From NCBI RefSeq assembly GCF_018326265.1, contig NZ_AP023360.1, positions 1,975,501 to 2,039,500 of the forward strand: a DNA stretch of 64,000 nucleotides. The letters run 5' to 3'. Of this stretch, positions 1-64,000 are shown one piece after another. The DNA comes from Catellatospora sp. IY07-71. Its GTDB lineage: Bacteria > Actinomycetota > Actinomycetes > Mycobacteriales > Micromonosporaceae. Numbering within the stretch: the stretch's first letter is position 1; each line of letters starts with the position of its first letter. Both the position numbers and the translations under genes were made by a program. The notes beneath the pieces were generated by a model that was not told where the DNA came from, ran no database searches, and saw only the letters and a program-made list of their open reading frames with translations.

Positions 1-489
1 CAGATGCTGGACCTGCAGGCGCGCACCGGCGGCATCGTGCTCGCCTTCATCGAGGTGCCCGACGACCAGGTCAACCGGTACGGCATCGCGTCGGTCGCCG
101 ACGCCGAGGCCGACTACGCCGACGTGGACAACGTCGTCCGGGTGACCGGCCTGGTGGAGAAGCCCGCCCGCGAGGAGGCCCCGAGCAACCTGGCCGTCGT
201 CGGCCGGTACGTGCTGCCCGGCAAGATCTTCGACGCGATCCGCCGCACCAAGCCCGGCAGCGGCGGCGAGATCCAGCTGACCGACGCCATGGCGCTGCTG
301 CTGACCGAGGGCACCCCGGTGCACGGCATCATCTACCGGGGCCACCGCTACGACACCGGCATGCCGCTCGGCTACCTGCAGGCCGTCGTGCAGCTCGCCA
401 GCGAGCGCGACGACCTCGGCCCGGCGTTCACCGAGTGGCTGAAGTCCTTCGTCGCCGGCCTCGACCGCAATGCGGGGAAGGCCGCCTGA
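1..489 (+). CDS. galU: UTP-glucose-1-phosphate uridylyltransferase, 3' part
   Basis: C-terminal 162 residues of GalU, the cytoplasmic enzyme that makes UDP-glucose from UTP and glucose 1-phosphate for wall polymers and polysaccharides. The frame is open from base 1, so the nucleotide-binding N-terminal half lies outside the window and the gene is cut by the window edge, not broken. Recognisable family stretches are RYGIASV, VTGLVEKP and GGEIQLTDAM, followed by the YDTGMPLGYLQA segment near the end. The stop is one base before the start of glp, so the two genes are probably co-transcribed. The order galU, moeA-like, rimJ, membrane protein is the one known from mycobacteria and corynebacteria. 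Confidence 0.95.
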   Translation, partial: QMLDLQARTGGIVLAFIEVPDDQVNRYGIASVADAEADYADVDNVVRVTGLVEKPAREEAPSNLAVVGRYVLPGKIFDAIRRTKPGSGGEIQLTDAMALLLTEGTPVHGIIYRGHRYDTGMPLGYLQAVVQLASERDDLGPAFTEWLKSFVAGLDRNAGKAA

Positions 490-490
490 C

Positions 491-1795
491 ATGACCGCCA
501 CGGTCAGGTCCACACCGGACCCCGTCCACCTCGACCCGGCTCCCGCCGAGGGCGAGCTGACGCCGCTCGCCGACTACCTGGGCAGTGTGCTGCGCAGGCT
601 GCGGGCGCTGCCGGCGTTGGACCTGGACCTGACCCAGGCGCACGGGAACGTGCTGGCCGACAACGTCGTGGCGGCGCACCCGTACCCGGCCTTCGACCAG
701 GCCGCGATCGACGGATACGCGGCCCGGTCGGAGGACATCGCCGCGGCCGCCGCCGGGCGGCCCGCCCGGCTGAACGTGGTGGGGGACCTCGCCGCGGCCA
801 GCTGGCGGCCCGCCCGGCTCACGCCCGGCACCTGCTTCTCCGTCGCGGCCGGGGCGGCGCTGCCGCTGGCCGCCGACGTCGTGGTGCCGATCGGCTGGAC
901 CGACCAGGGTATGGCCTCGGTCGAGGTGCACCGGGCCGCCAAGCGCGGCTACGGGGTGCGCCGCATCGGCGAGATCGTCGCCGAGGGCGCGGTGCTCGCC
1001 CGGGCCGGCACCACGGTCACCCCGGCGCTGGTCGGGGCACTGGCCGCGAGCGGCATCGGGCACGTCGTGGTGCGCCCGAGCCCGCGCGTGGTCATCGTCT
1101 CCACCGGCGACGAGCTGGTGGAGGCGGGCCGGGTGTCGCAGCCCGGCCAGGTCGTCGACGTCAACTCGCACGCCCTGACCGCGGCCACCGCCGAGGCGGG
1201 CGCGCACGCGTACCGCGTCGGGATCTGCGACGACGACCCGGAGGCGCTGCGGGCCCTGCTGGAGGACCAGACGCTGCGGGCCGACCTCATCATCACCACC
1301 GGCGGGTCCGGCACCGGCCCCGGCGACATGGTGCGGCGCATCCTGTCCCGGCGCGACGGCAGCCGGGCCGGGATGGTCAGCTTCACCGACGTGTCGCTGT
1401 ACCCCTGCGGCACGCTCGGCTTCGGCACCGTGGGCAGCACCGAGGAGGTGCCGATCGTGTGCCTGCCCGGCGAGCCCGGCGCGGCGCTGATCGGCTTCGA
1501 GGTGCTGGCCCGGCCGGTGATCCAGGTGCTGGCCGGGGCCGAGCCGGTGTTCCGGCCGTCCGTGCGCGGGCACCTGCTGGAGACCGTGGCCTCGCCGGGC
1601 GGCCTGCGCGAGTTCCGCCCGGCCCTGGTCGCCGAGCGCCGCGGGGGCGGCTACACCGTGCAGCCGCTGCCGGGCGGAGCCCGTACCCTGGCCGGTATGG
1701 CCGAGGCGAACGGACTTCTCGTGCTGGGTGAGCGGGTCACCAGCGCGGCGGCGGGCTCCACCGTGGACGTGCTGCTGCTGGACCGCAGGCGATGA
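491..1795 (+). CDS. glp: Gephyrin-like molybdotransferase Glp (MoeA family, probable divisome partner)
   Basis: 434-residue protein with MoeA/gephyrin domain order: N-terminal MoeA domain, a molybdopterin-binding domain (VVIVSTGDELVEAG near residue 200), and a C-terminal MoeA domain IV. In MoeA this fold inserts molybdate into molybdopterin. In corynebacteria the orthologue Glp binds FtsZ and a membrane receptor, GlpR, and acts in division. Here the binding loop reads TTGGSGTGPGDMV rather than the usual TSGGVSVGDYD, and the usual GLPGNP loop reads CLPGEP, so molybdenum chemistry may be weakened or lost (inference). The ATG at 491 follows the galU stop at once; an upstream in-frame start at 470 would overlap galU and is less likely. 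Confidence 0.85.
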   Translation: MTATVRSTPDPVHLDPAPAEGELTPLADYLGSVLRRLRALPALDLDLTQAHGNVLADNVVAAHPYPAFDQAAIDGYAARSEDIAAAAAGRPARLNVVGDLAAASWRPARLTPGTCFSVAAGAALPLAADVVVPIGWTDQGMASVEVHRAAKRGYGVRRIGEIVAEGAVLARAGTTVTPALVGALAASGIGHVVVRPSPRVVIVSTGDELVEAGRVSQPGQVVDVNSHALTAATAEAGAHAYRVGICDDDPEALRALLEDQTLRADLIITTGGSGTGPGDMVRRILSRRDGSRAGMVSFTDVSLYPCGTLGFGTVGSTEEVPIVCLPGEPGAALIGFEVLARPVIQVLAGAEPVFRPSVRGHLLETVASPGGLREFRPALVAERRGGGYTVQPLPGGARTLAGMAEANGLLVLGERVTSAAAGSTVDVLLLDRRR

Positions 1796-1862
1796 GCGAG
1801 CTTGCGAGCGAATCAGGTTTGACGTTTCCTCATGCTGCCGACGAGCGGAGCGAGGAGGCGGC

Positions 1863-2486
1863 ATGAACGTGGTGGGCTACCCGGCGGTGCTGACCGACGG
1901 GGACATCGTGCTGCGGCCGTACCGGCGGGGCGACGCGGCGCAGTGGGTCGAGGTGCGCAACTACAACGAGGCCTGGCTGCGACAGTGGGAGGCGACCCCG
2001 CCCGCGCCGTGGGCCGAGCTGAACTCGGCCGGGGCGTTCCACATGATCCGCCGGGCGATGCGCCGCGCCGCCCGCGACGGCGAGTCGATGCCCTTCGCGA
2101 TCTGCGTACGGGATCAGGGCCGGGAGCGTTTCGTCGGGCACATCAACCTGGGCAGCATCGTGCGCCGCGCGTTCTCGTCGGCGTACTGCGGCTACTGGAT
2201 CGACTCGCGGGTGGCCGGGCGCGGCATCATGCCCACGGCGCTCGCCCTCGTGGTCGACCACGCCTTCGGGCCGGGCCGCCTGCACCGCGTCGAGGTCAAC
2301 ATCCGGCCGGAGAACAAGCCCAGCCGGCGCGTGGTGGAGAAGCTCGGCTTCCGTGAGGAGGGTTACCACCCGCACTACATGTTCATCGACGGCGCCTGGC
2401 GTGACCACATCGGATACGCGCTCACCTGGGAGGACGTCGCCAAGGAGGGTGGCCTGACGGCCCGCTGGCGGCGCATGCGCGGCTGA
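1863..2486 (+). CDS. rimJ: RimJ-like GNAT N-acetyltransferase
   Basis: 207-residue GNAT protein of the RimJ/RimL type, which move an acetyl group from acetyl-CoA to the N-terminus of a protein, classically a ribosomal protein. Visible features are the LTDGDIVLRPYRRGDA start, the GYWIDSRVAGRGIMP acetyl-CoA loop and the NIRPENKPSRRVVEKLGFRE C-terminal motif. The ATG at 1863 is chosen because a GAGGAGG ribosome-binding site stands six bases before it and the family N-terminus begins here; the frame is open further upstream. It sits between glp and sepX, as in other actinobacteria. The real target is unknown. Confidence 0.85.
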   Translation: MNVVGYPAVLTDGDIVLRPYRRGDAAQWVEVRNYNEAWLRQWEATPPAPWAELNSAGAFHMIRRAMRRAARDGESMPFAICVRDQGRERFVGHINLGSIVRRAFSSAYCGYWIDSRVAGRGIMPTALALVVDHAFGPGRLHRVEVNIRPENKPSRRVVEKLGFREEGYHPHYMFIDGAWRDHIGYALTWEDVAKEGGLTARWRRMRG

Positions 2487-2616
2487 ATCGGGCCTCACCT
2501 TCACCGGTGTGGCGCTACCCGATCCGGTGATCACAACCGTAGGCTCCCCTTACTGGAAGTCTTACGGTGGCCGATCGATGGTCGGCTCGCCGCTTTAGGT
2601 GACGGGAGGGGTGAGG

Positions 2617-3417
2617 GTGCCGACCTCGGTGCTCCTCGCCGTCCTCGCCGCTGCGGGCCTGCTCGCTCTCGCCCCGGCGCTGGTGCGCCGGTACGACGCC
2701 ACCGAGCGGCTGGTGGCGGAGCGGGCGATCTCGACCGCGCGGGTGCTGTCGCGCCGGCGCCGCCGCCGCACCGTGCCCGGCCGCCGCCCGATCCGGCCGC
2801 CGCGGGCGGTGTGCGCCGCGCCCGTGTCCGCGCCGCCCGCCCAGCACACCGCCCGGCCGGGCCGCCGTCCCGGCGAGGACAGCCTGCCCGGCCCGGCCCG
2901 CACCGCGCTGCGCCTGGTCGGGCACGGTGAGCGGGCCCGGCCCCGGCCGCGCCGCCGCCACCGGCCCGCCGTGTACCGCCGCCGCCGGCTGCTCGCCGGG
3001 CTGGCCGTCCTGAACCTGGTGCAGCTGGCCGGAGTGGTGCTGGTCAGCCCCGGCTTTCTGATCAGCCTGTCGGTGACCGGGTCGGCCCTGCTGCTGTACG
3101 TCGCCCACCTGCGCGGCCAGGCGCTGCGTACCGCGCGGCGGCGCCGGGCCGAGGAGCGGCAGGCGCAGTGGCTCGCCGAGCAGCAGGCGCAGGTGCGGCT
3201 GGCCCAGCGCCGCCGCGCCGAGGCCCGCCGCGAGGCCGCCCGGCTGCTCCAGGAGGAGCTGCTGCGAGCCCAGGAGCGGCTGGCCGCCCTGCAGGCCCAG
3301 GCGGACTCGCTGGAGGCCGAGGCCGCGCCCCCGCCACCACGCGTGGCCACCATCTCCTACCGGGGCCGCCAGGGCGGGGTACGCGGCAAGCCGTACCACG
3401 CCGGGCCCGCGGCCTAG
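2617..3417 (+). CDS. sepX: Divisome membrane protein SepX/GlpR-like
   Basis: 266-residue membrane protein: a transmembrane helix at about residues 4-23, a basic, proline-rich linker, two further hydrophobic segments (about 125-143 and 147-163), then an Arg/Glu/Ala-rich coiled coil (about 170-240) and a short basic tail. This layout and its place after galU-glp-rimJ fit SepX of Streptomyces (needed for septum formation and sporulation) and GlpR of Corynebacterium (membrane receptor of Glp). It probably anchors Glp and division proteins at the membrane. The GTG at 2617 is preferred because GGGAGGGG lies six bases upstream; GTGs at 2599 and 2611 are in frame but poorly spaced. Identity rests mainly on context and topology. 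Confidence 0.75.
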   Translation: MPTSVLLAVLAAAGLLALAPALVRRYDATERLVAERAISTARVLSRRRRRRTVPGRRPIRPPRAVCAAPVSAPPAQHTARPGRRPGEDSLPGPARTALRLVGHGERARPRPRRRHRPAVYRRRRLLAGLAVLNLVQLAGVVLVSPGFLISLSVTGSALLLYVAHLRGQALRTARRRRAEERQAQWLAEQQAQVRLAQRRRAEARREAARLLQEELLRAQERLAALQAQADSLEAEAAPPPPRVATISYRGRQGGVRGKPYHAGPAA

Positions 3418-3524
3418 CGTCCCGGCCTTGATCGCGATCTCGTGCCAGGAAGTGTGGTCCAGCCGCACCTTCCGACACGAACCGCCGATCTTCGCGACGT
3501 GATCCACGACGCAGGGGGTAGTGA

Positions 3525-3554
3525 TTCGCGAACGCCCGGCAGACCTGCTAACCT
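3525..3554 (+). promoter_or_regulatory. Possible promoter of tRNA-Ala
   Basis: A TAACCT hexamer at 3549-3554 fits an actinobacterial -10 box; a weak TTCGCG at 3525-3530 is 18 bases upstream. The tRNA starts 28 bases after the -10. Seen by eye only. Confidence 0.35.
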
Positions 3555-3582
3555 TGGCCGGTCCGTTACGGCGGGCCGACTC

Positions 3583-3659
3583 GGGGACGTGGCGCAGCCC
3601 GGTAGCGCACCTCGTTCGCATCGAGGGGGTCAGGGGTTCGAATCCCCTCGTCTCCACCA
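3583..3659 (+). tRNA. tRNA-Ala (anticodon CGC)
   Basis: A 77-base cloverleaf with 7-bp acceptor stem (GGGGACG/CGTCTCC), a 4-bp D stem, a 5-bp anticodon stem with loop TTCGCAT, a 5-base variable loop and a T arm with TTCGAAT. The anticodon CGC reads GCG codons. Acceptor base pair 3:70 is G:U, the known alanine identity element. The 3' CCA is encoded (3657-3659). A strong hairpin follows seven bases later. Confidence 0.95.
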
Positions 3660-3665
3660 GAGTCA

Positions 3666-3695
3666 GAAGCCGCCTCCCAGCCGGGAGGCGGCTTC
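3666..3695 (+). terminator. Hairpin terminator after tRNA-Ala
   Basis: Perfect 13-bp stem (3666-3678 with 3683-3695) around a 4-base loop, followed by a few T residues. Its place right after the tRNA suggests a factor-independent terminator. It can also serve pmt, which converges from the right. Confidence 0.85.
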
Positions 3696-3771
3696 TTCCG
3701 TATCCGGCCCACCCTGGACACGAAGAAGGCCCGCAGCGCGCGCCACGGGCCTTCTCACGCCGTCTATCGCG

Positions 3772-5298
3772 TCAGATCCACAGGTTGCCCAGGATCATGC
3801 GCTTGTTCCAGTCGACGTAGGGGATCGACTCGCCCACGTAGATCGGGTAGAACAGCGCGAAGTTGATGACCACCAGCAGCACGAACGCGCCGAACAGCAC
3901 CGAGCCGATCAGCTGCCGGTTCTCGTCGACCGGCTTGCCCGGCGGCGCCGTCATGATCGCACCGAACACGAACACCACGGCCAGGATCAGGAACGGCTCG
4001 GCCGGCAGGGCGTAGAAGTAGAACATCGTGCGGTTCGGGAAGAAGAACCACGGCACCAGCGCGAACGCGGTCATCGCCAGGATCGCGCCGGCCCGCCAGT
4101 CGCGGCGGGCGATGCCGAACCAGATCGTCGCGCCGATCGCGGGCAGGAAGCTCCACCACAGCAGCGGCGTGCCGAGCAGCAGCACCTCCGCCGCGCACTG
4201 CTCCACCCCGCAGCCCGGGTCGCCGGACCAGTAGAACGCCACCGGGCGGCCCAGCAGCAGCCACTGGATCGGCGCCCAGTGCCCCGCCGACTGGTAGGTG
4301 TGCTCCGAGCTGAGGCCTTCGTGGAACTTGAGCGCCTCGGTGTGGTAGTACCACAGGCTGGACAGCCAGTTCGGCGACCAGTCGCGGTAGTAGCCGCCCT
4401 CGTTCAGGATCCAGCCGCTCCAGGTGGCCACGTAGACGCCGAGCACGATCGGGATCGCGGCCAGCACCCAGCCGCCCTCGTCGAGGATCGCGTCGCGGAT
4501 CGGGTGGCGTACGCCGACGGCCCGCCGGGCGCCGACCTCCCACCACATCACCAGCAGCACGAACACCGGCGCGAAGGCGAGCGCCGACCACTTCACGCCG
4601 AGCGCGCAGCCGAGCATCACGGCCGCCAGCAGCCGCCACCACGGCACCGCGAACGCCGGGCGGCTGCCCTTGCCCCGGCCCGCCGGGTCGCCGCCCGCCT
4701 CGACGAAGCGCAGCCACCGCATCCGGCGCTGGTCGCGGTCGAGCACCAGCGCGCCGAACGCGGCCAGGATGAAGAACATCAGGAACATGTCCAGCAGCGC
4801 CGTGCGCGAGAGCACGAAGTGCATGCCGTCGAACGCCATCAGCAGGCCCGCCGCGCAGCCCAGCACCACCGAGCCGAACATGCGCATCGCGATCCGGGTG
4901 AACATCAGCACCGACACGGTGCCGAACACCGCCGCCGCCAGGCGCCAGCCCGCCTCGTGGTAGCCGAGGACCTGCTCACCCAGCCCGATGATCCACTTGC
5001 CGAGCGGCGGGTGCACCACATAGCCGGCCGTGTTGTTCTTCTCGTCCCACTCGAACCCCTTCTCCCACAGCCAGTGGGCGTCGGTGGCGTAGTAGGTCTC
5101 ATCGAAGATCTTTCCCGGCGGGCGGGCCAGGTTGTACATGCGCAACACGCCCGCGAGGAAGGTGACCGCCAGCGCCGCCAGCCACGCGTACGGGTCGAGC
5201 CGCTGCTCAAGGGGCAGCAGGCGCCGCCGCACGACGCTGAGCACGTGCGGCTCGGTAGAGGTGGGCGCCTGCTGGGGCGCCGTCGCCGTCTGGGTCAC
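3772..5298 (-). CDS. pmt: Dolichyl-phosphate-mannose-protein mannosyltransferase (GT39)
   Basis: 508-residue multi-spanning membrane enzyme that moves mannose from polyprenyl-phosphate-mannose to Ser/Thr of exported proteins (orthologue of mycobacterial Rv1002c, about 520 residues). The first hydrophobic helix (WLAALAVTFLAGVLRMYNLA) is followed by the external loop with the acidic pair in IFDETYYATDAHWLW, which in the family carries the catalytic Asp-Glu. The C-terminal half is a series of hydrophobic helices. The GTG at 5298 gives a short polar N-terminus; the open frame continues upstream only as antisense of rsmI. It is divergent from rsmI, as in mycobacteria. Confidence 0.92.
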   Translation of the reverse strand: MTQTATAPQQAPTSTEPHVLSVVRRRLLPLEQRLDPYAWLAALAVTFLAGVLRMYNLARPPGKIFDETYYATDAHWLWEKGFEWDEKNNTAGYVVHPPLGKWIIGLGEQVLGYHEAGWRLAAAVFGTVSVLMFTRIAMRMFGSVVLGCAAGLLMAFDGMHFVLSRTALLDMFLMFFILAAFGALVLDRDQRRMRWLRFVEAGGDPAGRGKGSRPAFAVPWWRLLAAVMLGCALGVKWSALAFAPVFVLLVMWWEVGARRAVGVRHPIRDAILDEGGWVLAAIPIVLGVYVATWSGWILNEGGYYRDWSPNWLSSLWYYHTEALKFHEGLSSEHTYQSAGHWAPIQWLLLGRPVAFYWSGDPGCGVEQCAAEVLLLGTPLLWWSFLPAIGATIWFGIARRDWRAGAILAMTAFALVPWFFFPNRTMFYFYALPAEPFLILAVVFVFGAIMTAPPGKPVDENRQLIGSVLFGAFVLLVVINFALFYPIYVGESIPYVDWNKRMILGNLWI

Positions 5299-5382
5299 GG
5301 TACGGATCGTAGGCTGAAAAACTCCGAATCCGCTCCCTCGGTTCACCGCGGGCGCGAAATGTATGGAACGAAGGTGGAACTG

Positions 5383-6216
5383 ATGGCCGAAACCGGCGGT
5401 CTGGTGCTCTGCGGCGCGCCCCTCGGCAACCCCGCGGACGCCTCCCAGCGGCTGCGTGCGGTGCTCGCCGAGGCCGACCTCGTCGCGGCGGAGGACACCC
5501 GGCGGCTGCTCCGGCTCGCCAAGGACCTCGACGTCGCCGTCGGCGGCCGGATCGTCTCCTACTTCGAGGGCAACGAGGAACGGCGTACCCCCGAGCTGGT
5601 CGAGGCCATGCGCGAGGGTCAGCGCGTCGCCCTCGTCACCGACGGCGGCATGCCCAGCGTCAGCGACCCCGGCTACCGGCTCGTCGCCGCCGCGCTGGCC
5701 GCGGGCCTGCCGGTGACCTGCGCCCCCGGCCCCAGCGCCGTCACCACCGCGCTGGCCCTGTCCGGGCTGCCCTGCGACCGCTTCTGCTTCGAGGGCTTCC
5801 TCCCGCGCAAGGGCGGCGAACGCCGCGCCCGCCTGGCCGCCCTGGCCACCGAGGAGCGCACCCTGGTCCTGTTCGAGTCCACCCACCGCATCGCCGACAC
5901 CCTGGCCGACCTGGTGGCCGCCTTCGGCGGCGACCGCCGCGCCGCCCTGTGCCGCGAGCTGACCAAGACCTACGAGGAGATCCGCCGCGCCACCCTCGCC
6001 GAACTGACCGAGACCGACGAGTTCCGCGGCGAACTCACCCTCGTCATCGCCGGCGCCACCCCCACCCCCGCCACCCGCCCCACCGACGAGACCCTGCTCG
6101 CCGAAATCGAGTCCCACATCGCCGCCGGCCTCTCCCGCCGCGACGCCGCCACCGCCGTAGCCACCGCCCACAACCTCCCCCGCCGCGACATCTACCCCCT
6201 CACCACCCGCCGCTGA
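5383..6216 (+). CDS. rsmI: 16S rRNA (cytidine1402-2'-O)-methyltransferase RsmI
   Basis: 277-residue SAM-dependent methyltransferase of the tetrapyrrole-methylase fold that 2'-O-methylates C1402 of 16S rRNA in the decoding centre. Family motifs visible: LVLCGAPLGNPADAS near the start, AEDTRRLLRL, SYFEGNE, LVTDGGMPSVSDPGY and FEGFLPRKGGER. The ATG at 5383 is chosen because AAGGTGG lies five bases upstream and the product then starts like other RsmI proteins; an in-frame ATG at 5359 lacks a ribosome-binding site. The open frame extends far upstream across the tRNA, but that part is noise. Confidence 0.93.
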   Translation: MAETGGLVLCGAPLGNPADASQRLRAVLAEADLVAAEDTRRLLRLAKDLDVAVGGRIVSYFEGNEERRTPELVEAMREGQRVALVTDGGMPSVSDPGYRLVAAALAAGLPVTCAPGPSAVTTALALSGLPCDRFCFEGFLPRKGGERRARLAALATEERTLVLFESTHRIADTLADLVAAFGGDRRAALCRELTKTYEEIRRATLAELTETDEFRGELTLVIAGATPTPATRPTDETLLAEIESHIAAGLSRRDAATAVATAHNLPRRDIYPLTTRR

Positions 6217-6227
6217 CCCGCCCAAAA

Positions 6228-6304
6228 ACGTCGATCTTGCGTGAACTGTGGGTGCGACACGCCCTTTCCGGGCATATCCCTAACAGTTCGCGCAAGATCG
6301 ACGT
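6228..6304. repeat. Long inverted repeat between convergent genes
   Basis: Arms of 22 bases (6228-6249 and 6283-6304) with one mismatch, around a 33-base loop. It lies 11 bases after rsmI and 27 bases before the stop of the leftward gene, so it can act as a two-way terminator. A GATC tetramer is near the outer end of each arm, as in the elements at 30670, 30775, 36128 and 49283. Confidence 0.85.
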
Positions 6305-6331
6305 GATCTTGGTGGTGGGGGTGGGGTGGGG

Positions 6332-7471
6332 TCAGAAGGTGGCGGCTAGGAAGCCGATGGTGATGAGGAGAGGGCCGGCGAAGGCGAGGCCGACGGCGGC
6401 CAGGCGCTGGCGGCGTTCGGGCAGGCGGAGCGCGCCGGTGGCGAAGACGATGGCGACCGAGCAGAGCAGGACCAGCGACAGGCCGACGATCCAGCGCAGG
6501 TGCAGGCCGCCGGTGCCGTTGGTGACGTACGCCCGGTGGCTGTTGTCACCGACCATGCGCGCGGGCGCGCTCAGGCCCTCGGCCTGTCCGGGCGGGCCCA
6601 GCACGTCGACCGAGACGGCGGTGAAGTCGCGGGTGGGGGTGGCGAACTCGCCGACACAGCGCTGCAGCAGCCCGCTGCCCGCACAGCTGGTGACGGTGAG
6701 CGTGCCGGCCCGGCCGTGCCCCAGCGCCAGCCACAGCGGCTCCGCGCTGACCCAGCTGAAGAACGCCGCGAGCAGCGCGAACAGGATGAGCAGCGGCATC
6801 GCGACCCGGGCCCGCCGGGGCGCGCGCGGCGGCCTGCCCCGCTTTGCCGCGGGGCGGGGCTCGGTGCGCACCTTGCCGCCGTGCAGCCGCGGGTCGACCC
6901 ACGGCTCGCGCGGCACCTCCTGCACCGGCATGGTGAACGCCTCGGTGGGCGCTTGCTGGTGTGGCGGCTGCGGCACGGCGGCGAGTTCGAGCGGGGCCTG
7001 GTGGGCGGTGTCGGAGCCGGGCTGACCCGGCAGGGCCGGACCGTGCTGGGCGCGCACCACCTCGGCCGGGATGGCGGGCCCGGCCGGCAGAGTGCCGCCC
7101 GCGACGGTGCCCGCCGGATACACGACCCCGTGCACCACCGCCGTCGAGGAGTGCGGCAGGTCCTCGTCGAAGCCGTCGGTGAGCGCGTACTGGTCGAAGA
7201 CCTCGTCGGGGTCGGGCCACGGGGCGGCCGTGGCGAACCGGGGCGGGAGCCCGCCGGGTTCGGGCAGGTCGAGATCGAACCGCCCGGTGGGCTCGCCGAG
7301 CCACGACGGGTGCTCCCGCTCGGAGGCGTGCGCCGGTTCCAGCCGGATCACGCGCCTGCCCGGAGCCGCGGACGGAGCCTGCCCGGCCGGTCCCGTGCCG
7401 CCGGGGTCCGGACTGGCCGCGACGCCTTCCGCGACGGCCACACCGGGCGTGACGTTTTCCGCGACGGCCAC
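6332..7471 (-). CDS. Unknown membrane protein with long proline-rich N-terminus
   Basis: 379 residues, no family recognised. Residues 1-220 are polar and rich in Pro, Ala and Gly; then a basic patch ([14 protein letters not shown]), a transmembrane helix ([16 protein letters not shown]), an extracytoplasmic stretch of about 90 residues with two cysteines in [18 protein letters not shown], and two more hydrophobic helices at the C-terminus. The extracytoplasmic part may be held by that cysteine pair. The GTG at 7471 is the first start in this frame, but the frame stays open to a TAG at 7646 and a second frame starts with ATG at 7665, so the N-terminus may be mis-assigned or frameshifted. It converges with rsmI. 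Confidence 0.6.
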
Positions 7472-7480
7472 ACCGGGCGG
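7421..7480. repeat. Tandem 30-bp duplication at the N-terminus
   Basis: Two adjacent 30-bp units (7421-7450 and 7451-7480) differing at three bases. In the leftward frame they encode the near-repeated decapeptides [10 protein letters not shown] and [10 protein letters not shown] at the start of the unknown membrane protein. The unit length keeps the frame. Confidence 0.8.
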
Positions 7481-7777
7481 TGCGGCCTCCGGTGGGGCCG
7501 GGGGCGGGTACAGGGCGACCAGGCCCGGGGCGGTGGCGGGCAGGACGGCGGGGAGTGCTCGCCCGGCCAGGAGGGACGGTGGTCGTCGCGGGGTGATCGG
7601 GCCCGGTCGGGCTCGATCCGCGCGGTGGATTCGACGGGCGCGAGGCTATCGACGTTATCCCTCATACCTGGTCATTTCACTCCAGTCGGACACTCGACAG
7701 CCGGATTTGCCGGGCGTGTCGCCCGAGGTGTCAACCGGTGCACGGGCCAGGCACGGGCTTCACTACGCTGGTTCGTT

Positions 7778-9553
7778 ATGAGTCACGTTCTCGCCGCGGT
7801 CGCCTGGCCTTATGCGAACGGCCCGCGCCACATCGGTCATGTCTCCGGTTTCGGAGTGCCCTCCGACGTCTTCAGCCGGTACATGCGCATGGCGGGCCAC
7901 GACGTGCTCATGGTCTCCGGCACCGACGAGCACGGCACGCCGATCCAGGTGCAGGCCGACGCCGAGGGCATCACGCCCCGCGAGGCGGTCGACAAGTACA
8001 ACCGCATGATCGTCGAGGACCTGCACGGCCTCGGCCTGGCGTACGACCTGTTCACCCGGACCACCACGCGCAACCACTACGCCGTGGTGCAGGAGCTGTT
8101 CACGGCGCTGTTCGACAACGGGTACGTGATCGCGAAGACCACGCAGGCCGCGATCTCCCCGTCTACCGGCCGCGGCCTGCCCGACCGGTACATCGAGGGC
8201 ACCTGCCCGATCTGCGGCTACACCAGCGCCCGCGGCGACCAGTGCGACAACTGCGGCAACCAGCTGGACCCGATCGACCTGATCAACCCGAAGTCGAAGA
8301 TCAACGGTGAGACGCCGCAGTTCGTCGACTCGGAGCACTACTTCCTGGACCTGTCCGCGTTCGCCGAGGCGCTGGGCGCCTGGCTGGACACCCGCGAGGG
8401 CTGGCGGCCCAACGTGCTGCGCTTCTCCCGCAACCTGGTGGACGACCTGCGCCCGCGCGCGATCACCCGGGACCTGGACTGGGGCGTGCCGATCCCGAAG
8501 GAGGGCTGGGACACCAAGCGCTTCTACGTCTGGTTCGACGCGGTCATCGGCTACCTGTCCGCCTCGATCGAGTGGGCGCGCCGCTCCGGCGACCCGGACG
8601 CGTGGCGGCGCTGGTGGCAGTCGCCGGACGCCCGGTCGTACTACTTCATGGGCAAGGACAACATCGTCTTCCACTCGCTGATCTGGCCGGCCATCCTGCT
8701 CGGCTACGACGGCAAGGGCGACAAGGGCGGAAAGCCGGGCGAGCTGGGCGAGCTGGGCCTGCCCACCGAGGTCGTGTCCAGCGAGTACCTGACCATGGAG
8801 GGCCGCAAGTTCTCCTCGTCGCGCCGGGTCGTCATCTACGTGCGCGACTTCCTGGCCCGCTACGACGCCGACGCGCTGCGCTACTACATCGCGGTGGCCG
8901 GGCCGGAGACCACCGACACCGACTTCACCTGGGCCGAGTTCCTGCGGCGCAACAACGACGAGCTGGTCGCGGGCTGGGGCAACCTGGTCAACCGCACCAT
9001 CGCGATGGCGTCGAAGAACTTCGGCGGGGTACCCACCCCCGGCGCGCTCACCGAGGACGACACCACGCTGCTGGCGACGGTGCGCGGCGGCTTCGAGACG
9101 GTGGGCGGCCTGCTGGGCAACCACAAGCAGAAGGCCGCGATCAACGAGGCGATGCGCATCGTCGGCGAGGTCAACAAGTACCTGTCCGACCAGTCGCCGT
9201 GGAAGCTCAAGGGCGAGGACGAGCGGGAGCGGCTGGCCACCATCCTGCACACCGCGCTGCAGGCGGTGACCGACTGCAACACGCTGCTGACGCCGTTCCT
9301 GCCGCACGCCGCACAGAAGATCCACACGCTGCTCGGCGGGCAGGGCACCCACGCGCCGATGCCGGAGATCGTCGAGGTCCCCGATTTGGACGGCGGCCCG
9401 GCGTACCCGATCCTGACCGGCGACTACACCGTCGGGGCGAAGTGGGAGCCGCGCGACATCGCCGCGGGCACGCCGCTGAGCGCGCCCACGCCGGTGTTCC
9501 GCAAGCTGGACCCGTCCATCGTGGACGAGGAGCTGGCCCGCCTGGAGGCCTAG
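7778..9553 (+). CDS. metG: Methionyl-tRNA synthetase
   Basis: 591-residue class I synthetase charging tRNA-Met. The HIGH signature is HIGH in [14 protein letters not shown]; the KMSKS loop is the variant KFSSS (in [11 protein letters not shown]), which is normal for some MetRS groups. A zinc-knuckle domain carries CPICG...CDNCG around residues 145-165. An anticodon-binding helical domain follows (SPWKL region), and there is no C-terminal EMAP-like tRNA-binding extension. The ATG at 7778 matches the family start [15 protein letters not shown]. Its TAG stop overlaps the stop of the leftward gene within one CTAG. Confidence 0.96.
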
Positions 9554-10776
9554 AGCGGGTAGCGGATGTCGACGTCCTGGGCGTCGGTGACCTCGGTCGC
9601 CGGCGCCCAGGCCTCGTAGACGCCCCGTTCGTAGCACTGCGCGCCGAGCGCGGCCACGTTCTGCGGGTCGGGGCGGCACAGCCGCAGCCGCACCCAGTTG
9701 CTGTCGGCGGTGAGCACCGTGCACGGCGTGCCGCGCCAGTTCGCGTACCGGGTGCGCCGGCGCAGCGACTCCACCGGATACCGGGCGGCCCGGCTCATCG
9801 CGAGCACCCGGAACTCCTCCGGCGGGTCGGCCACCGCCTCGTAGTCCTCGCCGCGGAACGTGCCGATCAGCCTGCTGAACACCGCATCGGTGCGCGGGAC
9901 CGGCAGGTACTCCTGGTCCGCGCTGATCTCGCGCAGCGGGTGCAGCAGCCGCCGCCACTGCGGGCCGGCCAGCCGCAGCCAGCCCCGCTGCTCGGGCTGG
10001 AAGGTGTAGAGCACGACCTCGGTGCCGTCGGGCACGTACGCCACCAGCGCCGCGTGCGCGGGCAGCGGCAGGTCGGCGAAGTCCGCGGTGATCCACTCCG
10101 GGATCAGCTCGCTGCTGCTGGGGGCGAAGCCGGTGCCGAGCACGGCCGCGCCGACCCGGTCGTGCGGCGGCATGGCCACCAGCCCGGCCACCGCCTCCCC
10201 GGCCGACGGCTGGTAGTCGCGCGGGTCCACGGCCCGCCAGCGCAGCACGTACGCGATCTCGTCGGCGGGCTCCTGCGCGCCGGTGCCGCCCGCGCCGAGC
10301 ACGGCCAGCTCGGCAGGGGTGCGCAGGTGCGCGATGTCCCACTCGCGGTAGCAGAAGCCGTGCGGCAGCCGTCCCCGCAGCAGCGCGATGACCCCGTCCG
10401 GGCCCAGCGGCATCACCATGCGCGTGCCGCGGCGCACCACGGCGCTGGCCCGCACCGAGCCGATCAGCTCGGCGGCCTGCCGGTCGCGCGGCGGGCGCTG
10501 GCTCATCCGGTGCACGCTGTCCCAGCTCATCGCGCGCGAGAGCGGGGCGCACAGCGGCGACTCGGGGGTCGCCGCCGCGTGATGGCCCGCGGTGACCTCG
10601 GCGGCGGGCACGAAGCGGTGGTACGCCCAGCGGTTGGGCAGGTCCAGGCGCAGGAAGCCCGGCGCGGGCGCCTCGCTGAACAGCTCGTAGGCCCCGCCGC
10701 CGGCGACGGCCTCGGCAGGGTAGGCGCGGCCGTCCACGAGGACCGTGCCGGGCTCGGTGTCATTGACGGTCGTCAC
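9550..10776 (-). CDS. Unknown 408-residue cytoplasmic protein
   Basis: No family recognised. The protein is globular, with no signal peptide or membrane helix, and rich in Trp and Arg. It opens with [14 protein letters not shown] and ends in a Trp-containing region ([20 protein letters not shown]). It looks like the large actinobacterial hypothetical proteins that pair short repeated beta-rich modules, but this is only an impression. The GTG at 10776 is the likely start, as the upstream frame is antisense of tatD. It is divergent from tatD with 110 bases between, and converges with metG, with which it shares four bases including both stops. Confidence 0.6.
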
Positions 10777-10886
10777 GGACTCCGAACCTAGCCCTCGCGG
10801 GTGCAGAGCAGATGAACGCCGCCTGAACAGAAGCCGGGCGCGGCCGGGCGGGCGGGTCCGCGAGCGGTGGGTGAGATCATGGCGGG

Positions 10887-11741
10887 GTGACCGAAGATCG
10901 TGCAGCTCGTGCCGCGCAGCGCCGGTGGGAGTCGTTCCCGCCCGCGCCCGAGCCGCTGCCGTCTCCCGTGCTGGACAGCCACACCCACCTCGACATCGTC
11001 GCCGAGGACGGCGGCGACCCGGCCACCCAGATCGGCGCCGCGGCGCAGGTCGGCGTGGACCGGCTGGTGCAGGTCGGGGTCGACGTGGCCTCGTCGCGCT
11101 GGGGGGTGGCCTGCGCGCACGAGCACGCCGCAGTGGTGGCGACCGTCGCGCTGCACCCGAACGAGGCGCCACGGCTGGCCGATCTGGACGGCGCGCTGGA
11201 CCAGATCGCCGCGCTGGCGCGGGACCCCCGGGTCCGGGGCATCGGCGAGACCGGGCTCGACTTCTTCCGTACCAAGGAGGAAGGGCTGAAGCCCCAGGAA
11301 CGCAGCTTCCGCGCGCACATCGCCCTGGCGAAGGCGGTAGGCAAGCCGCTGGTCATCCACGACCGGGACGCGCACGCCGACATCCTGCGGGTGCTCGACG
11401 ACGAGGGCGCGCCCGAGACCGTGGTGATGCACTGCTTCTCCGGGGACGAGGCGTTCGCCGCCGAGTGCGTGCGCCGCGGCTTCGTGCTCTCCTTCGCGGG
11501 CACCGTCACCTTCAAGAACGCGCCGCACCTGCGCGCCGCGGCCGCGCTCACCCCGCCGGAGCAGATCCTCGTGGAGACCGACGCGCCCTACCTGACGCCG
11601 ATGCCGCACCGGGGCCGTCCCAACGCCTCCTACCTGATCCCGCTGACCGTGCGGGCGCTGGCCGAGGCCAAGGGCATGCCGCTGGCCGACATGTGCCACG
11701 CGATCTCCGGCAACGGCGACCGGATCTTCGGGCCGTGGTGA
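10887..11741 (+). CDS. tatD: TatD family metal-dependent DNase
   Basis: 284-residue TIM-barrel hydrolase. Metal ligands of the family are all visible: the first His pair in DSHTHLD near residue 30, the Glu in GIGETGLDFF, His in VIHDRDAHAD, His in VVMHCFSGDE and Asp in LVETDAPYLTP. TatD enzymes are 3'-5' DNases or RNases with roles in DNA repair and RNA quality control. Start GTG at 10887, with only a weak ribosome-binding site. The metG-tatD-ksgA-ispE order is conserved in actinobacteria, but the gene I expect between tatD and ksgA (a resuscitation-promoting factor) is absent here. Confidence 0.93.
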   Translation: MTEDRAARAAQRRWESFPPAPEPLPSPVLDSHTHLDIVAEDGGDPATQIGAAAQVGVDRLVQVGVDVASSRWGVACAHEHAAVVATVALHPNEAPRLADLDGALDQIAALARDPRVRGIGETGLDFFRTKEEGLKPQERSFRAHIALAKAVGKPLVIHDRDAHADILRVLDDEGAPETVVMHCFSGDEAFAAECVRRGFVLSFAGTVTFKNAPHLRAAAALTPPEQILVETDAPYLTPMPHRGRPNASYLIPLTVRALAEAKGMPLADMCHAISGNGDRIFGPW

Positions 11742-11771
11742 GCGTCGTCGCGACCGTCTAATCTCGTCGAT

Positions 11772-13106
11772 GTGACGACCGCGACCATGCCCTCGCCGCC
11801 CGGGTTGCCGCTCCTCGGGCACCTGCGGGAGATGAACCGCGACATGCCCGGCTTCCTGCGCCACGCCGCCCGCGCGGCCGGTCCGGTGTGCCGGGTCAGG
11901 ATGGGCCCGCTGTCGATGGTGCTCGCGGGTGACCCGAAGCTCGTGCACGAGATGCTGGTCGACCGGCCGCAGGAGTTCGCCAAGTCGTGGCGCACCGCCC
12001 GGCTCATCTCCGGCCACGTCGGCGACGGCCTGCTCACCCGGGAGGGCACCGAGCACCGCCGGCACCGCCGCCTGATGCTGCCCACCCTGCACACCCAGCG
12101 CATCGCACGGTACGGCGACATCATGGTCGGCGAGTCGCACCGGCTGCTGGAGTCCTGGCCGGACGGCCGGCGCATCGAGGTCGTCGAGGAGATGACGCAG
12201 CTGACCCTGCGCATCGTCGGCAAGTCGCTGTTCACCGTCGACGACGACGGCGACGAGATGTTCGCCGCCGTGCACGACTTCGTGAACTCGCTGAACGCAT
12301 ACCTGCTGTCGTTCGGGCTGCTGCCCACCTGGCTGCCGACGAAGACGCACCGCTGGCGCAAGGCCAGCGTCGCCCGCATGGACCGGCTGTCGTACGACCT
12401 GATCCGGCTGCGCCGGGAGCGCGGCGGCGACGGCGGCGACCTGCTGTCCATGCTGATCCAGGCCAAGGACCCCGAGGGCGGCCCGGCGCTGACGGACACC
12501 GAGATCCGCGACGAGCTGCTCACCATGTTCTTCGCCGGGCACGAGACCAGCGCCACCGCGCTGACCTGGGCGTTCTATGAGCTGGCCCGGCAGCCGGAGA
12601 TCGCCGAACGGCTGCGCGCCGAGATCGCCGAGGTGCTCGGCGAGCGCCCCGCCACGATGGCCGACCTGCCGCGGCTGCCCTACCTGAGCCAGGTGGTCAA
12701 GGAGACGCTGCGCCGCTGGCCGCCGGGCTGGCTGTTCGACCGGACCCCGGTCGCGGAGACCCAGCTCGGCGGCTACCCGGTGAAGCCGGGGCAGATCATC
12801 TTCTTCAGCCCGTACGTGATCCACACGGATCCGGCGTACTGGCCCGAGCCCGACGAGTTCCGGCCCGAGCGCTTCGCCGCGGGCACCGAGATCCCGCGCG
12901 AGGCGTACCTGCCGTTCGGCGACGGCCCGCGCATCTGCGTGGGCAACCGGTTCGCCGAGGCCGAGATCGCGCTGGTGCTGGCCACGATGGTGCCCCGGGT
13001 GCGGCTGGCGCTAGACCCCGGGCAGACCGTCCAGCCCCAGGGCCAGGCCACCATCCGCCCCAAGGGCGGCCTGCGGATGACCGTGCACCGCCGCGTCCGG
13101 CCGTGA
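11772..13106 (+). CDS. Cytochrome P450
   Basis: 444-residue haem-thiolate mono-oxygenase. The I-helix oxygen-activation motif is AGHETS (residues 255-260), the K-helix ExxR is ETLR (311-314) and the haem loop is FGDGPRICVG (382-391) with Cys389 as iron ligand. The W/R-type C helix reads EGTEHRRHRRLMLP. The proline-rich entry PSPPGLPLLGHL and the overall length resemble the bacterial CYP4/CYP102-haem-domain-like group more than the soluble 400-residue class; no reductase domain is fused. Substrate unknown: no biosynthetic genes or ferredoxin adjoin it. It starts with GTG 30 bases after tatD and may be co-transcribed with it. Confidence 0.92.
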   Translation: MTTATMPSPPGLPLLGHLREMNRDMPGFLRHAARAAGPVCRVRMGPLSMVLAGDPKLVHEMLVDRPQEFAKSWRTARLISGHVGDGLLTREGTEHRRHRRLMLPTLHTQRIARYGDIMVGESHRLLESWPDGRRIEVVEEMTQLTLRIVGKSLFTVDDDGDEMFAAVHDFVNSLNAYLLSFGLLPTWLPTKTHRWRKASVARMDRLSYDLIRLRRERGGDGGDLLSMLIQAKDPEGGPALTDTEIRDELLTMFFAGHETSATALTWAFYELARQPEIAERLRAEIAEVLGERPATMADLPRLPYLSQVVKETLRRWPPGWLFDRTPVAETQLGGYPVKPGQIIFFSPYVIHTDPAYWPEPDEFRPERFAAGTEIPREAYLPFGDGPRICVGNRFAEAEIALVLATMVPRVRLALDPGQTVQPQGQATIRPKGGLRMTVHRRVRP

Positions 13107-13108
13107 CG

Positions 13109-13153
13109 CGCGACGGCTCCCCGCCCGCATCGCGCGGCCGGGGAGTCGTCGCG
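13109..13153. terminator. Two-way terminator hairpin after P450
   Basis: Arms of 14 bases (13109-13122 and 13140-13153) with one mismatch, 17-base loop. It fills the gap between the stops of the convergent P450 and DUF805 genes. Confidence 0.75.
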
Positions 13154-13157
13154 TCGC

Positions 13158-13517
13158 TCAGACCTGCGCGGCCTTCGGGTCCGGCCCGTAGACGTTGGCC
13201 TGCGGCTGGCCCCGGTCGACCAGCAGGGTCAGCAGCCAGAAGCCGCCGATCACCGGCAGGAACGTGATGAGGAACCAGGCGCCCGGACGGCCGGTGTCGT
13301 GCAGCCGCCGCACGATCACCGCCAGCATCGGCAGCAGCGTGCCCAGGAAGTAGGCGACGTAGAGGTAGTAGAAGACCTCCGACTCCGTGCTGCCGAAAAG
13401 CGCGAACAGCGCGAAGACGATGGCGAGGTGGATGAGGACGAACATCCAGTACTCTTTGCGGCGGGCCCGCCCGCGGAACGTCGCGTAGTTCTTCAATACG
13501 TTCAGGTACCAGCTCAC
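13158..13517 (-). CDS. DUF805 membrane protein
   Basis: 119-residue integral membrane protein of the DUF805 family (function unknown). It begins with the typical SWYLNVLKNYATFRGRARRKEYW, a cytoplasmic segment with the conserved aromatic and basic residues, followed by three to four hydrophobic helices (FVLIHLAIVFALFALF, LYVAYFLGTLLPMLAVIV, LITFLPVIGGFWLL) with the VRRLHDTGRPGAW loop typical of the family. The GTG at 13517 has GGGAGGA eight bases upstream on its strand; the longer open frame is antisense of ksgA. Confidence 0.88.
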   Translation of the reverse strand: MSWYLNVLKNYATFRGRARRKEYWMFVLIHLAIVFALFALFGSTESEVFYYLYVAYFLGTLLPMLAVIVRRLHDTGRPGAWFLITFLPVIGGFWLLTLLVDRGQPQANVYGPDPKAAQV

Positions 13518-13695
13518 TTGCAGTTCCTCCCGTGATCTAGCGAGTGCGCTGAACATAGGCACTTGAAGATCGCTGGACAACGGCCGAACGCATGGTCGGT
13601 CCCACCGGCTCGGCTGATCGATGCGTCGCGCGCTGCGAGGGCCGGTTCCGGTGGCTGCGTGCCGGTGCGCACGGGCTCGCCGATAGCCTGGTGGG

Positions 13696-14571
13696 GTGAC
13701 GGTTGAACAGGCAAGACTGCTCGGCCCGGCGGAGATCCGGGAGCTGGCGGCACGGCTCGGCGTCGCGCCGACCAAGAAGTTCGGGCAGAACTTCCTGCAC
13801 GACCCCAACACCATCCGGCGCATCGTGGCCGCCGCCGAGCTCGACCCCGCCGACGTCGCCGTCGAGGTGGGCCCCGGGCTCGGCTCGCTGACCCTCGGGC
13901 TGCTGCCCGCGGTGTCCCACGTGCACGCGGTCGAGATCGATCCGCCGCTGGCCGCCGCGCTCGCCGCCACCGCCGCCGAGCGCGCCCCCGGCCTGACCGG
14001 GCGGCTCACCGTCCACAATGGCGACGCGATGCGGGTCACCGCGGCCGAGTTCGATCCCGCGCCCACGGCGCTGGTCGCGAACCTGCCGTACAACGTCGCC
14101 GTGCCGGTGGTGCTGCACCTGCTGGCCGAGCTGCCCGGCATCCGGCACGGGCTGGTCATGGTGCAGAAGGAGGTCGCCGACCGGCTCACCGCCCAGCCCG
14201 GCAACAAGATCTACGGTGTGCCGTCGGTGAAGCTCGCCTGGTACGCGTCCTCGCGCCAAGCGGGCAAGGTGCCGCCCGCGGTGTTCTGGCCGGTGCCCAA
14301 CGTGGACTCCGGGCTGGTGTCGTTCACCCGGCGTGAGCCGCCCCGCGACGACGTCGCCCGGGAGGCGGTGTTCGCGGTGGTGGACGCCGCGTTCGCGCAG
14401 CGCCGCAAGACCCTGCGCGCGGCGCTGGCGGGGTGGGCGGGCAGCGCGCCCGCGGCCGAGGAGCTGCTCCGCGCCGCCGGCATCGACCCGGCCACCCGCG
14501 GCGAGCAGCTCGACGTACACGCCTTCGCCGCCCTCGCCGCCGCGCGTAGCCGGGTCCGGGGCGGCCAGTAG
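13696..14571 (+). CDS. rsmA: 16S rRNA dimethyladenosine transferase KsgA
   Basis: 291-residue methyltransferase that dimethylates A1518 and A1519 in helix 45 of 16S rRNA, a late step of 30S assembly. Key motifs: [10 protein letters not shown] near residue 27, SAM-binding motif [12 protein letters not shown] and catalytic motif IV NLPYN. The [10 protein letters not shown] stretch in the C-terminal domain is also typical. GTG start at 13696. The ispE gene follows after 10 bases, the standard actinobacterial ksgA-ispE pair. Confidence 0.96.
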
Positions 14572-14581
14572 GCTGGGCGGC

Positions 14582-15538
14582 GTGACAGAGGCGTGGACGC
14601 TCGGCGGCGACGACGATGACCTGGCGGGAGCCTCGTCAGGACCGGTCCGGGTCAGGGTGCCCGCGAAGATCAACCTGCACCTGGGGGTCGGGCCGCTGCG
14701 CCCCGACGGCTACCACGAGCTGCACACCGTGTACCACGCGATCTCGGTCTACGACGAGGTCACCGCGCGGCCCGGGGACACGCTGAGCCTGACCATGCAG
14801 GGCGAGGGCGTCGGCGAGCTGGAGCTGGACGACAGCAACCTGGTGATCCGCGCCGCGCAGGCGCTGGCCGCCTCGGCCAAGGTCCCGGCGCGGGCGCGGC
14901 TGCACCTGCGTAAGGCGATCCCGCTGGCGGGCGGCCTGGCCGGCGGCTCCGCCGACGCGGCGGCGACGCTGGTCGCCTGCGACGCGCTGTGGGGCACCGG
15001 GCTCAGCCGCGAGGAGCTGGCCCGGATCGCCGCCACGCTCGGCTCGGACGTGCCGTTCCTGCTGTACGGCGGCACCGCCCTGGGCACCGGCCACGGCGAG
15101 GCGGTCAGCCCGGTGCTGGCCCGCGCCCACCGCTGGCACTGGGTGGTCGCCATCGCCGAGGGCGGCCTGTCCACCCCGCAGGTGTACGGCGAGCTGGACC
15201 GCATGCGCGCGGCCGGCAGCGCGCCCGCCCCGCTGGGCTCCAGCGACGACCTGCTGAGCGCGCTGCGCCAGCGTGACCCGGCGGTGCTCGGCGCGGCGCT
15301 CGGCAACGACCTGCAGCCCGCCGCGCTGTCGCTGCGCCCGGCGCTGGCCGACACGCTCGACCTGGGCGAGAAGGCGGGAGCGCTCGCCGGTCTCGTCTCC
15401 GGCAGCGGCCCGACCTGCGTGTTCCTGGTGCGCGACGAGGCACACGGCGACGACCTCGCGGCCGCGCTGCGGGAGTCGGGGCTGTGCCGGGCCGTGCAGC
15501 AGGCGTACGGAGCGGTGCTCGGCGCCCGGATAGGCTGA
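14582..15538 (+). CDS. ispE: 4-diphosphocytidyl-2-C-methyl-D-erythritol kinase
   Basis: 318-residue GHMP kinase of the MEP isoprenoid pathway; it phosphorylates CDP-methylerythritol with ATP. The N-terminal VRVPAKINLHLGVG, the ATP loop PLAGGLAGGSADAAATL and the C-terminal VSGSGPTCVFLV are diagnostic. The GTG at 14582 leaves an extra acidic N-terminal stretch (about 20 residues, DDDD-containing) before the conserved part; a later start near residue 22 cannot be excluded. It feeds polyprenyl carriers used by Pmt and the glycosylphosphotransferase elsewhere in the window. Confidence 0.95.
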   Translation: MTEAWTLGGDDDDLAGASSGPVRVRVPAKINLHLGVGPLRPDGYHELHTVYHAISVYDEVTARPGDTLSLTMQGEGVGELELDDSNLVIRAAQALAASAKVPARARLHLRKAIPLAGGLAGGSADAAATLVACDALWGTGLSREELARIAATLGSDVPFLLYGGTALGTGHGEAVSPVLARAHRWHWVVAIAEGGLSTPQVYGELDRMRAAGSAPAPLGSSDDLLSALRQRDPAVLGAALGNDLQPAALSLRPALADTLDLGEKAGALAGLVSGSGPTCVFLVRDEAHGDDLAAALRESGLCRAVQQAYGAVLGARIG

Positions 15539-15545
15539 GCACACC

Positions 15546-17345
15546 ATGGCCAACATCATCAATCTGGACCGGGTGAGCAAGGGCTACGGCCCGACCGGCC
15601 CGCTGCTCACCGACGTCTCCCTGGGCCTCGACGACGCCGACCGGATCGGCGTGGTGGGCCTCAACGGCTCCGGCAAGTCGACGCTGCTGCGGATGCTGAC
15701 CAAGGGCGAGGAGCCCGACTCCGGCCGCGTCACGCACCGCCGCGACCTGCGCGTCTCCGCGCTGCCGCAGTCGCTGGAGCTGTCTGCCGGGGCCACCGTG
15801 CGCGACGTGGTGCTGGGCGACGCCTGGCTGCCCGCCGCGTTCGAGGCCGAACACGAGTGGGCCGGTGACGCGGGCGTGCGCGCCATCCTCGACGGCCTGG
15901 GCATGCCCGGCCTGGGCCTGGACACCCCGGTCGGCCCGATGTCCGGTGGCGAGCGGCGGCGCATCGCGCTCGCGGCGCTGCTGGTGCGCCCGGCCGACCT
16001 GCTGATCCTGGACGAGCCCACCAACCACCTCGACATCGCCGGGGTGAACTGGCTGGCCCGCTACCTCCAAGGTCTCAAGGGCGCGCTGGTGGTGGTCACC
16101 CACGACCGGTGGTTCCTCGACGCGGTCTGCAACCGCATCTGGGAGGTCGCCGACCAGCAGGTGCGCGCGTACGACGGCGGCTTCGCCGCGTGGATCCTGG
16201 CCCGCGCCGAGCGGGAGCGGGTCGCCGCGGTGACCGAGTCCCGGCGGCAGAACCTGCTCCGCAAGGAGATCGCCTGGCTGCGCCGCGGCCCGCCGGCCCG
16301 GACCTCCAAGCCGAAGTTCCGCATCGACGCCGCGAACGCGCTGATCGCCGACGTGCCCGCGCCCCGCGACCAGGTGACGCTGGCGAAGCTCGCCACCGCC
16401 CGGCTGGGCCGCCAGGTGTACGAGCTGGACGACGTCACCCTGCACGCGGGGCCGAAGCTGATCCTCGACCACGTCACCTGGCACGTCGGCCCCGGCGACC
16501 GGATCGCCCTGCTCGGCGCGAACGGCGCGGGCAAGTCGACGCTGCTGCGGCTGCTGGCCCGGGTCACCGAAGCGCCCGGCTTCCGGGCCGGGCAGACCGT
16601 GCGCCCCGCGTTCCTGTCCCAGGAGCTGGCCGAGCTGCCCGGGGAGCTGCGCCTGCTGGAGGCCGTCGAGCAGGTGGCCCGGCGGGTCAAGCTCGGCGAC
16701 CGGGAGCTGTCCGCGGCCCAGCTGGCCGAGGTGTTCGGCTTCACCGACCGGCGGGTGTGGACGCCCGTGGCGGACCTGTCCGGTGGCGAGCGCCGCCGCC
16801 TGCAGCTGCTGCGCCTGCTCGCGGGCGAGCCGAACGTGCTCATCCTCGACGAGCCCACCAACGACCTGGACACCGACACCCTGGCCTCGCTGGAGGACCT
16901 GCTCGACACCTGGCCCGGCACGATGATCGTGGCCAGCCACGACCGCTACCTCGTCGAGCGCGTCTGCGACCAGGTGTACGCCCTGCTCGGCGACGCCAAG
17001 CTGCGCCACCTCCCGGGCGGCGTGGACGAGTATCTCGGCCTCGTCGATGCCGACGCCGCGCCGCGGCCCGGCGGGACGGCGGCGGCCGCCGCCCAGCCGA
17101 AGGCCGAGCGGACCGGCGGCCCGAGCGCGGGGGAGATCCGGGCGGCGAAGAAGGAGTCGTCCCGCATCGAGCGGCAGCTGGAGAAGCTCAACCAGCGCGA
17201 GGAGAAGCTGCACGCGCAGATGGCCGAGCACGCCACCGACTTCGCGAAGATCGCCGAGCTGGACGCGAGTCTCAAGGCGCTGCAGGACGAGCGGGGGCTG
17301 CTGGAGGACGAGTGGCTCAACCTGGCGGAGCTGCTCTCCGAGTAG
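15546..17345 (+). CDS. ABC-F family ATPase (Uup-like)
   Basis: 599-residue soluble protein with two ABC modules and no membrane helices. Module 1: Walker A GLNGSGKSTLL, signature MSGGERRRIALAALL, Walker [13 protein letters not shown]. Module 2: Walker [12 protein letters not shown], signature LSGGERRRLQLLRLL, Walker B LILDEPTNDLDTDTL. After module 2 comes a charged coiled coil (about residues 530-599), the hallmark of the Uup branch, which binds ribosomes or branched DNA rather than transporting. Its exact role is uncertain; antibiotic-protection ABC-F proteins usually have longer inter-domain linkers. It starts with ATG seven bases after ispE. Confidence 0.9.
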   Translation: MANIINLDRVSKGYGPTGPLLTDVSLGLDDADRIGVVGLNGSGKSTLLRMLTKGEEPDSGRVTHRRDLRVSALPQSLELSAGATVRDVVLGDAWLPAAFEAEHEWAGDAGVRAILDGLGMPGLGLDTPVGPMSGGERRRIALAALLVRPADLLILDEPTNHLDIAGVNWLARYLQGLKGALVVVTHDRWFLDAVCNRIWEVADQQVRAYDGGFAAWILARAERERVAAVTESRRQNLLRKEIAWLRRGPPARTSKPKFRIDAANALIADVPAPRDQVTLAKLATARLGRQVYELDDVTLHAGPKLILDHVTWHVGPGDRIALLGANGAGKSTLLRLLARVTEAPGFRAGQTVRPAFLSQELAELPGELRLLEAVEQVARRVKLGDRELSAAQLAEVFGFTDRRVWTPVADLSGGERRRLQLLRLLAGEPNVLILDEPTNDLDTDTLASLEDLLDTWPGTMIVASHDRYLVERVCDQVYALLGDAKLRHLPGGVDEYLGLVDADAAPRPGGTAAAAAQPKAERTGGPSAGEIRAAKKESSRIERQLEKLNQREEKLHAQMAEHATDFAKIAELDASLKALQDERGLLEDEWLNLAELLSE

Positions 17346-17410
17346 TGCGGCAGGGGCGGCCTGATAGCCTCACGCCGCCCCTGACCCCTCGTACCACCCG
17401 GAGCTGTGAC

Positions 17411-17872
17411 ATGGCTTCCCACATGCCCGTCAACCACTCCCTGCGCCCGCTCTACCGTGGGCTGGCCCTGCTCGCCGGGCTGTTCGTGCTGGCGTTCGGC
17501 GTGCTCGGCTACCTGGAGAGCCAGGGCCAGCCCCTCTTCCACCAGGGCGAGGCGCGGGCGCTCGGCCTGCGCACCAACCCCGCGTTCGCGTACGCCAGCC
17601 TCGGCGCGGGCGTCGTGGTGCTGCTCGCCACGCTCGTCGGCCGCAACCTGGACCGTTTCGTGAACATGTGGGTGGGCGCCGGCTTCCTCATCGCGGGCAC
17701 CGCGATGATGGCGCTGATGCGCACCGAGTCCAACGTGCTCAACTTCACGATGGCCACCTGCCTCGTGTCGTACCTGATCGGCTCGGTGCTGTTCACCGCC
17801 GGCATGTACGTCAAGGTCGGCTCGGCCGCGAAGGCCGCCGCCGAGCAGGCGCACCGCCAGGGCGCGCACTGA
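17411..17872 (+). CDS. DUF4383 membrane protein, copy 1
   Basis: 153-residue protein of the DUF4383 family with four predicted transmembrane helices. Typical family features are the MPVNHSLRPLYRGLA start, GLRTNPAF after helix 1, VGRNLDRFVNM and the last helix in SYLIGSVLFTAGMYVKVG. Function unknown. The next gene is a clear paralogue, so a tandem duplication occurred. Start ATG 17411. Confidence 0.88.
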   Translation: MASHMPVNHSLRPLYRGLALLAGLFVLAFGVLGYLESQGQPLFHQGEARALGLRTNPAFAYASLGAGVVVLLATLVGRNLDRFVNMWVGAGFLIAGTAMMALMRTESNVLNFTMATCLVSYLIGSVLFTAGMYVKVGSAAKAAAEQAHRQGAH

Positions 17873-17921
17873 ATCGGTCGTTTCGGTCCCGCCGGGACAC
17901 TTCCGGCGGGACACTGGCCGT

Positions 17922-18416
17922 ATGCATCTTCCGGTCAATCACCGGCTGCGGCCGCAATGGCGTTTCCTGGCTGGGCTGTGCGGTGCGTACCTGCTGGTGT
18001 TCGGCATCGTCGGCGCCGTCCGCTCCGCCGGTGAGCCCTTCTTCAGCCGCGCCGACACCGACGCCCTCGGGCTCAAGACGAACCCGGCGTTCGCCTGGCT
18101 GTCCATCATCGTCGGCGCCGTCGTGCTCGGCGGTGCGTTCATCGGCCGCAACATCGACCACTGGATCAACATGATCGGCGGGGCGGTGTTCCTGCTGGCC
18201 GGCCTGTTCATGCTGCTGCTGATGCAGACCCCGGCGAACAAGCTGAACTTCGAGGTGGCCACCACCGTGGTCTCGTTCATCATCGGCACGATCCTGCTGA
18301 TCGCCGGGATGTACGGGAAGGTCGGCACCCCCGCCGAGGCCATCGCCGAGGAGGTGCTGCGGCACAGCACCCGCCCCGGGGACAAGTTCGCCGTCAAGCC
18401 CCACGCGAACAAGTAG
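17922..18416 (+). CDS. DUF4383 membrane protein, copy 2
   Basis: 164-residue paralogue of the preceding gene with the same four-helix plan (LPVNHRLRP start, GLKTNPAFAW, IGRNIDHWINM, IIGTILLIAGMYGKVG) and a longer basic C-terminal tail (RHSTRPGDKFAVKPHANK). The ATG at 17922 lies 49 bases after the first copy. The stop is nine bases from the stop of the convergent TetR gene. Confidence 0.88.
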   Translation: MHLPVNHRLRPQWRFLAGLCGAYLLVFGIVGAVRSAGEPFFSRADTDALGLKTNPAFAWLSIIVGAVVLGGAFIGRNIDHWINMIGGAVFLLAGLFMLLLMQTPANKLNFEVATTVVSFIIGTILLIAGMYGKVGTPAEAIAEEVLRHSTRPGDKFAVKPHANK

Positions 18417-18425
18417 GGCCGCGGC

Positions 18426-19103
18426 CTACTTCTTGTCCTTGCGGGTCAGCAGGGCGGGCTTGGCCTCCAGGTGGGACAGGCCGTTCCAGCACAGGTTCAC
18501 CAGGTGCGCGGCCACCGTCTCCTTGCGCGGCTTGCGCACCTCCAGCCACCAGCGGCCGGTCAGCGCCACCATGCCCACCAGCGCCTGGGAGTACAGCTCC
18601 GCGAGCTTCGGGTCGTACCCCCGCGTCTTGAACTCGGCGCCCAGGATGTGCTCCACCTGGTGCGCGACGTCGTTCAGCACCGAGGAGAAGTTGCCCGACG
18701 AGGACATCACCGGCGACTCGCGCACCAGCACGCGGAAGCCGTTGGTCTCCTCCTCGATGTAGTCCAGCAGCGCCAGCGCCGCCTGCTCCAGCAGCTCCCG
18801 CGGATGCCCCGCGGTCAGCGCGGTGGTGATCCGGGTCAGCAGCGAGGTGACCTCCCGGTCCACCACGACGGCGTACAGGCCCTCCTTGCCACCGAAGTGC
18901 TCGTACACCACAGGTTTGGAGACCTTGGCCCGCGACGCGATCTCCTCGATGGACGTCGCGTCGAACCCCCGCTCCGCGAACAGCTGGCGGCCCACCGCGA
19001 TCAGCTGCTCGCGCCGCTGGGAGAAGCTCATCCGCACCCGGGACCCGGCCTTCGGAGGCGCGGCCTGCCGGCTCGGCCTGGTCTCGCGTACGTCGTCAGC
19101 CAC
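18426..19103 (-). CDS. TetR family transcriptional regulator
   Basis: 225-residue one-component repressor. The helix-turn-helix is in TSIEEIASRAKVSKPVVYEH near residues 50-70, after an Arg/Lys-rich N-terminal arm; the rest is an alpha-helical ligand-binding domain. It lies 56 bases downstream of the desaturase on the same strand and may bind the tandem TACG-N4-CGTA dyad upstream of that gene, sensing acyl-CoA (inference by analogy with fatty-acid TetR regulators). M. tuberculosis also has a TetR gene (Rv1019) next to glmU. Start GTG at 19103 is inside a hairpin. Confidence 0.88.
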   Translation of the reverse strand: MADDVRETRPSRQAAPPKAGSRVRMSFSQRREQLIAVGRQLFAERGFDATSIEEIASRAKVSKPVVYEHFGGKEGLYAVVVDREVTSLLTRITTALTAGHPRELLEQAALALLDYIEEETNGFRVLVRESPVMSSSGNFSSVLNDVAHQVEHILGAEFKTRGYDPKLAELYSQALVGMVALTGRWWLEVRKPRKETVAAHLVNLCWNGLSHLEAKPALLTRKDKK

Positions 19104-19134
19104 GCCCCCATCCTGCCAGGAGGACGGGGGCGTG
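19101..19134 (-). other. Hairpin covering the TetR start codon
   Basis: Nine-base perfect arms (19101-19109 and 19126-19134) include the GTG start of the TetR gene. It could end desaturase transcripts or mask the TetR start when both are co-transcribed. Confidence 0.5.
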
Positions 19135-19159
19135 GCCGGACTGCCGTTGGTGTCGACCG

Positions 19160-20149
19160 TCACCGGGCCAGCTTGGGCTGGGCGTCGCGGTCGATCATCT
19201 TGGCCTTGACCCGCTCCACCTTCGGCCACTTCACATTGGTGGCCCAGCCGAACTTCTCGAACAGCCAGATCACCCGGGCCGAGATGTCGATCTGGCCGCG
19301 CAGCACGCCGTGCCGGGCACAGGTCGGGTCCGAGTGGTGCAGGTTGTGCCAGCTCTCGCCGAACGACAGGATCGCCAGCGGCCAGAAGTTCGACGCCTTG
19401 TCGCCCTCGCGCATCTCGAACGGGCGCTCGCCGTACACGTGGCAGACCGAGTTGATGGCCCAGGTGACGTGGTGCAGCAGGCCGATGCGGATCAGGCCGG
19501 CCCAGAAGAACGCGGTCAGCGCGCCCTGCCACGACCAGGTCACCAGGCCGCCGACGACGGCCGGGGCGAACGCGGTGGTCAGCGACAGCAGGCCGAACAG
19601 CTTGTCGACCTTCTGGATGTCCTTGTCGGCGAGCAGGTCCGGCGCGAAGCGGGCCCGGTTGGACAGCTCACGGGCGAACAGCCAGCCGACGTGGGCGTGG
19701 AACATGCCCTTGGTCAGGCCCTTGAGGGAGTTGCCGAAGCGCCACGGCGAGTGCGGGTCGTCCTCGAGGTCGGAGTACTGGTGGTGGCGGCGGTGGTCGG
19801 CGACCCACTGGGTCGGCGAGCCCTGCACGGCCATCGCGCCCGCGACCGCCAGCGTCACCCGCAGCCAGCGGGTGGCCTTGAACGAGCTGTGGGTCAGGTA
19901 GCGGTGGTAGCCGACCGTGATGCCCAGCCCCGTCACCACGTACATCACCGCGAAGATCGCTACGTCGGTGCCGCTCAGCCAGCCGCCCCAGGCGACCGGG
20001 ATCACCGCGAACAGTGCCAGGAACGGCAGGGTCACGAACGCCCAGAGCCCGATCAGGGTGCCCTTGGACTGCTGCCCCTCGGTCAGCGGCTTCTGTGCCC
20101 GCTGTGCGGCCGCGGTGCCGGTGGGCGTGTCGATGGCAGTGGTGGTCAT
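19160..20149 (-). CDS. Acyl-CoA desaturase (membrane fatty-acid desaturase)
   Basis: 329-residue di-iron membrane desaturase, probably delta-9, inserting a double bond in acyl-CoA. The three histidine boxes are HRYLTH (82-87), HRRHH (119-123) and HNLHH (268-272), separated by two pairs of hydrophobic helices as in DesA3/stearoyl-CoA desaturases. It would need an electron donor, which is not adjacent. ATG start at 20149. A tandem dyad 45-71 bases upstream suggests repression, most simply by the TetR protein encoded just downstream. Confidence 0.93.
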   Translation of the reverse strand: MTTTAIDTPTGTAAAQRAQKPLTEGQQSKGTLIGLWAFVTLPFLALFAVIPVAWGGWLSGTDVAIFAVMYVVTGLGITVGYHRYLTHSSFKATRWLRVTLAVAGAMAVQGSPTQWVADHRRHHQYSDLEDDPHSPWRFGNSLKGLTKGMFHAHVGWLFARELSNRARFAPDLLADKDIQKVDKLFGLLSLTTAFAPAVVGGLVTWSWQGALTAFFWAGLIRIGLLHHVTWAINSVCHVYGERPFEMREGDKASNFWPLAILSFGESWHNLHHSDPTCARHGVLRGQIDISARVIWLFEKFGWATNVKWPKVERVKAKMIDRDAQPKLAR

Positions 20150-20193
20150 GGCACCTCGCTGGAGCTGGGGCGGAAAGTCTGAATCGGGCTACC

Positions 20194-20220
20194 TACGTCA
20201 CCGTAACCTACGCAACCGTA
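20194..20220 (-). promoter_or_regulatory. Tandem TACG-N4-CGTA dyads upstream of desaturase
   Basis: Two 12-base palindromes of form TACG-N4-CGTA at 20194-20205 and 20209-20220, centres 15 bases apart, upstream of the desaturase ATG at 20149. The form and spacing suit a TetR dimer pair. Binding is inferred only. Confidence 0.6.
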
Positions 20221-20322
20221 GTTTGACAGGGGGCAGGCCCCCCGGAATTTGCTGCGGCAGTCCCTACGCCGCTGGGAGGGGATGGCCCCGGGAGTGTCGT
20301 ACATGCGTTCTAGCGTGACCGC

Positions 20323-21033
20323 GTGGCGAAACCGGAACTACGCGCACAGGCAGTACAGCTACGCCAGGCGGGGTGCTCGGTGCCGGACATCGCATCGAGG
20401 CTCGGCGTCGCCCGTTCCACCGCCTTTCAGTGGGTGCGTCACATACCGCTCGACTCTGATGCCGAGGCGGCCGAGCGCCGCCGCGCACATTCGCGCGCCA
20501 TGACCGACGCGCGCTGGGGTGCGCATCGTGCGCAGACCGCGCAGCGCAGGCAGCTTGCGCGGGATGCCGGGCAGGCGGTCGTCGGGGAGTTGACCGAGCA
20601 GCATCTTGCTTTGATCGGTGCGGTGATCTTCTGGTGTGAGGGGACCAAGGAGAAGCCCTGGCGGGCCAACGACGGCCGCGTGACGATCATCAACACGGAC
20701 CCTCGCCTGTTGCGGATCTTCGTCCGCTTCCTGGAGTCGGTCGGAGTCAGCCGCCGCGAACTCACCTACCGAGTGAGCATCCACGAGACCGCCGATCCGG
20801 ACGAGGCAGCGCGCTGGTGGGCGGCCGAGCTCGACGTGCCGCTCGAATGCTTCCGGAGAGCGACCATGAAGCGGCACCGTCCCAGCAGCTCACGACACAA
20901 CCAGGGAAGCGGATACCACCGTTGCCTCGTGGTGACCGCACGACGCAGGCGCGAACTCTACTGGCGGATCGAGGCGATCATCGACGAACTCGACCGCCGA
21001 ACCGGTGCGGCATCCGCGGGCGAACCACGATAA
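20323..21033 (+). CDS. Helix-turn-helix protein with LAGLIDADG-like C-terminal part
   Basis: 236 residues. The N-terminal 40 residues form a resolvase-like helix-turn-helix (AQAVQLRQAGCSVPDIASRLGVARSTAFQWVR). After a basic linker, residues 90-225 contain LIGAVIFWCEGTKEKP, then INTDPRLLRIFVRFLESVGV and a second basic block (RATMKRHRPSSSRHN), an order that recalls a single LAGLIDADG endonuclease unit: acidic helix end, substrate strands, then helix. That is inference from pattern, not a firm family match. GC content at third positions seems lower than in its neighbours, and it sits directly before tRNA-Gln, which hints at acquisition. GTG start at 20323. Confidence 0.6.
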   Translation: MAKPELRAQAVQLRQAGCSVPDIASRLGVARSTAFQWVRHIPLDSDAEAAERRRAHSRAMTDARWGAHRAQTAQRRQLARDAGQAVVGELTEQHLALIGAVIFWCEGTKEKPWRANDGRVTIINTDPRLLRIFVRFLESVGVSRRELTYRVSIHETADPDEAARWWAAELDVPLECFRRATMKRHRPSSSRHNQGSGYHRCLVVTARRRRELYWRIEAIIDELDRRTGAASAGEPR

Positions 21034-21047
21034 GCTTTGGCGCCGGA

Positions 21048-21119
21048 TGGGGCGTGGAGTAATGGCAGCTCACCAGACTTTGAATCTGGAAGGTCCTGGT
21101 TCGAATCCAGGCGCCCCAG
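21048..21119 (+). tRNA. tRNA-Gln (anticodon TTG)
   Basis: A 72-base cloverleaf with acceptor stem TGGGGCG/CGCCCCA, an anticodon stem CCAGA/TCTGG with loop CTTTGAA (anticodon TTG, reads CAA and CAG), and a T arm with TTCGAAT. The U1-A72 pair is typical of bacterial tRNA-Gln. CCA is not encoded. A TAAGCT box at 21031-21036, overlapping the stop of the gene before, may be its -10. glmU follows 34 bases later. Confidence 0.94.
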
Positions 21120-21153
21120 CTAGCACAGTTCCCGGATGGAAGACAGGCGGCTC

Positions 21154-22587
21154 GTGACTCGTACGGTGATCGTCCTCGCGGCCGGCGAGGGTAAGCGGAT
21201 GAAGTCGGACCTGCCGAAGATGCTGCACCCGCTGCTCGGCCGCTCGCTGGTGGGTCACGTGCTCGCCGCCGCCGCGCCGCTGGGCGCGGAGCGCACCCTC
21301 GCCGTCGTCGGCAACCGGGCCGACCAGGTCACCGCGCACCTGGCCGAGATCGCGCCGGAGGTGTCGACCGCGCTGCAGGCGCAGCAGAACGGCACCGGCC
21401 ACGCGGTGCGCATCGCGCTGGAGGCGCTGGGCGACGTCACAGGCACCGTGGTCGTGCTGAACGGCGACGTGCCGCTGCTGCGCCCGGAGACCCTGCAGGC
21501 CCTGGTGGAGGCGCACGAGAACGCGAGCGCCGCCGCCACCGTGCTGGGTGCCGAGGTGCCGAACCCGACCGGCCTGGGCCGGCTGGTCCGGGACGCGGGC
21601 GGCGGCCTGGCCCGCATCGTGGAGGAGCGCGACGCGACGCCGGAGCAGCGGGCGATCCGCGAGATCAACGCGGGCATCTACGCGTTCGACGCGGCGGCGC
21701 TGCGGGCCGCGCTGGCCAAGCTGACCACGGACAACGACCAGGGCGAGGAGTACCTCACCGACGTCTTCGGGCTGTTCGTGGCGGAGGGTTCGCCGGTGCG
21801 GGTGCACCTGGCAGCCGACGCCGTGGAGACGCTGGGCTGCAACGACCGGGCCGAGCTGGCGTCGCTGCGGGCGCTGCTGCGCGACCGGATCAACCTGGAC
21901 CTGATGCGCTCCGGCGTGACCATCATCGACCCGGCGACGACCTGGGTCGACGTGACGGCGACCGTCGAGCGCGACGCGCTGCTGGAGCCGAACGTGCAGC
22001 TGCGGGGGGCCAGCTCGGTCGCCTCCGGCGCGGTGGTCGGCCCGGACGTGACGCTGATCGACACCAGCGTGGGCGAGCAGGCCCAGGTGGTACGCGCGCA
22101 CGCGGTGCAGGCCGAGATCGGCCCGAACGTGTCCGTGGGCCCGTACGCGTACCTGCGGCCGGGGGCGCGCATCGCGCGCAAGGGCAAGGTCGGCACGTTC
22201 GTGGAGATCAAGAACGCGTCGCTGGGCGAGGGGACCAAGGTCCCGCACCTGACCTACGTCGGCGACGCGACGATCGGCGAGCACACCAACATCGGCGCGG
22301 GCAACCTGTTCGCGAACTACAGCGGCACCACCAAGAGCCACACCACGATCGGCTCGCACGTGAAGACGAGCTGCGACACGACGTTCGTGGCGCCGGTGAC
22401 GATCGGCGACGGCGCGTACACCGCGGCCGGCTCGGTGATCGGCAAGGACGTGCCGCCGGGCGCGCTGGCGGTGGCGCGGGCGCACCAGCGCAACATCGAG
22501 GGCTGGGTGCAGCGCACGCGGGGCGGTACGGCGTCGGCGGAGGCGGCCGAGCGGGCTCTGAAGGAGCAGGCGGGCGAGGAGGGCTGA
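21154..22587 (+). CDS. glmU: Bifunctional UDP-GlcNAc pyrophosphorylase/GlcN-1-P acetyltransferase
   Basis: 477-residue cytoplasmic enzyme for the last two steps to UDP-GlcNAc. The N-terminal uridylyltransferase has VIVLAAGEGKRMKSDLPK and the NGDVPLL metal site; the C-terminal left-handed beta helix has hexapeptide repeats and the acetyltransferase residues in YLRPGARIARKGKVG and NYSGTTKSHTTIG. The GTG at 21154 puts the conserved TVIVLAAG near the start as in homologues; an ATG at 21136 would add six residues. It lies 34 bases after tRNA-Gln and might be transcribed with it. Confidence 0.95.
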   Translation: MTRTVIVLAAGEGKRMKSDLPKMLHPLLGRSLVGHVLAAAAPLGAERTLAVVGNRADQVTAHLAEIAPEVSTALQAQQNGTGHAVRIALEALGDVTGTVVVLNGDVPLLRPETLQALVEAHENASAAATVLGAEVPNPTGLGRLVRDAGGGLARIVEERDATPEQRAIREINAGIYAFDAAALRAALAKLTTDNDQGEEYLTDVFGLFVAEGSPVRVHLAADAVETLGCNDRAELASLRALLRDRINLDLMRSGVTIIDPATTWVDVTATVERDALLEPNVQLRGASSVASGAVVGPDVTLIDTSVGEQAQVVRAHAVQAEIGPNVSVGPYAYLRPGARIARKGKVGTFVEIKNASLGEGTKVPHLTYVGDATIGEHTNIGAGNLFANYSGTTKSHTTIGSHVKTSCDTTFVAPVTIGDGAYTAAGSVIGKDVPPGALAVARAHQRNIEGWVQRTRGGTASAEAAERALKEQAGEEG

Positions 22588-22603
22588 GCGCCCTGCTCGG
22601 GAT

Positions 22604-22634
22604 GACCGGCGCGTGCGGTGACGCCGCGCCGGTC
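22604..22634. terminator. Two-way terminator between glmU and LuxR-type gene
   Basis: Perfect 10-bp arms (22604-22613 and 22625-22634) with an 11-base loop, four bases before the stop of the convergent gene. Confidence 0.7.
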
Positions 22635-22638
22635 GGCG

Positions 22639-22878
22639 TCAGTGACGCTCGACCGGGTTGCCGTCCTCGTCGAGCCAGCCGCGCTTGGCGGCCTCGGCCC
22701 CGAGGGAGAACTGGTTCTTCGCGCCGGTCTGCTGCTTGAGCGAGGCGATGTGGTCGTGCACCGCGCGCTCGCTCAGGAACACCAGCTTGGTGATGGTCTG
22801 CACGGTGAAGCCGGCGGCGAGCAGCAGCAGGATCCGGCGCTGGATCAGCGTCGGCTCCCCGGACTGTTCCCGACCCAT
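22639..22878 (-). CDS. Orphan LuxR-type helix-turn-helix protein, 79 residues
   Basis: A very small DNA-binding protein made almost only of a GerE/LuxR domain: LIQRRILLLLAAGFTVQTIT, then SERAVHDHIASLKQQTGAKN. There is no receiver or ligand domain. The C-terminal tail (KRGWLDEDGNPVERH) is polar. The ATG at 22878 is chosen because AAAGGCG lies nearby upstream and upstream codons encode nothing domain-like. Such stand-alone LuxR domains can be partners or antagonists of larger regulators; its target is unknown. It is divergent from prs (227 bases), which it might control. Confidence 0.75.
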   Translation of the reverse strand: MGREQSGEPTLIQRRILLLLAAGFTVQTITKLVFLSERAVHDHIASLKQQTGAKNQFSLGAEAAKRGWLDEDGNPVERH

Positions 22879-23105
22879 CGGGCTTCGCCTTTCTGTACGG
22901 ACAGTTGTGCTTAACGAAGGTAGCGCCACCCGTCCGAGGCGGGCAAGGCACCCTCGTGTCACCTGCGTGAACTCCCGGGCAAGCGGTGTGTCCGTGATCT
23001 GTCGCACCCACGAACGGCCTTGGTGGCTGGTTCGCGAACCGCCGGGAGAGGATGAAGCGAAAAGGTGATACTGACCGCAGACCATCGTGAAGGGGCGGCA
23101 AGCCG

Positions 23106-24086
23106 ATGGGCAGCATCGTCACGGAGAACCGCAAGAACCTGATGCTCTTCTCTGGCCGGGCCTACCCCGAGCTGGCGAGGGAGATCGGCGAGGTGCTCGG
23201 CGTGGGGGTGACCCCGACGACGGCATACGACTTCGCCAGCGGTGAGACGTTCGTCCGTTACAAGGAGTCCGTCCGCGGCTCGGACGCCTTCATCGTCCAG
23301 TCCATGACCCAGCCGGTGAACAACTGGATCATGGAGACGCTGCTCATGATCGACGCGGCGAAGCGGGGTTCGGCCAAGCGCATCACCGTGGTGCTGCCGT
23401 TCTACCCGTACGCCCGCCAGGACAAGAAGCACCGCGGCCGGGAGCCCATCTCCGCCCGCCTGGTCGCCGACCTGCTCAAGACGGCGGGCGCCAACCGCAT
23501 CCTCACCGTCGACCTGCACACCGCGCAGATCCAGGGCTTCTTCGACGGGCCGGTGGACCACCTGTTCGCGATGGACGTGCTGGCCGACTACGTGCAGGCC
23601 AACTACGGCCACCGCGAGCTGACCGTGGTGTCGCCCGACTCGGGCCGGGTGCGCGTCGGTGAGCGCTGGACGGACCGGCTGGGCGGCTGCCCGCTGGCCT
23701 TCATCCACAAGACCCGCGACCCGCTCAAGCCCAACCAGGTGGTGGCCAACCGGGTCATCGGCGAGGTGGCCGGCCGCACCTGCATCCTGGTCGACGACAT
23801 GATCGACACGGCGGGCACCATCTGCAAGGCCGCCGACATCCTGTTCGACAACGGCGCCGCCGACGTCATCGTGACGACCACCCACGCGGTGCACTCCGAC
23901 CCGGCCACCGAGCGCCTGAAGAACAGCCGGATCAGCGAGGTCATCGTCACCAACACCCTCCCGCTGGGCACCGAGAAGACGTTCGACAAGCTCACCGTGC
24001 TCTCGATCGCCCCGCTGCTGGCCCGCGCCATCCGCGAGGTCTTCGACGACGGCTCCGTGACCACCCTCTTCGGCGGCCTCAGCTGA
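23106..24086 (+). CDS. prs: Ribose-phosphate pyrophosphokinase
   Basis: 326-residue PRPP synthetase; it transfers pyrophosphate from ATP to ribose 5-phosphate to make PRPP for nucleotides, His, Trp and the decaprenyl-phosphoribose route. Motifs visible: the ATP-site loop in PFYPYARQDKKHRGREPISA, the metal site TVDLHTAQIQGFF and the PRPP loop VDDMIDTAGT. ATG at 23106. The glmU-prs-rplY-pth order is conserved in actinobacteria. Confidence 0.96.
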   Translation: MGSIVTENRKNLMLFSGRAYPELAREIGEVLGVGVTPTTAYDFASGETFVRYKESVRGSDAFIVQSMTQPVNNWIMETLLMIDAAKRGSAKRITVVLPFYPYARQDKKHRGREPISARLVADLLKTAGANRILTVDLHTAQIQGFFDGPVDHLFAMDVLADYVQANYGHRELTVVSPDSGRVRVGERWTDRLGGCPLAFIHKTRDPLKPNQVVANRVIGEVAGRTCILVDDMIDTAGTICKAADILFDNGAADVIVTTTHAVHSDPATERLKNSRISEVIVTNTLPLGTEKTFDKLTVLSIAPLLARAIREVFDDGSVTTLFGGLS

Positions 24087-24100
24087 CCCTGGCGGCGCAC

Positions 24101-24136
24101 CCCCTTCCGGCCACGGCGCACCGCGACCGGAAGGGG
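24101..24136 (+). terminator. Terminator after prs
   Basis: Perfect 10-bp arms (24101-24110 and 24127-24136), 16-base loop, 14 bases after the prs stop. No T tract follows. Confidence 0.65.
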
Positions 24137-24325
24137 TGACATCGGCCGCCCCGCCGGGGATGACCCAAAGTGATCGGGTAAGCTTTCGTGGTTGCCACGG
24201 CGAGGGTGCCCTGCGGGTCGTAACTACCTGTTGATGGCGCCGTGATCGACGCGGTGCTCCGGGTCTTCCCGCGCGCCCTCGTTCGCTCGGCCTGACAAGA
24301 GACCCGTTGAGCAGGAGAAGTAGTC

Positions 24326-24964
24326 GTGTCTGAGGTAAAGATCAGCGCCGAGCCGCGTACCGAGTTCGGCAAGGGCGGCGCTCGCCGCACCCGTCGTCTG
24401 GGCCTCGTGCCCGCCGTCATCTACGGCCACGGTGAGGCCCCGCGCCACATCGCCGTCCCGGCCCGTGAGTTCGCCGCCGCGATCCGCCACGGCGGCATCA
24501 ACACCGTCTTCGAGCTGGTCTCGCCCGACGGCACCAAGACCCTGGCGCTGCCGAAGGCCATCCAGCGCGACCCGCTGAAGGACACCTACGAGCACATCGA
24601 CCTGGTGATCGTGAAGCGCGGCGAGCAGGTCACCGTCGAGGTGCCGGTGCACCTGGTCGGTGAGGCCGCCAAGGGCACCCTGGTGATGACCGAGCACGAC
24701 AAGATCGCGATCAGCGCCGAGGCGCTGCACCTGCCGGAGTTCGTCGAGGCCTCGATCGAGGGCCTGGAGGCCGGCTCGCACGTCACCGCCGGTGACGTCA
24801 AGCTGCCGCGCGGTGCCCAGCTGGTCGCCGACGCCGAGACCATCGTCGCCGTGGTGAGCCTGGCCCCGACCGCCGAGCAGCTCGAGGGCGAGGCCGCCGA
24901 GGCGCCCGAGGCCGCCGAGGCCGAGGCCGAGGAGGCCGCCGAGACCGTGGCCGCCGAGGCCTGA
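24326..24964 (+). CDS. rplY: 50S ribosomal protein L25/general stress protein Ctc
   Basis: 212-residue two-domain L25 (Ctc type) that binds 5S rRNA. The N-terminal domain begins ISAEPRTEFGKGGARRTRR and the TL5/CTC domain follows from about residue 95. The last 28 residues are an Ala/Glu-rich acidic tail, common in actinobacterial Ctc. The start is GTG at 24326 with AGGAG about nine bases upstream. A 239-base leader separates it from prs; a TAAGCT at 24179-24184 may belong to its promoter. Confidence 0.95.
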   Translation: MSEVKISAEPRTEFGKGGARRTRRLGLVPAVIYGHGEAPRHIAVPAREFAAAIRHGGINTVFELVSPDGTKTLALPKAIQRDPLKDTYEHIDLVIVKRGEQVTVEVPVHLVGEAAKGTLVMTEHDKIAISAEALHLPEFVEASIEGLEAGSHVTAGDVKLPRGAQLVADAETIVAVVSLAPTAEQLEGEAAEAPEAAEAEAEEAAETVAAEA

Positions 24965-24982
24965 TCTCGTTTCAGCTCCGTC

Positions 24983-25023
24983 CGTGGCGTCCGTCATGCT
25001 GTAACGGCATGACGGACGCCACG
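24983..25023 (+). terminator. Perfect 17-bp hairpin between rplY and pth
   Basis: Arms 24983-24999 and 25007-25023 pair perfectly around a 7-base loop. There is no T tract. It lies 18 bases after rplY and 23 bases before pth, so it probably lowers read-through into pth. Confidence 0.75.
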
Positions 25024-25046
25024 CGCGTATGTGGGGAGAAGTGGGC

Positions 25047-25640
25047 ATGGAGCAGGCAGCGCCCTGGCTGATCGTGGGCCTGGGCAATCCGGGGCCGCAG
25101 TACGCCGGGAACCGGCACAACGTCGGGTTCCACATCGCCGACCTGCTGGCCGAGCGCACCGGCGGCAAGTTCGGGCGGCACCGTAAGGCGGTGGCCGACG
25201 TGGCCGAGGCGCGGCTGGGCTACGGCGCGGACGCCCCGCGGCTGGTGCTGGTGAAGCCGCTGACCTACATGAACCTGTCCGGCGGTCCCGCTGCCGCGCT
25301 GAGCCAGTTCTACAAGGTGCCGGTCGAGCAGATCATCGCGGTGCACGACGAGCTGGACATCCCGTACGGGCAGCTGCGGCTGAAGGTGGGCGGGGGCGAG
25401 GGCGGCCACAACGGGCTGCGCTCGATGAGCAAGTCGCTGTCCACGAAGGAGTATCTGCGGGTGCGCTTCGGCGTGGGCCGCCCGCCGGGCCGGCAGGACC
25501 CGGCCGACTTCGTGCTGTCGGACTTCTCCAGCGTGGAGCGCAAGGAGCTGGAGTTCCTGGTGGACCGGGCCGCGGACGCCGTGGAGGCGATCGTGAAGGT
25601 CGGCCTGGCCGCCGCGCAGCAGACCTACCACACTGCCTGA
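25047..25640 (+). CDS. pth: Peptidyl-tRNA hydrolase
   Basis: 197-residue enzyme that frees tRNA from dropped-off peptidyl-tRNA. Family motifs: [20 protein letters not shown] (with the catalytic His in NRHNVGF), [19 protein letters not shown] and [12 protein letters not shown]. The ATG at 25047 has GGGGAGAAG upstream at good spacing; the GTG/ATG further up (25029) would overlap that site. Confidence 0.96.
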
Positions 25641-25760
25641 TCCCGACAGATCTCCCGCCGTCACATTTGCCCCAATCCCGCGTTGTACCGGCAGGCGCAC
25701 CTGCTCCGGCCCTCTAAGCAGGCCGGATTCGGTGCGCCGCGTCGGTGACGGGGGGCATTC

Positions 25761-27403
<1,643 letters not shown>

Positions 27404-27404
<1 letters not shown>

Positions 27405-28183
27405 TGCCCCCGGTGGAAGACGGCGCCTTCGCCGTATGGCTGGCCCGACAGGCCGGCGACCTGCTGCTCACCCTGCGTGACGAGATCGGGTTCGACGACC
27501 CGGCCGGTCTGCGCCATGCCGGTGACAAGCGCTCGCACGATCTGATCATGACCGAACTCGCCCGCTGGCGGCCCGCCGACGCGGTGCTGAGCGAAGAAGG
27601 CGTGGACGACCCCGCCCGGCTCACCGCCAACCGGCTGTGGATCATCGACCCGCTCGACGGCACCCGCGAGTTCGGGGAGCAGGGCCGCGCCGACTGGGCC
27701 GTGCACGTCGCCCTGTGGCGGCGCACCGGCGAGCACGACGGCGAGCTGGTGGCCGGTGCCGTGGGACTGCCCGCGCAGCAGCGGGTGCTCGGCAGCGAGC
27801 CCGCTCCGGCGTACCCCCCGTTGTCTCCGGAGGCGGCCGCGGGCGGGGCGATCCGCATCGCGACCAGCCGCACCCGGCCCCCGGCCTTCCTGGCCGCGGT
27901 CGCCGAGCAGGTCGGTGCCGAGCTGGTGCCGATGGGCTCGGCCGGCGCGAAGATCGCCGCCGTGGTGACGGGTGAGGTCGACGCGTACATCCACGCCGGC
28001 GGCCAGTACGAGTGGGACTCGGCGGCGCCGGTGGCGGTCGCCGCCGCGGCCGGCCTGCACACCTCCCGGGTCGACGGCGCCCGGCTGCGTTACAACCAGG
28101 CGAACGCGAGCCTGCCCGACCTTTTGGTGTGCCGCCGCGATCTGGCCGCTGACCTGCTGTCGGCCTTGTCACAGCATCGTTGA
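27404..28183 (+). CDS. cysQ: 3'(2'),5'-bisphosphate nucleotidase CysQ
   Basis: 259-residue member of the lithium-sensitive inositol-phosphatase superfamily. CysQ removes the 3' phosphate from PAP (and PAPS), clearing the by-product of sulfate assimilation and sulfation. Metal-site motifs: LSEEG, DPLDGTREFGEQG and YEWDSAAPVAVAAAAGL. The ATG at 27404 overlaps the stop of the glycosyltransferase by one base (TGATG), so translation is likely coupled. It lies 61 bases upstream of cysDN. An inositol monophosphatase role is possible but the context favours CysQ. Confidence 0.9.
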
Positions 28184-28244
28184 TCCACGCGCGCCGCGGC
28201 GTGTAGGGTTAATTCCCGAGTAAAGCACTAGGAAAGGTCTGGAT

Positions 28245-29171
28245 ATGGTCCAGCCTGGGCCGGAGCAGCCGGCTGCCTACCGAGTCTCCCACCTTGATGC
28301 TCTCGAAGCCGAGAGCATCTTCGTGATGCGGGAGGTCGTCGCCGAGTTCGAGCGCCCGGTGCTGCTGTTCTCGGGTGGTAAAGACTCCATCGTGATGCTG
28401 CGGCTGGCGCAGAAGGCGTTCGCGCCGGGGCGGATCCCGTTCCCGGTGATGCACGTCGACACCGGCCACAACTTTCCCGAGGTGCTCGAATACCGGGATC
28501 GCCGGGTCGACGAGCTGGGACTGCAGCTGATCGTGGCGTCGGTGCCCGACGCGATCGCGCGTGGGCTGGTCGCGGAGCCGGCTGGTGGGTCGCGGAACCG
28601 GATTCAGACGCCGGTGTTGCTGGACGCGGTGGACAAGTACCGGTTCGATGCGCTGTTCGGTGGTGCGCGCCGGGACGAGGAGAAGGCGCGGGCCAAGGAG
28701 CGGGTGTTCTCGTTCCGGGACGAGTTCGGGCAGTGGGATCCGAAGAATCAGCGTCCTGAGCTGTGGTCTTTGTACAACGGTCGGCATCATCCGGGTGAGA
28801 GCATCCGGGTGTTCCCGTTGTCGAACTGGACCGAGCTGGACATCTGGCACTACATCGCGCGGGAGGCGATCCCGCTGCCGTCGATCTACTACGCGCATGA
28901 GCGTGAGGTCGTCGACCGGGACGGGATGCTGTTCGCGGTCAACGAGTTCATTGCGGCGCGGGCCGGTGAGTCGGTGTTCAAGGCCAGGGTGCGTTACCGC
29001 ACGGTCGGGGATGCCACGCTGACCGCCGCCGTCGCGTCGGAGGCGGACACGGTGGAGAAGGTCATCGCCGAGGTCGCCGCGACACGGGTGACCGAGCGTG
29101 GCGCCACGCGTGGCGATGACAAGGTCAGCGAGGCGGCGATGGAAGACCGCAAGCGTGAGGGGTACTTCTGA
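28245..29171 (+). CDS. cysD: Sulfate adenylyltransferase subunit 2
   Basis: 308-residue catalytic subunit of ATP sulfurylase; it makes adenosine 5'-phosphosulfate from ATP and sulfate, driven by GTP hydrolysis in CysN. The PP-loop is LLFSGGKDSIVMLRLAQKAF; further family stretches are MHVDTGHNFPEV and FGGARRDEEKARAKERVFSF. The start has AGGAAAGG upstream. A TAGGGT or TAATTC hexamer about 35-45 bases upstream may be the -10. Overlaps cysN by one base. Confidence 0.96.
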   Translation: MVQPGPEQPAAYRVSHLDALEAESIFVMREVVAEFERPVLLFSGGKDSIVMLRLAQKAFAPGRIPFPVMHVDTGHNFPEVLEYRDRRVDELGLQLIVASVPDAIARGLVAEPAGGSRNRIQTPVLLDAVDKYRFDALFGGARRDEEKARAKERVFSFRDEFGQWDPKNQRPELWSLYNGRHHPGESIRVFPLSNWTELDIWHYIAREAIPLPSIYYAHEREVVDRDGMLFAVNEFIAARAGESVFKARVRYRTVGDATLTAAVASEADTVEKVIAEVAATRVTERGATRGDDKVSEAAMEDRKREGYF

Positions 29172-30472
29172 TGACCGCTGTTGCAGAGCCCGCCGCCGAG
29201 GCCCGGCACGAGGGGCGCGTCGACCTGCTGCGTTTCGCGACGGCGGGGTCGGTCGACGACGGTAAGAGCACGCTGATCGGGCGGCTGCTGTACGACACGA
29301 AGTCGCTGTTCGAAGACCAGCTCGAAGCGGTCGAGGCGGTGTCGGCGGCGCGTGGGGACGAGTACACCAACCTCGCCCTGCTCACCGACGGGCTGCGCGC
29401 CGAGCGGGAACAGGGCATCACCATCGACGTCGCCTACCGGTACTTCGCCACCCCGCGGCGCAAGTTCATCATCGCCGACACCCCCGGCCACATCCAGTAC
29501 ACCCGCAACATGGTCACCGGCGCCTCCACCGCCGACCTCGCGCTGGTCCTCGTGGATGCGCGCAAGGGCATCGTGGAGCAGTCACGCCGGCACGCGTTCC
29601 TGTGCTCGCTGCTGCGCGTGCCGCACCTGGTCCTGTGCGTCAACAAGATGGACCTCGTCGACTACGACCAGCAGGTTTACGACCGCATCGTCGACGAGTT
29701 CACCAGCTTCGCGGCGAAACTCGACATCACCGACCTGGCGATCATCCCCATCAGCGCGCTGCAGGGCGACAACATCGCCACCCGCTCGGCGAACATGCCC
29801 TGGTACGAAGGCCCCAGCCTGCTGCACCACCTCGAACACGTGCACATCGCCTCCGACCGCAACCTCGTCGACGTCCGCTTCCCCGTCCAGTACGTCATCC
29901 GGCCCCAGTCCACGACCGTCACCGACTACCGCGGTTACGCGGGCCAGGTCGCCTCCGGCATCCTCAAACCCGGCGACGAGGTCATGGTCCTGCCCTCAGG
30001 CATGACCACCCGCATCGCCGGCATCGACACCGCCGACGGACCCGTCACCGAGGCGTTCCCGCCCATGTCGGTGACCGTCCGGCTCGAAGACGAGATCGAC
30101 ATCTCGCGCGGGGACATGATCTGCCGACCCCACAACACCCCCACCCCCGCCCAGGACATCGAAGCCCTCGTCTGCTGGATGGACGAAACCAAGCCCCTCA
30201 CCGTCGGCGGCAAGTACGCGATCAAGCACACCACCCGCACCGCACGCGCGATCGTCAAAAGCCTGCAATACCGGCTCGACGTCAACACCCTGCACCGCGA
30301 CGAAACCGCCGGCCAGCTCGGCCTCAACGACATCGGCCGCGTCCGGCTGCGCACCACGATCCCGCTGATGGCCGACGAATACCGCCGCAACCGCACCACC
30401 GGCGGGTTCATCATCATCGACGAGACCACCAACCGCACCGTCGCCGCCGGCATGATCATCGAAGCCGGCTAG
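29171..30472 (+). CDS. cysN: Sulfate adenylyltransferase subunit 1 (GTPase)
   Basis: 433-residue EF-Tu-like GTPase subunit of ATP sulfurylase. G1 is GSVDDGKSTLIGRLLYD, G3 is ADTPGH, G4 is NKMD; two beta-barrel domains follow. There is no fused APS kinase (CysC) domain and no cysC gene next to it, so APS is either reduced directly or phosphorylated by an enzyme encoded elsewhere. Starts in the cysD stop (TGATG), implying coupled translation. After it comes a 526-base non-coding region with several repeats. Confidence 0.96.
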   Translation: MTAVAEPAAEARHEGRVDLLRFATAGSVDDGKSTLIGRLLYDTKSLFEDQLEAVEAVSAARGDEYTNLALLTDGLRAEREQGITIDVAYRYFATPRRKFIIADTPGHIQYTRNMVTGASTADLALVLVDARKGIVEQSRRHAFLCSLLRVPHLVLCVNKMDLVDYDQQVYDRIVDEFTSFAAKLDITDLAIIPISALQGDNIATRSANMPWYEGPSLLHHLEHVHIASDRNLVDVRFPVQYVIRPQSTTVTDYRGYAGQVASGILKPGDEVMVLPSGMTTRIAGIDTADGPVTEAFPPMSVTVRLEDEIDISRGDMICRPHNTPTPAQDIEALVCWMDETKPLTVGGKYAIKHTTRTARAIVKSLQYRLDVNTLHRDETAGQLGLNDIGRVRLRTTIPLMADEYRRNRTTGGFIIIDETTNRTVAAGMIIEAG

Positions 30473-30669
30473 CCGACACCGGCAGCGCGAACTACCAACA
30501 GCCAACCGCACCCGCCCATCGGGCAGGTGCGGTTCGCTGTTTCGCAGAACCAGCGCCGCGGCTCCCCGCCCCGCAAGTTCACCAGTCCGGAAGCGCGTCA
30601 GCCTGCGGCCCTGCCGGCTCAGCTGCCGGCGGTTCAGCCACCCCGGCTCACGCCCCGCTCCGCCAAGCC

Positions 30670-30735
30670 ATGATCCGTTTTTGTGGACGCTCACCGTCGC
30701 TATAGCAACAGCCAGCGTCCACAAAAACCGATCAT
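30670..30735. repeat. Long inverted repeat, single-copy type
   Basis: 22-base arms (30670-30691 and 30714-30735) with one mismatch, 22-base loop. GATC lies two bases from the outer ends of both arms. Confidence 0.8.
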
Positions 30736-30774
30736 CGAACCGCCCCCACCCACCCGGCCCTGCCACAGCGCATC

Positions 30775-30829
30775 GATCATGAAGTTAGGGCAGCGACACG
30801 CCGTCGAACCCGCCCATAAGTTCATGATC
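30775..30829 (-). repeat. Type A palindromic element, copy 1
   Basis: A 55-base element with GATCATGAA at one end and TTCATGATC at the other. Reversed, it matches the copy at 49283-49358: shared blocks are GATCATGAAGTTAGGG, CGACACGCCGTCGAAC and CATAAGTTCATGATC. A third, partly diverged copy lies within a gene at 63075-63136. Confidence 0.85.
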
Positions 30830-30877
30830 GCCGCAGTGCCGCAGTGCCGCAGTGCCGCAGTGCCGCAGTGCCGCAGT
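30830..30877. repeat. Six perfect tandem copies of GCCGCAGT
   Basis: Six identical 8-bp units without a gap, directly after the type A element. The unit ends of the type A flank (CGCAGTGC in the other copies) look like the seed of this expansion. Confidence 0.95.
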
Positions 30878-30884
30878 GCCGGTT

Positions 30885-30944
30885 GCAGTTTCGGGGAAAG
30901 TGCAGCGTTCCTGAGGTGTGAAGCTGCACTTTCCCCGAAACTGC
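30885..30944. repeat. Type B palindromic element, copy 1
   Basis: Perfect 22-base arms (30885-30906 and 30923-30944) with a 16-base loop; the core TTTCGGGGAAA-STGCA (S = C or G) is shared with the elements at 39363 and 52271. Confidence 0.9.
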
Positions 30945-30998
30945 GGGCGCGGTGGGGCGGAGGCGGGGCTTGCGGGGTCCCGGCGGGGTCGGGGGTGG

Positions 30999-31439
30999 TC
31001 AGGTGATCGAGTAGGTGACGTAACCGTCGACCTCGTGGAAGCCGAGGGTGCGGTAGAGGGTGCGGGCGGGGGTGTTGTCGTGTTCGGTCTGCAGGGAGAC
31101 GCGGCGGGCGCCTGCCGCGCGGGCGGCGGACACGACGTGCTCGACCAGGGCTCGCGCGTGTCCGCGGCCACGGTGCTCGGGGCGCACGTACAGGTCGCGT
31201 ACCAGCCAGAAGGTGCCCAGGGTGATGGACGCGGGCAGCACCGAGACGGTGACCAGGCCGCAGGGGCGGCCGGTGGTGAAGGCCGCGCTGATCCGCAGGC
31301 TGCCTGAGGTGGCCTGGTCCTGGAGCCACTGCCGGGTGGCGCCGTACGCCCGCTGCTCGCCGTAGTGAGCCCGGTAGTCGTCGAACAGCTCGGCGACCCC
31401 GCCGAAGGCGGCGGCCGACGGCTCCACCCAGGTGATCAT
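30999..31439 (-). CDS. GNAT family N-acetyltransferase
   Basis: 146-residue acetyltransferase. The acetyl-CoA loop is LYVRPEHRGRGHARALVEHV and the C-terminal motif B is NTPARTLYRTLGFHEVDGYV. Substrate unknown. Its ATG overlaps the stop of the upstream SPFH gene by four bases (ATGA), so the two are translated together; it might acetylate the SPFH protein or a shared partner, but nothing in the sequence proves that. Confidence 0.88.
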   Translation of the reverse strand: MITWVEPSAAAFGGVAELFDDYRAHYGEQRAYGATRQWLQDQATSGSLRISAAFTTGRPCGLVTVSVLPASITLGTFWLVRDLYVRPEHRGRGHARALVEHVVSAARAAGARRVSLQTEHDNTPARTLYRTLGFHEVDGYVTYSIT

Positions 31440-32812
31440 TCGCGGGACGCCACCGCCGCGCGGATCGCGGTGACCGCGGCGGCCAGTTCCGTGACGATGC
31501 CGGCCAGGCTGCTGCCGTCCGCGCCGGACAGGTTGACCGTGCGCAGCTCGTCGGGCTTGGGCAGCTTGGCGACGATCTCGGGCAGCTTGGCGATGAGTTC
31601 GGCCTGCACCGCCTCGGGCGAGCGCCCGTTGGCGATCTCCTGGCGGACCCGGTCGCGCTCCAGCCCGAGCAGGGCGGCGTCGTGGGTCTGTGTGGCGCGG
31701 GCGGCGGCGAGCGACAGCTCGTGCTCCAGGGTGAGCCGCTGCAGGGTCTGCTCCAGCTCCAGGCGCAGCCGGCCCATCTCGGTCTCCTGCGCGTGCCGTT
31801 CCTGCTCCAGGTGCAGCTCGTGCAGGGTGGTCTCGCTGTTCTGGCTGGCCAGGGCGCGGGCGTCGGCCTGCTCGCGTTCGCCGCGGCGCAGCTTCTCGGC
31901 GGCGTCGCGGTCGAACGCGGCGGCGGCGTTGCGGGCCTTGAGGTCGGCCAGCTCGCGGTCGTTCTCGAGGCGCTGGAGCTGGTCGAGGCGCTGGGCGGCC
32001 AGCTCCCGGCCGGTGATGACCTCCTGCGCGGAGAGTTCCGCGAGCCGGGCGAGCTGGCCCTGCTCGGAGCGGAACGGCTTCTGCAGGTTCTCCCACAGCC
32101 GGGCCGAGGTGACCACGGCCTCCTTGATCTGCACGGTGACGATGCGCAGGCCGAGGCCGGTGTCGCTGTCGCCCGCGCCCTCGGCGACGCCGCGCAGGCG
32201 GGCGGTCAGCTCCTCGATGATGGGCTGCTTGTCGCTGAGCACCTCGTGCACGCTCATGGTGGCGACCTTGTCCTTGATGGCGGCTTCGGCCTGCTCCTTG
32301 AGCTGCAGGTTCACCAGCCGCATCGGGTCGGCCGGGTCACCGAAGTCGAGTTTGCGGTACGCCGTCGCGATGTCCTGCACGATCCACTGCACGTACGCCT
32401 GGACCAGCACGCCCTGCAGCTCGCGGCAGATGCAGAACGCGTTGAGCAGGATGGTCTGCATGGTGCCGGGCACGACGAGGTAGGAGTCGGTGCGCGAGCG
32501 GTAGCGGAAGGACGTGCCGAGGCCGAGGTGCAGCGGCTTCTCCTGGCCGCGGCGGGTGTGCACGACGAACGCGTTGGGCGGCACGAGCACGGTCTTCCAC
32601 GGGCCGATGCCGGTGACGCGTACGTCCACGGCGGACGGCGGGGTGGTCGCGGCCTCGGCGGCGCTGCGCCGGGCACGGTTGCTGGTGCCGCCGCCCTCCG
32701 GGGCGGGCGCCTGGGCGGGGGGCGCCGCCTTCTTGACCCGCAGGTCCTGCTCCAGCTGGGAGGACTGGGCCATGACCTGGTCGAGGTACACGTTGCGTTC
32801 CGCGGAAGCCAT
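31436..32812 (-). CDS. SPFH/band-7 domain protein, soluble
   Basis: 458 residues. After a variable N-terminus, an SPFH-like core (about residues 70-230) includes VLVPPNAFVVHTRRGQEKPL, RSRTDSYLVVPGTMQTILLN and IVTVQIKEAVVTSARLWENL. A long Glu/Arg/Gln-rich coiled coil fills residues 240-400, and the tail is short. I see no membrane helix, unlike stomatin or flotillin proper, so it may attach to membrane by acylation or not at all. Start ATG 32812 has AGGA at about nine bases; ATGs at 32821 and further up are possible. Coupled to the GNAT gene downstream. Confidence 0.75.
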   Translation of the reverse strand: MASAERNVYLDQVMAQSSQLEQDLRVKKAAPPAQAPAPEGGGTSNRARRSAAEAATTPPSAVDVRVTGIGPWKTVLVPPNAFVVHTRRGQEKPLHLGLGTSFRYRSRTDSYLVVPGTMQTILLNAFCICRELQGVLVQAYVQWIVQDIATAYRKLDFGDPADPMRLVNLQLKEQAEAAIKDKVATMSVHEVLSDKQPIIEELTARLRGVAEGAGDSDTGLGLRIVTVQIKEAVVTSARLWENLQKPFRSEQGQLARLAELSAQEVITGRELAAQRLDQLQRLENDRELADLKARNAAAAFDRDAAEKLRRGEREQADARALASQNSETTLHELHLEQERHAQETEMGRLRLELEQTLQRLTLEHELSLAAARATQTHDAALLGLERDRVRQEIANGRSPEAVQAELIAKLPEIVAKLPKPDELRTVNLSGADGSSLAGIVTELAAAVTAIRAAVASRE

Positions 32813-32876
32813 GCGCGGCATCCTGCCGTACGCCCGCAACACCGTCCACTGTGGTGTCAGAAAGGCGGAGTGTTAA

Positions 32877-32920
32877 GAAGGGCACCTTCTTCTACGTATA
32901 ACGATAAGAAGGTGCCCTTC
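32877..32920. repeat. Type C palindromic element, copy 1
   Basis: 15-base perfect arms (32877-32891 and 32906-32920), 14-base loop, ending four bases from the galK stop. The same arm sequence recurs at 41033-41080. It is in terminator position for galK and lies upstream of the SPFH gene. Confidence 0.9.
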
Positions 32921-32923
32921 CTT

Positions 32924-34009
32924 TCAAGAGAGGCGGTGGGCGCCGGGGGCGGGGAGGGCGGTGAAGGCGGCCGGGGGGCGGAAGCCGCGGGCGGCGAAGG
33001 CGGTGTGGACGGCTTCGGCGACGGTGTCGAGCTTTTCGGCTTCGACCAGGGCCAGGACGCAGCCGCCGAAGCCGCCGCCGGTCATCCGGGCGCCGTAGGC
33101 GCCGGCGGCGAGGGCGGTCTCGACGGCCTCGTCGACCTCGGGCACGGTGATCTCGAAGTCGTCGCGCATGGACGCGTGCGAGGCCGTCATGAGGGGGCCG
33201 ATCTCGCGGAGGCGGCCTTCGCGCAGCAGCGCGATGGTCTCCAGGACGCGGGCGTTCTCGGTGACCACGTGGCGGGCGCGGCGCACCAGCAGCGGGTCGT
33301 CGAGGCGGGACAGGTCGGCCAGGGTGGCGTCGCGCAGCGCGGGCAGGCCGAGCAGCGCGGCGGCGCGCTCGCAGGCGGCGCGGCGGGCGGCGTACTCGCC
33401 GTCGACGAGCTGGTGCGGAGCCCGGCTGTCGATCACGAGGATGGCCAAGCCCTCTCCGGCCAGGTCGAGCGGGACGTGTTCGGTCGCCATGGTGCGGCAG
33501 TCGAGGAACAGCGCGTGGCCCTCGCGGCACAGCGTCGAGGCGGACTGATCCATGATCCCGCAGGGCACCCCGACGTACTCGTTCTCGGCCCGCTGGGCGA
33601 GCTTCGGCCGGTGCGCCAAGGGGATGTCCAGGCCGCCGAGGTCGGCCAGGGCGGACAGCACCGCGCACTCCAGCGCGGCCGACGAGCTGAGCCCGGCCCC
33701 GCCGGGCACGTCCGAGTCGATGTGCAGGCGTGCCCCGGGCACGTCGTGGCCGGCGTCGCGCAGCGCCCACACCACCGCGGCGACGTACGCCGCCCAGCCG
33801 GTGACCGGCTCGGACAGGTCGAAGGTGACCGTCTCGCCGGTGAGCGTCGAGGTGACCGACCATTCCGGCCGGTCGAGCCGCTCCGCCGTGACGACGGTGC
33901 GCTGCGGCAGCGCGAACGGGAGCACGAAGCCGTCGCAGTAGTCGGTGTGCTCGCCGATCAGGTTGACCCGGCCCGGCGCCGCCCAGACGCCCCGCTCGAC
34001 CCCCGTCAC
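32924..34009 (-). CDS. galK: Galactokinase
   Basis: 361-residue GHMP kinase that phosphorylates galactose at C1 in the Leloir pathway. The galactokinase signature is WAAPGRVNLIGEHTDYCDGF near the N-terminus, the ATP loop is DVPGGAGLSSSAALE and the C-terminal motif is GARMTGGGFGGCVLAL. The GTG at 34009 overlaps the galE stop by four bases (GTGA), showing a coupled galE-galK pair. galT is not present next to it. Confidence 0.95.
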   Translation of the reverse strand: MTGVERGVWAAPGRVNLIGEHTDYCDGFVLPFALPQRTVVTAERLDRPEWSVTSTLTGETVTFDLSEPVTGWAAYVAAVVWALRDAGHDVPGARLHIDSDVPGGAGLSSSAALECAVLSALADLGGLDIPLAHRPKLAQRAENEYVGVPCGIMDQSASTLCREGHALFLDCRTMATEHVPLDLAGEGLAILVIDSRAPHQLVDGEYAARRAACERAAALLGLPALRDATLADLSRLDDPLLVRRARHVVTENARVLETIALLREGRLREIGPLMTASHASMRDDFEITVPEVDEAVETALAAGAYGARMTGGGFGGCVLALVEAEKLDTVAEAVHTAFAARGFRPPAAFTALPAPGAHRLS

Positions 34010-34980
34010 AGTCCGCTCCGGTAGAACGTCCAGGCGTCGGCGACGATGTCGCGCAGGTCGGTCTTGGCCGGGGTCCAGCCCAGCTCGGCCTGCGCCTTGG
34101 CGGACGAGGCGACCAGCTCGGCCGGGTCGCCGGGGCGGCGCGGCGCGATCTCCACCGGCAGCGGGTGCCCGGTGACCTCGCGGACCGCCTCGACCACCTG
34201 CATGCAGGAGAAGCCGGTGCCGTTGCCGAGGTTGTAGATGCGGTGCTCGCCGGGGCGGGCCGCCGCCAGCGCCAGCAGGTGGGCCTGGGCCAGGTCGCCG
34301 ACGTGGATGTAGTCGCGGATGCAGGTGCCGTCGGGGGTGGGGTAGTCGTCGCCGAACACGGCGAGCTTCTCCCGGCGGCCCGCGGCGACCTCCAGCGCGA
34401 TCGGGATCAGGTGGGTCTCCGGGTCGTGCCGCTCGCCGATCATCGTGCCGTCCGGCAGCACCAGCGCGCCCGCCACGTTGAAGTAGCGCAGGCTGACCGC
34501 GGCCAGCTCGTGCGCGTGCGCCTCGGCGGCGATGGCCATGTCGACGGCCAGCTTGGTGGCGCCGTACGTGTTGACCGGCTTGGTGATCGCGTTCTCGGTC
34601 AGCGGGATCTCGGACGGGTTGCCGTAGGTGGCGGCGGTGGAGGAGAAGACCAGCCGCTTGACGCCGGCTGCGCGCATCGCGGCGAGCAGCGCCAGCGAGC
34701 CGATGGTGTTGGCCTCCCAGTGCAGCTCGGGGTGCGACATCGATTCGCCGGCCGAGATCAGCCCGGCGAAGTGGAACACGGCGTCGAACCCGGCCTCCGG
34801 GGTGAGCACCGACGCGGCGTCCTGGATGCGCGCCTGCACGAACACGGCACCCGCGGGCACCTGCGTGGCGTCGTTGCGGGAGAGGTCGTCGAGCACGACC
34901 ACCTCGTGGCCGGCGTCGACCAGCAGCCGGGCGACGACGCTGCCGACGTATCCGGCGCCTCCGGTGACCAGTACCTTCAT
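34006..34980 (-). CDS. galE: UDP-glucose 4-epimerase
   Basis: 324-residue short-chain dehydrogenase-type epimerase interconverting UDP-glucose and UDP-galactose with bound NAD. The Rossmann motif is VTGGAGYVGSVVARLL. The catalytic S/T-Y-K set is in FSSTAATYGNPSEIP and TYGATKLAVD, and the PDGTCIRDYIHVGDLA substrate stretch is intact. ATG at 34980. Together with galU at the window start and galK it connects galactose and UDP-sugar metabolism. It is divergent from the CBS protein gene. Confidence 0.95.
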   Translation of the reverse strand: MKVLVTGGAGYVGSVVARLLVDAGHEVVVLDDLSRNDATQVPAGAVFVQARIQDAASVLTPEAGFDAVFHFAGLISAGESMSHPELHWEANTIGSLALLAAMRAAGVKRLVFSSTAATYGNPSEIPLTENAITKPVNTYGATKLAVDMAIAAEAHAHELAAVSLRYFNVAGALVLPDGTMIGERHDPETHLIPIALEVAAGRREKLAVFGDDYPTPDGTCIRDYIHVGDLAQAHLLALAAARPGEHRIYNLGNGTGFSCMQVVEAVREVTGHPLPVEIAPRRPGDPAELVASSAKAQAELGWTPAKTDLRDIVADAWTFYRSGL

Positions 34981-35183
34981 GTAGGGCGCTCCTCGAACTC
35001 CTGGTGCGGGCCAGCCTAGCCCGCGCCGCAGCGGTCACGACGTTGCTATCTCACCATATTCAAACAGAAAACAACAGGCTCAAACGCTGTCGCCTCGCTG
35101 TCAGGGCCGCCACGGCAGGTCGCATCCCTGCTGGGCATGCTCGGCGTTCGAGAACCATTACCCCGGAACGCTACGATGCGCGC

Positions 35184-36113
35184 ATGTCCGTGCCCCGGCA
35201 GAACACCCCCCGTACGCGGGAGAATCATGGTCGAGAACCGCGCCGCCGGGAGCCCCGGTTACGCCCGCCGGGGCGGATGGCCCGGGCGGTGGCGCCGGCG
35301 ATCGTACGGGCGGCCGACGCGCTGACCCGCTGGACCAACCGCGTGCTCGGCGTCGAGGCCACCGCCGGGCGTGAGCAGATCACCGAGGCCGAGCTGCGCG
35401 AGCTGGTCGCCGTGAACACCGCGCTGGACCCGGATGAGCGGCACATCATCGGCAAGGCACTGGCCCGGTCCACCGCCACCCTGCGCGAGGTGATGGTGCC
35501 GCGTACGGAGGTCTGGTTCCTCGAGGTCGGGATGACCGTGGCCGAGGCCGTCGCCGAGGCGCGCGAGGCCGGGCACACCCGGCTGCCGATCACCGACGGC
35601 AGCCACGACGACATCGTCGGCTTCGTCCACCTGCGCGACCTGCTCTGGGACGAGCGTCCCGAGCGGCCGGTGCGCGAGCTGGCCCGGGAGATCAAGCGGC
35701 TGCCCGCCAGTAAGCCGGTGCTCGCCGCGCTGTCGGAGATGCGCCGCGAGCGGCACACCATCGCGGTGGTCGTCGACGAGTACGGCGGCACCGCCGGCAT
35801 CGTCACCCTGGAGGACCTGATCGAGGAACTCGTCGGCGAGATCCACGACGAGTACGACGAGACCCCCGCCGCCTCGGACGAGGTCGACGGCATGCTCAAC
35901 CTCGCCGACTTCGCCGAGCGCACCGGCATCGCGCTGCCCGAGGGGCCGTACGAGACCGTGGGCGGCTTCCTGATGAGCGTGCTCGGCCGGCTGCCCGCCG
36001 CCGGGGACAGCGCCACCCTGGAGGCCTACCGGCTGACCGTGCTCGCCCTGGACGGCCGCCGGGTGGCCCGCGTCCGCCTGACCCCGGTGGAGCCCGCCCC
36101 GGACGCGGTCTGA
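35184..36113 (+). CDS. CorC-like CBS-domain protein
   Basis: 309 residues. A pair of CBS domains (about 125-245, with MVPRTEVWFLEVGMTVAEAV and RHTIAVVVDEYGGTAGIVTL) is followed by an acidic linker and a C-terminal CorC/HlyC transporter-associated domain (from about 250). The N-terminal membrane domain DUF21 of hemolysin-family proteins is missing, giving the soluble CorC/YbeX layout linked to Mg/Co efflux. The N-terminal 50 residues are Arg/Pro-rich. ATG at 35184 is chosen over upstream frame noise. A linked ybeY, usual for YbeX, is not here. Confidence 0.85.
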   Translation: MSVPRQNTPRTRENHGREPRRREPRLRPPGRMARAVAPAIVRAADALTRWTNRVLGVEATAGREQITEAELRELVAVNTALDPDERHIIGKALARSTATLREVMVPRTEVWFLEVGMTVAEAVAEAREAGHTRLPITDGSHDDIVGFVHLRDLLWDERPERPVRELAREIKRLPASKPVLAALSEMRRERHTIAVVVDEYGGTAGIVTLEDLIEELVGEIHDEYDETPAASDEVDGMLNLADFAERTGIALPEGPYETVGGFLMSVLGRLPAAGDSATLEAYRLTVLALDGRRVARVRLTPVEPAPDAV

Positions 36114-36127
36114 GGCGACTCCGCTCG

Positions 36128-36216
36128 CCGCCATGATCGTCCGACTTGCCTGGCAGGTGTGCGTATCTTGAGCGCGCAAGCGCCCATGTGCCTGGCAAGT
36201 CGAGCGATCATGGCGG
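36128..36216. repeat. Long inverted repeat between convergent genes
   Basis: 28-base arms (36128-36155 and 36189-36216) with three mismatches and a 33-base loop, ending at the base before the stop codon of the sigma factor gene. GATC lies near the outer end of each arm. Probably a two-way terminator. Confidence 0.85.
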
Positions 36217-38787
<2,571 letters not shown>

Positions 38788-38813
38788 CGGAACGTTCCGG
38801 GCGGAGGCTGTCG

Positions 38814-39335
38814 GTGGAGCGCACCATCGGTATCGCGATCGGCATCCCGCAACCGTGGGGTGCCGAACTCGACGCGGCCCGCGCCTCCACCGGCGACCCG
38901 CTGGCCGCGCTGATCCCCTCGCACGTGACCCTGCTCGGCCCGACCGTGCTGGCCGTCTCCGCCGAGCTGGACCGGCGCATCGACGAGCTGCTGGCGCGGG
39001 TGGCGGCGGAGCACGCCCCGTTCACCGTGCAGCTGCGCGGCACGGGCACGTTCCGGCCGGTCAGCCAGGTGGTGTTCGTGGCACTGGCCACCGGCATCGT
39101 GGAGTGCGAGCAGCTGGCGGCGGCGATCCGCACCGGCCCGCTGGAGCGCGAGCTGACGCACCCGTACCACCCGCACGTCACCGTCGGCCACGACGTGCCC
39201 GAGCAGGCCCTCGACGACGTCTTCGAGCGGATGGCCGACTACACGGCCCGCTTCGACGTCGCCCACTTCACCCGCTACGAGCACAACGGCACCGGCCGCT
39301 GGCAGCCCATCCGCGACTACCCCCTCGGCGGCTGA
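38814..39335 (+). CDS. 2'-5' RNA ligase-like 2H phosphoesterase
   Basis: 173-residue protein of the 2H superfamily. The two catalytic H-x-T/S tetrads are HVTL (in SHVTLLGP) and HVTV (in HPHVTVGHD), spaced about 85 residues apart as usual. Members hydrolyse or ligate 2',5' or cyclic phosphate bonds in RNA or nucleotides; the physiological substrate here is unknown. GTG start 38814 with GGCGGAGG upstream. Possibly co-transcribed with trpS. Confidence 0.85.
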   Translation: MERTIGIAIGIPQPWGAELDAARASTGDPLAALIPSHVTLLGPTVLAVSAELDRRIDELLARVAAEHAPFTVQLRGTGTFRPVSQVVFVALATGIVECEQLAAAIRTGPLERELTHPYHPHVTVGHDVPEQALDDVFERMADYTARFDVAHFTRYEHNGTGRWQPIRDYPLGG

Positions 39336-39362
39336 CCCCGGCCGCGCGATGGCGGTCCGCAC

Positions 39363-39414
39363 TTTCGGGGAAACTGCACGAAAGAAGCCGTTCTTTCGTG
39401 CAGTTTCCCCGAAA
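39363..39414. repeat. Type B palindromic element, copy 2
   Basis: Perfect 24-base arms (39363-39386 and 39391-39414) with a 4-base loop, between two convergent genes. Weak extra pairing continues outward. The strongest hairpin in the window. Confidence 0.92.
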
Positions 39415-39447
39415 CCGGCGTGCGGTTCAGGCCGCGCGGGGCGGCGG

Positions 39448-39864
39448 TCAGGAGCTGGTGAGGCGGGCGGAGATGCGGGCGAAGCCCGCCTTGAGGTCGT
39501 CGGCGCTCGGGGCCTCGGCCACGTGGTCGTCGTGGTCGTGCGCGTGCTCCTCCTCGGCGTCCGTGTCGTCGTCGAGCACGTCGTCGATCTCGTCGGCCGC
39601 CTCGGCGGCGAGGTCCTGCGCGTTGGCGATCTCGGCGCGGATCTGCTCCAGCGAGGTCGCCGGCAGCAGCGGCTCCACGACCGCCATCAGGTCCTCGTCG
39701 GCCACGATGTGCTGCGCGAGGGCGAGCGCGTGCGGGCGCTCGTACGGTCCGCAGACCACCGGCTCCCACTCCTCCTCGTCGTCGAGCGGGCCGAAGGTGA
39801 TGATCCAGGGAAGGTCCAGCTGCGGCGCGCCGGCCGGCAGCTCCAAAGTCACGAGTGCACCCAC
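39448..39864 (-). CDS. Acidic unknown protein
   Basis: 138 residues, no family recognised with certainty. The N-terminal half (LDLPWIITFGPLDDEEEWEP, VCGPYERPHALALAQHIV) looks folded. The second half is strongly acidic and helical, with an Asp/Glu run followed by a His-rich patch EEEHAHDHDDH that might bind metal. There is no signal peptide. GTG start at 39864, seven bases after the stop of the BrkB-family gene, so the two probably form an operon. Confidence 0.7.
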   Translation of the reverse strand: MGALVTLELPAGAPQLDLPWIITFGPLDDEEEWEPVVCGPYERPHALALAQHIVADEDLMAVVEPLLPATSLEQIRAEIANAQDLAAEAADEIDDVLDDDTDAEEEHAHDHDDHVAEAPSADDLKAGFARISARLTSS

Positions 39865-39871
39865 GCGACCA

Positions 39872-40996
39872 TCATCGAGCTTCGCGGGGCCTTTTGGCGG
39901 GAGGTTCCGCCGATATCCTGCGCGGCGCGGGCGTGTCGCCGCCGTCGGCGAGGCGCGCCGCGCGCTCGGCCGCGTCGTCCTCCCGCGCGGCCCGTTCGGC
40001 CTCCTCCGCCGCGGCCTCGATCCCGGTCCGGAACTCGGCCGTCGTCTCCGCCTCGGCCTTGGCCAGGTCGGCGGGCGGGACCCATTCCAGGTGGTGTTTG
40101 CGGGGGCGGCCCCAGGCCAGGTCGAACACCTTGCCCCGGCCGGACGTCGCGGCGTACGCCACCGCCCACAGCACGACCTGGTTGAAGAGGTAGAGGTAGA
40201 GCAGCAGACCCACGGACGCGGCGACCGCCACGTAGGCCGGGTTGTTCTCGGTGCGCTGTACGAAGTAGCGGCCGAAGTAGTTGAGCAGGGTCAGCCCGAC
40301 GCCGATGATGCCGACCGCGGGCAGCAGCCGGCGCGGCGTCATGTGGACCCGGGGCAGCACGGTGACCAGCGCGAACCCGATCAGCGCGTTGACCACGACG
40401 GCGAGCGCGTAGCCGGCGACCTTGACCCAGAAGGCGCCGGTGGACTCCGGGATCAGGTCGAAGACGTTCTCCAGCCCGTCGATCACGGTGAGCGAGACGG
40501 CGATGAGCAGCCCGAGCGCGATCAGCATGCCCAGGTCGGTCAGGCGAAGCACGAGGAAGTTGCCGGGATGCTGGTCCAGCCCCCAGATGGCGCGCTGGGA
40601 GGAGCGCCACGCGTCCACCCAGCCGATCCCGGCCAGCACCAGGCTGATCACACCGATCCACTGGATCGACGTCGCGGCCGCCTTCAGCTGGCCGGTGTCG
40701 ATCGACGGCAGGTAGAGCTTCAGGAAGCGGTCGACCTCGGCGACCAGGCTCGCGTTGGCGGAGAAGACCTTCACCAGCACCGCGTACGCCACCATCGCCA
40801 TCGCGTACGCGGCGAAGAAGGCGTAGTAGGCGATGGCCGCGGCCAGCCGCCCGGCGAGCACGTCGGCGTAGCGCTCCTTCATCCGCCACAGATGGTCGAA
40901 CCTCGCGGACCGCTTCCGGGTCCGGTCCACCAGCTGGTCATAACGTGCGCCGACGACCTCGGTCATCCGCTGCACCCAACCCACGACGGCCACCAC
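39872..40996 (-). CDS. YihY/BrkB family inner membrane protein
   Basis: 374-residue membrane protein of the YihY/virulence factor BrkB family (once named RNase BN). Six hydrophobic helices follow a short cytoplasmic start; AGRLAAAIAYYAFFAAYAMA marks the family N-terminal helix. The C-terminal 80 residues are cytoplasmic, charged and Ala/Glu-rich. Function unknown, perhaps lipid or envelope transport. Among several in-frame GTGs, 40996 is chosen because GGGGAGGA stands eight bases upstream. A type C element lies between this start and the alpha-glucosidase gene. Confidence 0.85.
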   Translation of the reverse strand: MVAVVGWVQRMTEVVGARYDQLVDRTRKRSARFDHLWRMKERYADVLAGRLAAAIAYYAFFAAYAMAMVAYAVLVKVFSANASLVAEVDRFLKLYLPSIDTGQLKAAATSIQWIGVISLVLAGIGWVDAWRSSQRAIWGLDQHPGNFLVLRLTDLGMLIALGLLIAVSLTVIDGLENVFDLIPESTGAFWVKVAGYALAVVVNALIGFALVTVLPRVHMTPRRLLPAVGIIGVGLTLLNYFGRYFVQRTENNPAYVAVAASVGLLLYLYLFNQVVLWAVAYAATSGRGKVFDLAWGRPRKHHLEWVPPADLAKAEAETTAEFRTGIEAAAEEAERAAREDDAAERAARLADGGDTPAPRRISAEPPAKRPREAR

Positions 40997-41032
40997 GCCC
41001 ACATCCTCCCCGACCGCCACCACCGCAGAGAA

Positions 41033-41080
41033 AGGAAGGGCACCTTCTTGACGGACGTCCGTGTAGAAGGTGCCCTTCCT
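41033..41080. repeat. Type C palindromic element, copy 2
   Basis: 16-base perfect arms (41033-41048 and 41065-41080), with a second small palindrome ACGGACGTCCGT in the loop. The arms match those at 32877. It lies 13 bases after the alpha-glucosidase stop. Confidence 0.9.
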
Positions 41081-41093
41081 GACTCTTCGCGGA

Positions 41094-42692
41094 TCAGGCG
41101 GTGAGCCAGACCGCCGTGTCCGCGGGGATGCGGCCATCGGTGTGCAGCGGGCCGCTGGCGAGCAGGACGTCGCCGGTCAGGCCCAGTTCGGCGAGGTCGA
41201 GCACGCGGTCGGCGATGTTGACGACGACCACGACGCCGGGCTCGCGGCGGAAGGCCAGCACGCCCTCAGGCGCGTCCAGCCAGTCCACCCGGCCCCCGCC
41301 GAGCGCGGGCAGCTCCCGGCGCAGCCGCAGCGCGGCGCGGTAGAAGTTCAGCGTCGAGTCCGGATCGGTCTCCTGGACCTGCGCGGTGACCGCCTCCCAC
41401 TTGGCCGGCTGCGGCAGCCACGGCGTGCCCTGGCCGTCCGGGTTGAACCGGAAGCCCTCGGCCTGCGTGCCGCCCCAGGGCAGCGGGACCCGGCAGCCGT
41501 CCCGGCTCTCGCCGGTGCGCTTGAAGGACGGGTCCTCGCGCAGCTCGTCCGGCAGGTCCAGGACCTCGTTGAGGCCAAGCTCCTCGCCGTTGTAGAGGTA
41601 CGCCGAGCCGGGCAGCGCCAGCATCAGCAGCGTCGCCGCGCGGGCCCGGCGCAGGCCCAGCTCGCCGTCGCCGTAGCGGGTGACGTGCCGGAACTTGTCG
41701 TGGTTGGACAGCACCCAGGTGGTCGGCGCGCCGACCAGGTCCGCCTCGGCCAGCGACTTGTCGATGATGGTGCGGAACGACGCCGGGTCGAAGTCGGCCA
41801 TCATGAAGTCGAAGTTGAAGGCCTGGTGCAGCTCGTCGCGGCCGATGTAGCGGGCCAGCCGCTCCGCCGACTCCACCCACGCCTCGGCCACGGCCATCCG
41901 GCCGCCCGGGTACGCGTCCAGGATGGGCCGCCACTCGCGGTAGATGTCGTGCACGCCGTCCTGGTCGAAGTACGGCAGGCGCTCGCTGCCCAGCATCTCG
42001 ACCTGGCGGCCGCCGTCGTCGGTGGTGCGCCCGACCGAGGGCAGCCCCTCCGCCTTGACCATGCCGTGCGCCACGTCGATGCGGAAGCCGTCCACGCCCC
42101 GGTCCAGCCAGAACCGCAGCACGTCGCGGAACTCCGCGCGCACCTCCGGGTTGTCCCAGTTCAGGTCGGGCTGCTCGGGCGCGAACAGGTGCAGGTACCA
42201 CTGCCCGTCCGGGACCCGGGTCCAGGCACGGCCGCCGAAGATGGACTCCCAGTCGTTCGGGGGCAGCTCGCCGTGCTCGCCGAGGCCCTCGCGGAACATG
42301 TACCGCTCGCGCTCGGGGGAGCCGGGCGCGGCGGCCAGCGCCTCCTGGAACCACTGGTGCTGGTCCGAGGAGTGGTTCGGCACCAGGTCCACGATGATGC
42401 GGATGCCGAGGGCGTGGGCGTCCTTCAGCATGGCGTCGAAGTCGGCCAGGGTGCCGAAGCGCGGGTCCACGTCGCGGTAGTCGGCGACGTCGTAGCCGCC
42501 GTCGGCCAGCGGCGAGGTGTAGAACGGGCTCAGCCAGATCGCGTCGATGCCGAGGTCCCGCAGGTACGGCAGCTTGCCCCGCACGCCCTGCAGATCACCG
42601 GTGCCATCGCCGTCGGCGTCGGCGAAGCTGCGCGGGTAGATCTGGTAGACGACGGCGTCGCGCCACCAGTCGTCGGTTGCCTGCGTGGTCAC
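41094..42692 (-). CDS. Alpha-glucosidase, GH13 (cytoplasmic)
   Basis: 532-residue GH13 enzyme without signal peptide, likely hydrolysing imported maltodextrins to glucose. The nucleophile Asp is in GFRIDVAHG, the acid/base Glu in AVAEAWVES and the transition-state Asp in VLSNHDKFRH; region I is DLVPNHSS. The start WWRDAVVYQIYPRSFADADG is typical of the oligo-1,6-glucosidase/AglA subgroup. GTG at 42692 has AAAGGA upstream. It follows the amylase gene after 49 bases in the same direction. Confidence 0.93.
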   Translation of the reverse strand: MTTQATDDWWRDAVVYQIYPRSFADADGDGTGDLQGVRGKLPYLRDLGIDAIWLSPFYTSPLADGGYDVADYRDVDPRFGTLADFDAMLKDAHALGIRIIVDLVPNHSSDQHQWFQEALAAAPGSPERERYMFREGLGEHGELPPNDWESIFGGRAWTRVPDGQWYLHLFAPEQPDLNWDNPEVRAEFRDVLRFWLDRGVDGFRIDVAHGMVKAEGLPSVGRTTDDGGRQVEMLGSERLPYFDQDGVHDIYREWRPILDAYPGGRMAVAEAWVESAERLARYIGRDELHQAFNFDFMMADFDPASFRTIIDKSLAEADLVGAPTTWVLSNHDKFRHVTRYGDGELGLRRARAATLLMLALPGSAYLYNGEELGLNEVLDLPDELREDPSFKRTGESRDGCRVPLPWGGTQAEGFRFNPDGQGTPWLPQPAKWEAVTAQVQETDPDSTLNFYRAALRLRRELPALGGGRVDWLDAPEGVLAFRREPGVVVVVNIADRVLDLAELGLTGDVLLASGPLHTDGRIPADTAVWLTA

Positions 42693-42741
42693 TGGCTGTC
42701 CTTTCCGAGGGCGCGCAGGAGCGGCTGCGCAGGGTTGGCGG

Positions 42742-44160
42742 TCATGAGGGGAGCAGGGCCACGGCCGCGCCGGCCGGGACGGTCAGGGTGAGGGCGCCGC
42801 CCTCGACCACGTCCATGGTCTGCCCGGAGACCAGGTCGCGGTAACGGCCGGGGGCCAGGTCGCCGGTGAGGTCACGGGTCACCGGCGCCGTCGCGCGGTT
42901 CAGCGCGAAGTATCCGGCGCCGCGCGCGAAGCCGAGCGCGTCGGGCGTCGCCCACCAGCCGGTCACCGGCGCGGCGCCGACCGCGGCCCGCCAGCGCGCC
43001 AGCGCCCGGACCTGGGGCAGCCGGTGCTCGCAGACGAACGCCTTCCCGTCGCACACCACGGGCAGGGTGCGGCCGGACGCGTCGGCGGGCGGGCCGTCGT
43101 CGAAGTGCGCGAAGGCGAAGCTGCTCATCAGCAGCGGGGTGCCGTACGGCCAGGCCAGCATGAACTGCACGGCGAGGGTGTGCAGGGGGCCGTCGGCGTG
43201 GCTGAGGGTGCTGCCGCCGCGCTGGCTGTCGTGGCTGTCGACGTACACCACGGAGCCCTCGGGCGGGAGCAGGTCGGTGAAGGGCGAGCCGGTCTGCGTG
43301 CCCAGCTCGGCCAGCGACTCCAGCGAGCCGGTGCGGAACGCCCGGCCGAGCGTGTCGGCGTAGCGGGGCTCCAGGGTCGCGCCGAAGTCCCGGTACTCGG
43401 TGGGCTGGATCGGCTCGGTGGGGCTGTAGAGGACCTCGGACCAGACGGTCGCCGGGCGGTCCAGCCGGTCCAGGATCGCGCGCAGGTCGGCGGCGGGCAG
43501 GTGCTTGGCGGCGTCGATCCGGAACCCGTCCACGCCGACCGAGAGCAGGTCGTTCAGGTACCCCGCGAGCCGCGCGCGCACCGGCTCGGCCTCGGTGGCC
43601 AGGTCGGCCAGGCCGAGCAGCTCGCAGTCCTGCACCTGGGCGCGGTCGCCGTAGTCCTGCACGGCGCAGGCCGGGTGGAAGGCGCCCGCGGGCTGGTCGG
43701 GGTAGGCGTAGTGGGTGAAGGCGGTGCCCGCCGAGCCGGTGCCCGACTGCTGCGCGGTCATGTGGTTGACCACGGCGTCGGCGTAGACCTGCACCCCGGC
43801 GGCGTGGCAGGCCTGGACCATCGCGGCGAGCGCGGCCCGGTCGCCGCGGCGGCCGCTCAGGGTGTACGACACCGGCTGGTAGTCCTGCCACCACGGGTGG
43901 CCGGGCAGCACCGCGTGTTCCTGCGGCGGCGAGAGCTGCACGCCGGTGACGCCGTCGGCGGCCAGCGCCGGGCACTCCTTCGCCACGTCCGCCCAGGGCC
44001 ACTGGAACAGGTGCACCAGCACGCCGGACGGGTCGTGGGGACGGGCGGCGGGCGCGGGGGAGGCCGGTGAGAGCGGTTTCTCGCCGGGCGCGGTGCAGGC
44101 GCCCGCGAGCAGCGTGGCGGCCGCGCCGAGAACGGCGGCGGCGCGGCTGCTGCGGCGCAT
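42742..44160 (-). CDS. Alpha-amylase, lipoprotein (GH13)
   Basis: 472-residue secreted alpha-amylase similar to Streptomyces and animal amylases: LFQWPWADVAKECPALAADG, then VQLSPPQEHA and WWQDYQPVSY. Catalytic residues: Asp in GFRIDAAKH, Glu in TVWSEVLYS, Asp in YVDSHDSQRGG. Residues 1-22 form a signal with lipobox-like LAGAC, so Cys22 is probably lipid-modified and the enzyme stays on the cell surface. The ATG at 44160 has GGAGGAAG upstream. There is no starch-binding domain. Its promoter carries a MalR-type operator candidate. Confidence 0.9.
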   Translation of the reverse strand: MRRSSRAAAVLGAAATLLAGACTAPGEKPLSPASPAPAARPHDPSGVLVHLFQWPWADVAKECPALAADGVTGVQLSPPQEHAVLPGHPWWQDYQPVSYTLSGRRGDRAALAAMVQACHAAGVQVYADAVVNHMTAQQSGTGSAGTAFTHYAYPDQPAGAFHPACAVQDYGDRAQVQDCELLGLADLATEAEPVRARLAGYLNDLLSVGVDGFRIDAAKHLPAADLRAILDRLDRPATVWSEVLYSPTEPIQPTEYRDFGATLEPRYADTLGRAFRTGSLESLAELGTQTGSPFTDLLPPEGSVVYVDSHDSQRGGSTLSHADGPLHTLAVQFMLAWPYGTPLLMSSFAFAHFDDGPPADASGRTLPVVCDGKAFVCEHRLPQVRALARWRAAVGAAPVTGWWATPDALGFARGAGYFALNRATAPVTRDLTGDLAPGRYRDLVSGQTMDVVEGGALTLTVPAGAAVALLPS

Positions 44161-44215
44161 GACTTCCTCCAGAAACGGGTCGTCACGGCGCGAGGGGCGC
44201 GCCGTGGACCTATGA

Positions 44216-44245
44216 AGGATGTCGCGCAAGTTGCGCAAGAGTCAA
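44216..44245 (-). promoter_or_regulatory. Amylase promoter with palindromic operator in the spacer
   Basis: On the minus strand: -35 TTGACT (44245-44240), then an 18-base spacer with the palindrome TTGCGCAA (44231-44238) and two direct CTTGCGC units, then a possible -10 CATCCT (44221-44216). The layout would let a LacI-type repressor block RNA polymerase. Confidence 0.55.
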
Positions 44246-44288
44246 GCAGAGGATTTCAGAAAGTTTCATGCGTCATAGCGACGCGCCG

Positions 44289-45305
44289 TCACTCCGCGTG
44301 GGCGGCGGTGGAGCCGCGGACCACCAACTCGGGCCGGAAAATGTACTCCGAGTGGGGGGCAGGGTGTCCCTTGATCTCGTCCACCAGTGCCCGAACAGCT
44401 GCCACGGCCATCGCCCGGACGGGCTGGCGCAGCGTCGTCATGGGCGGATCGGTGAACGCGATCAGCGGCGAGTCGTCGTAGCCGACCACGGAGACGTCCG
44501 AGGGCACCTGCAGGCCGCGCTGGCGCACCGCACGGATCGCGCCCAGCGCCATCAGGTCCGAGCCGCACACGAAACCGGTCACCCCGCGGTCCAGCAGCCG
44601 CGAGGCGGCCGCGTCGCCGCCCTCGACGCCGAACAGCGACAGCGAGATCATCTCGTCGATCTGGGCGTCGCTGAGGTTGAGCAGGCGCCGCATCGCGGCC
44701 CGGTAGCCCTCGATCTTGCGCTGCACGGGCAGGTAGCGGTCCGGGCCGGAGATCAGGCCGATGCGCTTGTGGCCGAGCGCGACCAGGTGCGACACGGCCA
44801 GCTCGCCGGCCGCGCGGTCGTCGCACGAGATGAACGGCGCCTCGATGCCCTCGGCATAACCGTTGACCAGCACGATCGGCAGCGGCCGGGCGATCAGCTT
44901 GCGGTAGCGCTCGGGATCGCTGGTCGCGTCGGCGTGCAGGCCGGAGACGAAGACGATGCCCGAGACCTGCCGGTCGAGCAGCATCTCGACGTACTCGTCC
45001 TCGGTCACGCCGCCCGGGGTCTGCGTACACAGCACCGGGGTGAAGCCCTGCTGGGCCAGCGTGGTCTCGATGATCTGGGCGAACGCCGGGAAGATCGGGT
45101 TGTCCAGCTCGGGGACCACCAGGCCGACCAGGCCGGCGCTGCGCTTGCGCAGCCGGGCGGGGCGTTCGTAGCCGAGCACGTCGAGGGCGGTCAGCACGGC
45201 CTGCCGGGTCTCGGCGGAGACGCCGGGCCGGTCGTTCAGCACCCGGGAGACGGTGGCTTCGCTCACCTCCGCCTGCTGGGCGATGTCAGAGAGTCGCGCG
45301 CGCAT
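44289..45305 (-). CDS. LacI family regulator, MalR-like
   Basis: 338-residue repressor with N-terminal LacI helix-turn-helix (LSDIAQQAEVSEATVSRVLN) and hinge (NDRPGVSAETRQAVLTALDV), then a periplasmic-binding-protein-like effector domain. Its position between malEFG and the two amylolytic genes, and the TTGC palindromes in both promoters, suit MalR, the maltose/maltodextrin-responsive repressor of Streptomyces. ATG 45305; divergent from malE by 229 bases. Confidence 0.9.
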   Translation of the reverse strand: MRARLSDIAQQAEVSEATVSRVLNDRPGVSAETRQAVLTALDVLGYERPARLRKRSAGLVGLVVPELDNPIFPAFAQIIETTLAQQGFTPVLCTQTPGGVTEDEYVEMLLDRQVSGIVFVSGLHADATSDPERYRKLIARPLPIVLVNGYAEGIEAPFISCDDRAAGELAVSHLVALGHKRIGLISGPDRYLPVQRKIEGYRAAMRRLLNLSDAQIDEMISLSLFGVEGGDAAASRLLDRGVTGFVCGSDLMALGAIRAVRQRGLQVPSDVSVVGYDDSPLIAFTDPPMTTLRQPVRAMAVAAVRALVDEIKGHPAPHSEYIFRPELVVRGSTAAHAE

Positions 45306-45353
45306 GGCGGCACTCTAGCCCAAGAGAGCCGGATGTTGATATGCCGCCACTGC

Positions 45354-45470
45354 AAGGTCTTCCATTGCTTGCAAAGCCTTGCTAACCTCCCGGCAACAAA
45401 CTCCGTAACACGGATCACAACCCCGGCAACGGGGTGCTGTGGTGCGTCACCGATTCTGGAAGACCTTCCA
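45354..45470. other. Inverted repeat pair framing the malE leader
   Basis: AAGGTCTTCCA at 45354-45364 is the exact reverse complement of the first 11 bases of the dyad TGGAAGACCTTCCA at 45457-45470. One copy overlaps the -35 box, the other lies in the leader. They could be paired operators or an RNA stem. Confidence 0.5.
45360..45388 (+). promoter_or_regulatory. malE promoter with TTGCAA core in the spacer
   Basis: -35 TTCCAT (45360-45365), 17-base spacer, -10 TAACCT (45383-45388). The spacer contains the palindrome TTGCAA (45369-45374) within GCTTGCAAAGC, the likely MalR site. The transcript would have a leader of about 140 bases. Confidence 0.6.
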
Positions 45471-45534
45471 AGGCGGTGCGCGCCGACCCCCTCTTCCGGG
45501 TCGCCCCCGGGCGGCCTTCTTCGAAGGAGTTCTC

Positions 45535-46785
45535 ATGCGCATCCGTACCGCGGGTGTGATCGTCGCCGCCGCCGGCCTCATGCTCGGCGTCGCGGCCTGC
45601 GGCGGCACCAACGAGCCGGCCGCCACCCCCAGCAAGGACAAGGGCAACGGCAAGCTGGTCCTGTGGACCGACCCGACCCGCGCCCCCGTGCTCAAGCCGT
45701 TCGCCGAGGCGTTCGGCAAGGAGAACGGGGTGACCGTCGAGGTCAAGGAGATCAGCGAGAACCAGCAGCAGACCTTCATCACCGCCTCCCAGCAGGGCAG
45801 CGGCCCGGACATCATGGTCGGCGCGCACGACTGGATCGGCAACATGGTGCAGAACGGCGCCATCGACCCGGTGCAGCTGACCGCCGAGCAGAAGGCCGCG
45901 TTCCACCCGAACGCGCTCAAGGCCGTGACGTTCAACGGCCAGGTGTACGGCGCGCCGTACGCCATGGAGAACGTCGCCCTGATCCGCAACACCGACCTGG
46001 TGCCCACCGCTCCGGCGACCATCGAGGAGCTGGTCAAGGTCGGCAAGGAGCTGAAGGCCGCGAAGAAGGTGCAGGAGATCCTGTGCGTGCCGTTCGGCGC
46101 GGGCGGCGACGTCTACCACACCTACCCGCTGTTCTCCGCCGCCGGCGGCTCGCTGTTCGGCACCACGGCCACCGGTGACCCGGACCCCTCGAAGGTCACC
46201 GTGAACACCCCCGAGTCCATCGCCGCGCTGGAGAAGATGAAGGCGCTCGGCGAGAAGGGCGACGGCGCGATCAAGACCTCGATCGGCAACGAGAACGGCA
46301 TCCCCACCTTCGTCCAGAAGAAGTGCGCGTTCCTGATCTCCGGCCCGTGGTCGATGAACGACGTCAAGAAGGGCGGCTTCAACTTCGACGTCACCGCCGT
46401 CCCCGGCTTCGCCGGCGGCAAGCCCGCCACCCCGTTCCTGGGCGTGCAGGCGTTCTACGTCGCGGCCAAGGGCAAGAGCAAGGTGCTGGCCCAGGAGTTC
46501 GTGGCCAACTACGTCACCAACAAGGACGTGGCGCTCGCGCTCTACAAGGCCGACCCGCGCCCGGCGGCGCTGACCGCGGCCGCCGACCAGATCAAGGCCG
46601 AGGACCCGAACGCGGAGAAGTTCATCCAGGCGGGCGCGAACGGCATCCCGATGCCGGCCATCCCGGCCATGGGCGCGATCTGGGGCCCGATGGCCAACGC
46701 CGAGGTGGCGGTCGTCAAGGGCGGTGACCCGAAGACCGCGGCCGAGGCGGCGGCCAAGGCCATCCTCGCCGAGATCAACAAGTAA
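45535..46785 (+). CDS. malE: Maltose/maltodextrin-binding lipoprotein
   Basis: 416-residue extracytoplasmic solute-binding protein of the family 1 (MalE) type. A signal peptide ends in the lipobox VAAC with Cys22. LVLWTDPTRAPVLKPFAEAF, PDIMVGAHDWIGNMVQNGAI and FLISGPWSM are typical sugar-binding stretches. ATG 45535 has AAGGAG seven bases upstream. Partner permeases MalF and MalG follow. Expression is likely induced by maltodextrin through the LacI-type regulator. Confidence 0.95.
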   Translation: MRIRTAGVIVAAAGLMLGVAACGGTNEPAATPSKDKGNGKLVLWTDPTRAPVLKPFAEAFGKENGVTVEVKEISENQQQTFITASQQGSGPDIMVGAHDWIGNMVQNGAIDPVQLTAEQKAAFHPNALKAVTFNGQVYGAPYAMENVALIRNTDLVPTAPATIEELVKVGKELKAAKKVQEILCVPFGAGGDVYHTYPLFSAAGGSLFGTTATGDPDPSKVTVNTPESIAALEKMKALGEKGDGAIKTSIGNENGIPTFVQKKCAFLISGPWSMNDVKKGGFNFDVTAVPGFAGGKPATPFLGVQAFYVAAKGKSKVLAQEFVANYVTNKDVALALYKADPRPAALTAAADQIKAEDPNAEKFIQAGANGIPMPAIPAMGAIWGPMANAEVAVVKGGDPKTAAEAAAKAILAEINK

Positions 46786-46794
46786 TCCAGCCTG

Positions 46795-48435
46795 ATGACC
46801 ACTCAGGTGGCGGGTGCGGGGAGCGAGCGCTCCCCGCACCCGGGGCCGTCCGGGCAGGCCCCCGAACAGCGAAACCCCCGGCGTGGGCAGGGCGGCGAGG
46901 CGGAGAAGATCCGCCGCCGCGAGGTGTCCACCGGCTTCATCGTGTCGCGCATCGCCGTGCTGAGCATCGTCGCCGCACTGCTGATCTACGCGATCCCCCC
47001 GCTGCTCCAGACGGAGTCCTGGACGGCCCTGGGCGTGCTGGGCGCGGTCACCGCGGCCGTCGCCTACCTCTACCTCACCCCGCGCCACGTGCCGGCGAAG
47101 TACCTGGTGCCGGGCACGATCTTCCTGGTCGCGTTCGCCATCGTGCCGATCGTGCTCACCTTCGTCACCGCGTTCACGAACTTCGGCGACGGGCACCGGG
47201 GCACCAAGGAGGAGGCGATCCGGGCCATCGAGACCAGCTCGGTGACCCAGGTGCCGGGCTCCCCGGAGTACTACCTGACCATCGCCGAGCGCGCCGGCTC
47301 GCTGGTGTTCCTGCTGGTGGACCCCACCACCAAGGCGGTGCAGGCGGGCACGGCCGACGGCCTGTCCGCGGTCGACGGGGCCGAGGTGAGCCTCACCGGC
47401 AAGGTGCTGTCCGCGAGCGGCTACACCATCGTGCCCACCGCGCAGGCGGCCGAGCGCGACGCGGAGATCGGCGCGTTCTCGGTGCCCACCGCGGGCGGTG
47501 CGATCAAGGCCACCGGCCTGAGCCGTGCCTTCGAGGGCAAGGCCGACAAGAAGTACGACGCGGCCTGCGACTGCATCGTCAACCCGGCCGGGGACAAGTG
47601 GTTCGCCGACGAGGCCGAGGGCTACTTCATCGACTCGTCCGGCGCGCACCTCGACCAGGGCTGGCAGGTGGGTGTCGGTTTCGCCAACTTCAAGAAGGCG
47701 CTCACCGACCCGACCGTCTCCGGCCACTTCCTGAACGTGCTGATCTGGAACTTCGTGTTCGCGATCAGCTCGGTGGCGACCACGTTCGCGCTGGGCATGA
47801 TCGTGGCGCTGGCGCTGCACCACCCCCGGGTACGCGGCACGAAGATCTACCGGGTGCTGCTGATCCTGCCGTACGCGATGCCGTCGTTCGCCATGCTGCT
47901 GATCTGGCGGGACATGTTCAACACGGACTTCGGCCTGATCAGCAAGCTGTTCGGGGTGCACGACTGGCTCGGCACGCCGACGACGGCCCGGCTCGGGCTG
48001 ATCGTGATCAACCTGTGGATGGGCTTCCCGTACATGTTCCTGGTGATCACGGGTGCGCTGCAGGCCGTGCCGAAGGAGCTGACCGACGCGGCACGCATCG
48101 ACGGCGCCACGCCGTGGGCCGGGTTCCGGCGGGTCACCCTGCCGCTGGTGCTGGTCGCGCTGACGCCGCTGCTGATCTCGTCGTTCGGCTTCAACTTCAA
48201 CAACTTCAACAACATCCGGCTGGTCACCAACGGCGGCCCGTACGCGATCGACAACGCGACCGTGGGCTCCACGGACCTGCTGATCAGCTACACGTACCGG
48301 GTCGCGGGCTTCGACAGCGGGGTGGCCGACTTCGGCTTCGCCGCGGCGATCTCGGTGTTCATCTTCGCGATCGTGGCGACGGTGTCCACCGTGGCGTTCT
48401 GGCGCAGCCGACGGCAGGAGGAGGTGTACTCGTGA
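46795..48435 (+). CDS. malF: Maltose/maltodextrin ABC permease MalF
   Basis: 546-residue permease, longer than most sugar permeases because it keeps the large extracytoplasmic P2-type loop of MalF (about residues 135-290) after two hydrophobic hairpins. The EAA loop that contacts the ATPase is in ELTDAARIDGATPWAGFRRV. The N-terminal 45 residues are charged and disordered. It begins nine bases after malE and overlaps malG by four bases (GTGA). Confidence 0.94.
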   Translation: MTTQVAGAGSERSPHPGPSGQAPEQRNPRRGQGGEAEKIRRREVSTGFIVSRIAVLSIVAALLIYAIPPLLQTESWTALGVLGAVTAAVAYLYLTPRHVPAKYLVPGTIFLVAFAIVPIVLTFVTAFTNFGDGHRGTKEEAIRAIETSSVTQVPGSPEYYLTIAERAGSLVFLLVDPTTKAVQAGTADGLSAVDGAEVSLTGKVLSASGYTIVPTAQAAERDAEIGAFSVPTAGGAIKATGLSRAFEGKADKKYDAACDCIVNPAGDKWFADEAEGYFIDSSGAHLDQGWQVGVGFANFKKALTDPTVSGHFLNVLIWNFVFAISSVATTFALGMIVALALHHPRVRGTKIYRVLLILPYAMPSFAMLLIWRDMFNTDFGLISKLFGVHDWLGTPTTARLGLIVINLWMGFPYMFLVITGALQAVPKELTDAARIDGATPWAGFRRVTLPLVLVALTPLLISSFGFNFNNFNNIRLVTNGGPYAIDNATVGSTDLLISYTYRVAGFDSGVADFGFAAAISVFIFAIVATVSTVAFWRSRRQEEVYS

Positions 48436-49277
48436 GGTACCTCAAGGAGGTCGCCTGGCGGCACGCGGTCGCCCTGGTGGTAACCGCCTTCGCCCTGTTC
48501 CCGATCATGTACGTGGTGTCCGCCGCGCTCAACCCGCTGGGCACGCTCGGCTCCACCGAGCTGCTGCCCACCGGCGCGAGCCTGGACAACTTCGCGGTGC
48601 TGTTCAACGGCCAGCAGCCGTTCGTCAACTGGTTCCTGAACTCGGTGGTCATCGCGCTGTTCTCGGCCTTCGCCGGCCTGCTGATCAGCGTGGCGGCGGC
48701 GTACGCGTTCAGCCGGATGCGCTTCGCCGGCCGCCGGGTGGGTCTGCTGAGCATCCTGCTCATCCAGATGTTCCCGCAGTTCCTGGCGATCGTGGCCATC
48801 TTCATCGTGTTCACCGAGATCACCGAGCTCTACCCGACGTTCGGCTTCAACCAGCCGTGGGGCCTGCTGGTGCTCTACCTCGGCGGCGCGCTGGGCGTGA
48901 ACACGTACCTGATGAAGGGCTTCCTGGACACCGTACCCAAGGAGATCGACGAGTCCGCCACCATGGACGGCGCCTCCCACGTCCAGACCTTCTTCCGCAT
49001 CATCCTGCCGCTGGTCGGCCCGGTCCTCGCGGTCACGGCGATGCTGTCCTTCATCGGCACCATCAACGAGTTCCTCATCGCCAACGTCTTCCTCCGCGAC
49101 ACCGAAGCCAAAACCCTGGCGGTAGGCATGTACGGCATGCTCACCGACAAACGCGACGCCAACTTCGGCCCCTTCGCCGCAGCAACCCTCCTGACGGCCA
49201 TCCCCACCGTCAGCCTGTTCCTGTGGCTCCAGAAGTACATCGTCTCCGGCCTCACCGCCGGCGCCGTCAAGGGCTGA
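48432..49277 (+). CDS. malG: Maltose/maltodextrin ABC permease MalG
   Basis: 281-residue permease with six membrane helices; the EAA loop is in EIDESATMDGASHVQTFFRI, followed by ILPLVGPVLAVTAML. The GTG at 48432 sits in the malF stop (GTGA). No malK ATPase gene follows; in Streptomyces such importers use the shared ATPase MsiK encoded elsewhere, and the same is likely here. A type A palindromic element lies six bases after the stop. Confidence 0.94.
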   Translation: MRYLKEVAWRHAVALVVTAFALFPIMYVVSAALNPLGTLGSTELLPTGASLDNFAVLFNGQQPFVNWFLNSVVIALFSAFAGLLISVAAAYAFSRMRFAGRRVGLLSILLIQMFPQFLAIVAIFIVFTEITELYPTFGFNQPWGLLVLYLGGALGVNTYLMKGFLDTVPKEIDESATMDGASHVQTFFRIILPLVGPVLAVTAMLSFIGTINEFLIANVFLRDTEAKTLAVGMYGMLTDKRDANFGPFAAATLLTAIPTVSLFLWLQKYIVSGLTAGAVKG

Positions 49278-49282
49278 CCCCC

Positions 49283-49358
49283 GCACTGCGTTGATCATGA
49301 ACTTATGGACGTGTTCGACGGCGTGTCGACACCCCTAACTTCATGATCAACGCAGTGC
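49283..49358 (+). repeat. Type A palindromic element, copy 2
   Basis: 76 bases with perfect 19-base outer arms (GCACTGCGTTGATCATGAA) continuing imperfectly inward. It lies between malG and the next GH13 gene, which are on the same strand. It is the most complete copy of type A in the window. Confidence 0.92.
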
Positions 49359-49446
49359 ACCAACCAACAGCAGTGTCGCGACCCCGGGCCGAGAGGGCTG
49401 CGGGATGAAACGTCGGCATCCTCAGTGACGGAAGGATGGCGCGACA

Positions 49447-51279
49447 GTGCGTCTTCACGAGCAGCCGCATCATGACGGCTCGAGACTGTATATATCGGAT
49501 GGTGCGCCCTCGTTGGGCGACGTCGTCAGTGTGTGGGTACGGGTGCCCGGGGCGGCCCGGGTCACGGCGGTGCATCTGCGAAGCACGCCGGACGGGGAGC
49601 CGCGGTTCACGGCCACGACTGTCGATCCGGATCGGGCCGGGAAGGCCCTCGGCGGTTACGGGGCCGGGGATGTGTGGTGGCGTGGTGAGCTGGTGGTGCG
49701 GAATCCGGTCACCAACTATCGGTTCCTGGTCGAGGCCGAGGGAGTGGAGCCCTACTGGCTGACGGCGGGCGGGATCGTCGAGCACGAGATCCCGGATGAC
49801 ATGGACTTTCGGGTGCTGGCCTATCAGGCGCCGCCGGTCTGGTCCGCGGATGCCGTGATCTACCAGATCTTCCCGGACCGGTTCGCCCGTGCTGCGGACG
49901 CGAAGCCGCTGGCGGACGTGGATCTGCCGGAGTGGGCGCTGCCGCGCGAGTGGGACCGGGACGAGGTGATCGGGCAGGGGCCGGGCACGTCGGAGCAGTT
50001 CTTCGGCGGGGACCTGGACGGGATCACCGAGCGCCTGGACCACCTGCAGGCGTTGGGCGTGAACACGGTGTATCTGACGCCGGTCTTTCCGGCTCGGTCC
50101 AACCACCGGTATGACGCGTCCACCTTCGACGAGGTCGATCCGCTGCTGGGCGGGGACGCGGCGCTGGCGCGGCTGGCCGAGGCCGTGCACGCGCGCGGGA
50201 TGCGGCTGATCGGCGACATCACCTCGAACCACTGCGGCGACGCGCACGAGTGGTTCACCCGGGCCGTGTCCGATGTGCACGCGCCCGAGCGGGAGATGTT
50301 CTACTTCGACGAGGCGACCGGCGAGTACGAGTCGTGGTGCGGGGTGAAGAGCCTGCCGAAGCTGAACTGGGCCAGCCCGCTGCTGCGCGAGCGGATGGGC
50401 GCGGTGCTGCGGCGCTGGCTGGCGCACTTCGACGGCTGGCGGGTGGACGTGGCCAACATGACCGGCCGCCGCGGCGCCCAGGACGACACCCACGAGGTCG
50501 CCGCGCTGATCCGGCGCGGGCTGCCGGGCGAGGTGATGCTGGTCGGCGAGCACATGCACGACCCGACCGGCGACCTGGACCGCGACGGCTGGCACGGCAC
50601 CATGAACTACCTGGGCTTCACCCGGCCGGTCTGGGCGTGGCTGCGCGGCGACGGCGACCTCGACCAGTTCTTCGGTACGCCGCCGGGCGTGCCCCGCCGG
50701 GACGGGCGGGCCGCGTACGCCACCATGCGGGCGTTCGCCTCGCGGGTCTCCTGGCGCACGCTCACGCACTCGTGGAACATCCTGGACTCGCACGACTCGG
50801 CCCGCATCCGCACCGTCACCGGCGACGCGGGGCGGCACCTCGTCGCGCTCGGCCTGCAGGTGACCCTGCCGGGCACCCCGATGGTGTACGCGGGCAGCGA
50901 GTTCGGCCTCACCGGCTGGAACGGCGAGAACGCGCGCACCCCGATGCCGTGGGACCGCCCGGCCGACCGCGACGAGGACACGCTCGCGGCGTACCGGCTT
51001 CTCCTGCGGTTGCGGGCGGCGGAGCCCGCGCTGCGCCACGGCGGGCTCCGCTGGCTGCATGTGACCAGCGATACCATGGTCTACCTGCGCGAAGTCGAGC
51101 AGAATGCCATCTTGGTGGCAGCCCGGCGCGCGGGCGGGGAAGCAGTGCGGCTTCCGCTCGATGCGCGGCTGACCGGCGTCTACCACGCCACGGACCTCGA
51201 ACCGGATGACTCGGGCACGGTGACGCTGCCCGGCGACGGCCCGAGCCTGCGCGTCTGGCGGCTCGGCCCACCTCGCTGA
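49447..51279 (+). CDS. Neopullulanase/cyclomaltodextrinase-like GH13 enzyme
   Basis: 610-residue GH13 protein without signal peptide. Residues 1-125 form a beta-rich N-terminal domain of CBM34 type, as in cyclomaltodextrinases, and the catalytic barrel starts at AVIYQIFPDRFAR. Active-site residues: Asp in GWRVDVANM, Glu in MLVGEHMHD, Asp in ILDSHDSARI; region I is DITSNHCGD. It would open cyclic or branched dextrins after uptake. GTG 49447 has GGAAGGA eight bases upstream. An exact EC activity cannot be read from the sequence. Confidence 0.9.
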   Translation: MRLHEQPHHDGSRLYISDGAPSLGDVVSVWVRVPGAARVTAVHLRSTPDGEPRFTATTVDPDRAGKALGGYGAGDVWWRGELVVRNPVTNYRFLVEAEGVEPYWLTAGGIVEHEIPDDMDFRVLAYQAPPVWSADAVIYQIFPDRFARAADAKPLADVDLPEWALPREWDRDEVIGQGPGTSEQFFGGDLDGITERLDHLQALGVNTVYLTPVFPARSNHRYDASTFDEVDPLLGGDAALARLAEAVHARGMRLIGDITSNHCGDAHEWFTRAVSDVHAPEREMFYFDEATGEYESWCGVKSLPKLNWASPLLRERMGAVLRRWLAHFDGWRVDVANMTGRRGAQDDTHEVAALIRRGLPGEVMLVGEHMHDPTGDLDRDGWHGTMNYLGFTRPVWAWLRGDGDLDQFFGTPPGVPRRDGRAAYATMRAFASRVSWRTLTHSWNILDSHDSARIRTVTGDAGRHLVALGLQVTLPGTPMVYAGSEFGLTGWNGENARTPMPWDRPADRDEDTLAAYRLLLRLRAAEPALRHGGLRWLHVTSDTMVYLREVEQNAILVAARRAGGEAVRLPLDARLTGVYHATDLEPDDSGTVTLPGDGPSLRVWRLGPPR

Positions 51280-51409
51280 CAGGCGGTGGCGGCACGCGGT
51301 TCGACCCCGTGTGCCGCCACTTGCCGTACAGCCGCTCCAAAAAAGAGTCGGGCGTGTCGCTCACCCGGCTCACGCAAGATCGCGTGAAGCGGGGTCTTAC
51401 GCTACGGCC

Positions 51410-52258
51410 GTGCCCAAGCCGCCGCATCGTCCCGACGCGCTCGCCCGGAGGATCTTCCGAGGCGCCGACGTGCTGGAGTCGGGCCTGCTCACGCGCGCCC
51501 AGCTGCGCAGTTCCGCGTGGCGGCCGCTGTTCCGCGGGGTGTATGCCGACCGCGACCTGACCATCACGCACCGGCTGCGCTGCCTGGCGGTGAGCGACTT
51601 CCTGCTTCCCGAGGACGGCGTCATCGCGGGCCGCTCCGCCGCCTGCCTGTACGGGGCGCCCTACGGCGCCGACGAGCCGGTCGAGGTGCTCACCCCGGGC
51701 CGGTTCGGGCCCATGTCGGGTGTGCTGGTGCACCGCGGGCCGGTGCCGGAGAAGGACGTGAACCGCCGCGTCGACGGCATCCGGGTCACCACGCCGCAGC
51801 GCACCGGCTGGGATCTGGCCCGCTGGCTGGACGTGGTCGAGGCGGTGGCGCTGCTCGACGCGATGGTGGCGCGCGGCGCGGTGAGCGTCGGCGCGCTGAC
51901 CGAGTACGCCCAGGCCCGGATCGGGCAGCCCGGCTGGGCGCGGCTGCTGAAGGCCGTGAAGCTGGTCGACCCGGCGACGCGCACCCCGCACGAGAGCCGG
52001 GTGCGGGTGCGGCTGACCCTGGCCGGGGTGCCCGCGCCGGTGGTCAAGTTCGTGCTGGCCCGGGACGGGGAGCCCGCGGTGCGGCTCGACCTCGCCTGGC
52101 CGGATCGTCACGTGGCGGTGTCCTGCGCGGCCGAACCGGTCCCGGCCCCGGCGGGCTGGCGGATCCTGCACGCCGGCCCCGAGCAGGTCGCCGCGGGCTT
52201 CGACCTCCTCCTCCGCGACCTCAAGACGGCCCTGCGCCCGCGCCGGTCCAGGGGCTGA
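51410..52258 (+). CDS. AbiEi-like winged-helix protein with degenerate DUF559-type domain
   Basis: 282 residues. The N-terminal part (GLLTRAQLRSSAWRPLFRGV and the following 60 residues) matches the AbiEi antitoxin-type winged helix frequent in actinobacteria. The C-terminus resembles a DUF559/Vsr-like nuclease: RVRVRLTLAGVPAP, then VRLDLAWPDRHVAVSCA. In active relatives the strand after the DLAWPD stretch usually carries an acidic residue (as VAVE), here Ser, and about 30 residues of the core are missing, so nuclease activity is doubtful. No AbiEii-like toxin adjoins. GTG 51410. Confidence 0.65.
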   Translation: MPKPPHRPDALARRIFRGADVLESGLLTRAQLRSSAWRPLFRGVYADRDLTITHRLRCLAVSDFLLPEDGVIAGRSAACLYGAPYGADEPVEVLTPGRFGPMSGVLVHRGPVPEKDVNRRVDGIRVTTPQRTGWDLARWLDVVEAVALLDAMVARGAVSVGALTEYAQARIGQPGWARLLKAVKLVDPATRTPHESRVRVRLTLAGVPAPVVKFVLARDGEPAVRLDLAWPDRHVAVSCAAEPVPAPAGWRILHAGPEQVAAGFDLLLRDLKTALRPRRSRG

Positions 52259-52270
52259 CCTCCGCCGGGC

Positions 52271-52335
52271 GGTGCAGTTTCGGGAAACTGCAGTGCTGCT
52301 GCCCGGCATCGGTGCAGTTTCCCCGAAACTGCACC
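52271..52335. repeat. Type B palindromic element, copy 3
   Basis: Arms 52271-52292 and 52313-52335 are complementary except for one missing G; 20-base loop. It lies between two convergent genes and shares the TTTCGGGGAAACTGCA core with copy 2. Confidence 0.9.
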
Positions 52336-52352
52336 GAGCCCGGCGGGTGACG

Positions 52353-52700
52353 TCAGCGCCAGAAGACGGCGACGGCGGCGTTGACCAGGGTGAGGCCGAT
52401 GATGGCGAGGAAGTGGCCCTTGTTGACCGTCTCGCGCTTCTTGAGGTACGGGATCAGCACCATGATGAAGATCAGGATGGCGAGCACGCCCTTGACCGCG
52501 AGCTTGGCGGGGTCGGGCTGGACCTCGCGGCCGAGCGGCGCGGCCAGCGCGACGCCGGTCACCACCTGGATGGTCGCGCCCCAGAGCATGACGGCGTTGA
52601 CATAGATGCGGCCCGAGTAGTACTGCACCAGCGCGCCGCCCAGGAGCAGGGCGAAGCCGACGAGGTGCGCGTACCGCAGGATGAGTCGTACTGCTTCCAT
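52353..52700 (-). CDS. Small four-helix membrane protein
   Basis: 115 residues with four hydrophobic helices (LRYAHLVGFALLLGGALVQY, AVMLWGATIQVVTGVALAA, LAVKGVLAILIFIMVLIPYL, HFLAIIGLTLVNAAVAVFW) and short loops; the loop after helix 3 is basic (KKRETVNKG). Function unknown. The HLVGFALLLGG start resembles CopD-like or cytochrome-associated membrane proteins, but I cannot confirm that. ATG 52700. The 284 bases to bmpA hold its promoter region. Confidence 0.75.
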   Translation of the reverse strand: MEAVRLILRYAHLVGFALLLGGALVQYYSGRIYVNAVMLWGATIQVVTGVALAAPLGREVQPDPAKLAVKGVLAILIFIMVLIPYLKKRETVNKGHFLAIIGLTLVNAAVAVFWR

Positions 52701-52877
52701 GGCGCGAAGGGTACGCGAAACCGCATGCTACCCGCGCAGCAAGGCATGGGCCTGCGCAGATGCCCACTTCATGCCCCATTGACGGGTTACGGTGGCCCCG
52801 GTCGAGGCTCCTTCGTGACCCATTACACGCCGTGGTCACGCGGGGGTAACGACCGTTCAACAACCCTGCACGATTGT

Positions 52878-52887
52878 CGTTCGAACG
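52878..52887. promoter_or_regulatory. Perfect palindrome upstream of bmpA
   Basis: CGTTCGAACG, a 10-base palindrome within a wider imperfect dyad, about 100 bases before the bmpA start and just before a possible -10 (TATGTT at 52901). It may be an operator. Confidence 0.35.
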
Positions 52888-52984
52888 GCGACGTGAAGGA
52901 TATGTTGCTGGGCGAGGTTCACCGTGCCGCCATCTGATCGGGTGGTAGTCCTTGCGCGGTGTCTTTATGGGAGAGGAGACCGTC

Positions 52985-54064
52985 TTGCGCCCTGTGCGTG
53001 GGATGAAGATTGTCGCGCTGGCTGCCGCCGCGGGCCTCGCGTTCGCCGCGGCCGCGTGTGCCAAGCCGACTGAGGAGACGCCGGGCACCGGCTCCAGCGC
53101 CGCTGCCGCGTTCAGCGCGTGCATGGTGACCGACACCGGTGGCATCGACGACCACTCGTTCAACGCGTCGTCGTGGGCGGGCCTCAAGGCCGCCGAGGCG
53201 GGTAACCCGGCCATCAAGCCGAGCTACACCGCGTCGACCGCGATGAGCGACTACGACCCGAACCTGGCGAACTCCGTCACCAAGGGCTGCAAGTACATCC
53301 AGGCCGTGGGCGGTCTGATGGGCGACGCCACCAAGAAGGCGGCCACCGCCAACCCGACGGTGCAGTTCTCGATCGTCGACGCCGACAACCTCGGCCAGGC
53401 GAACGTGTACCCGATCCAGTTCCAGACCCAGCAGGCCGCGTACCTCGCCGGCTACCTGGCCGCGGGCTACTCGAAGACCGGCAAGGTGGGCACCTACGGC
53501 GGCATGAAGATCCCGCCGGTGACCATCTTCATGGACGGCTTCGCCGACGGTGTGGCCGCGTACAACAAGGCCAAGGGCAAGAACGTCCAGGTGCTGGGCT
53601 GGGACAAGGCCAAGCAGGACGGTCTGTTCACCGACGACTTCGGCTCGCAGGAGAAGGGCAAGCAGAAGTCGGACACCCTGGCCGCGCAGGGCGCTGACGT
53701 GATCTTCCCGGTCGCGGGTGGCGCGGGCCTCGGCACCGCCGCCAACGCGGGCGACAAGTACGTCGTGATCTGGGTCGACGCCGACGGCTTCGAGACCACC
53801 CAGTACGGCAAGGTCATGCTGACCACCGTCGTGAAGAACTCGACCGACGGTGTGAAGGAGGCCGTGACCAAGGCCGCCGCCACCCCGGGCACCCTGCTGA
53901 CCGGTGGCTTCATGGGCACGCTGGCCAACAACGGCGTCTCGCTGGCCCCGTACCACGACTTCGACAGCAAGATCGACCCGGCCCTCAAGGCCGAGGTCGA
54001 GGCGCTGAAGGCGGACATCATCGCCGGCAAGATCGTGGTCGACTCCCCGGCGCAGCCGAAGTGA
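52985..54064 (+). CDS. BMP family nucleoside-binding lipoprotein
   Basis: 359-residue solute-binding protein of the BmpA/PnrA family, which bind purine or pyrimidine nucleosides. The signal peptide ends in AAAC (lipobox), and the family opening FSACMVTDTGGIDDHSFN is present. A TTG start at 52985 is chosen because GGAGAGGAG lies six bases upstream; ATG at 52967 and 52952 are in frame but include that site and break the signal peptide. A strong hairpin follows the gene, which would keep its transcript level above that of the ATPase and permeases. Confidence 0.92.
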   Translation: MRPVRGMKIVALAAAAGLAFAAAACAKPTEETPGTGSSAAAAFSACMVTDTGGIDDHSFNASSWAGLKAAEAGNPAIKPSYTASTAMSDYDPNLANSVTKGCKYIQAVGGLMGDATKKAATANPTVQFSIVDADNLGQANVYPIQFQTQQAAYLAGYLAAGYSKTGKVGTYGGMKIPPVTIFMDGFADGVAAYNKAKGKNVQVLGWDKAKQDGLFTDDFGSQEKGKQKSDTLAAQGADVIFPVAGGAGLGTAANAGDKYVVIWVDADGFETTQYGKVMLTTVVKNSTDGVKEAVTKAAATPGTLLTGGFMGTLANNGVSLAPYHDFDSKIDPALKAEVEALKADIIAGKIVVDSPAQPK

Positions 54065-54069
54065 TCACC

Positions 54070-54110
54070 CGCCGCCCCCTCCGATGAGATCATCACCGGA
54101 GGGGGCGGCG
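54070..54110 (+). terminator. Terminator or stabilising hairpin after the BMP gene
   Basis: Perfect 14-bp GC-rich arms (54070-54083 and 54097-54110), 13-base loop, then a T/C-rich run. Placed between the binding protein and the ATPase gene, as often seen in ABC operons. Confidence 0.85.
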
Positions 54111-54279
54111 TCGCTTCTTCTTTCCGGCCGCTGCCTCCGCCACGGAATCCGTGGCCGAGGTGGCGGCCGGACCGGTTCGATCGTCAGGGCGGCCGGGTGG
54201 TGTAATCCATCCCCCGCCGCCCACATAATGAGCGCGACACTCGCCCCTCACGGGTGGACTGGACCAACGGAGGTCTGAG

Positions 54280-55863
54280 CTGAGACTCGAACTGCGCGGC
54301 ATCACCAAGCGCTTCGGTGACCTCGTCGCGAACGATGACATCCACCTCACCGTGGAGCCGGGCGAGATCCACGCGCTGCTCGGCGAGAACGGTGCGGGCA
54401 AGTCCACTCTGATGAACGTGCTGTACGGCCTGCTGCAGCCGGACGAGGGCGAGATCCTCGTCGACGGCGCGCCCGTGCGCATCAAGGGCCCCGGCGACGC
54501 CATCAAGGTCGGCATCGGCATGGTGCACCAGCACTTCATGCTCGTGCCGGTCTTCTCCGTGGCCGAGAACGTCATGCTCGGCGCCGAGCCGGCCCGGGGC
54601 GGCTTCATCGACCACGCCGGTGCGGTCAAGCTGGTCCGCGAGGTGTCCGAGCGGTACGGCCTGCCGCTGGACCCGAACGCGATCATCGAGGACCTGCCCA
54701 TCGGCATCCAGCAGCGGGTCGAGATCGTCAAGGCGCTCACCCGCGAGGTCGACCTGCTCATCCTCGACGAGCCGACCGCGGTGCTCACCCCGCAGGAGAC
54801 CGACGAGCTGCTGCAGGTCATGCGAGGGCTCAAGGCGGCGGGCAAGTCCATCGTCTTCATCACGCACAAGCTGCGCGAGGTCAAGGCCGTCGCGGACCGG
54901 ATCACCGTGATCCGCCGCGGCCGCACCGTGGGCACCGCCGACCCGACCGCCCCCGAGTCGGAGCTGGCCGAGCTGATGGTCGGCCGCAGCGTCGTGCTGG
55001 AGGTGCCGAAGGACGAGGCCGCGCCGGGCGCGCCCGTGCTGGAGGTGTCCGGCCTGGTCGTCGCCGACGACCGCGAGCACCGCGCGGTCGACGGCGTGGA
55101 CCTTGTGGTACGCGGTGGCGAGGTGCTCGGCATCGCGGGCGTGCAGGGCAACGGGCAGACCGAGCTGGTCGAGTCGATCATGGGGCTGCGCCCCGCCCGC
55201 GCGGGCAGCGTGCACCTGAACGGCGAGCCGATCACCACCTGGCACACCCGGGACGTGCTGCGCGCGGGCGTGGGCTACGTGCCCGAGGACCGTAGCGTCG
55301 ACGGCCTGGTCAAGGAGTTCTCCATCGCCGAGAACCTGGTCCTGGACCTGTACCGGAACGCGCCGTTCGGCGGCCGGTTCTCCCTCGACCTGGACGCCAT
55401 CGACGCGCAGGCCGAACAGAAGATCGCCGAGTTCGACGTACGCACCCAGTCGGCGCACCAGCCGGTGGGCGCGCTGTCCGGCGGCAACCAGCAGAAGGTC
55501 ATCGTGGCCCGGGAGATGTCCCGGCCGCTGCAGCTGCTGATCGCCGCCCAGCCCACCCGCGGCGTGGACGTCGGCTCGATCGAGTTCATCCACTCGCGCA
55601 TCGTCGCCGAGCGCGACCGCGGCGCGGCCGTGCTCGTCGTCTCCAGCGAGCTGGACGAGGTCGTGGCGCTGGCCGACCGGGTCGCGGTGATGTACCGCGG
55701 CCGGGTGCTGGCGATCGTCGCGCCGGACACGCCGCGCGAGACGCTGGGCCTGCTGATGGCCGGCATCGACCCCAGTAGCAGCTCGCACATCCCCGGGACC
55801 CCGGCGTCCGGCGAGCAGGAACCCCGAGGTGAGGGTATGTCCCACGGTGAGGCCGCGTCATGA
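54280..55863 (+). CDS. Nucleoside ABC transporter ATPase (two ABC domains)
   Basis: 527-residue ATPase of the simple-sugar/nucleoside type (RbsA/YufO-like). Domain 1: Walker [10 protein letters not shown], Walker [10 protein letters not shown]. Domain 2: [13 protein letters not shown] (degenerate Walker A), signature [15 protein letters not shown], then AAQPTRGVD. Coding similarity ([20 protein letters not shown]) begins at 54280, where the codon is CTG; GGAGG lies six bases upstream. No ATG/GTG/TTG fits there, and the first GTG (54352) would cut off the first beta strand. Four-base overlap with the permease gene. Confidence 0.92.
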
Positions 55864-57254
55864 CGTCGCACGAGCCGATCGAGCAGGAGCCCGCGGCCAC
55901 CGCCGCCTCCGCCGACAAGAGCCCGGCGCTGCCGGCCGCCGCCCCGGCGCTGCCCGATGTCGCGACCGACCAGTACCCGGGCGCGACCGTCACGATCGAG
56001 GAGAAGCCCGCGAAGCACCGCGCGCCGGACGAGCCGAAGCGCTCGTTCGCGCGCACCTTCCGCGAGGAGCTGTGGGCCGACAACAGCTTCACGGTCACCC
56101 TGCTGGCGATCGTGCTGGCGCTGATCTGCGGCGCGATCCTGATGGTGGTCGGCAACGCCGACGTCCGCGACCAGTGGCAGTACCTGCTCTACCAGCCGGG
56201 CAAGACGCTCGGTGACACCTGGGAGTTCGTCAGCACCGCGTACGCCGACATGTTCAAGGGCTCGATCGTGAACCCGGACACGGTGAACCGCTGGTACTGG
56301 AACATGACGACCTGGCAGCAGGTCCTCTACCCGATCTCGGAGACGCTGACCAACGCCGCGCCGCTGATCTTCACCGGCCTGGCCGTGGCGGTGCCGTTCC
56401 GGGCCGGCCTGTTCAACATCGGCGGCCAGGGCCAGGCGATCATGGGCGCCATCGGCGGCGGCACCGTCGGTCTCGCCCTGTCGCTGCCCGAGGTCATCCA
56501 GGTGCCGCTCGGCGTGCTGGCGGGCGCGCTGCTCGGCGGCCTGTGGGGCTACCTGGTCGGCGTCCTCAAGGCGCGCACCGGCGCGCACGAGGTCATCCTG
56601 ACGATCATGCTGAACAACATCGCGTTCCTGTTCCTGGGCTGGTACATCCTGCAGTCCTTCATCAAGGACCCGAACCGCTCGGACGCGATCAGCCAGCCCA
56701 TCGAGGAGAGCGGCGACCTGCCGCAGCTGATCCCGGACCCGCTGCTGCGGGCGCACTACGGCATCGTGCTGGCGCTGCTGGCCGCGGCCGGGGTGGCCTG
56801 GCTGCTCAAGCGCGGCCGGTTCGGCTTCGAGCTGCGCGCGGTCGGGCACAACCCGCACGCCGCGGCGACCGCGGGCATCAAGGTCGGCACCACCATCGCG
56901 CTGACCATGGCGCTGGCCGGTGCGCTGGCCGGCCTCGGCGGCACCAGCGTCGCGCTGGGCACCGCCCCGGCGCTGACCGTGGACATGCTCGGCCAGGTCG
57001 GCTTCAACGGCATCCTGGTCGCCCTGCTCGGCCGGGTCCGGCCGTGGGGCGTGGTCGGCGCGGGCCTGCTGTTCGGCGCCCTGCAGGCCGGCGGCAACGC
57101 GATGCAGACCTTCTCCGGCGTCTCCGTCGAGCTGGTCGTCGTGATCCAGGCCCTGATCGTGCTCTTCGTCGCCGCTCCGGCGCTGGTGAAGTCGATCTAC
57201 AGGCTGCGCAGGTCGCCGGCTGCCGCCGCGCAGGCCGGATTGGCGAAGGGATGA
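55860..57254 (+). CDS. Nucleoside ABC transporter permease 1
   Basis: 464-residue permease of the BPD_transp_2 family (YufP/NupP-like). An unusual 75-residue polar N-terminal extension precedes the first helix ([20 protein letters not shown]). [19 protein letters not shown] and the [15 protein letters not shown] loop are typical. ATG 55860 within the ATPase stop (ATGA); the next permease starts in its own stop. Confidence 0.93.
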
Positions 57255-58525
57255 GCGTGACCACCTCCACGATGGATGCCGAGCTGGCGGTGCCGGAGGC
57301 GTACTGGACGCGGGCCCGCAAGACCGGCGCGGTGATGACCGGCCTGGGCCTGCTCGCCACGATCCTGTTCGGGGCGCTCGCCTCGTCGGAGAACGCGCGG
57401 TTCGCGCTCGGCGAGACGGTGCAGGGCGCCGGGTTCGACATCCCGGGCAACGTCGGCGCGATCTTCTTCGGCCTGGTCGCACTCGTGGCCGGCCTGGTGC
57501 TGCTGTTCACCGGACGCCACTTCGGCCTGCTCACCGGCGTCGCGCTGATGGGTTTCATCATCTCCGCGCTGTGCTGGCAGATGTCGGTGTCGCCGGTGTC
57601 GCACACCATGCCGCTGGGCTTCATCGCCGCGGCCACCTTCACCGCGGCGATCCCGCTCATCTTCGGCTCGCTCGGCGGTGTGCTGTGCGAGCGCAGCGGC
57701 GTGGTCAACGTCGCGATCGAGGGCCAGCTGCTCACCGGCGCCTTCTTCGGCGCGCTGTTCGGCACGGTCACCGGCAGCTTCTGGCTCGGCCTGCTGGCCG
57801 CGGCCGTGGGCGGCCTGCTGCTGTCGGCCATCCTGGCCGTCTTCGCGATCCGCTACCTGGTGGACCAGGTCGTGGTCGGCATCGTGCTGAACGTGTTCGC
57901 GGGCGGCCTGACGGCCTTCTTCTACGAGCAGGTGATGCGGCCGGACACGGACGCGTACAACTTCCCCGGCAAGGTGCCGACCTGGCCGATCCCGGTCCTG
58001 TCGGAGATCCCGATCCTGGGCCCGGCGCTGTTCAACGGCAACATCTTCAGCTACGGCTCGCTGATCGCGGTCGCCGTGGTCACCATCGCCCTGTTCCGCA
58101 CCCGCTGGGGCCTGCGGACCCGGGCGGTCGGCGAGCACCCGGCCGCGGCGGACACCGTCGGCATCCGGGTGCTCGGGCTGCGCTACCTGAACGTGCTGCT
58201 CGCGGGTCTGGTGGCGGGCTTCGGCGGCGCCTACTTCTCGATGCTGTCCACCACCGGCTTCAGCAAGTACATGGTCAGCGGCGCGGGCTTCATCGCGCTG
58301 GCCGCCATGATCTTCGGCCGGTGGCACCCGGTCGGGGCGTTCTTCGCGTCGCTGTTCTTCGGCTTCTTCGGCGCGCTGACCGGCTTCCTGAACAGCATCA
58401 GCAGCCCCATCCCGAGCCAGTTCCTGAGCATGCTGCCGTACGTCGCGACCATTTTCGCGGTCGCGGGCCTGGTGGGACGCGTACGCGCCCCGGCGGCCGA
58501 CGGCAAGCCGTACATCAAGGGCTGA
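57251..58525 (+). CDS. Nucleoside ABC transporter permease 2
   Basis: 424-residue second permease (YufQ/NupQ-like). The first 140 residues add three extra hydrophobic helices that most homologues lack; the core starts near IPLIFGSLGGVLCERSGVVN and contains NVAIEGQLL and GEHPAAADTVGIRV. ATG 57251 overlaps permease 1 by four bases. It completes a BMP-type importer whose cargo is then handled by the cdd and deoA products downstream. Confidence 0.93.
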   Translation: MSVTTSTMDAELAVPEAYWTRARKTGAVMTGLGLLATILFGALASSENARFALGETVQGAGFDIPGNVGAIFFGLVALVAGLVLLFTGRHFGLLTGVALMGFIISALCWQMSVSPVSHTMPLGFIAAATFTAAIPLIFGSLGGVLCERSGVVNVAIEGQLLTGAFFGALFGTVTGSFWLGLLAAAVGGLLLSAILAVFAIRYLVDQVVVGIVLNVFAGGLTAFFYEQVMRPDTDAYNFPGKVPTWPIPVLSEIPILGPALFNGNIFSYGSLIAVAVVTIALFRTRWGLRTRAVGEHPAAADTVGIRVLGLRYLNVLLAGLVAGFGGAYFSMLSTTGFSKYMVSGAGFIALAAMIFGRWHPVGAFFASLFFGFFGALTGFLNSISSPIPSQFLSMLPYVATIFAVAGLVGRVRAPAADGKPYIKG

Positions 58526-58619
58526 CCCGCGGGCGCGTAATGTGAATGGTCCGATCTTGCGGGGGCGCCGGTCACCGGTGCCCCCTGCGAGAGCGGGCGG
58601 AACAGAAGGAGAGGCCGTC

Positions 58620-59030
58620 ATGGACGTCGACTGGGAGAAGCTGCGCGAAGAGGCGGTGCGGGTGATGCACCGGGCGTACGCGCCGTACTCGAAGTTCCCG
58701 GTCGGCGCCGCGGGCCTGGTCGACGACGGCCGGATCGTGGTCGGCTGCAACGTCGAGAACGCGGCGTACGGCGTGGTGCTGTGCGCCGAGTGCGGCATGG
58801 TGTCCCAGCTGCACGCCACCGGCGGCGGCCGGCTGGTCGCGATGGCCTGCGTGAACGCCGACGGCGACCCGCTGCTGCCGTGCGGCCGCTGCCGCCAGCT
58901 GCTGTGGGAGCAGGGCGGCCCGCGCATGCGCATCGACGCGCCGGGCGGCGAGCTGACCATGGCCGACCTGCTGCCGCACGGCTTCGGCCTGGCGGAGCTG
59001 GAAGCCGTCAACGGAGGAGTGATCCAGTGA
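58620..59030 (+). CDS. cdd: Cytidine deaminase
   Basis: 136-residue zinc enzyme turning (deoxy)cytidine into (deoxy)uridine. The zinc motif is the Cys in VVLCAECGMVS (C-A-E) and PCGRCRQ; substrate residues lie in VGCNVENAAYG. ATG 58620 has AAGGAGAGG at good spacing. Overlaps deoA by GTGA, so deamination and phosphorolysis are co-expressed. Confidence 0.95.
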   Translation: MDVDWEKLREEAVRVMHRAYAPYSKFPVGAAGLVDDGRIVVGCNVENAAYGVVLCAECGMVSQLHATGGGRLVAMACVNADGDPLLPCGRCRQLLWEQGGPRMRIDAPGGELTMADLLPHGFGLAELEAVNGGVIQ

Positions 59031-60304
59031 GTTTCGCGGCTGTGGACGTCATCCGCGCCAAGCGGGACGGCGCCGTGCTGTCCGACGCGCAGATCGACTG
59101 GGTGGTCGACGCGTACACCCGCGGCCATGTCGCCGACGAGCAGATGTCGGCGCTGGCCATGGCGATCCTGCTGCGCGGCATGACCGACACCGAGATCGCC
59201 CGCTGGACCGCCGCGATGATCTCCTCGGGAGAGCGGCTGGACCTGTCGAAGGTGTCCCGGCCGACCGTGGACAAGCACTCCACCGGCGGCGTCGGTGACA
59301 AGATCACGCTGCCGCTGACCCCGCTCGTGGCGGCGTGCGGCGCGGCCGTGCCGCAGCTGTCCGGGCGCGGCCTGGGCCACACCGGCGGCACCCTGGACAA
59401 GCTGGAGTCGATCCCGGGCTGGCGTGCCGCGCTCAGCAACGAGGAGTTCATCGCGCAGCTGCGCGACGTCGGCGCGGTCATCTGCCAGGCGGGCGAAGGG
59501 CTCGCCCCGGCCGACCGCAAGCTGTACGCGCTGCGCGACGTCACCGGCACCGTCGAGGCCATCCCGCTGATCGCCAGCTCGATCATGAGCAAGAAGATCG
59601 CGGAGGGCACCGGCGCGCTGGTGCTGGACGTGAAGGTCGGCACCGGCGCGTTCATGAAGTCCGTCGACGACGCCCGCGAGCTGGCCCGCACCATGGTGGA
59701 GCTGGGCCGGGCGCACGGCGTCGACACGGTGGCGCTGCTCACCGACATGAACACTCCGCTGGGCCTGGCGATCGGCAACGCGGTCGAGGTGCAGGAGTCG
59801 CTGGACGTGCTGGCGGGCGGCGGCCCCGCCGACGTGGTCGAGCTGACCCTGGCCCTGGCCCGGGAGATGCTGTCGGCGGCCGGGCTCGACGACGTCGACC
59901 CCGCCGACGCGCTGCACGACGGCCGCGCCATGGACTCGTGGCGGGCGATGATCCGCGCCCAGGGCGGCGACCCGGACGCGCCGCTGCCCACCGCCAACGA
60001 GATCGAGCAGGTGCGGGCCGAGCGCTCCGGCACGGTCGCCGCGGTCGACGCGCTCGGCGTCGGGCTGGCCGCCTGGCGGCTCGGGGCAGGCCGGGCCCGC
60101 AAGGAGGACCCGGTCAGCGCCGCCGCCGGCGTGGTGCTGCACAAGCGCCCCGGCGACCGGGTCAGCGCGGGCGACGTGCTCTACGAGCTGCGCGCCGACG
60201 ACACCTCCCGGATGGCGGTGGCCAAGGTGGACGCCGCGTCCGCGGTGACCATCGCGGACGGCCCCGCGCCGGTGCGCCCGCTGATCATCGACCGGATCGG
60301 GTGA
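59027..60304 (+). CDS. deoA: Thymidine (pyrimidine-nucleoside) phosphorylase
   Basis: 425-residue phosphorylase cleaving thymidine or uridine to base and (deoxy)ribose 1-phosphate. The phosphate site KHSTGGVGDK and the family signature SGRGLGHTGGTLDKLES are intact; SSIMSKKIAEGTGALVLDVK and the C-terminal PYNP domain follow. The GTG start overlaps cdd and has GGAGGAGTG upstream. The DUF4272 gene starts four bases later. Confidence 0.95.
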   Translation: MSFAAVDVIRAKRDGAVLSDAQIDWVVDAYTRGHVADEQMSALAMAILLRGMTDTEIARWTAAMISSGERLDLSKVSRPTVDKHSTGGVGDKITLPLTPLVAACGAAVPQLSGRGLGHTGGTLDKLESIPGWRAALSNEEFIAQLRDVGAVICQAGEGLAPADRKLYALRDVTGTVEAIPLIASSIMSKKIAEGTGALVLDVKVGTGAFMKSVDDARELARTMVELGRAHGVDTVALLTDMNTPLGLAIGNAVEVQESLDVLAGGGPADVVELTLALAREMLSAAGLDDVDPADALHDGRAMDSWRAMIRAQGGDPDAPLPTANEIEQVRAERSGTVAAVDALGVGLAAWRLGAGRARKEDPVSAAAGVVLHKRPGDRVSAGDVLYELRADDTSRMAVAKVDAASAVTIADGPAPVRPLIIDRIG

Positions 60305-60308
60305 CCCC

Positions 60309-60986
60309 GTGGCCGTGCCCGCACCGGACCCCCTCGCCGTGCGCGCGGCCAGCTTCCAGGAGCTGACGCGGCTGGGCGTGCCCCTGCCCCCCGACTCGTA
60401 CCCCCTGGTGTGGGAGCCTTCGGACGCGGTGGAGCTGCGCCCCACCGGTGAGCTGGAGGCCCGCGTCGCCATCCTGCACGTGCTGCTCGAACGCTGCTTC
60501 GGCATGCCGCCCGAGGCGGCCGAGAAGTGGCTCGACGGCAACCGGCTCATCCCGGACGTCACCGAGCCGGAGTGGGCCTTCATCTCCGAGGAGGTGGGCG
60601 ACCGCCAGTCGTTCATCCTGCACCTGGACGCGCTGTGCGGGCTGGCCTGGGTGCTCGGCATCAGCAAGACCCTCGACCCGCTGACGGCTCCGCCGCGGGT
60701 GCTGGAGCAGATGCCCGACCTGCTCGGCGGCGAGGGCTTCGAGGCCTGGCGGGCACGTATCCTGGCCGCCCCGCGCGATCCCACGGTCGTCGCCGCGGCG
60801 CTCGACCTGCACTACTGCCTCGACTGGTCGTTCCAGGAGCTGGAGCGGCAGGGTCTGCCCTGCCCCGGCGAGCTGAACGCCAACGCGATCGGCCAGCGGC
60901 GGTGGGCGCTGGAATGGTCCACCGTCTTCGTCGGCGAGTTCCACGAGCCGCCCGGCGGCTGGGAAGAGGTCGACCTGTCCGTGTGA
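60309..60986 (+). CDS. DUF4272 domain protein
   Basis: 225-residue protein matching the DUF4272 pattern: an alpha-helical domain with GDRQSFILHLDALCGLAWVL, ALDLHYCLDWSFQELERQG and the C-terminal GQRRWALEWSTVFV. Function unknown; these proteins occur widely in actinobacteria. GTG start 60309 right after deoA, so it is probably part of the same transcript. Whether it takes part in nucleoside metabolism is not known. Confidence 0.85.
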   Translation: MAVPAPDPLAVRAASFQELTRLGVPLPPDSYPLVWEPSDAVELRPTGELEARVAILHVLLERCFGMPPEAAEKWLDGNRLIPDVTEPEWAFISEEVGDRQSFILHLDALCGLAWVLGISKTLDPLTAPPRVLEQMPDLLGGEGFEAWRARILAAPRDPTVVAAALDLHYCLDWSFQELERQGLPCPGELNANAIGQRRWALEWSTVFVGEFHEPPGGWEEVDLSV

Positions 60987-61031
60987 CGGGCGGGCGGCCA
61001 CCGACCTCGCCCGGCAGCCGCCCGCCCCCGG

Positions 61032-62378
61032 TCACGGCAGGTGGGCGGGTACGACCGCGACGCGTACGCCGTCCAGCGGCAGCGGGGCGCAGCCTGCGGC
61101 GGCGCAGGTCAGCACCTCGTCGAGCGGCTCGCGGCCGTCGTCGACGGCGAGCAGGCGGGTGCGGCCGGACCAGCCCACGACGCGCAGCCGCCCGTCGTGC
61201 CCGGCGACCTCCGAGATCCGCCCGGCCGCCAGATCGGCGGTGCGGAACAGGGCGAGCCGTCCCTCCCGGGCGGGCACGTCGGGCGTGCCGAGCGACAGCG
61301 CCACCAGTGCGCCGTCCGGGGACAGCGCCGCCCGCAGCACCGTGCGGCCGGGCAGGCACGCCCGCGCCTGCGCGCGCGGGCCGGTGCGGCCCAGGCGGGC
61401 CACCCGTATGCAGCTCGCGCCGTCGAGCACCAGCGCCGTGCCGTCGGCGGCGACGTCCCCGAGAACCAGGTCCGGGGAGACCGTCGCGGTGCTGGTGGTC
61501 AGGTCGTACGCGACGAGGCCGGTGACCGCGCCCGGGTGGGCGCCCTCCAGCACGCCCCAGCTGATCAGCAGCCGGTCGGCCGTCAGCCACAGGTCGTGCA
61601 CCTGGTTGCCGCGCGCGGCCGTGCGCACGTCGAGCCGGGTCAGCTCCCGTCCCGACGGCAGCTCGAAGACGTACAGGTGCGGGTGCAGGTACGCGGCCAT
61701 CGCCCGGCCGTCGGCCCGGATCGCGGTCTGCGCGCCCGCCAGCACGGGCGCGAAGTCGCGCAGCCGCCCGTCGTCGCCCAGGAACACCGTCCCGTGCATG
61801 GCGAGCGGGGCGCCGGTCATGGTGCGCACGACCCAGCCGGCGGCGACGCGTACCGCGTCCACGGCTCTGGTGCCCGCGGGCAGCGGGATGCGCACCGCCC
61901 GACCGTCCGTGTGGTGGATGACGCCGTCGGCGTCGAGCGTCGCGGGTGCCGCGCCTTCGGCCGTGGCGGGCGGGCCGCTCGCAGCCGGTCCGGCCAGGGG
62001 CGTCCGCGGCGGGAGCGGAGCGTCCGCGGCGCCGGGGCGGTGCGCGGGGGGCGGGGCGGTGGCGTACGCCTGCTGCAGCCCGATGCCGGTGAGCAGAGCC
62101 AGCACGGCGAGCACCGCGACGGCGAGCCCGGTGCGGGCGGCGGCTTTGCGGCCGACGGCATACCGGCGCCGCAGCAGCTCCTCGGCCACCTGGTCGGGAT
62201 CGCGGGGCGGCAGCCTCCGCGGGCCGTCCGGCGTGGCGGGGGCCTGCTCCGGCTCGGCGCTGCCGGGCTGCTCGGCGCTGCCGGCAGGCGCGATGCTGCG
62301 GGCAGGGGAGATGCTGCCGGCAGGCTCGGGCGGGGCGGTCGTGGTCGGCTCGGTGTCGTCGTGGTGTGGTTCGTGCAT
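61032..62378 (-). CDS. Membrane-anchored beta-propeller-like protein
   Basis: 448 residues: a disordered acidic/proline-rich N-terminus (1-75), one transmembrane helix (TGLAVAVLAVLALLTGIGL, about 84-102), a Pro/Ala linker and an extracytoplasmic region of about 300 residues with repeated beta-hairpin blocks (for example GRELTRLDV, RAALSPDGALVALSLG, GRLRVVGWSGRTRLLAVDD), which suggest a propeller. There are two cysteine pairs near the C-terminus. Function unknown. ATG 62378 with GGGGGA upstream. It converges with the DUF4272 gene. Confidence 0.7.
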   Translation of the reverse strand: MHEPHHDDTEPTTTAPPEPAGSISPARSIAPAGSAEQPGSAEPEQAPATPDGPRRLPPRDPDQVAEELLRRRYAVGRKAAARTGLAVAVLAVLALLTGIGLQQAYATAPPPAHRPGAADAPLPPRTPLAGPAASGPPATAEGAAPATLDADGVIHHTDGRAVRIPLPAGTRAVDAVRVAAGWVVRTMTGAPLAMHGTVFLGDDGRLRDFAPVLAGAQTAIRADGRAMAAYLHPHLYVFELPSGRELTRLDVRTAARGNQVHDLWLTADRLLISWGVLEGAHPGAVTGLVAYDLTTSTATVSPDLVLGDVAADGTALVLDGASCIRVARLGRTGPRAQARACLPGRTVLRAALSPDGALVALSLGTPDVPAREGRLALFRTADLAAGRISEVAGHDGRLRVVGWSGRTRLLAVDDGREPLDEVLTCAAAGCAPLPLDGVRVAVVPAHLP

Positions 62379-62508
62379 GGGTCCCCCGTTCGCGGTGTCG
62401 GCAAGGGAGACGCATCGGCGCCTGCCGCAGGTGTCGCCGTCGGTCGAATCTTTCGGCTGATGTTCGCCGTCCGAACCGGTCGTTACCGCGCGGGTCCGCC
62501 GCCTGCTG

Positions 62509-63363
62509 TCACGACGGGCGGGGCCGGTACAGGCCGATCCGGACGGACGCGGTGCAGGCCACGGGGCCGGTGGCGTGGGCGCGTTCGTGGAAGGCGTTGG
62601 GGCCCATCGCGATCAGATCCTCAGTCTCGGCCTCGGACAGCGCCAGCGGCCATTCCAGCGCCCGCGCGCCGGCCGGGTCGAAGTCACGCAACTCCTGCGC
62701 GAGGCGGTCCGCCTTGGCGGGGTCGACCGCCAGCAGACCCAGCTGTTCGCGCAGCTCGGCGAGGTGGCGCCCGGTCGGGGTGACCACGATCAGCAGCCCG
62801 TCCGGCCGCAGCACCCGGTGCATCTGCGCGCCGTTGCGCGGCGCGAACACGTTCAGCAGCAGGTCCACGCTGCCGTCGGCGAGCGGCAGGGTGCCCCAGG
62901 TGTCCGCGAGCACCGCCCCCGCCCGGGGATGCGCCTTCGCGGCCCTGCGCAGCGCCGCCTTGCTCACGTCGAACGCCAGCCCCTCCGCCGCCGGCACCCC
63001 CTCCAGCACCTGCGCCAGGTAATACCCCGTCCCCGCCCCCAGATCCACCAGCAGCGGCCCCCCTCCGGACTGTCGATCACGGTCCCGGGGTGGTGACACG
63101 CCGTCGACCACGTCCACAAGTTCATGATCAACGCAGATGGCGGTGAGGGCGGTGGCGAGGGGGTGGTAGTGGGCGGTGGTGAGGAAGCGGGTGCGGGCCT
63201 CGACCATGGCGGGGGTGTCGCCTTCGGGCAGTCGGCGACCGGTGCCGAGGGTGACGTAGCCGTGCCGGTTGAGGTCGAAGGTGTGGTTGCGCGGGCAGCG
63301 GAGGGTGGCGTCGGTTCGCGTGAGCGGCGACGCGCAGAGGGGGCAGCGCAGTGCGTCAATCAT
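62509..63363 (-). CDS. RlmA-like 23S rRNA guanine N1-methyltransferase with palindrome-encoded insert
   Basis: 284 residues of the RlmA(I)/TlrB type, which methylate G745 or G748 of 23S rRNA (the latter gives tylosin resistance). An N-terminal zinc knuckle (CPLC...CPRNHTFD) leads to the methyltransferase fold with motif [14 protein letters not shown]. Between the N-terminal part and motif I there is an insert of about 21 residues ([11 protein letters not shown]...) encoded by a type A palindromic element at 63075-63136, in frame and without a stop. ATG 63363 puts the zinc finger near the start; GTG 63378 is an alternative. Confidence 0.88.
63075..63136 (-). repeat. Type A palindromic element, copy 3, inside a coding sequence
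   Basis: Shares with copies 1 and 2 the blocks GACACGCCGTCGA, CACGTCCA-AAG and TTCATGATCAACGCAG; the other arm has diverged. It lies inside the RlmA-like gene and is translated. Confidence 0.85.
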
Positions 63364-63397
63364 GGCGGCGGTGAGCACACGGAATATCTTGGTGCAT

Positions 63398-64000
63398 GTG
63401 ACTCCGACCTATGACGAGATCGTGAAGGCGCCGAAGGCGCTGCTGCACGACCACCTCGACGGGGGCCTGCGTCCGGCCACCATCGTCGAGCTGGCCGCCG
63501 AGATCGGGCACCGGCTGCCCGCCACCGATCCGGCCGAGCTGGGCCAGTGGTTCGTCTCCGCGGCCGACAGCGGATCGCTGGAGCGATACCTGGAGACGTT
63601 CGCGCACACGGTGGCGGTGATGCAGACCGCGCCCGCGCTGCGCCGGGTGGCCCGCGAGTGCGCGCTGGACCTGGCCGCCGACGGCGTGGTGTACGCCGAG
63701 GTCCGCTACGCGCCCGAGCAGCACCTGACGGCCGGGCTGACCCTGCCCGAGGTGGTGGAGGCGGTGCTCGCCGGGTTCGCCGAGGGCAGCGCGCTGGCCG
63801 CCGAGGCGGGCACCCCGATCCGGGTCGGCACGCTGCTCACCGCGATGCGCCACGCCGCCCGCTCGATGGAGATCGCCGAGCTGTCCGTGGCGTACCGCGA
63901 CGCGGGCGTGGTCGGCTTCGACATCGCGGGCGCCGAGGCGGGCTATCCGCCCACCCGGCACCTGGACGCGTTCGAGTACCTCCAGCGGGAGAACTTCCAC
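63398..64000 (+). CDS. add: Adenosine deaminase, 5' part
   Basis: First 201 residues of a metal-dependent adenosine deaminase (adenosine to inosine); the gene runs off the window. The [10 protein letters not shown] motif near residue 17 carries the first zinc-binding His pair, followed by [11 protein letters not shown] and a conserved [20 protein letters not shown] stretch. The GTG at 63398 is 34 bases from the divergent ATG of the RlmA-like gene. It extends the nucleoside salvage set (BMP importer, cdd, deoA) to purines. Confidence 0.93.

Follow-up and report, generated by a model that had tools for sequence, protein, structure and literature searches.

The RlmA-like methyltransferase gene near the end of the DNA stretch analysed here (the window, 64,000 nucleotides from Catellatospora sp. 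IY07-71, an 8.6-Mb single-contig genome labelled G000) raises the question of how a palindromic repeat came to be translated within an rRNA methyltransferase, and whether repeats of this kind move or change in place. The initial annotation had read positions 63075-63136 as a repeat copy in frame within this gene, with two non-coding copies elsewhere in the window. Both statements were borne out. The translated copy occupies 63072-63132 (61 bp), lies entirely within the gene and is translated in frame with no internal stop, and the other two copies fall outside called genes. The features concerned are the following:

62509 to 63378, minus strand: RlmA-like 23S rRNA (guanine-N1) methyltransferase gene bearing the insert (Pfam Zn_ribbon_RlmA, 48.3 bits; Methyltransf_25, 35.6 bits; E. 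coli RlmA, 1p91)
63072 to 63132, minus strand: 61-bp element of subtype 0 (see below), translated in the RlmA-like gene as codons 83-102 (aligned with 37 other genomic copies; model match of 70.6 bits, E 8.4e-19)
49290 to 49351, plus strand: non-coding copy of subtype 1, a full palindrome, 12 nt behind the called gene 48432-49277 (RNA fold of -27.2 kcal/mol, z -4.94)
30773 to 30829, minus strand: non-coding copy whose right arm is palindromic; an 8-bp tandem repeat adjoins it (model match and gene calls)

The host gene has 289 codons and encodes a zinc ribbon and a methyltransferase domain (PF21302, PF13649 and PF08241, all above the cut-offs), so that both features expected of an RlmA member, the zinc ribbon (PF21302) and the SAM-binding domain (PF13649), are present. 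The best NCBIfam models (MyrA, Erm(32), ChrB and RlmA) all score far under their curated cut-offs. By this protein, the nearest named relatives found are Catellatospora, with C. bangladeshensis at 91%. E. coli RlmA (1p91) aligns with it at E 4.4e-32 and leaves a 17-residue gap facing residues 83-99; the insert is placed after the zinc-ribbon part and ahead of SAM motif I. In an AlphaFold2 model based on 12 sequences (mean pLDDT 84.6), residues 89-97 and 99-105 fall below a pLDDT of 50 and are flanked by well-modelled parts, and the insert appears to occupy a linker that the model renders as a disordered loop.

A sequence-only model search of the genome located the family at 95 places at E <1e-6, and 14 bases of the arm gave 132 genome matches with at most one mismatch, versus 1 for the reversed control pattern; hence, the repeat is not due to chance. 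When 38 copies were aligned, they gave, free of gaps, the consensus GTTGATCATGAACTTATGGACGTGTTCGACGGCGTGTCnCnACCCCGGCACCGTGATCAAC, a 61-bp sequence that starts with GTTG and finishes with CAAC, 29 of its 61 columns being invariant. Of the 121 genomes sampled from the bacterial family, 46 had a match at E up to 0.01, and at least 20 matches each were found in all eight sampled Catellatospora and in members of five other genera (g19, g23, g27, g31 and g39). The chromosomal spread in G000 is uneven, with 27 of 91 copies at 2-3 Mb and one at 6-7 Mb. The 8-bp tandem repeat adjoining the 30.8-kb copy (GCCGCAGT, window 30830-30880) stands at the same place in G001, the nearest genome compared. Within the window, Rfam at gathering scores returned only two tRNAs.

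To describe sequence variation, 252 copies were clustered by K-modes with k chosen as 3 (91 of the 95 from G000, 93 from G001, 53 of about 90 from G005 and 15 of 24 from G004). Subtype 0 (97 copies) has the right end CACCGTGATCAAC, subtype 1 (68 copies) is characterized by TAACTTCATGATCGAC, and subtype 2 (87 copies) carries CACGG in the left half and GTGGCCACAACTTCATGATC on the right. G000 is dominated by subtype 0 (55/91) and G005 by subtype 2 (41/53), with a split of 32/26/35 for subtypes 0/1/2 in G001. The initial annotation had explained the weaker arm of the RlmA copy as divergence after insertion into a gene under selection. This turned out to be wrong: the copy belongs to subtype 0, and its right end, CCGGGACCGTGATCGAC, is the standard one for this commonest subtype in G000, and therefore is not a decayed palindrome. 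Both window copies used for comparison carry the alternative right arm, which is fully palindromic. As RNA, stable folds were predicted for three copies of subtypes 1 and 2 (z -2.9, -4.2 and -4.9), but only weak ones for four pieces of subtype 0 (z -0.7, -0.5, -1.9 and -0.9, the last being an 81-nt piece of G008). No compensatory pairs were detected in the consensus fold of 38 copies.

The family is mainly found at gene ends. As the initial annotation had proposed, coding and non-coding copies were listed: of the 91 copies examined in G000, 90 are intergenic and the RlmA copy is the sole intragenic one, with gene positions taken from a simple codon-usage gene caller. In 68 of the 91, the copy lies behind a same-strand stop codon at a median distance of 22 nt (63/68 within 60 nt), and for another 22 the upstream gene is on the opposite strand. 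The gene end overlaps the element in nine of the 68, mostly through a TGA at element positions 3-5. G001 has two intragenic copies out of 93, RlmA and one that is merely at the 3' end of a gene, and G005 has one out of 46 examined (RlmA). As a separate observation, neighbouring copies less than 2 kb apart are convergent in 19/19 cases in G000, 19/19 in G001, 14/14 in G005 and 15/16 in G008; the spacings suggest that many are the same pairs across genomes, so these 67 of 68 pairs are not independent. The convergence holds even across a whole intervening gene, and same-direction close neighbours are all but missing. A composite mobile element with the copies as terminal repeats was considered and rejected, since the three wide pairs examined enclose differing ordinary genes (one dapB-like by translation), and similarly spaced pairs are found in G001.

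The distribution of the insert was then read from aligned RlmA-like proteins. It is present in 11/11 Catellatospora genomes, all of which keep the reading frame open and carry VDHEL or an altered form (ADHER in G004), versus 0/23 homologues from other genera, a comparison that the initial annotation had proposed. Neither Rhizocola hellebori nor the 22 proteins of other genomes of the family has it, and the linkers there vary in length; these 22 were the best-scoring loci outside the genus (107 of the 121 genomes had a match, eight of the 107 being Catellatospora). Given this absence from all 23, the translated repeat copy can be regarded as an insert. By parsimony, one copy would have entered a variable linker of the methyltransferase before the 11 sampled Catellatospora split. 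In G003, G004 and G006, the linker is lengthened right after the element by coding sequence that differs among the three.

Since the left junction of the insert differs by 4-5 residues in G007, G008 and G009 (clade 3), a second, parallel insertion into the same permissive linker, separate from that in clades 1 and 2, also has to be considered. Clade 3 is set apart in the RlmA tree, and the elements of G000 and clade 3 are 83-88% alike, with the remaining gene only 69-71% alike. However, linker, orientation and frame are identical across all 11 genomes, and the high element identity could be explained by overwriting in place with no second insertion. We therefore regard two independent insertions as rather doubtful and keep to the single entry.

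Whether the copies move was addressed by comparing their sites between species, using a loose test (flank matches) and a strict one (both flanks mapping to one place). The compared stretches were picked around copies in each genome, and thus truly empty sites are under-sampled in all the counts below. The loose test gave a G001 counterpart for 83 of the 91 G000 copies, on 80 distinct G001 copies; four had a flank match but no counterpart and four had no flank match. Because 83 matches fall on 80 copies, at most about 11/91 copies can lack a G001 counterpart by this test; for the same reason, and with one flank match only 74% identical, some loose matches are doubtful, and the strict count was used for the subtypes. 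By the strict test, 70 of 91 were placeable in G001 stretches, 68 in the same orientation and two inverted, and 21 could not be judged. One inverted case is the second member of the G000 pair 1026419/1026504, which faces a single G001 copy and is therefore a presence difference. A fully palindromic copy was also seen inverted at the same site (G000 326342 versus G001 C27:108407). In the reverse direction, 69 of 93 G001 copies were placed in G000 (67 in the same orientation, one copyless, one inverted). Most copies thus keep their sites between species. The initial annotation had suggested that the repeat moves at least occasionally; this stands for the one entry into RlmA, while recent movement finds little support, given the genus-wide insert and the 83/91 (loose) or 68/91 (strict) G000 copies with same-orientation counterparts in G001. 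The differences between species concern mainly the sequence carried at a given site.

From more distant genomes, 37 of 53 G005 copies were placed strictly in G000 (29 in the same orientation, three inverted, five without a copy), as were 11 of 15 from G004 (nine, one and one, respectively). A looser G005 comparison gave 43/67 shared and 16/67 mapping to G000 places without a copy, some counted twice. The six strict copyless cases correspond to five places in G000, each of which holds something else:

2714279: diverged relative that has kept identical outer arms (hit from both G005 and G004)
418686: copy of a second palindrome family, where the strict comparison lacked a 61-bp copy
4287250: different hairpin, where the strict comparison lacked a 61-bp copy
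8236095 (L259): 61-bp element interrupted by a different palindrome, as if a hairpin had inserted into a hairpin
1028386 (L230): only GCTGATCAAC, as if a palindrome had been reduced to its arms by collapse, opposite a G005 element (L271:18364)

The second palindrome family is also represented in the window:

6230 to 6302, minus strand: copy of the second palindrome family, 73 bp, with the common GGCGTGTC core (arm search, gene-end comparison)

Its arm, GTCGATCTTGCGCGAA, had 207 matches in G000 at up to two mismatches, versus 2 for the reversed control, and in 19 copies, 3 of 19 predicted pairs showed changes on both sides. This family occupies two G000 gene ends (near 418.7 kb and 2722.8 kb) where G005 carries the 61-bp element.

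At the shared sites, discrete changes of subtype were found while the flanking genes stay orthologous. Between G000 and G001, 22 of the 68 same-orientation sites differ in subtype by the strict test (0 to 2 in 18, 1 to 2 in two, 2 to 0 in one and 0 to 1 in one; by the loose count, 24 of 83 shared sites are switched). Flank identity is 94.7% at the switched sites versus 95.0% over all 68, and the element itself shows 16.5 differences per 61 bp at switched versus 3.2 at unswitched sites. In simulations of random substitution of the G000 copies, a mean of 2.25 and a maximum of 7/68 copies were relabelled at 20% (1000 runs), and a maximum of 12/68 at 30%. Beside the element, switched copies also show alterations in the adjoining 20 nt on the right (identity of 0.49-0.69 versus 0.77-0.88 at unswitched sites), with the left spacer less affected (0.67-0.86 versus 0.78-0.82).

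In G005, subtype differs at 26 of the 29 sites shared with G000. Identity at these 29 sites is 0.747 across species versus 0.846 within G005 and 0.843 within G000, and copies that resemble their own genome more than their orthologues indicate concerted evolution. For G000 versus G001, orthologues (0.882 over the 83 loosely matched sites) still exceed paralogues (0.799 and 0.784), and likewise for G000 versus G004 (0.839 over 11 sites versus 0.793 within G004), so that homogenization is visible only in the comparison with G005. At 11 sites, both G001 and G005 carry subtype 2; there, orthologues differ by a mean of 6.55 and only 22 of 20000 re-pairings were as close. As re-pairing so rarely reaches the closeness of the true orthologues, subtype 2 was probably the earlier state at these sites and G000 would have been overwritten by subtype 0.

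The same kind of exchange appears to have reached the coding copy. The RlmA element is nearest to subtype 2 in G002, G003, G005 and G010, and nearest to subtype 0 in the other seven genomes. Immediately left of the element, G005 and G006 agree at 97% over 60 bp (and at 82-98% across the four windows farther left), compared with 72% within it, and G006 has about 80 bp extra after the element before identity with G005 resumes. In a tree of the RlmA region, with the linker removed and G000 left out, G006 groups with G005 and G002 (support of 99), and a constraint placing the four subtype-2 genomes in one group was disfavoured (AU p 0.013; an initial tree with G000, which had an unaligned flank and a long branch, gave 0.012). 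As judged from these alignments, one exchange within RlmA is well supported and two are likely; only one receives the higher grade, since the tree has weak nodes (39 and 53) inside clade 2.

Taken as a whole, we consider it reasonably probable that the element represents a REP-like family of gene ends that evolves in concert, probably through ectopic gene conversion, and of which one member is embedded in a protein. Gene conversion between dispersed copies would be the simplest cause of the in-place differences in subtype: the near-invariant left 19 bp would anneal, the rest would be copied from another genomic copy, and the copied tract would end raggedly on the right. The shared left stretch available to start such an exchange is only about 19 bp. 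The altered right flanks would not be predicted by plain conversion bounded by homology and would fit either one-sided, ragged copying or re-insertion. The usual job of the element may be that of a transcribed 3' hairpin, acting as a terminator or protecting the mRNA end, as suggested by its place and by the folding of the three subtype 1 and 2 copies. Weighing against the account as a whole are the weak RNA folds of subtype 0, the missing compensatory pairs, the 22 copies with no same-strand gene upstream, and the closer likeness of orthologues than of paralogues for G000 with G001 and with G004. Within RlmA, the element would have no gene-end job and may simply be tolerated as a disordered loop.

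Those altered right flanks would also suit a miniature transposon (REPIN- or MITE-like) that is still active, leaving and re-entering the genome at preferred gene ends; a change of subtype would then represent loss plus fresh insertion, and RlmA would be a stray target. The inverted pairs resemble those of REPINs, the original RlmA insertion itself speaks for this view, and presence differences do exist: the pair 1026419/1026504 against one G001 copy, GCTGATCAAC alone at 1028386 against a G005 copy, and the 16/67 G005 matches, some double-counted, at copyless G000 places. Yet repeated excision and return would be expected to produce more empty sites than were seen, as at most about a tenth of the copies lack a G001 counterpart while 22/68 have switched, a comparison in which empty sites are under-sampled. 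Moreover, the only Y1 transposase match in the genome adjoins a TnpB-like gene (by translation) and looks like an IS605 TnpA rather than a RAYT, and an RVT_1 search gave no match, so a RAYT or a reverse transcriptase was rejected as the driver. We regard excision and re-insertion as an unlikely account of the switching. Less probable still would be the homologous import of small DNA pieces from species with another subtype at the same site. Compatible with import are the 11 sites with subtype 2 in both G001 and G005, where the two resemble each other more than re-paired copies do, but this closeness is equally explained by shared ancestry, and the flanks of switched sites, nearly as similar as those over all 68, show no broad imported tract. 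Conversion between dispersed copies is thus the reading we retain.

The uniformity of REPs, and whether gene conversion or transposition produces it, is an old question; the title of a 1988 study by Higgins, McLaren and Newbury reportedly asks whether gene conversion is the cause. Here, gene conversion is suggested by a comparison of orthologous sites, in which the same gene ends are examined between species. As far as the available parts of the sources go, REPs lie behind genes, in pairs, supplying stops, and occur also inside genes, perhaps in linkers (PMC3733652), and REPINs are treated in PMC3116915. The Catellatospora element resembles the REP, BIME and REPIN types outlined there in being (near-)palindromic and in high copy number, close behind 3' ends and between convergent or same-direction genes, in sometimes supplying the stop codon, in often forming inverted pairs and in occurring intragenically, as REPs do in several species (PMC3733652, PMC3116915). 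Of the features used to recognize REPs and REPINs, high copy number, a mainly extragenic location and inverted pairs were found, and the tag, the size and a RAYT were not; hairpin folding was good in the copies of subtypes 1 and 2 and weak in those of subtype 0. In contrast to REPs, which, in the material available, measure 20-40 bp and bear a GTAG or CGTC tag, the element spans 61 bp, ends in GTTG/CAAC and has neither tag; no RAYT was found with it, and most of its sites are common to species while subtypes exchange in place.

The initial annotation had also pointed to the protein-embedded palindromic elements of Rickettsia, of which, in the accessible text, many copies lie in frame within genes (PMC10969869). 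The likeness stands for the RlmA locus alone, where a palindromic repeat is translated in frame in an ordinary gene (PMC10969869, PMC3733652). It fails at the level of the family: recurrent insertion into many unrelated genes, the Rickettsia trait, was not found, as intragenic copies number 1/91 in G000, 2/93 in G001 and 1/46 in G005, so that RlmA is an exception in a gene-end family. In addition, the element is 61 bp and not about 150 bp, as given for Rickettsia in the portions available, and the embedded copy belongs to the less palindromic subtype. REP-like inserts that are translated are already a known phenomenon. For intragenic REPs in flexible linkers or loops, tolerated insertion is likewise suggested in the available part of PMC3733652; unlike those, as described there, the RlmA copy is present in 11/11 genomes of the genus and has changed subtype inside an open reading frame. 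Available parts of PMC8049555, PMC2267715, PMC12306157 and PMC5765111 were drawn on as well. Among the literature matches listed, we found no account of such repeats in Micromonosporaceae and none of in-place subtype switching at shared sites, coding copy included.

A bolder reading, to which we give only a small chance, would be that Catellatospora has a process independent of the known REP transposases, anchored on the constant left arm of the hairpin, that overwrites dispersed copies with one favoured subtype. If true, a sweep inside the genome would also rewrite part of a protein-coding gene with the frame unbroken. In either case, with 68 shared sites, about a third of which (22) are switched while the neighbouring genes are unchanged, the question of conversion versus transposition can be put to the test at each individual site in a free-living bacterium. 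As the RlmA copy indicates, overwriting can reach coding sequence and alter many of some 20 residues in one step.
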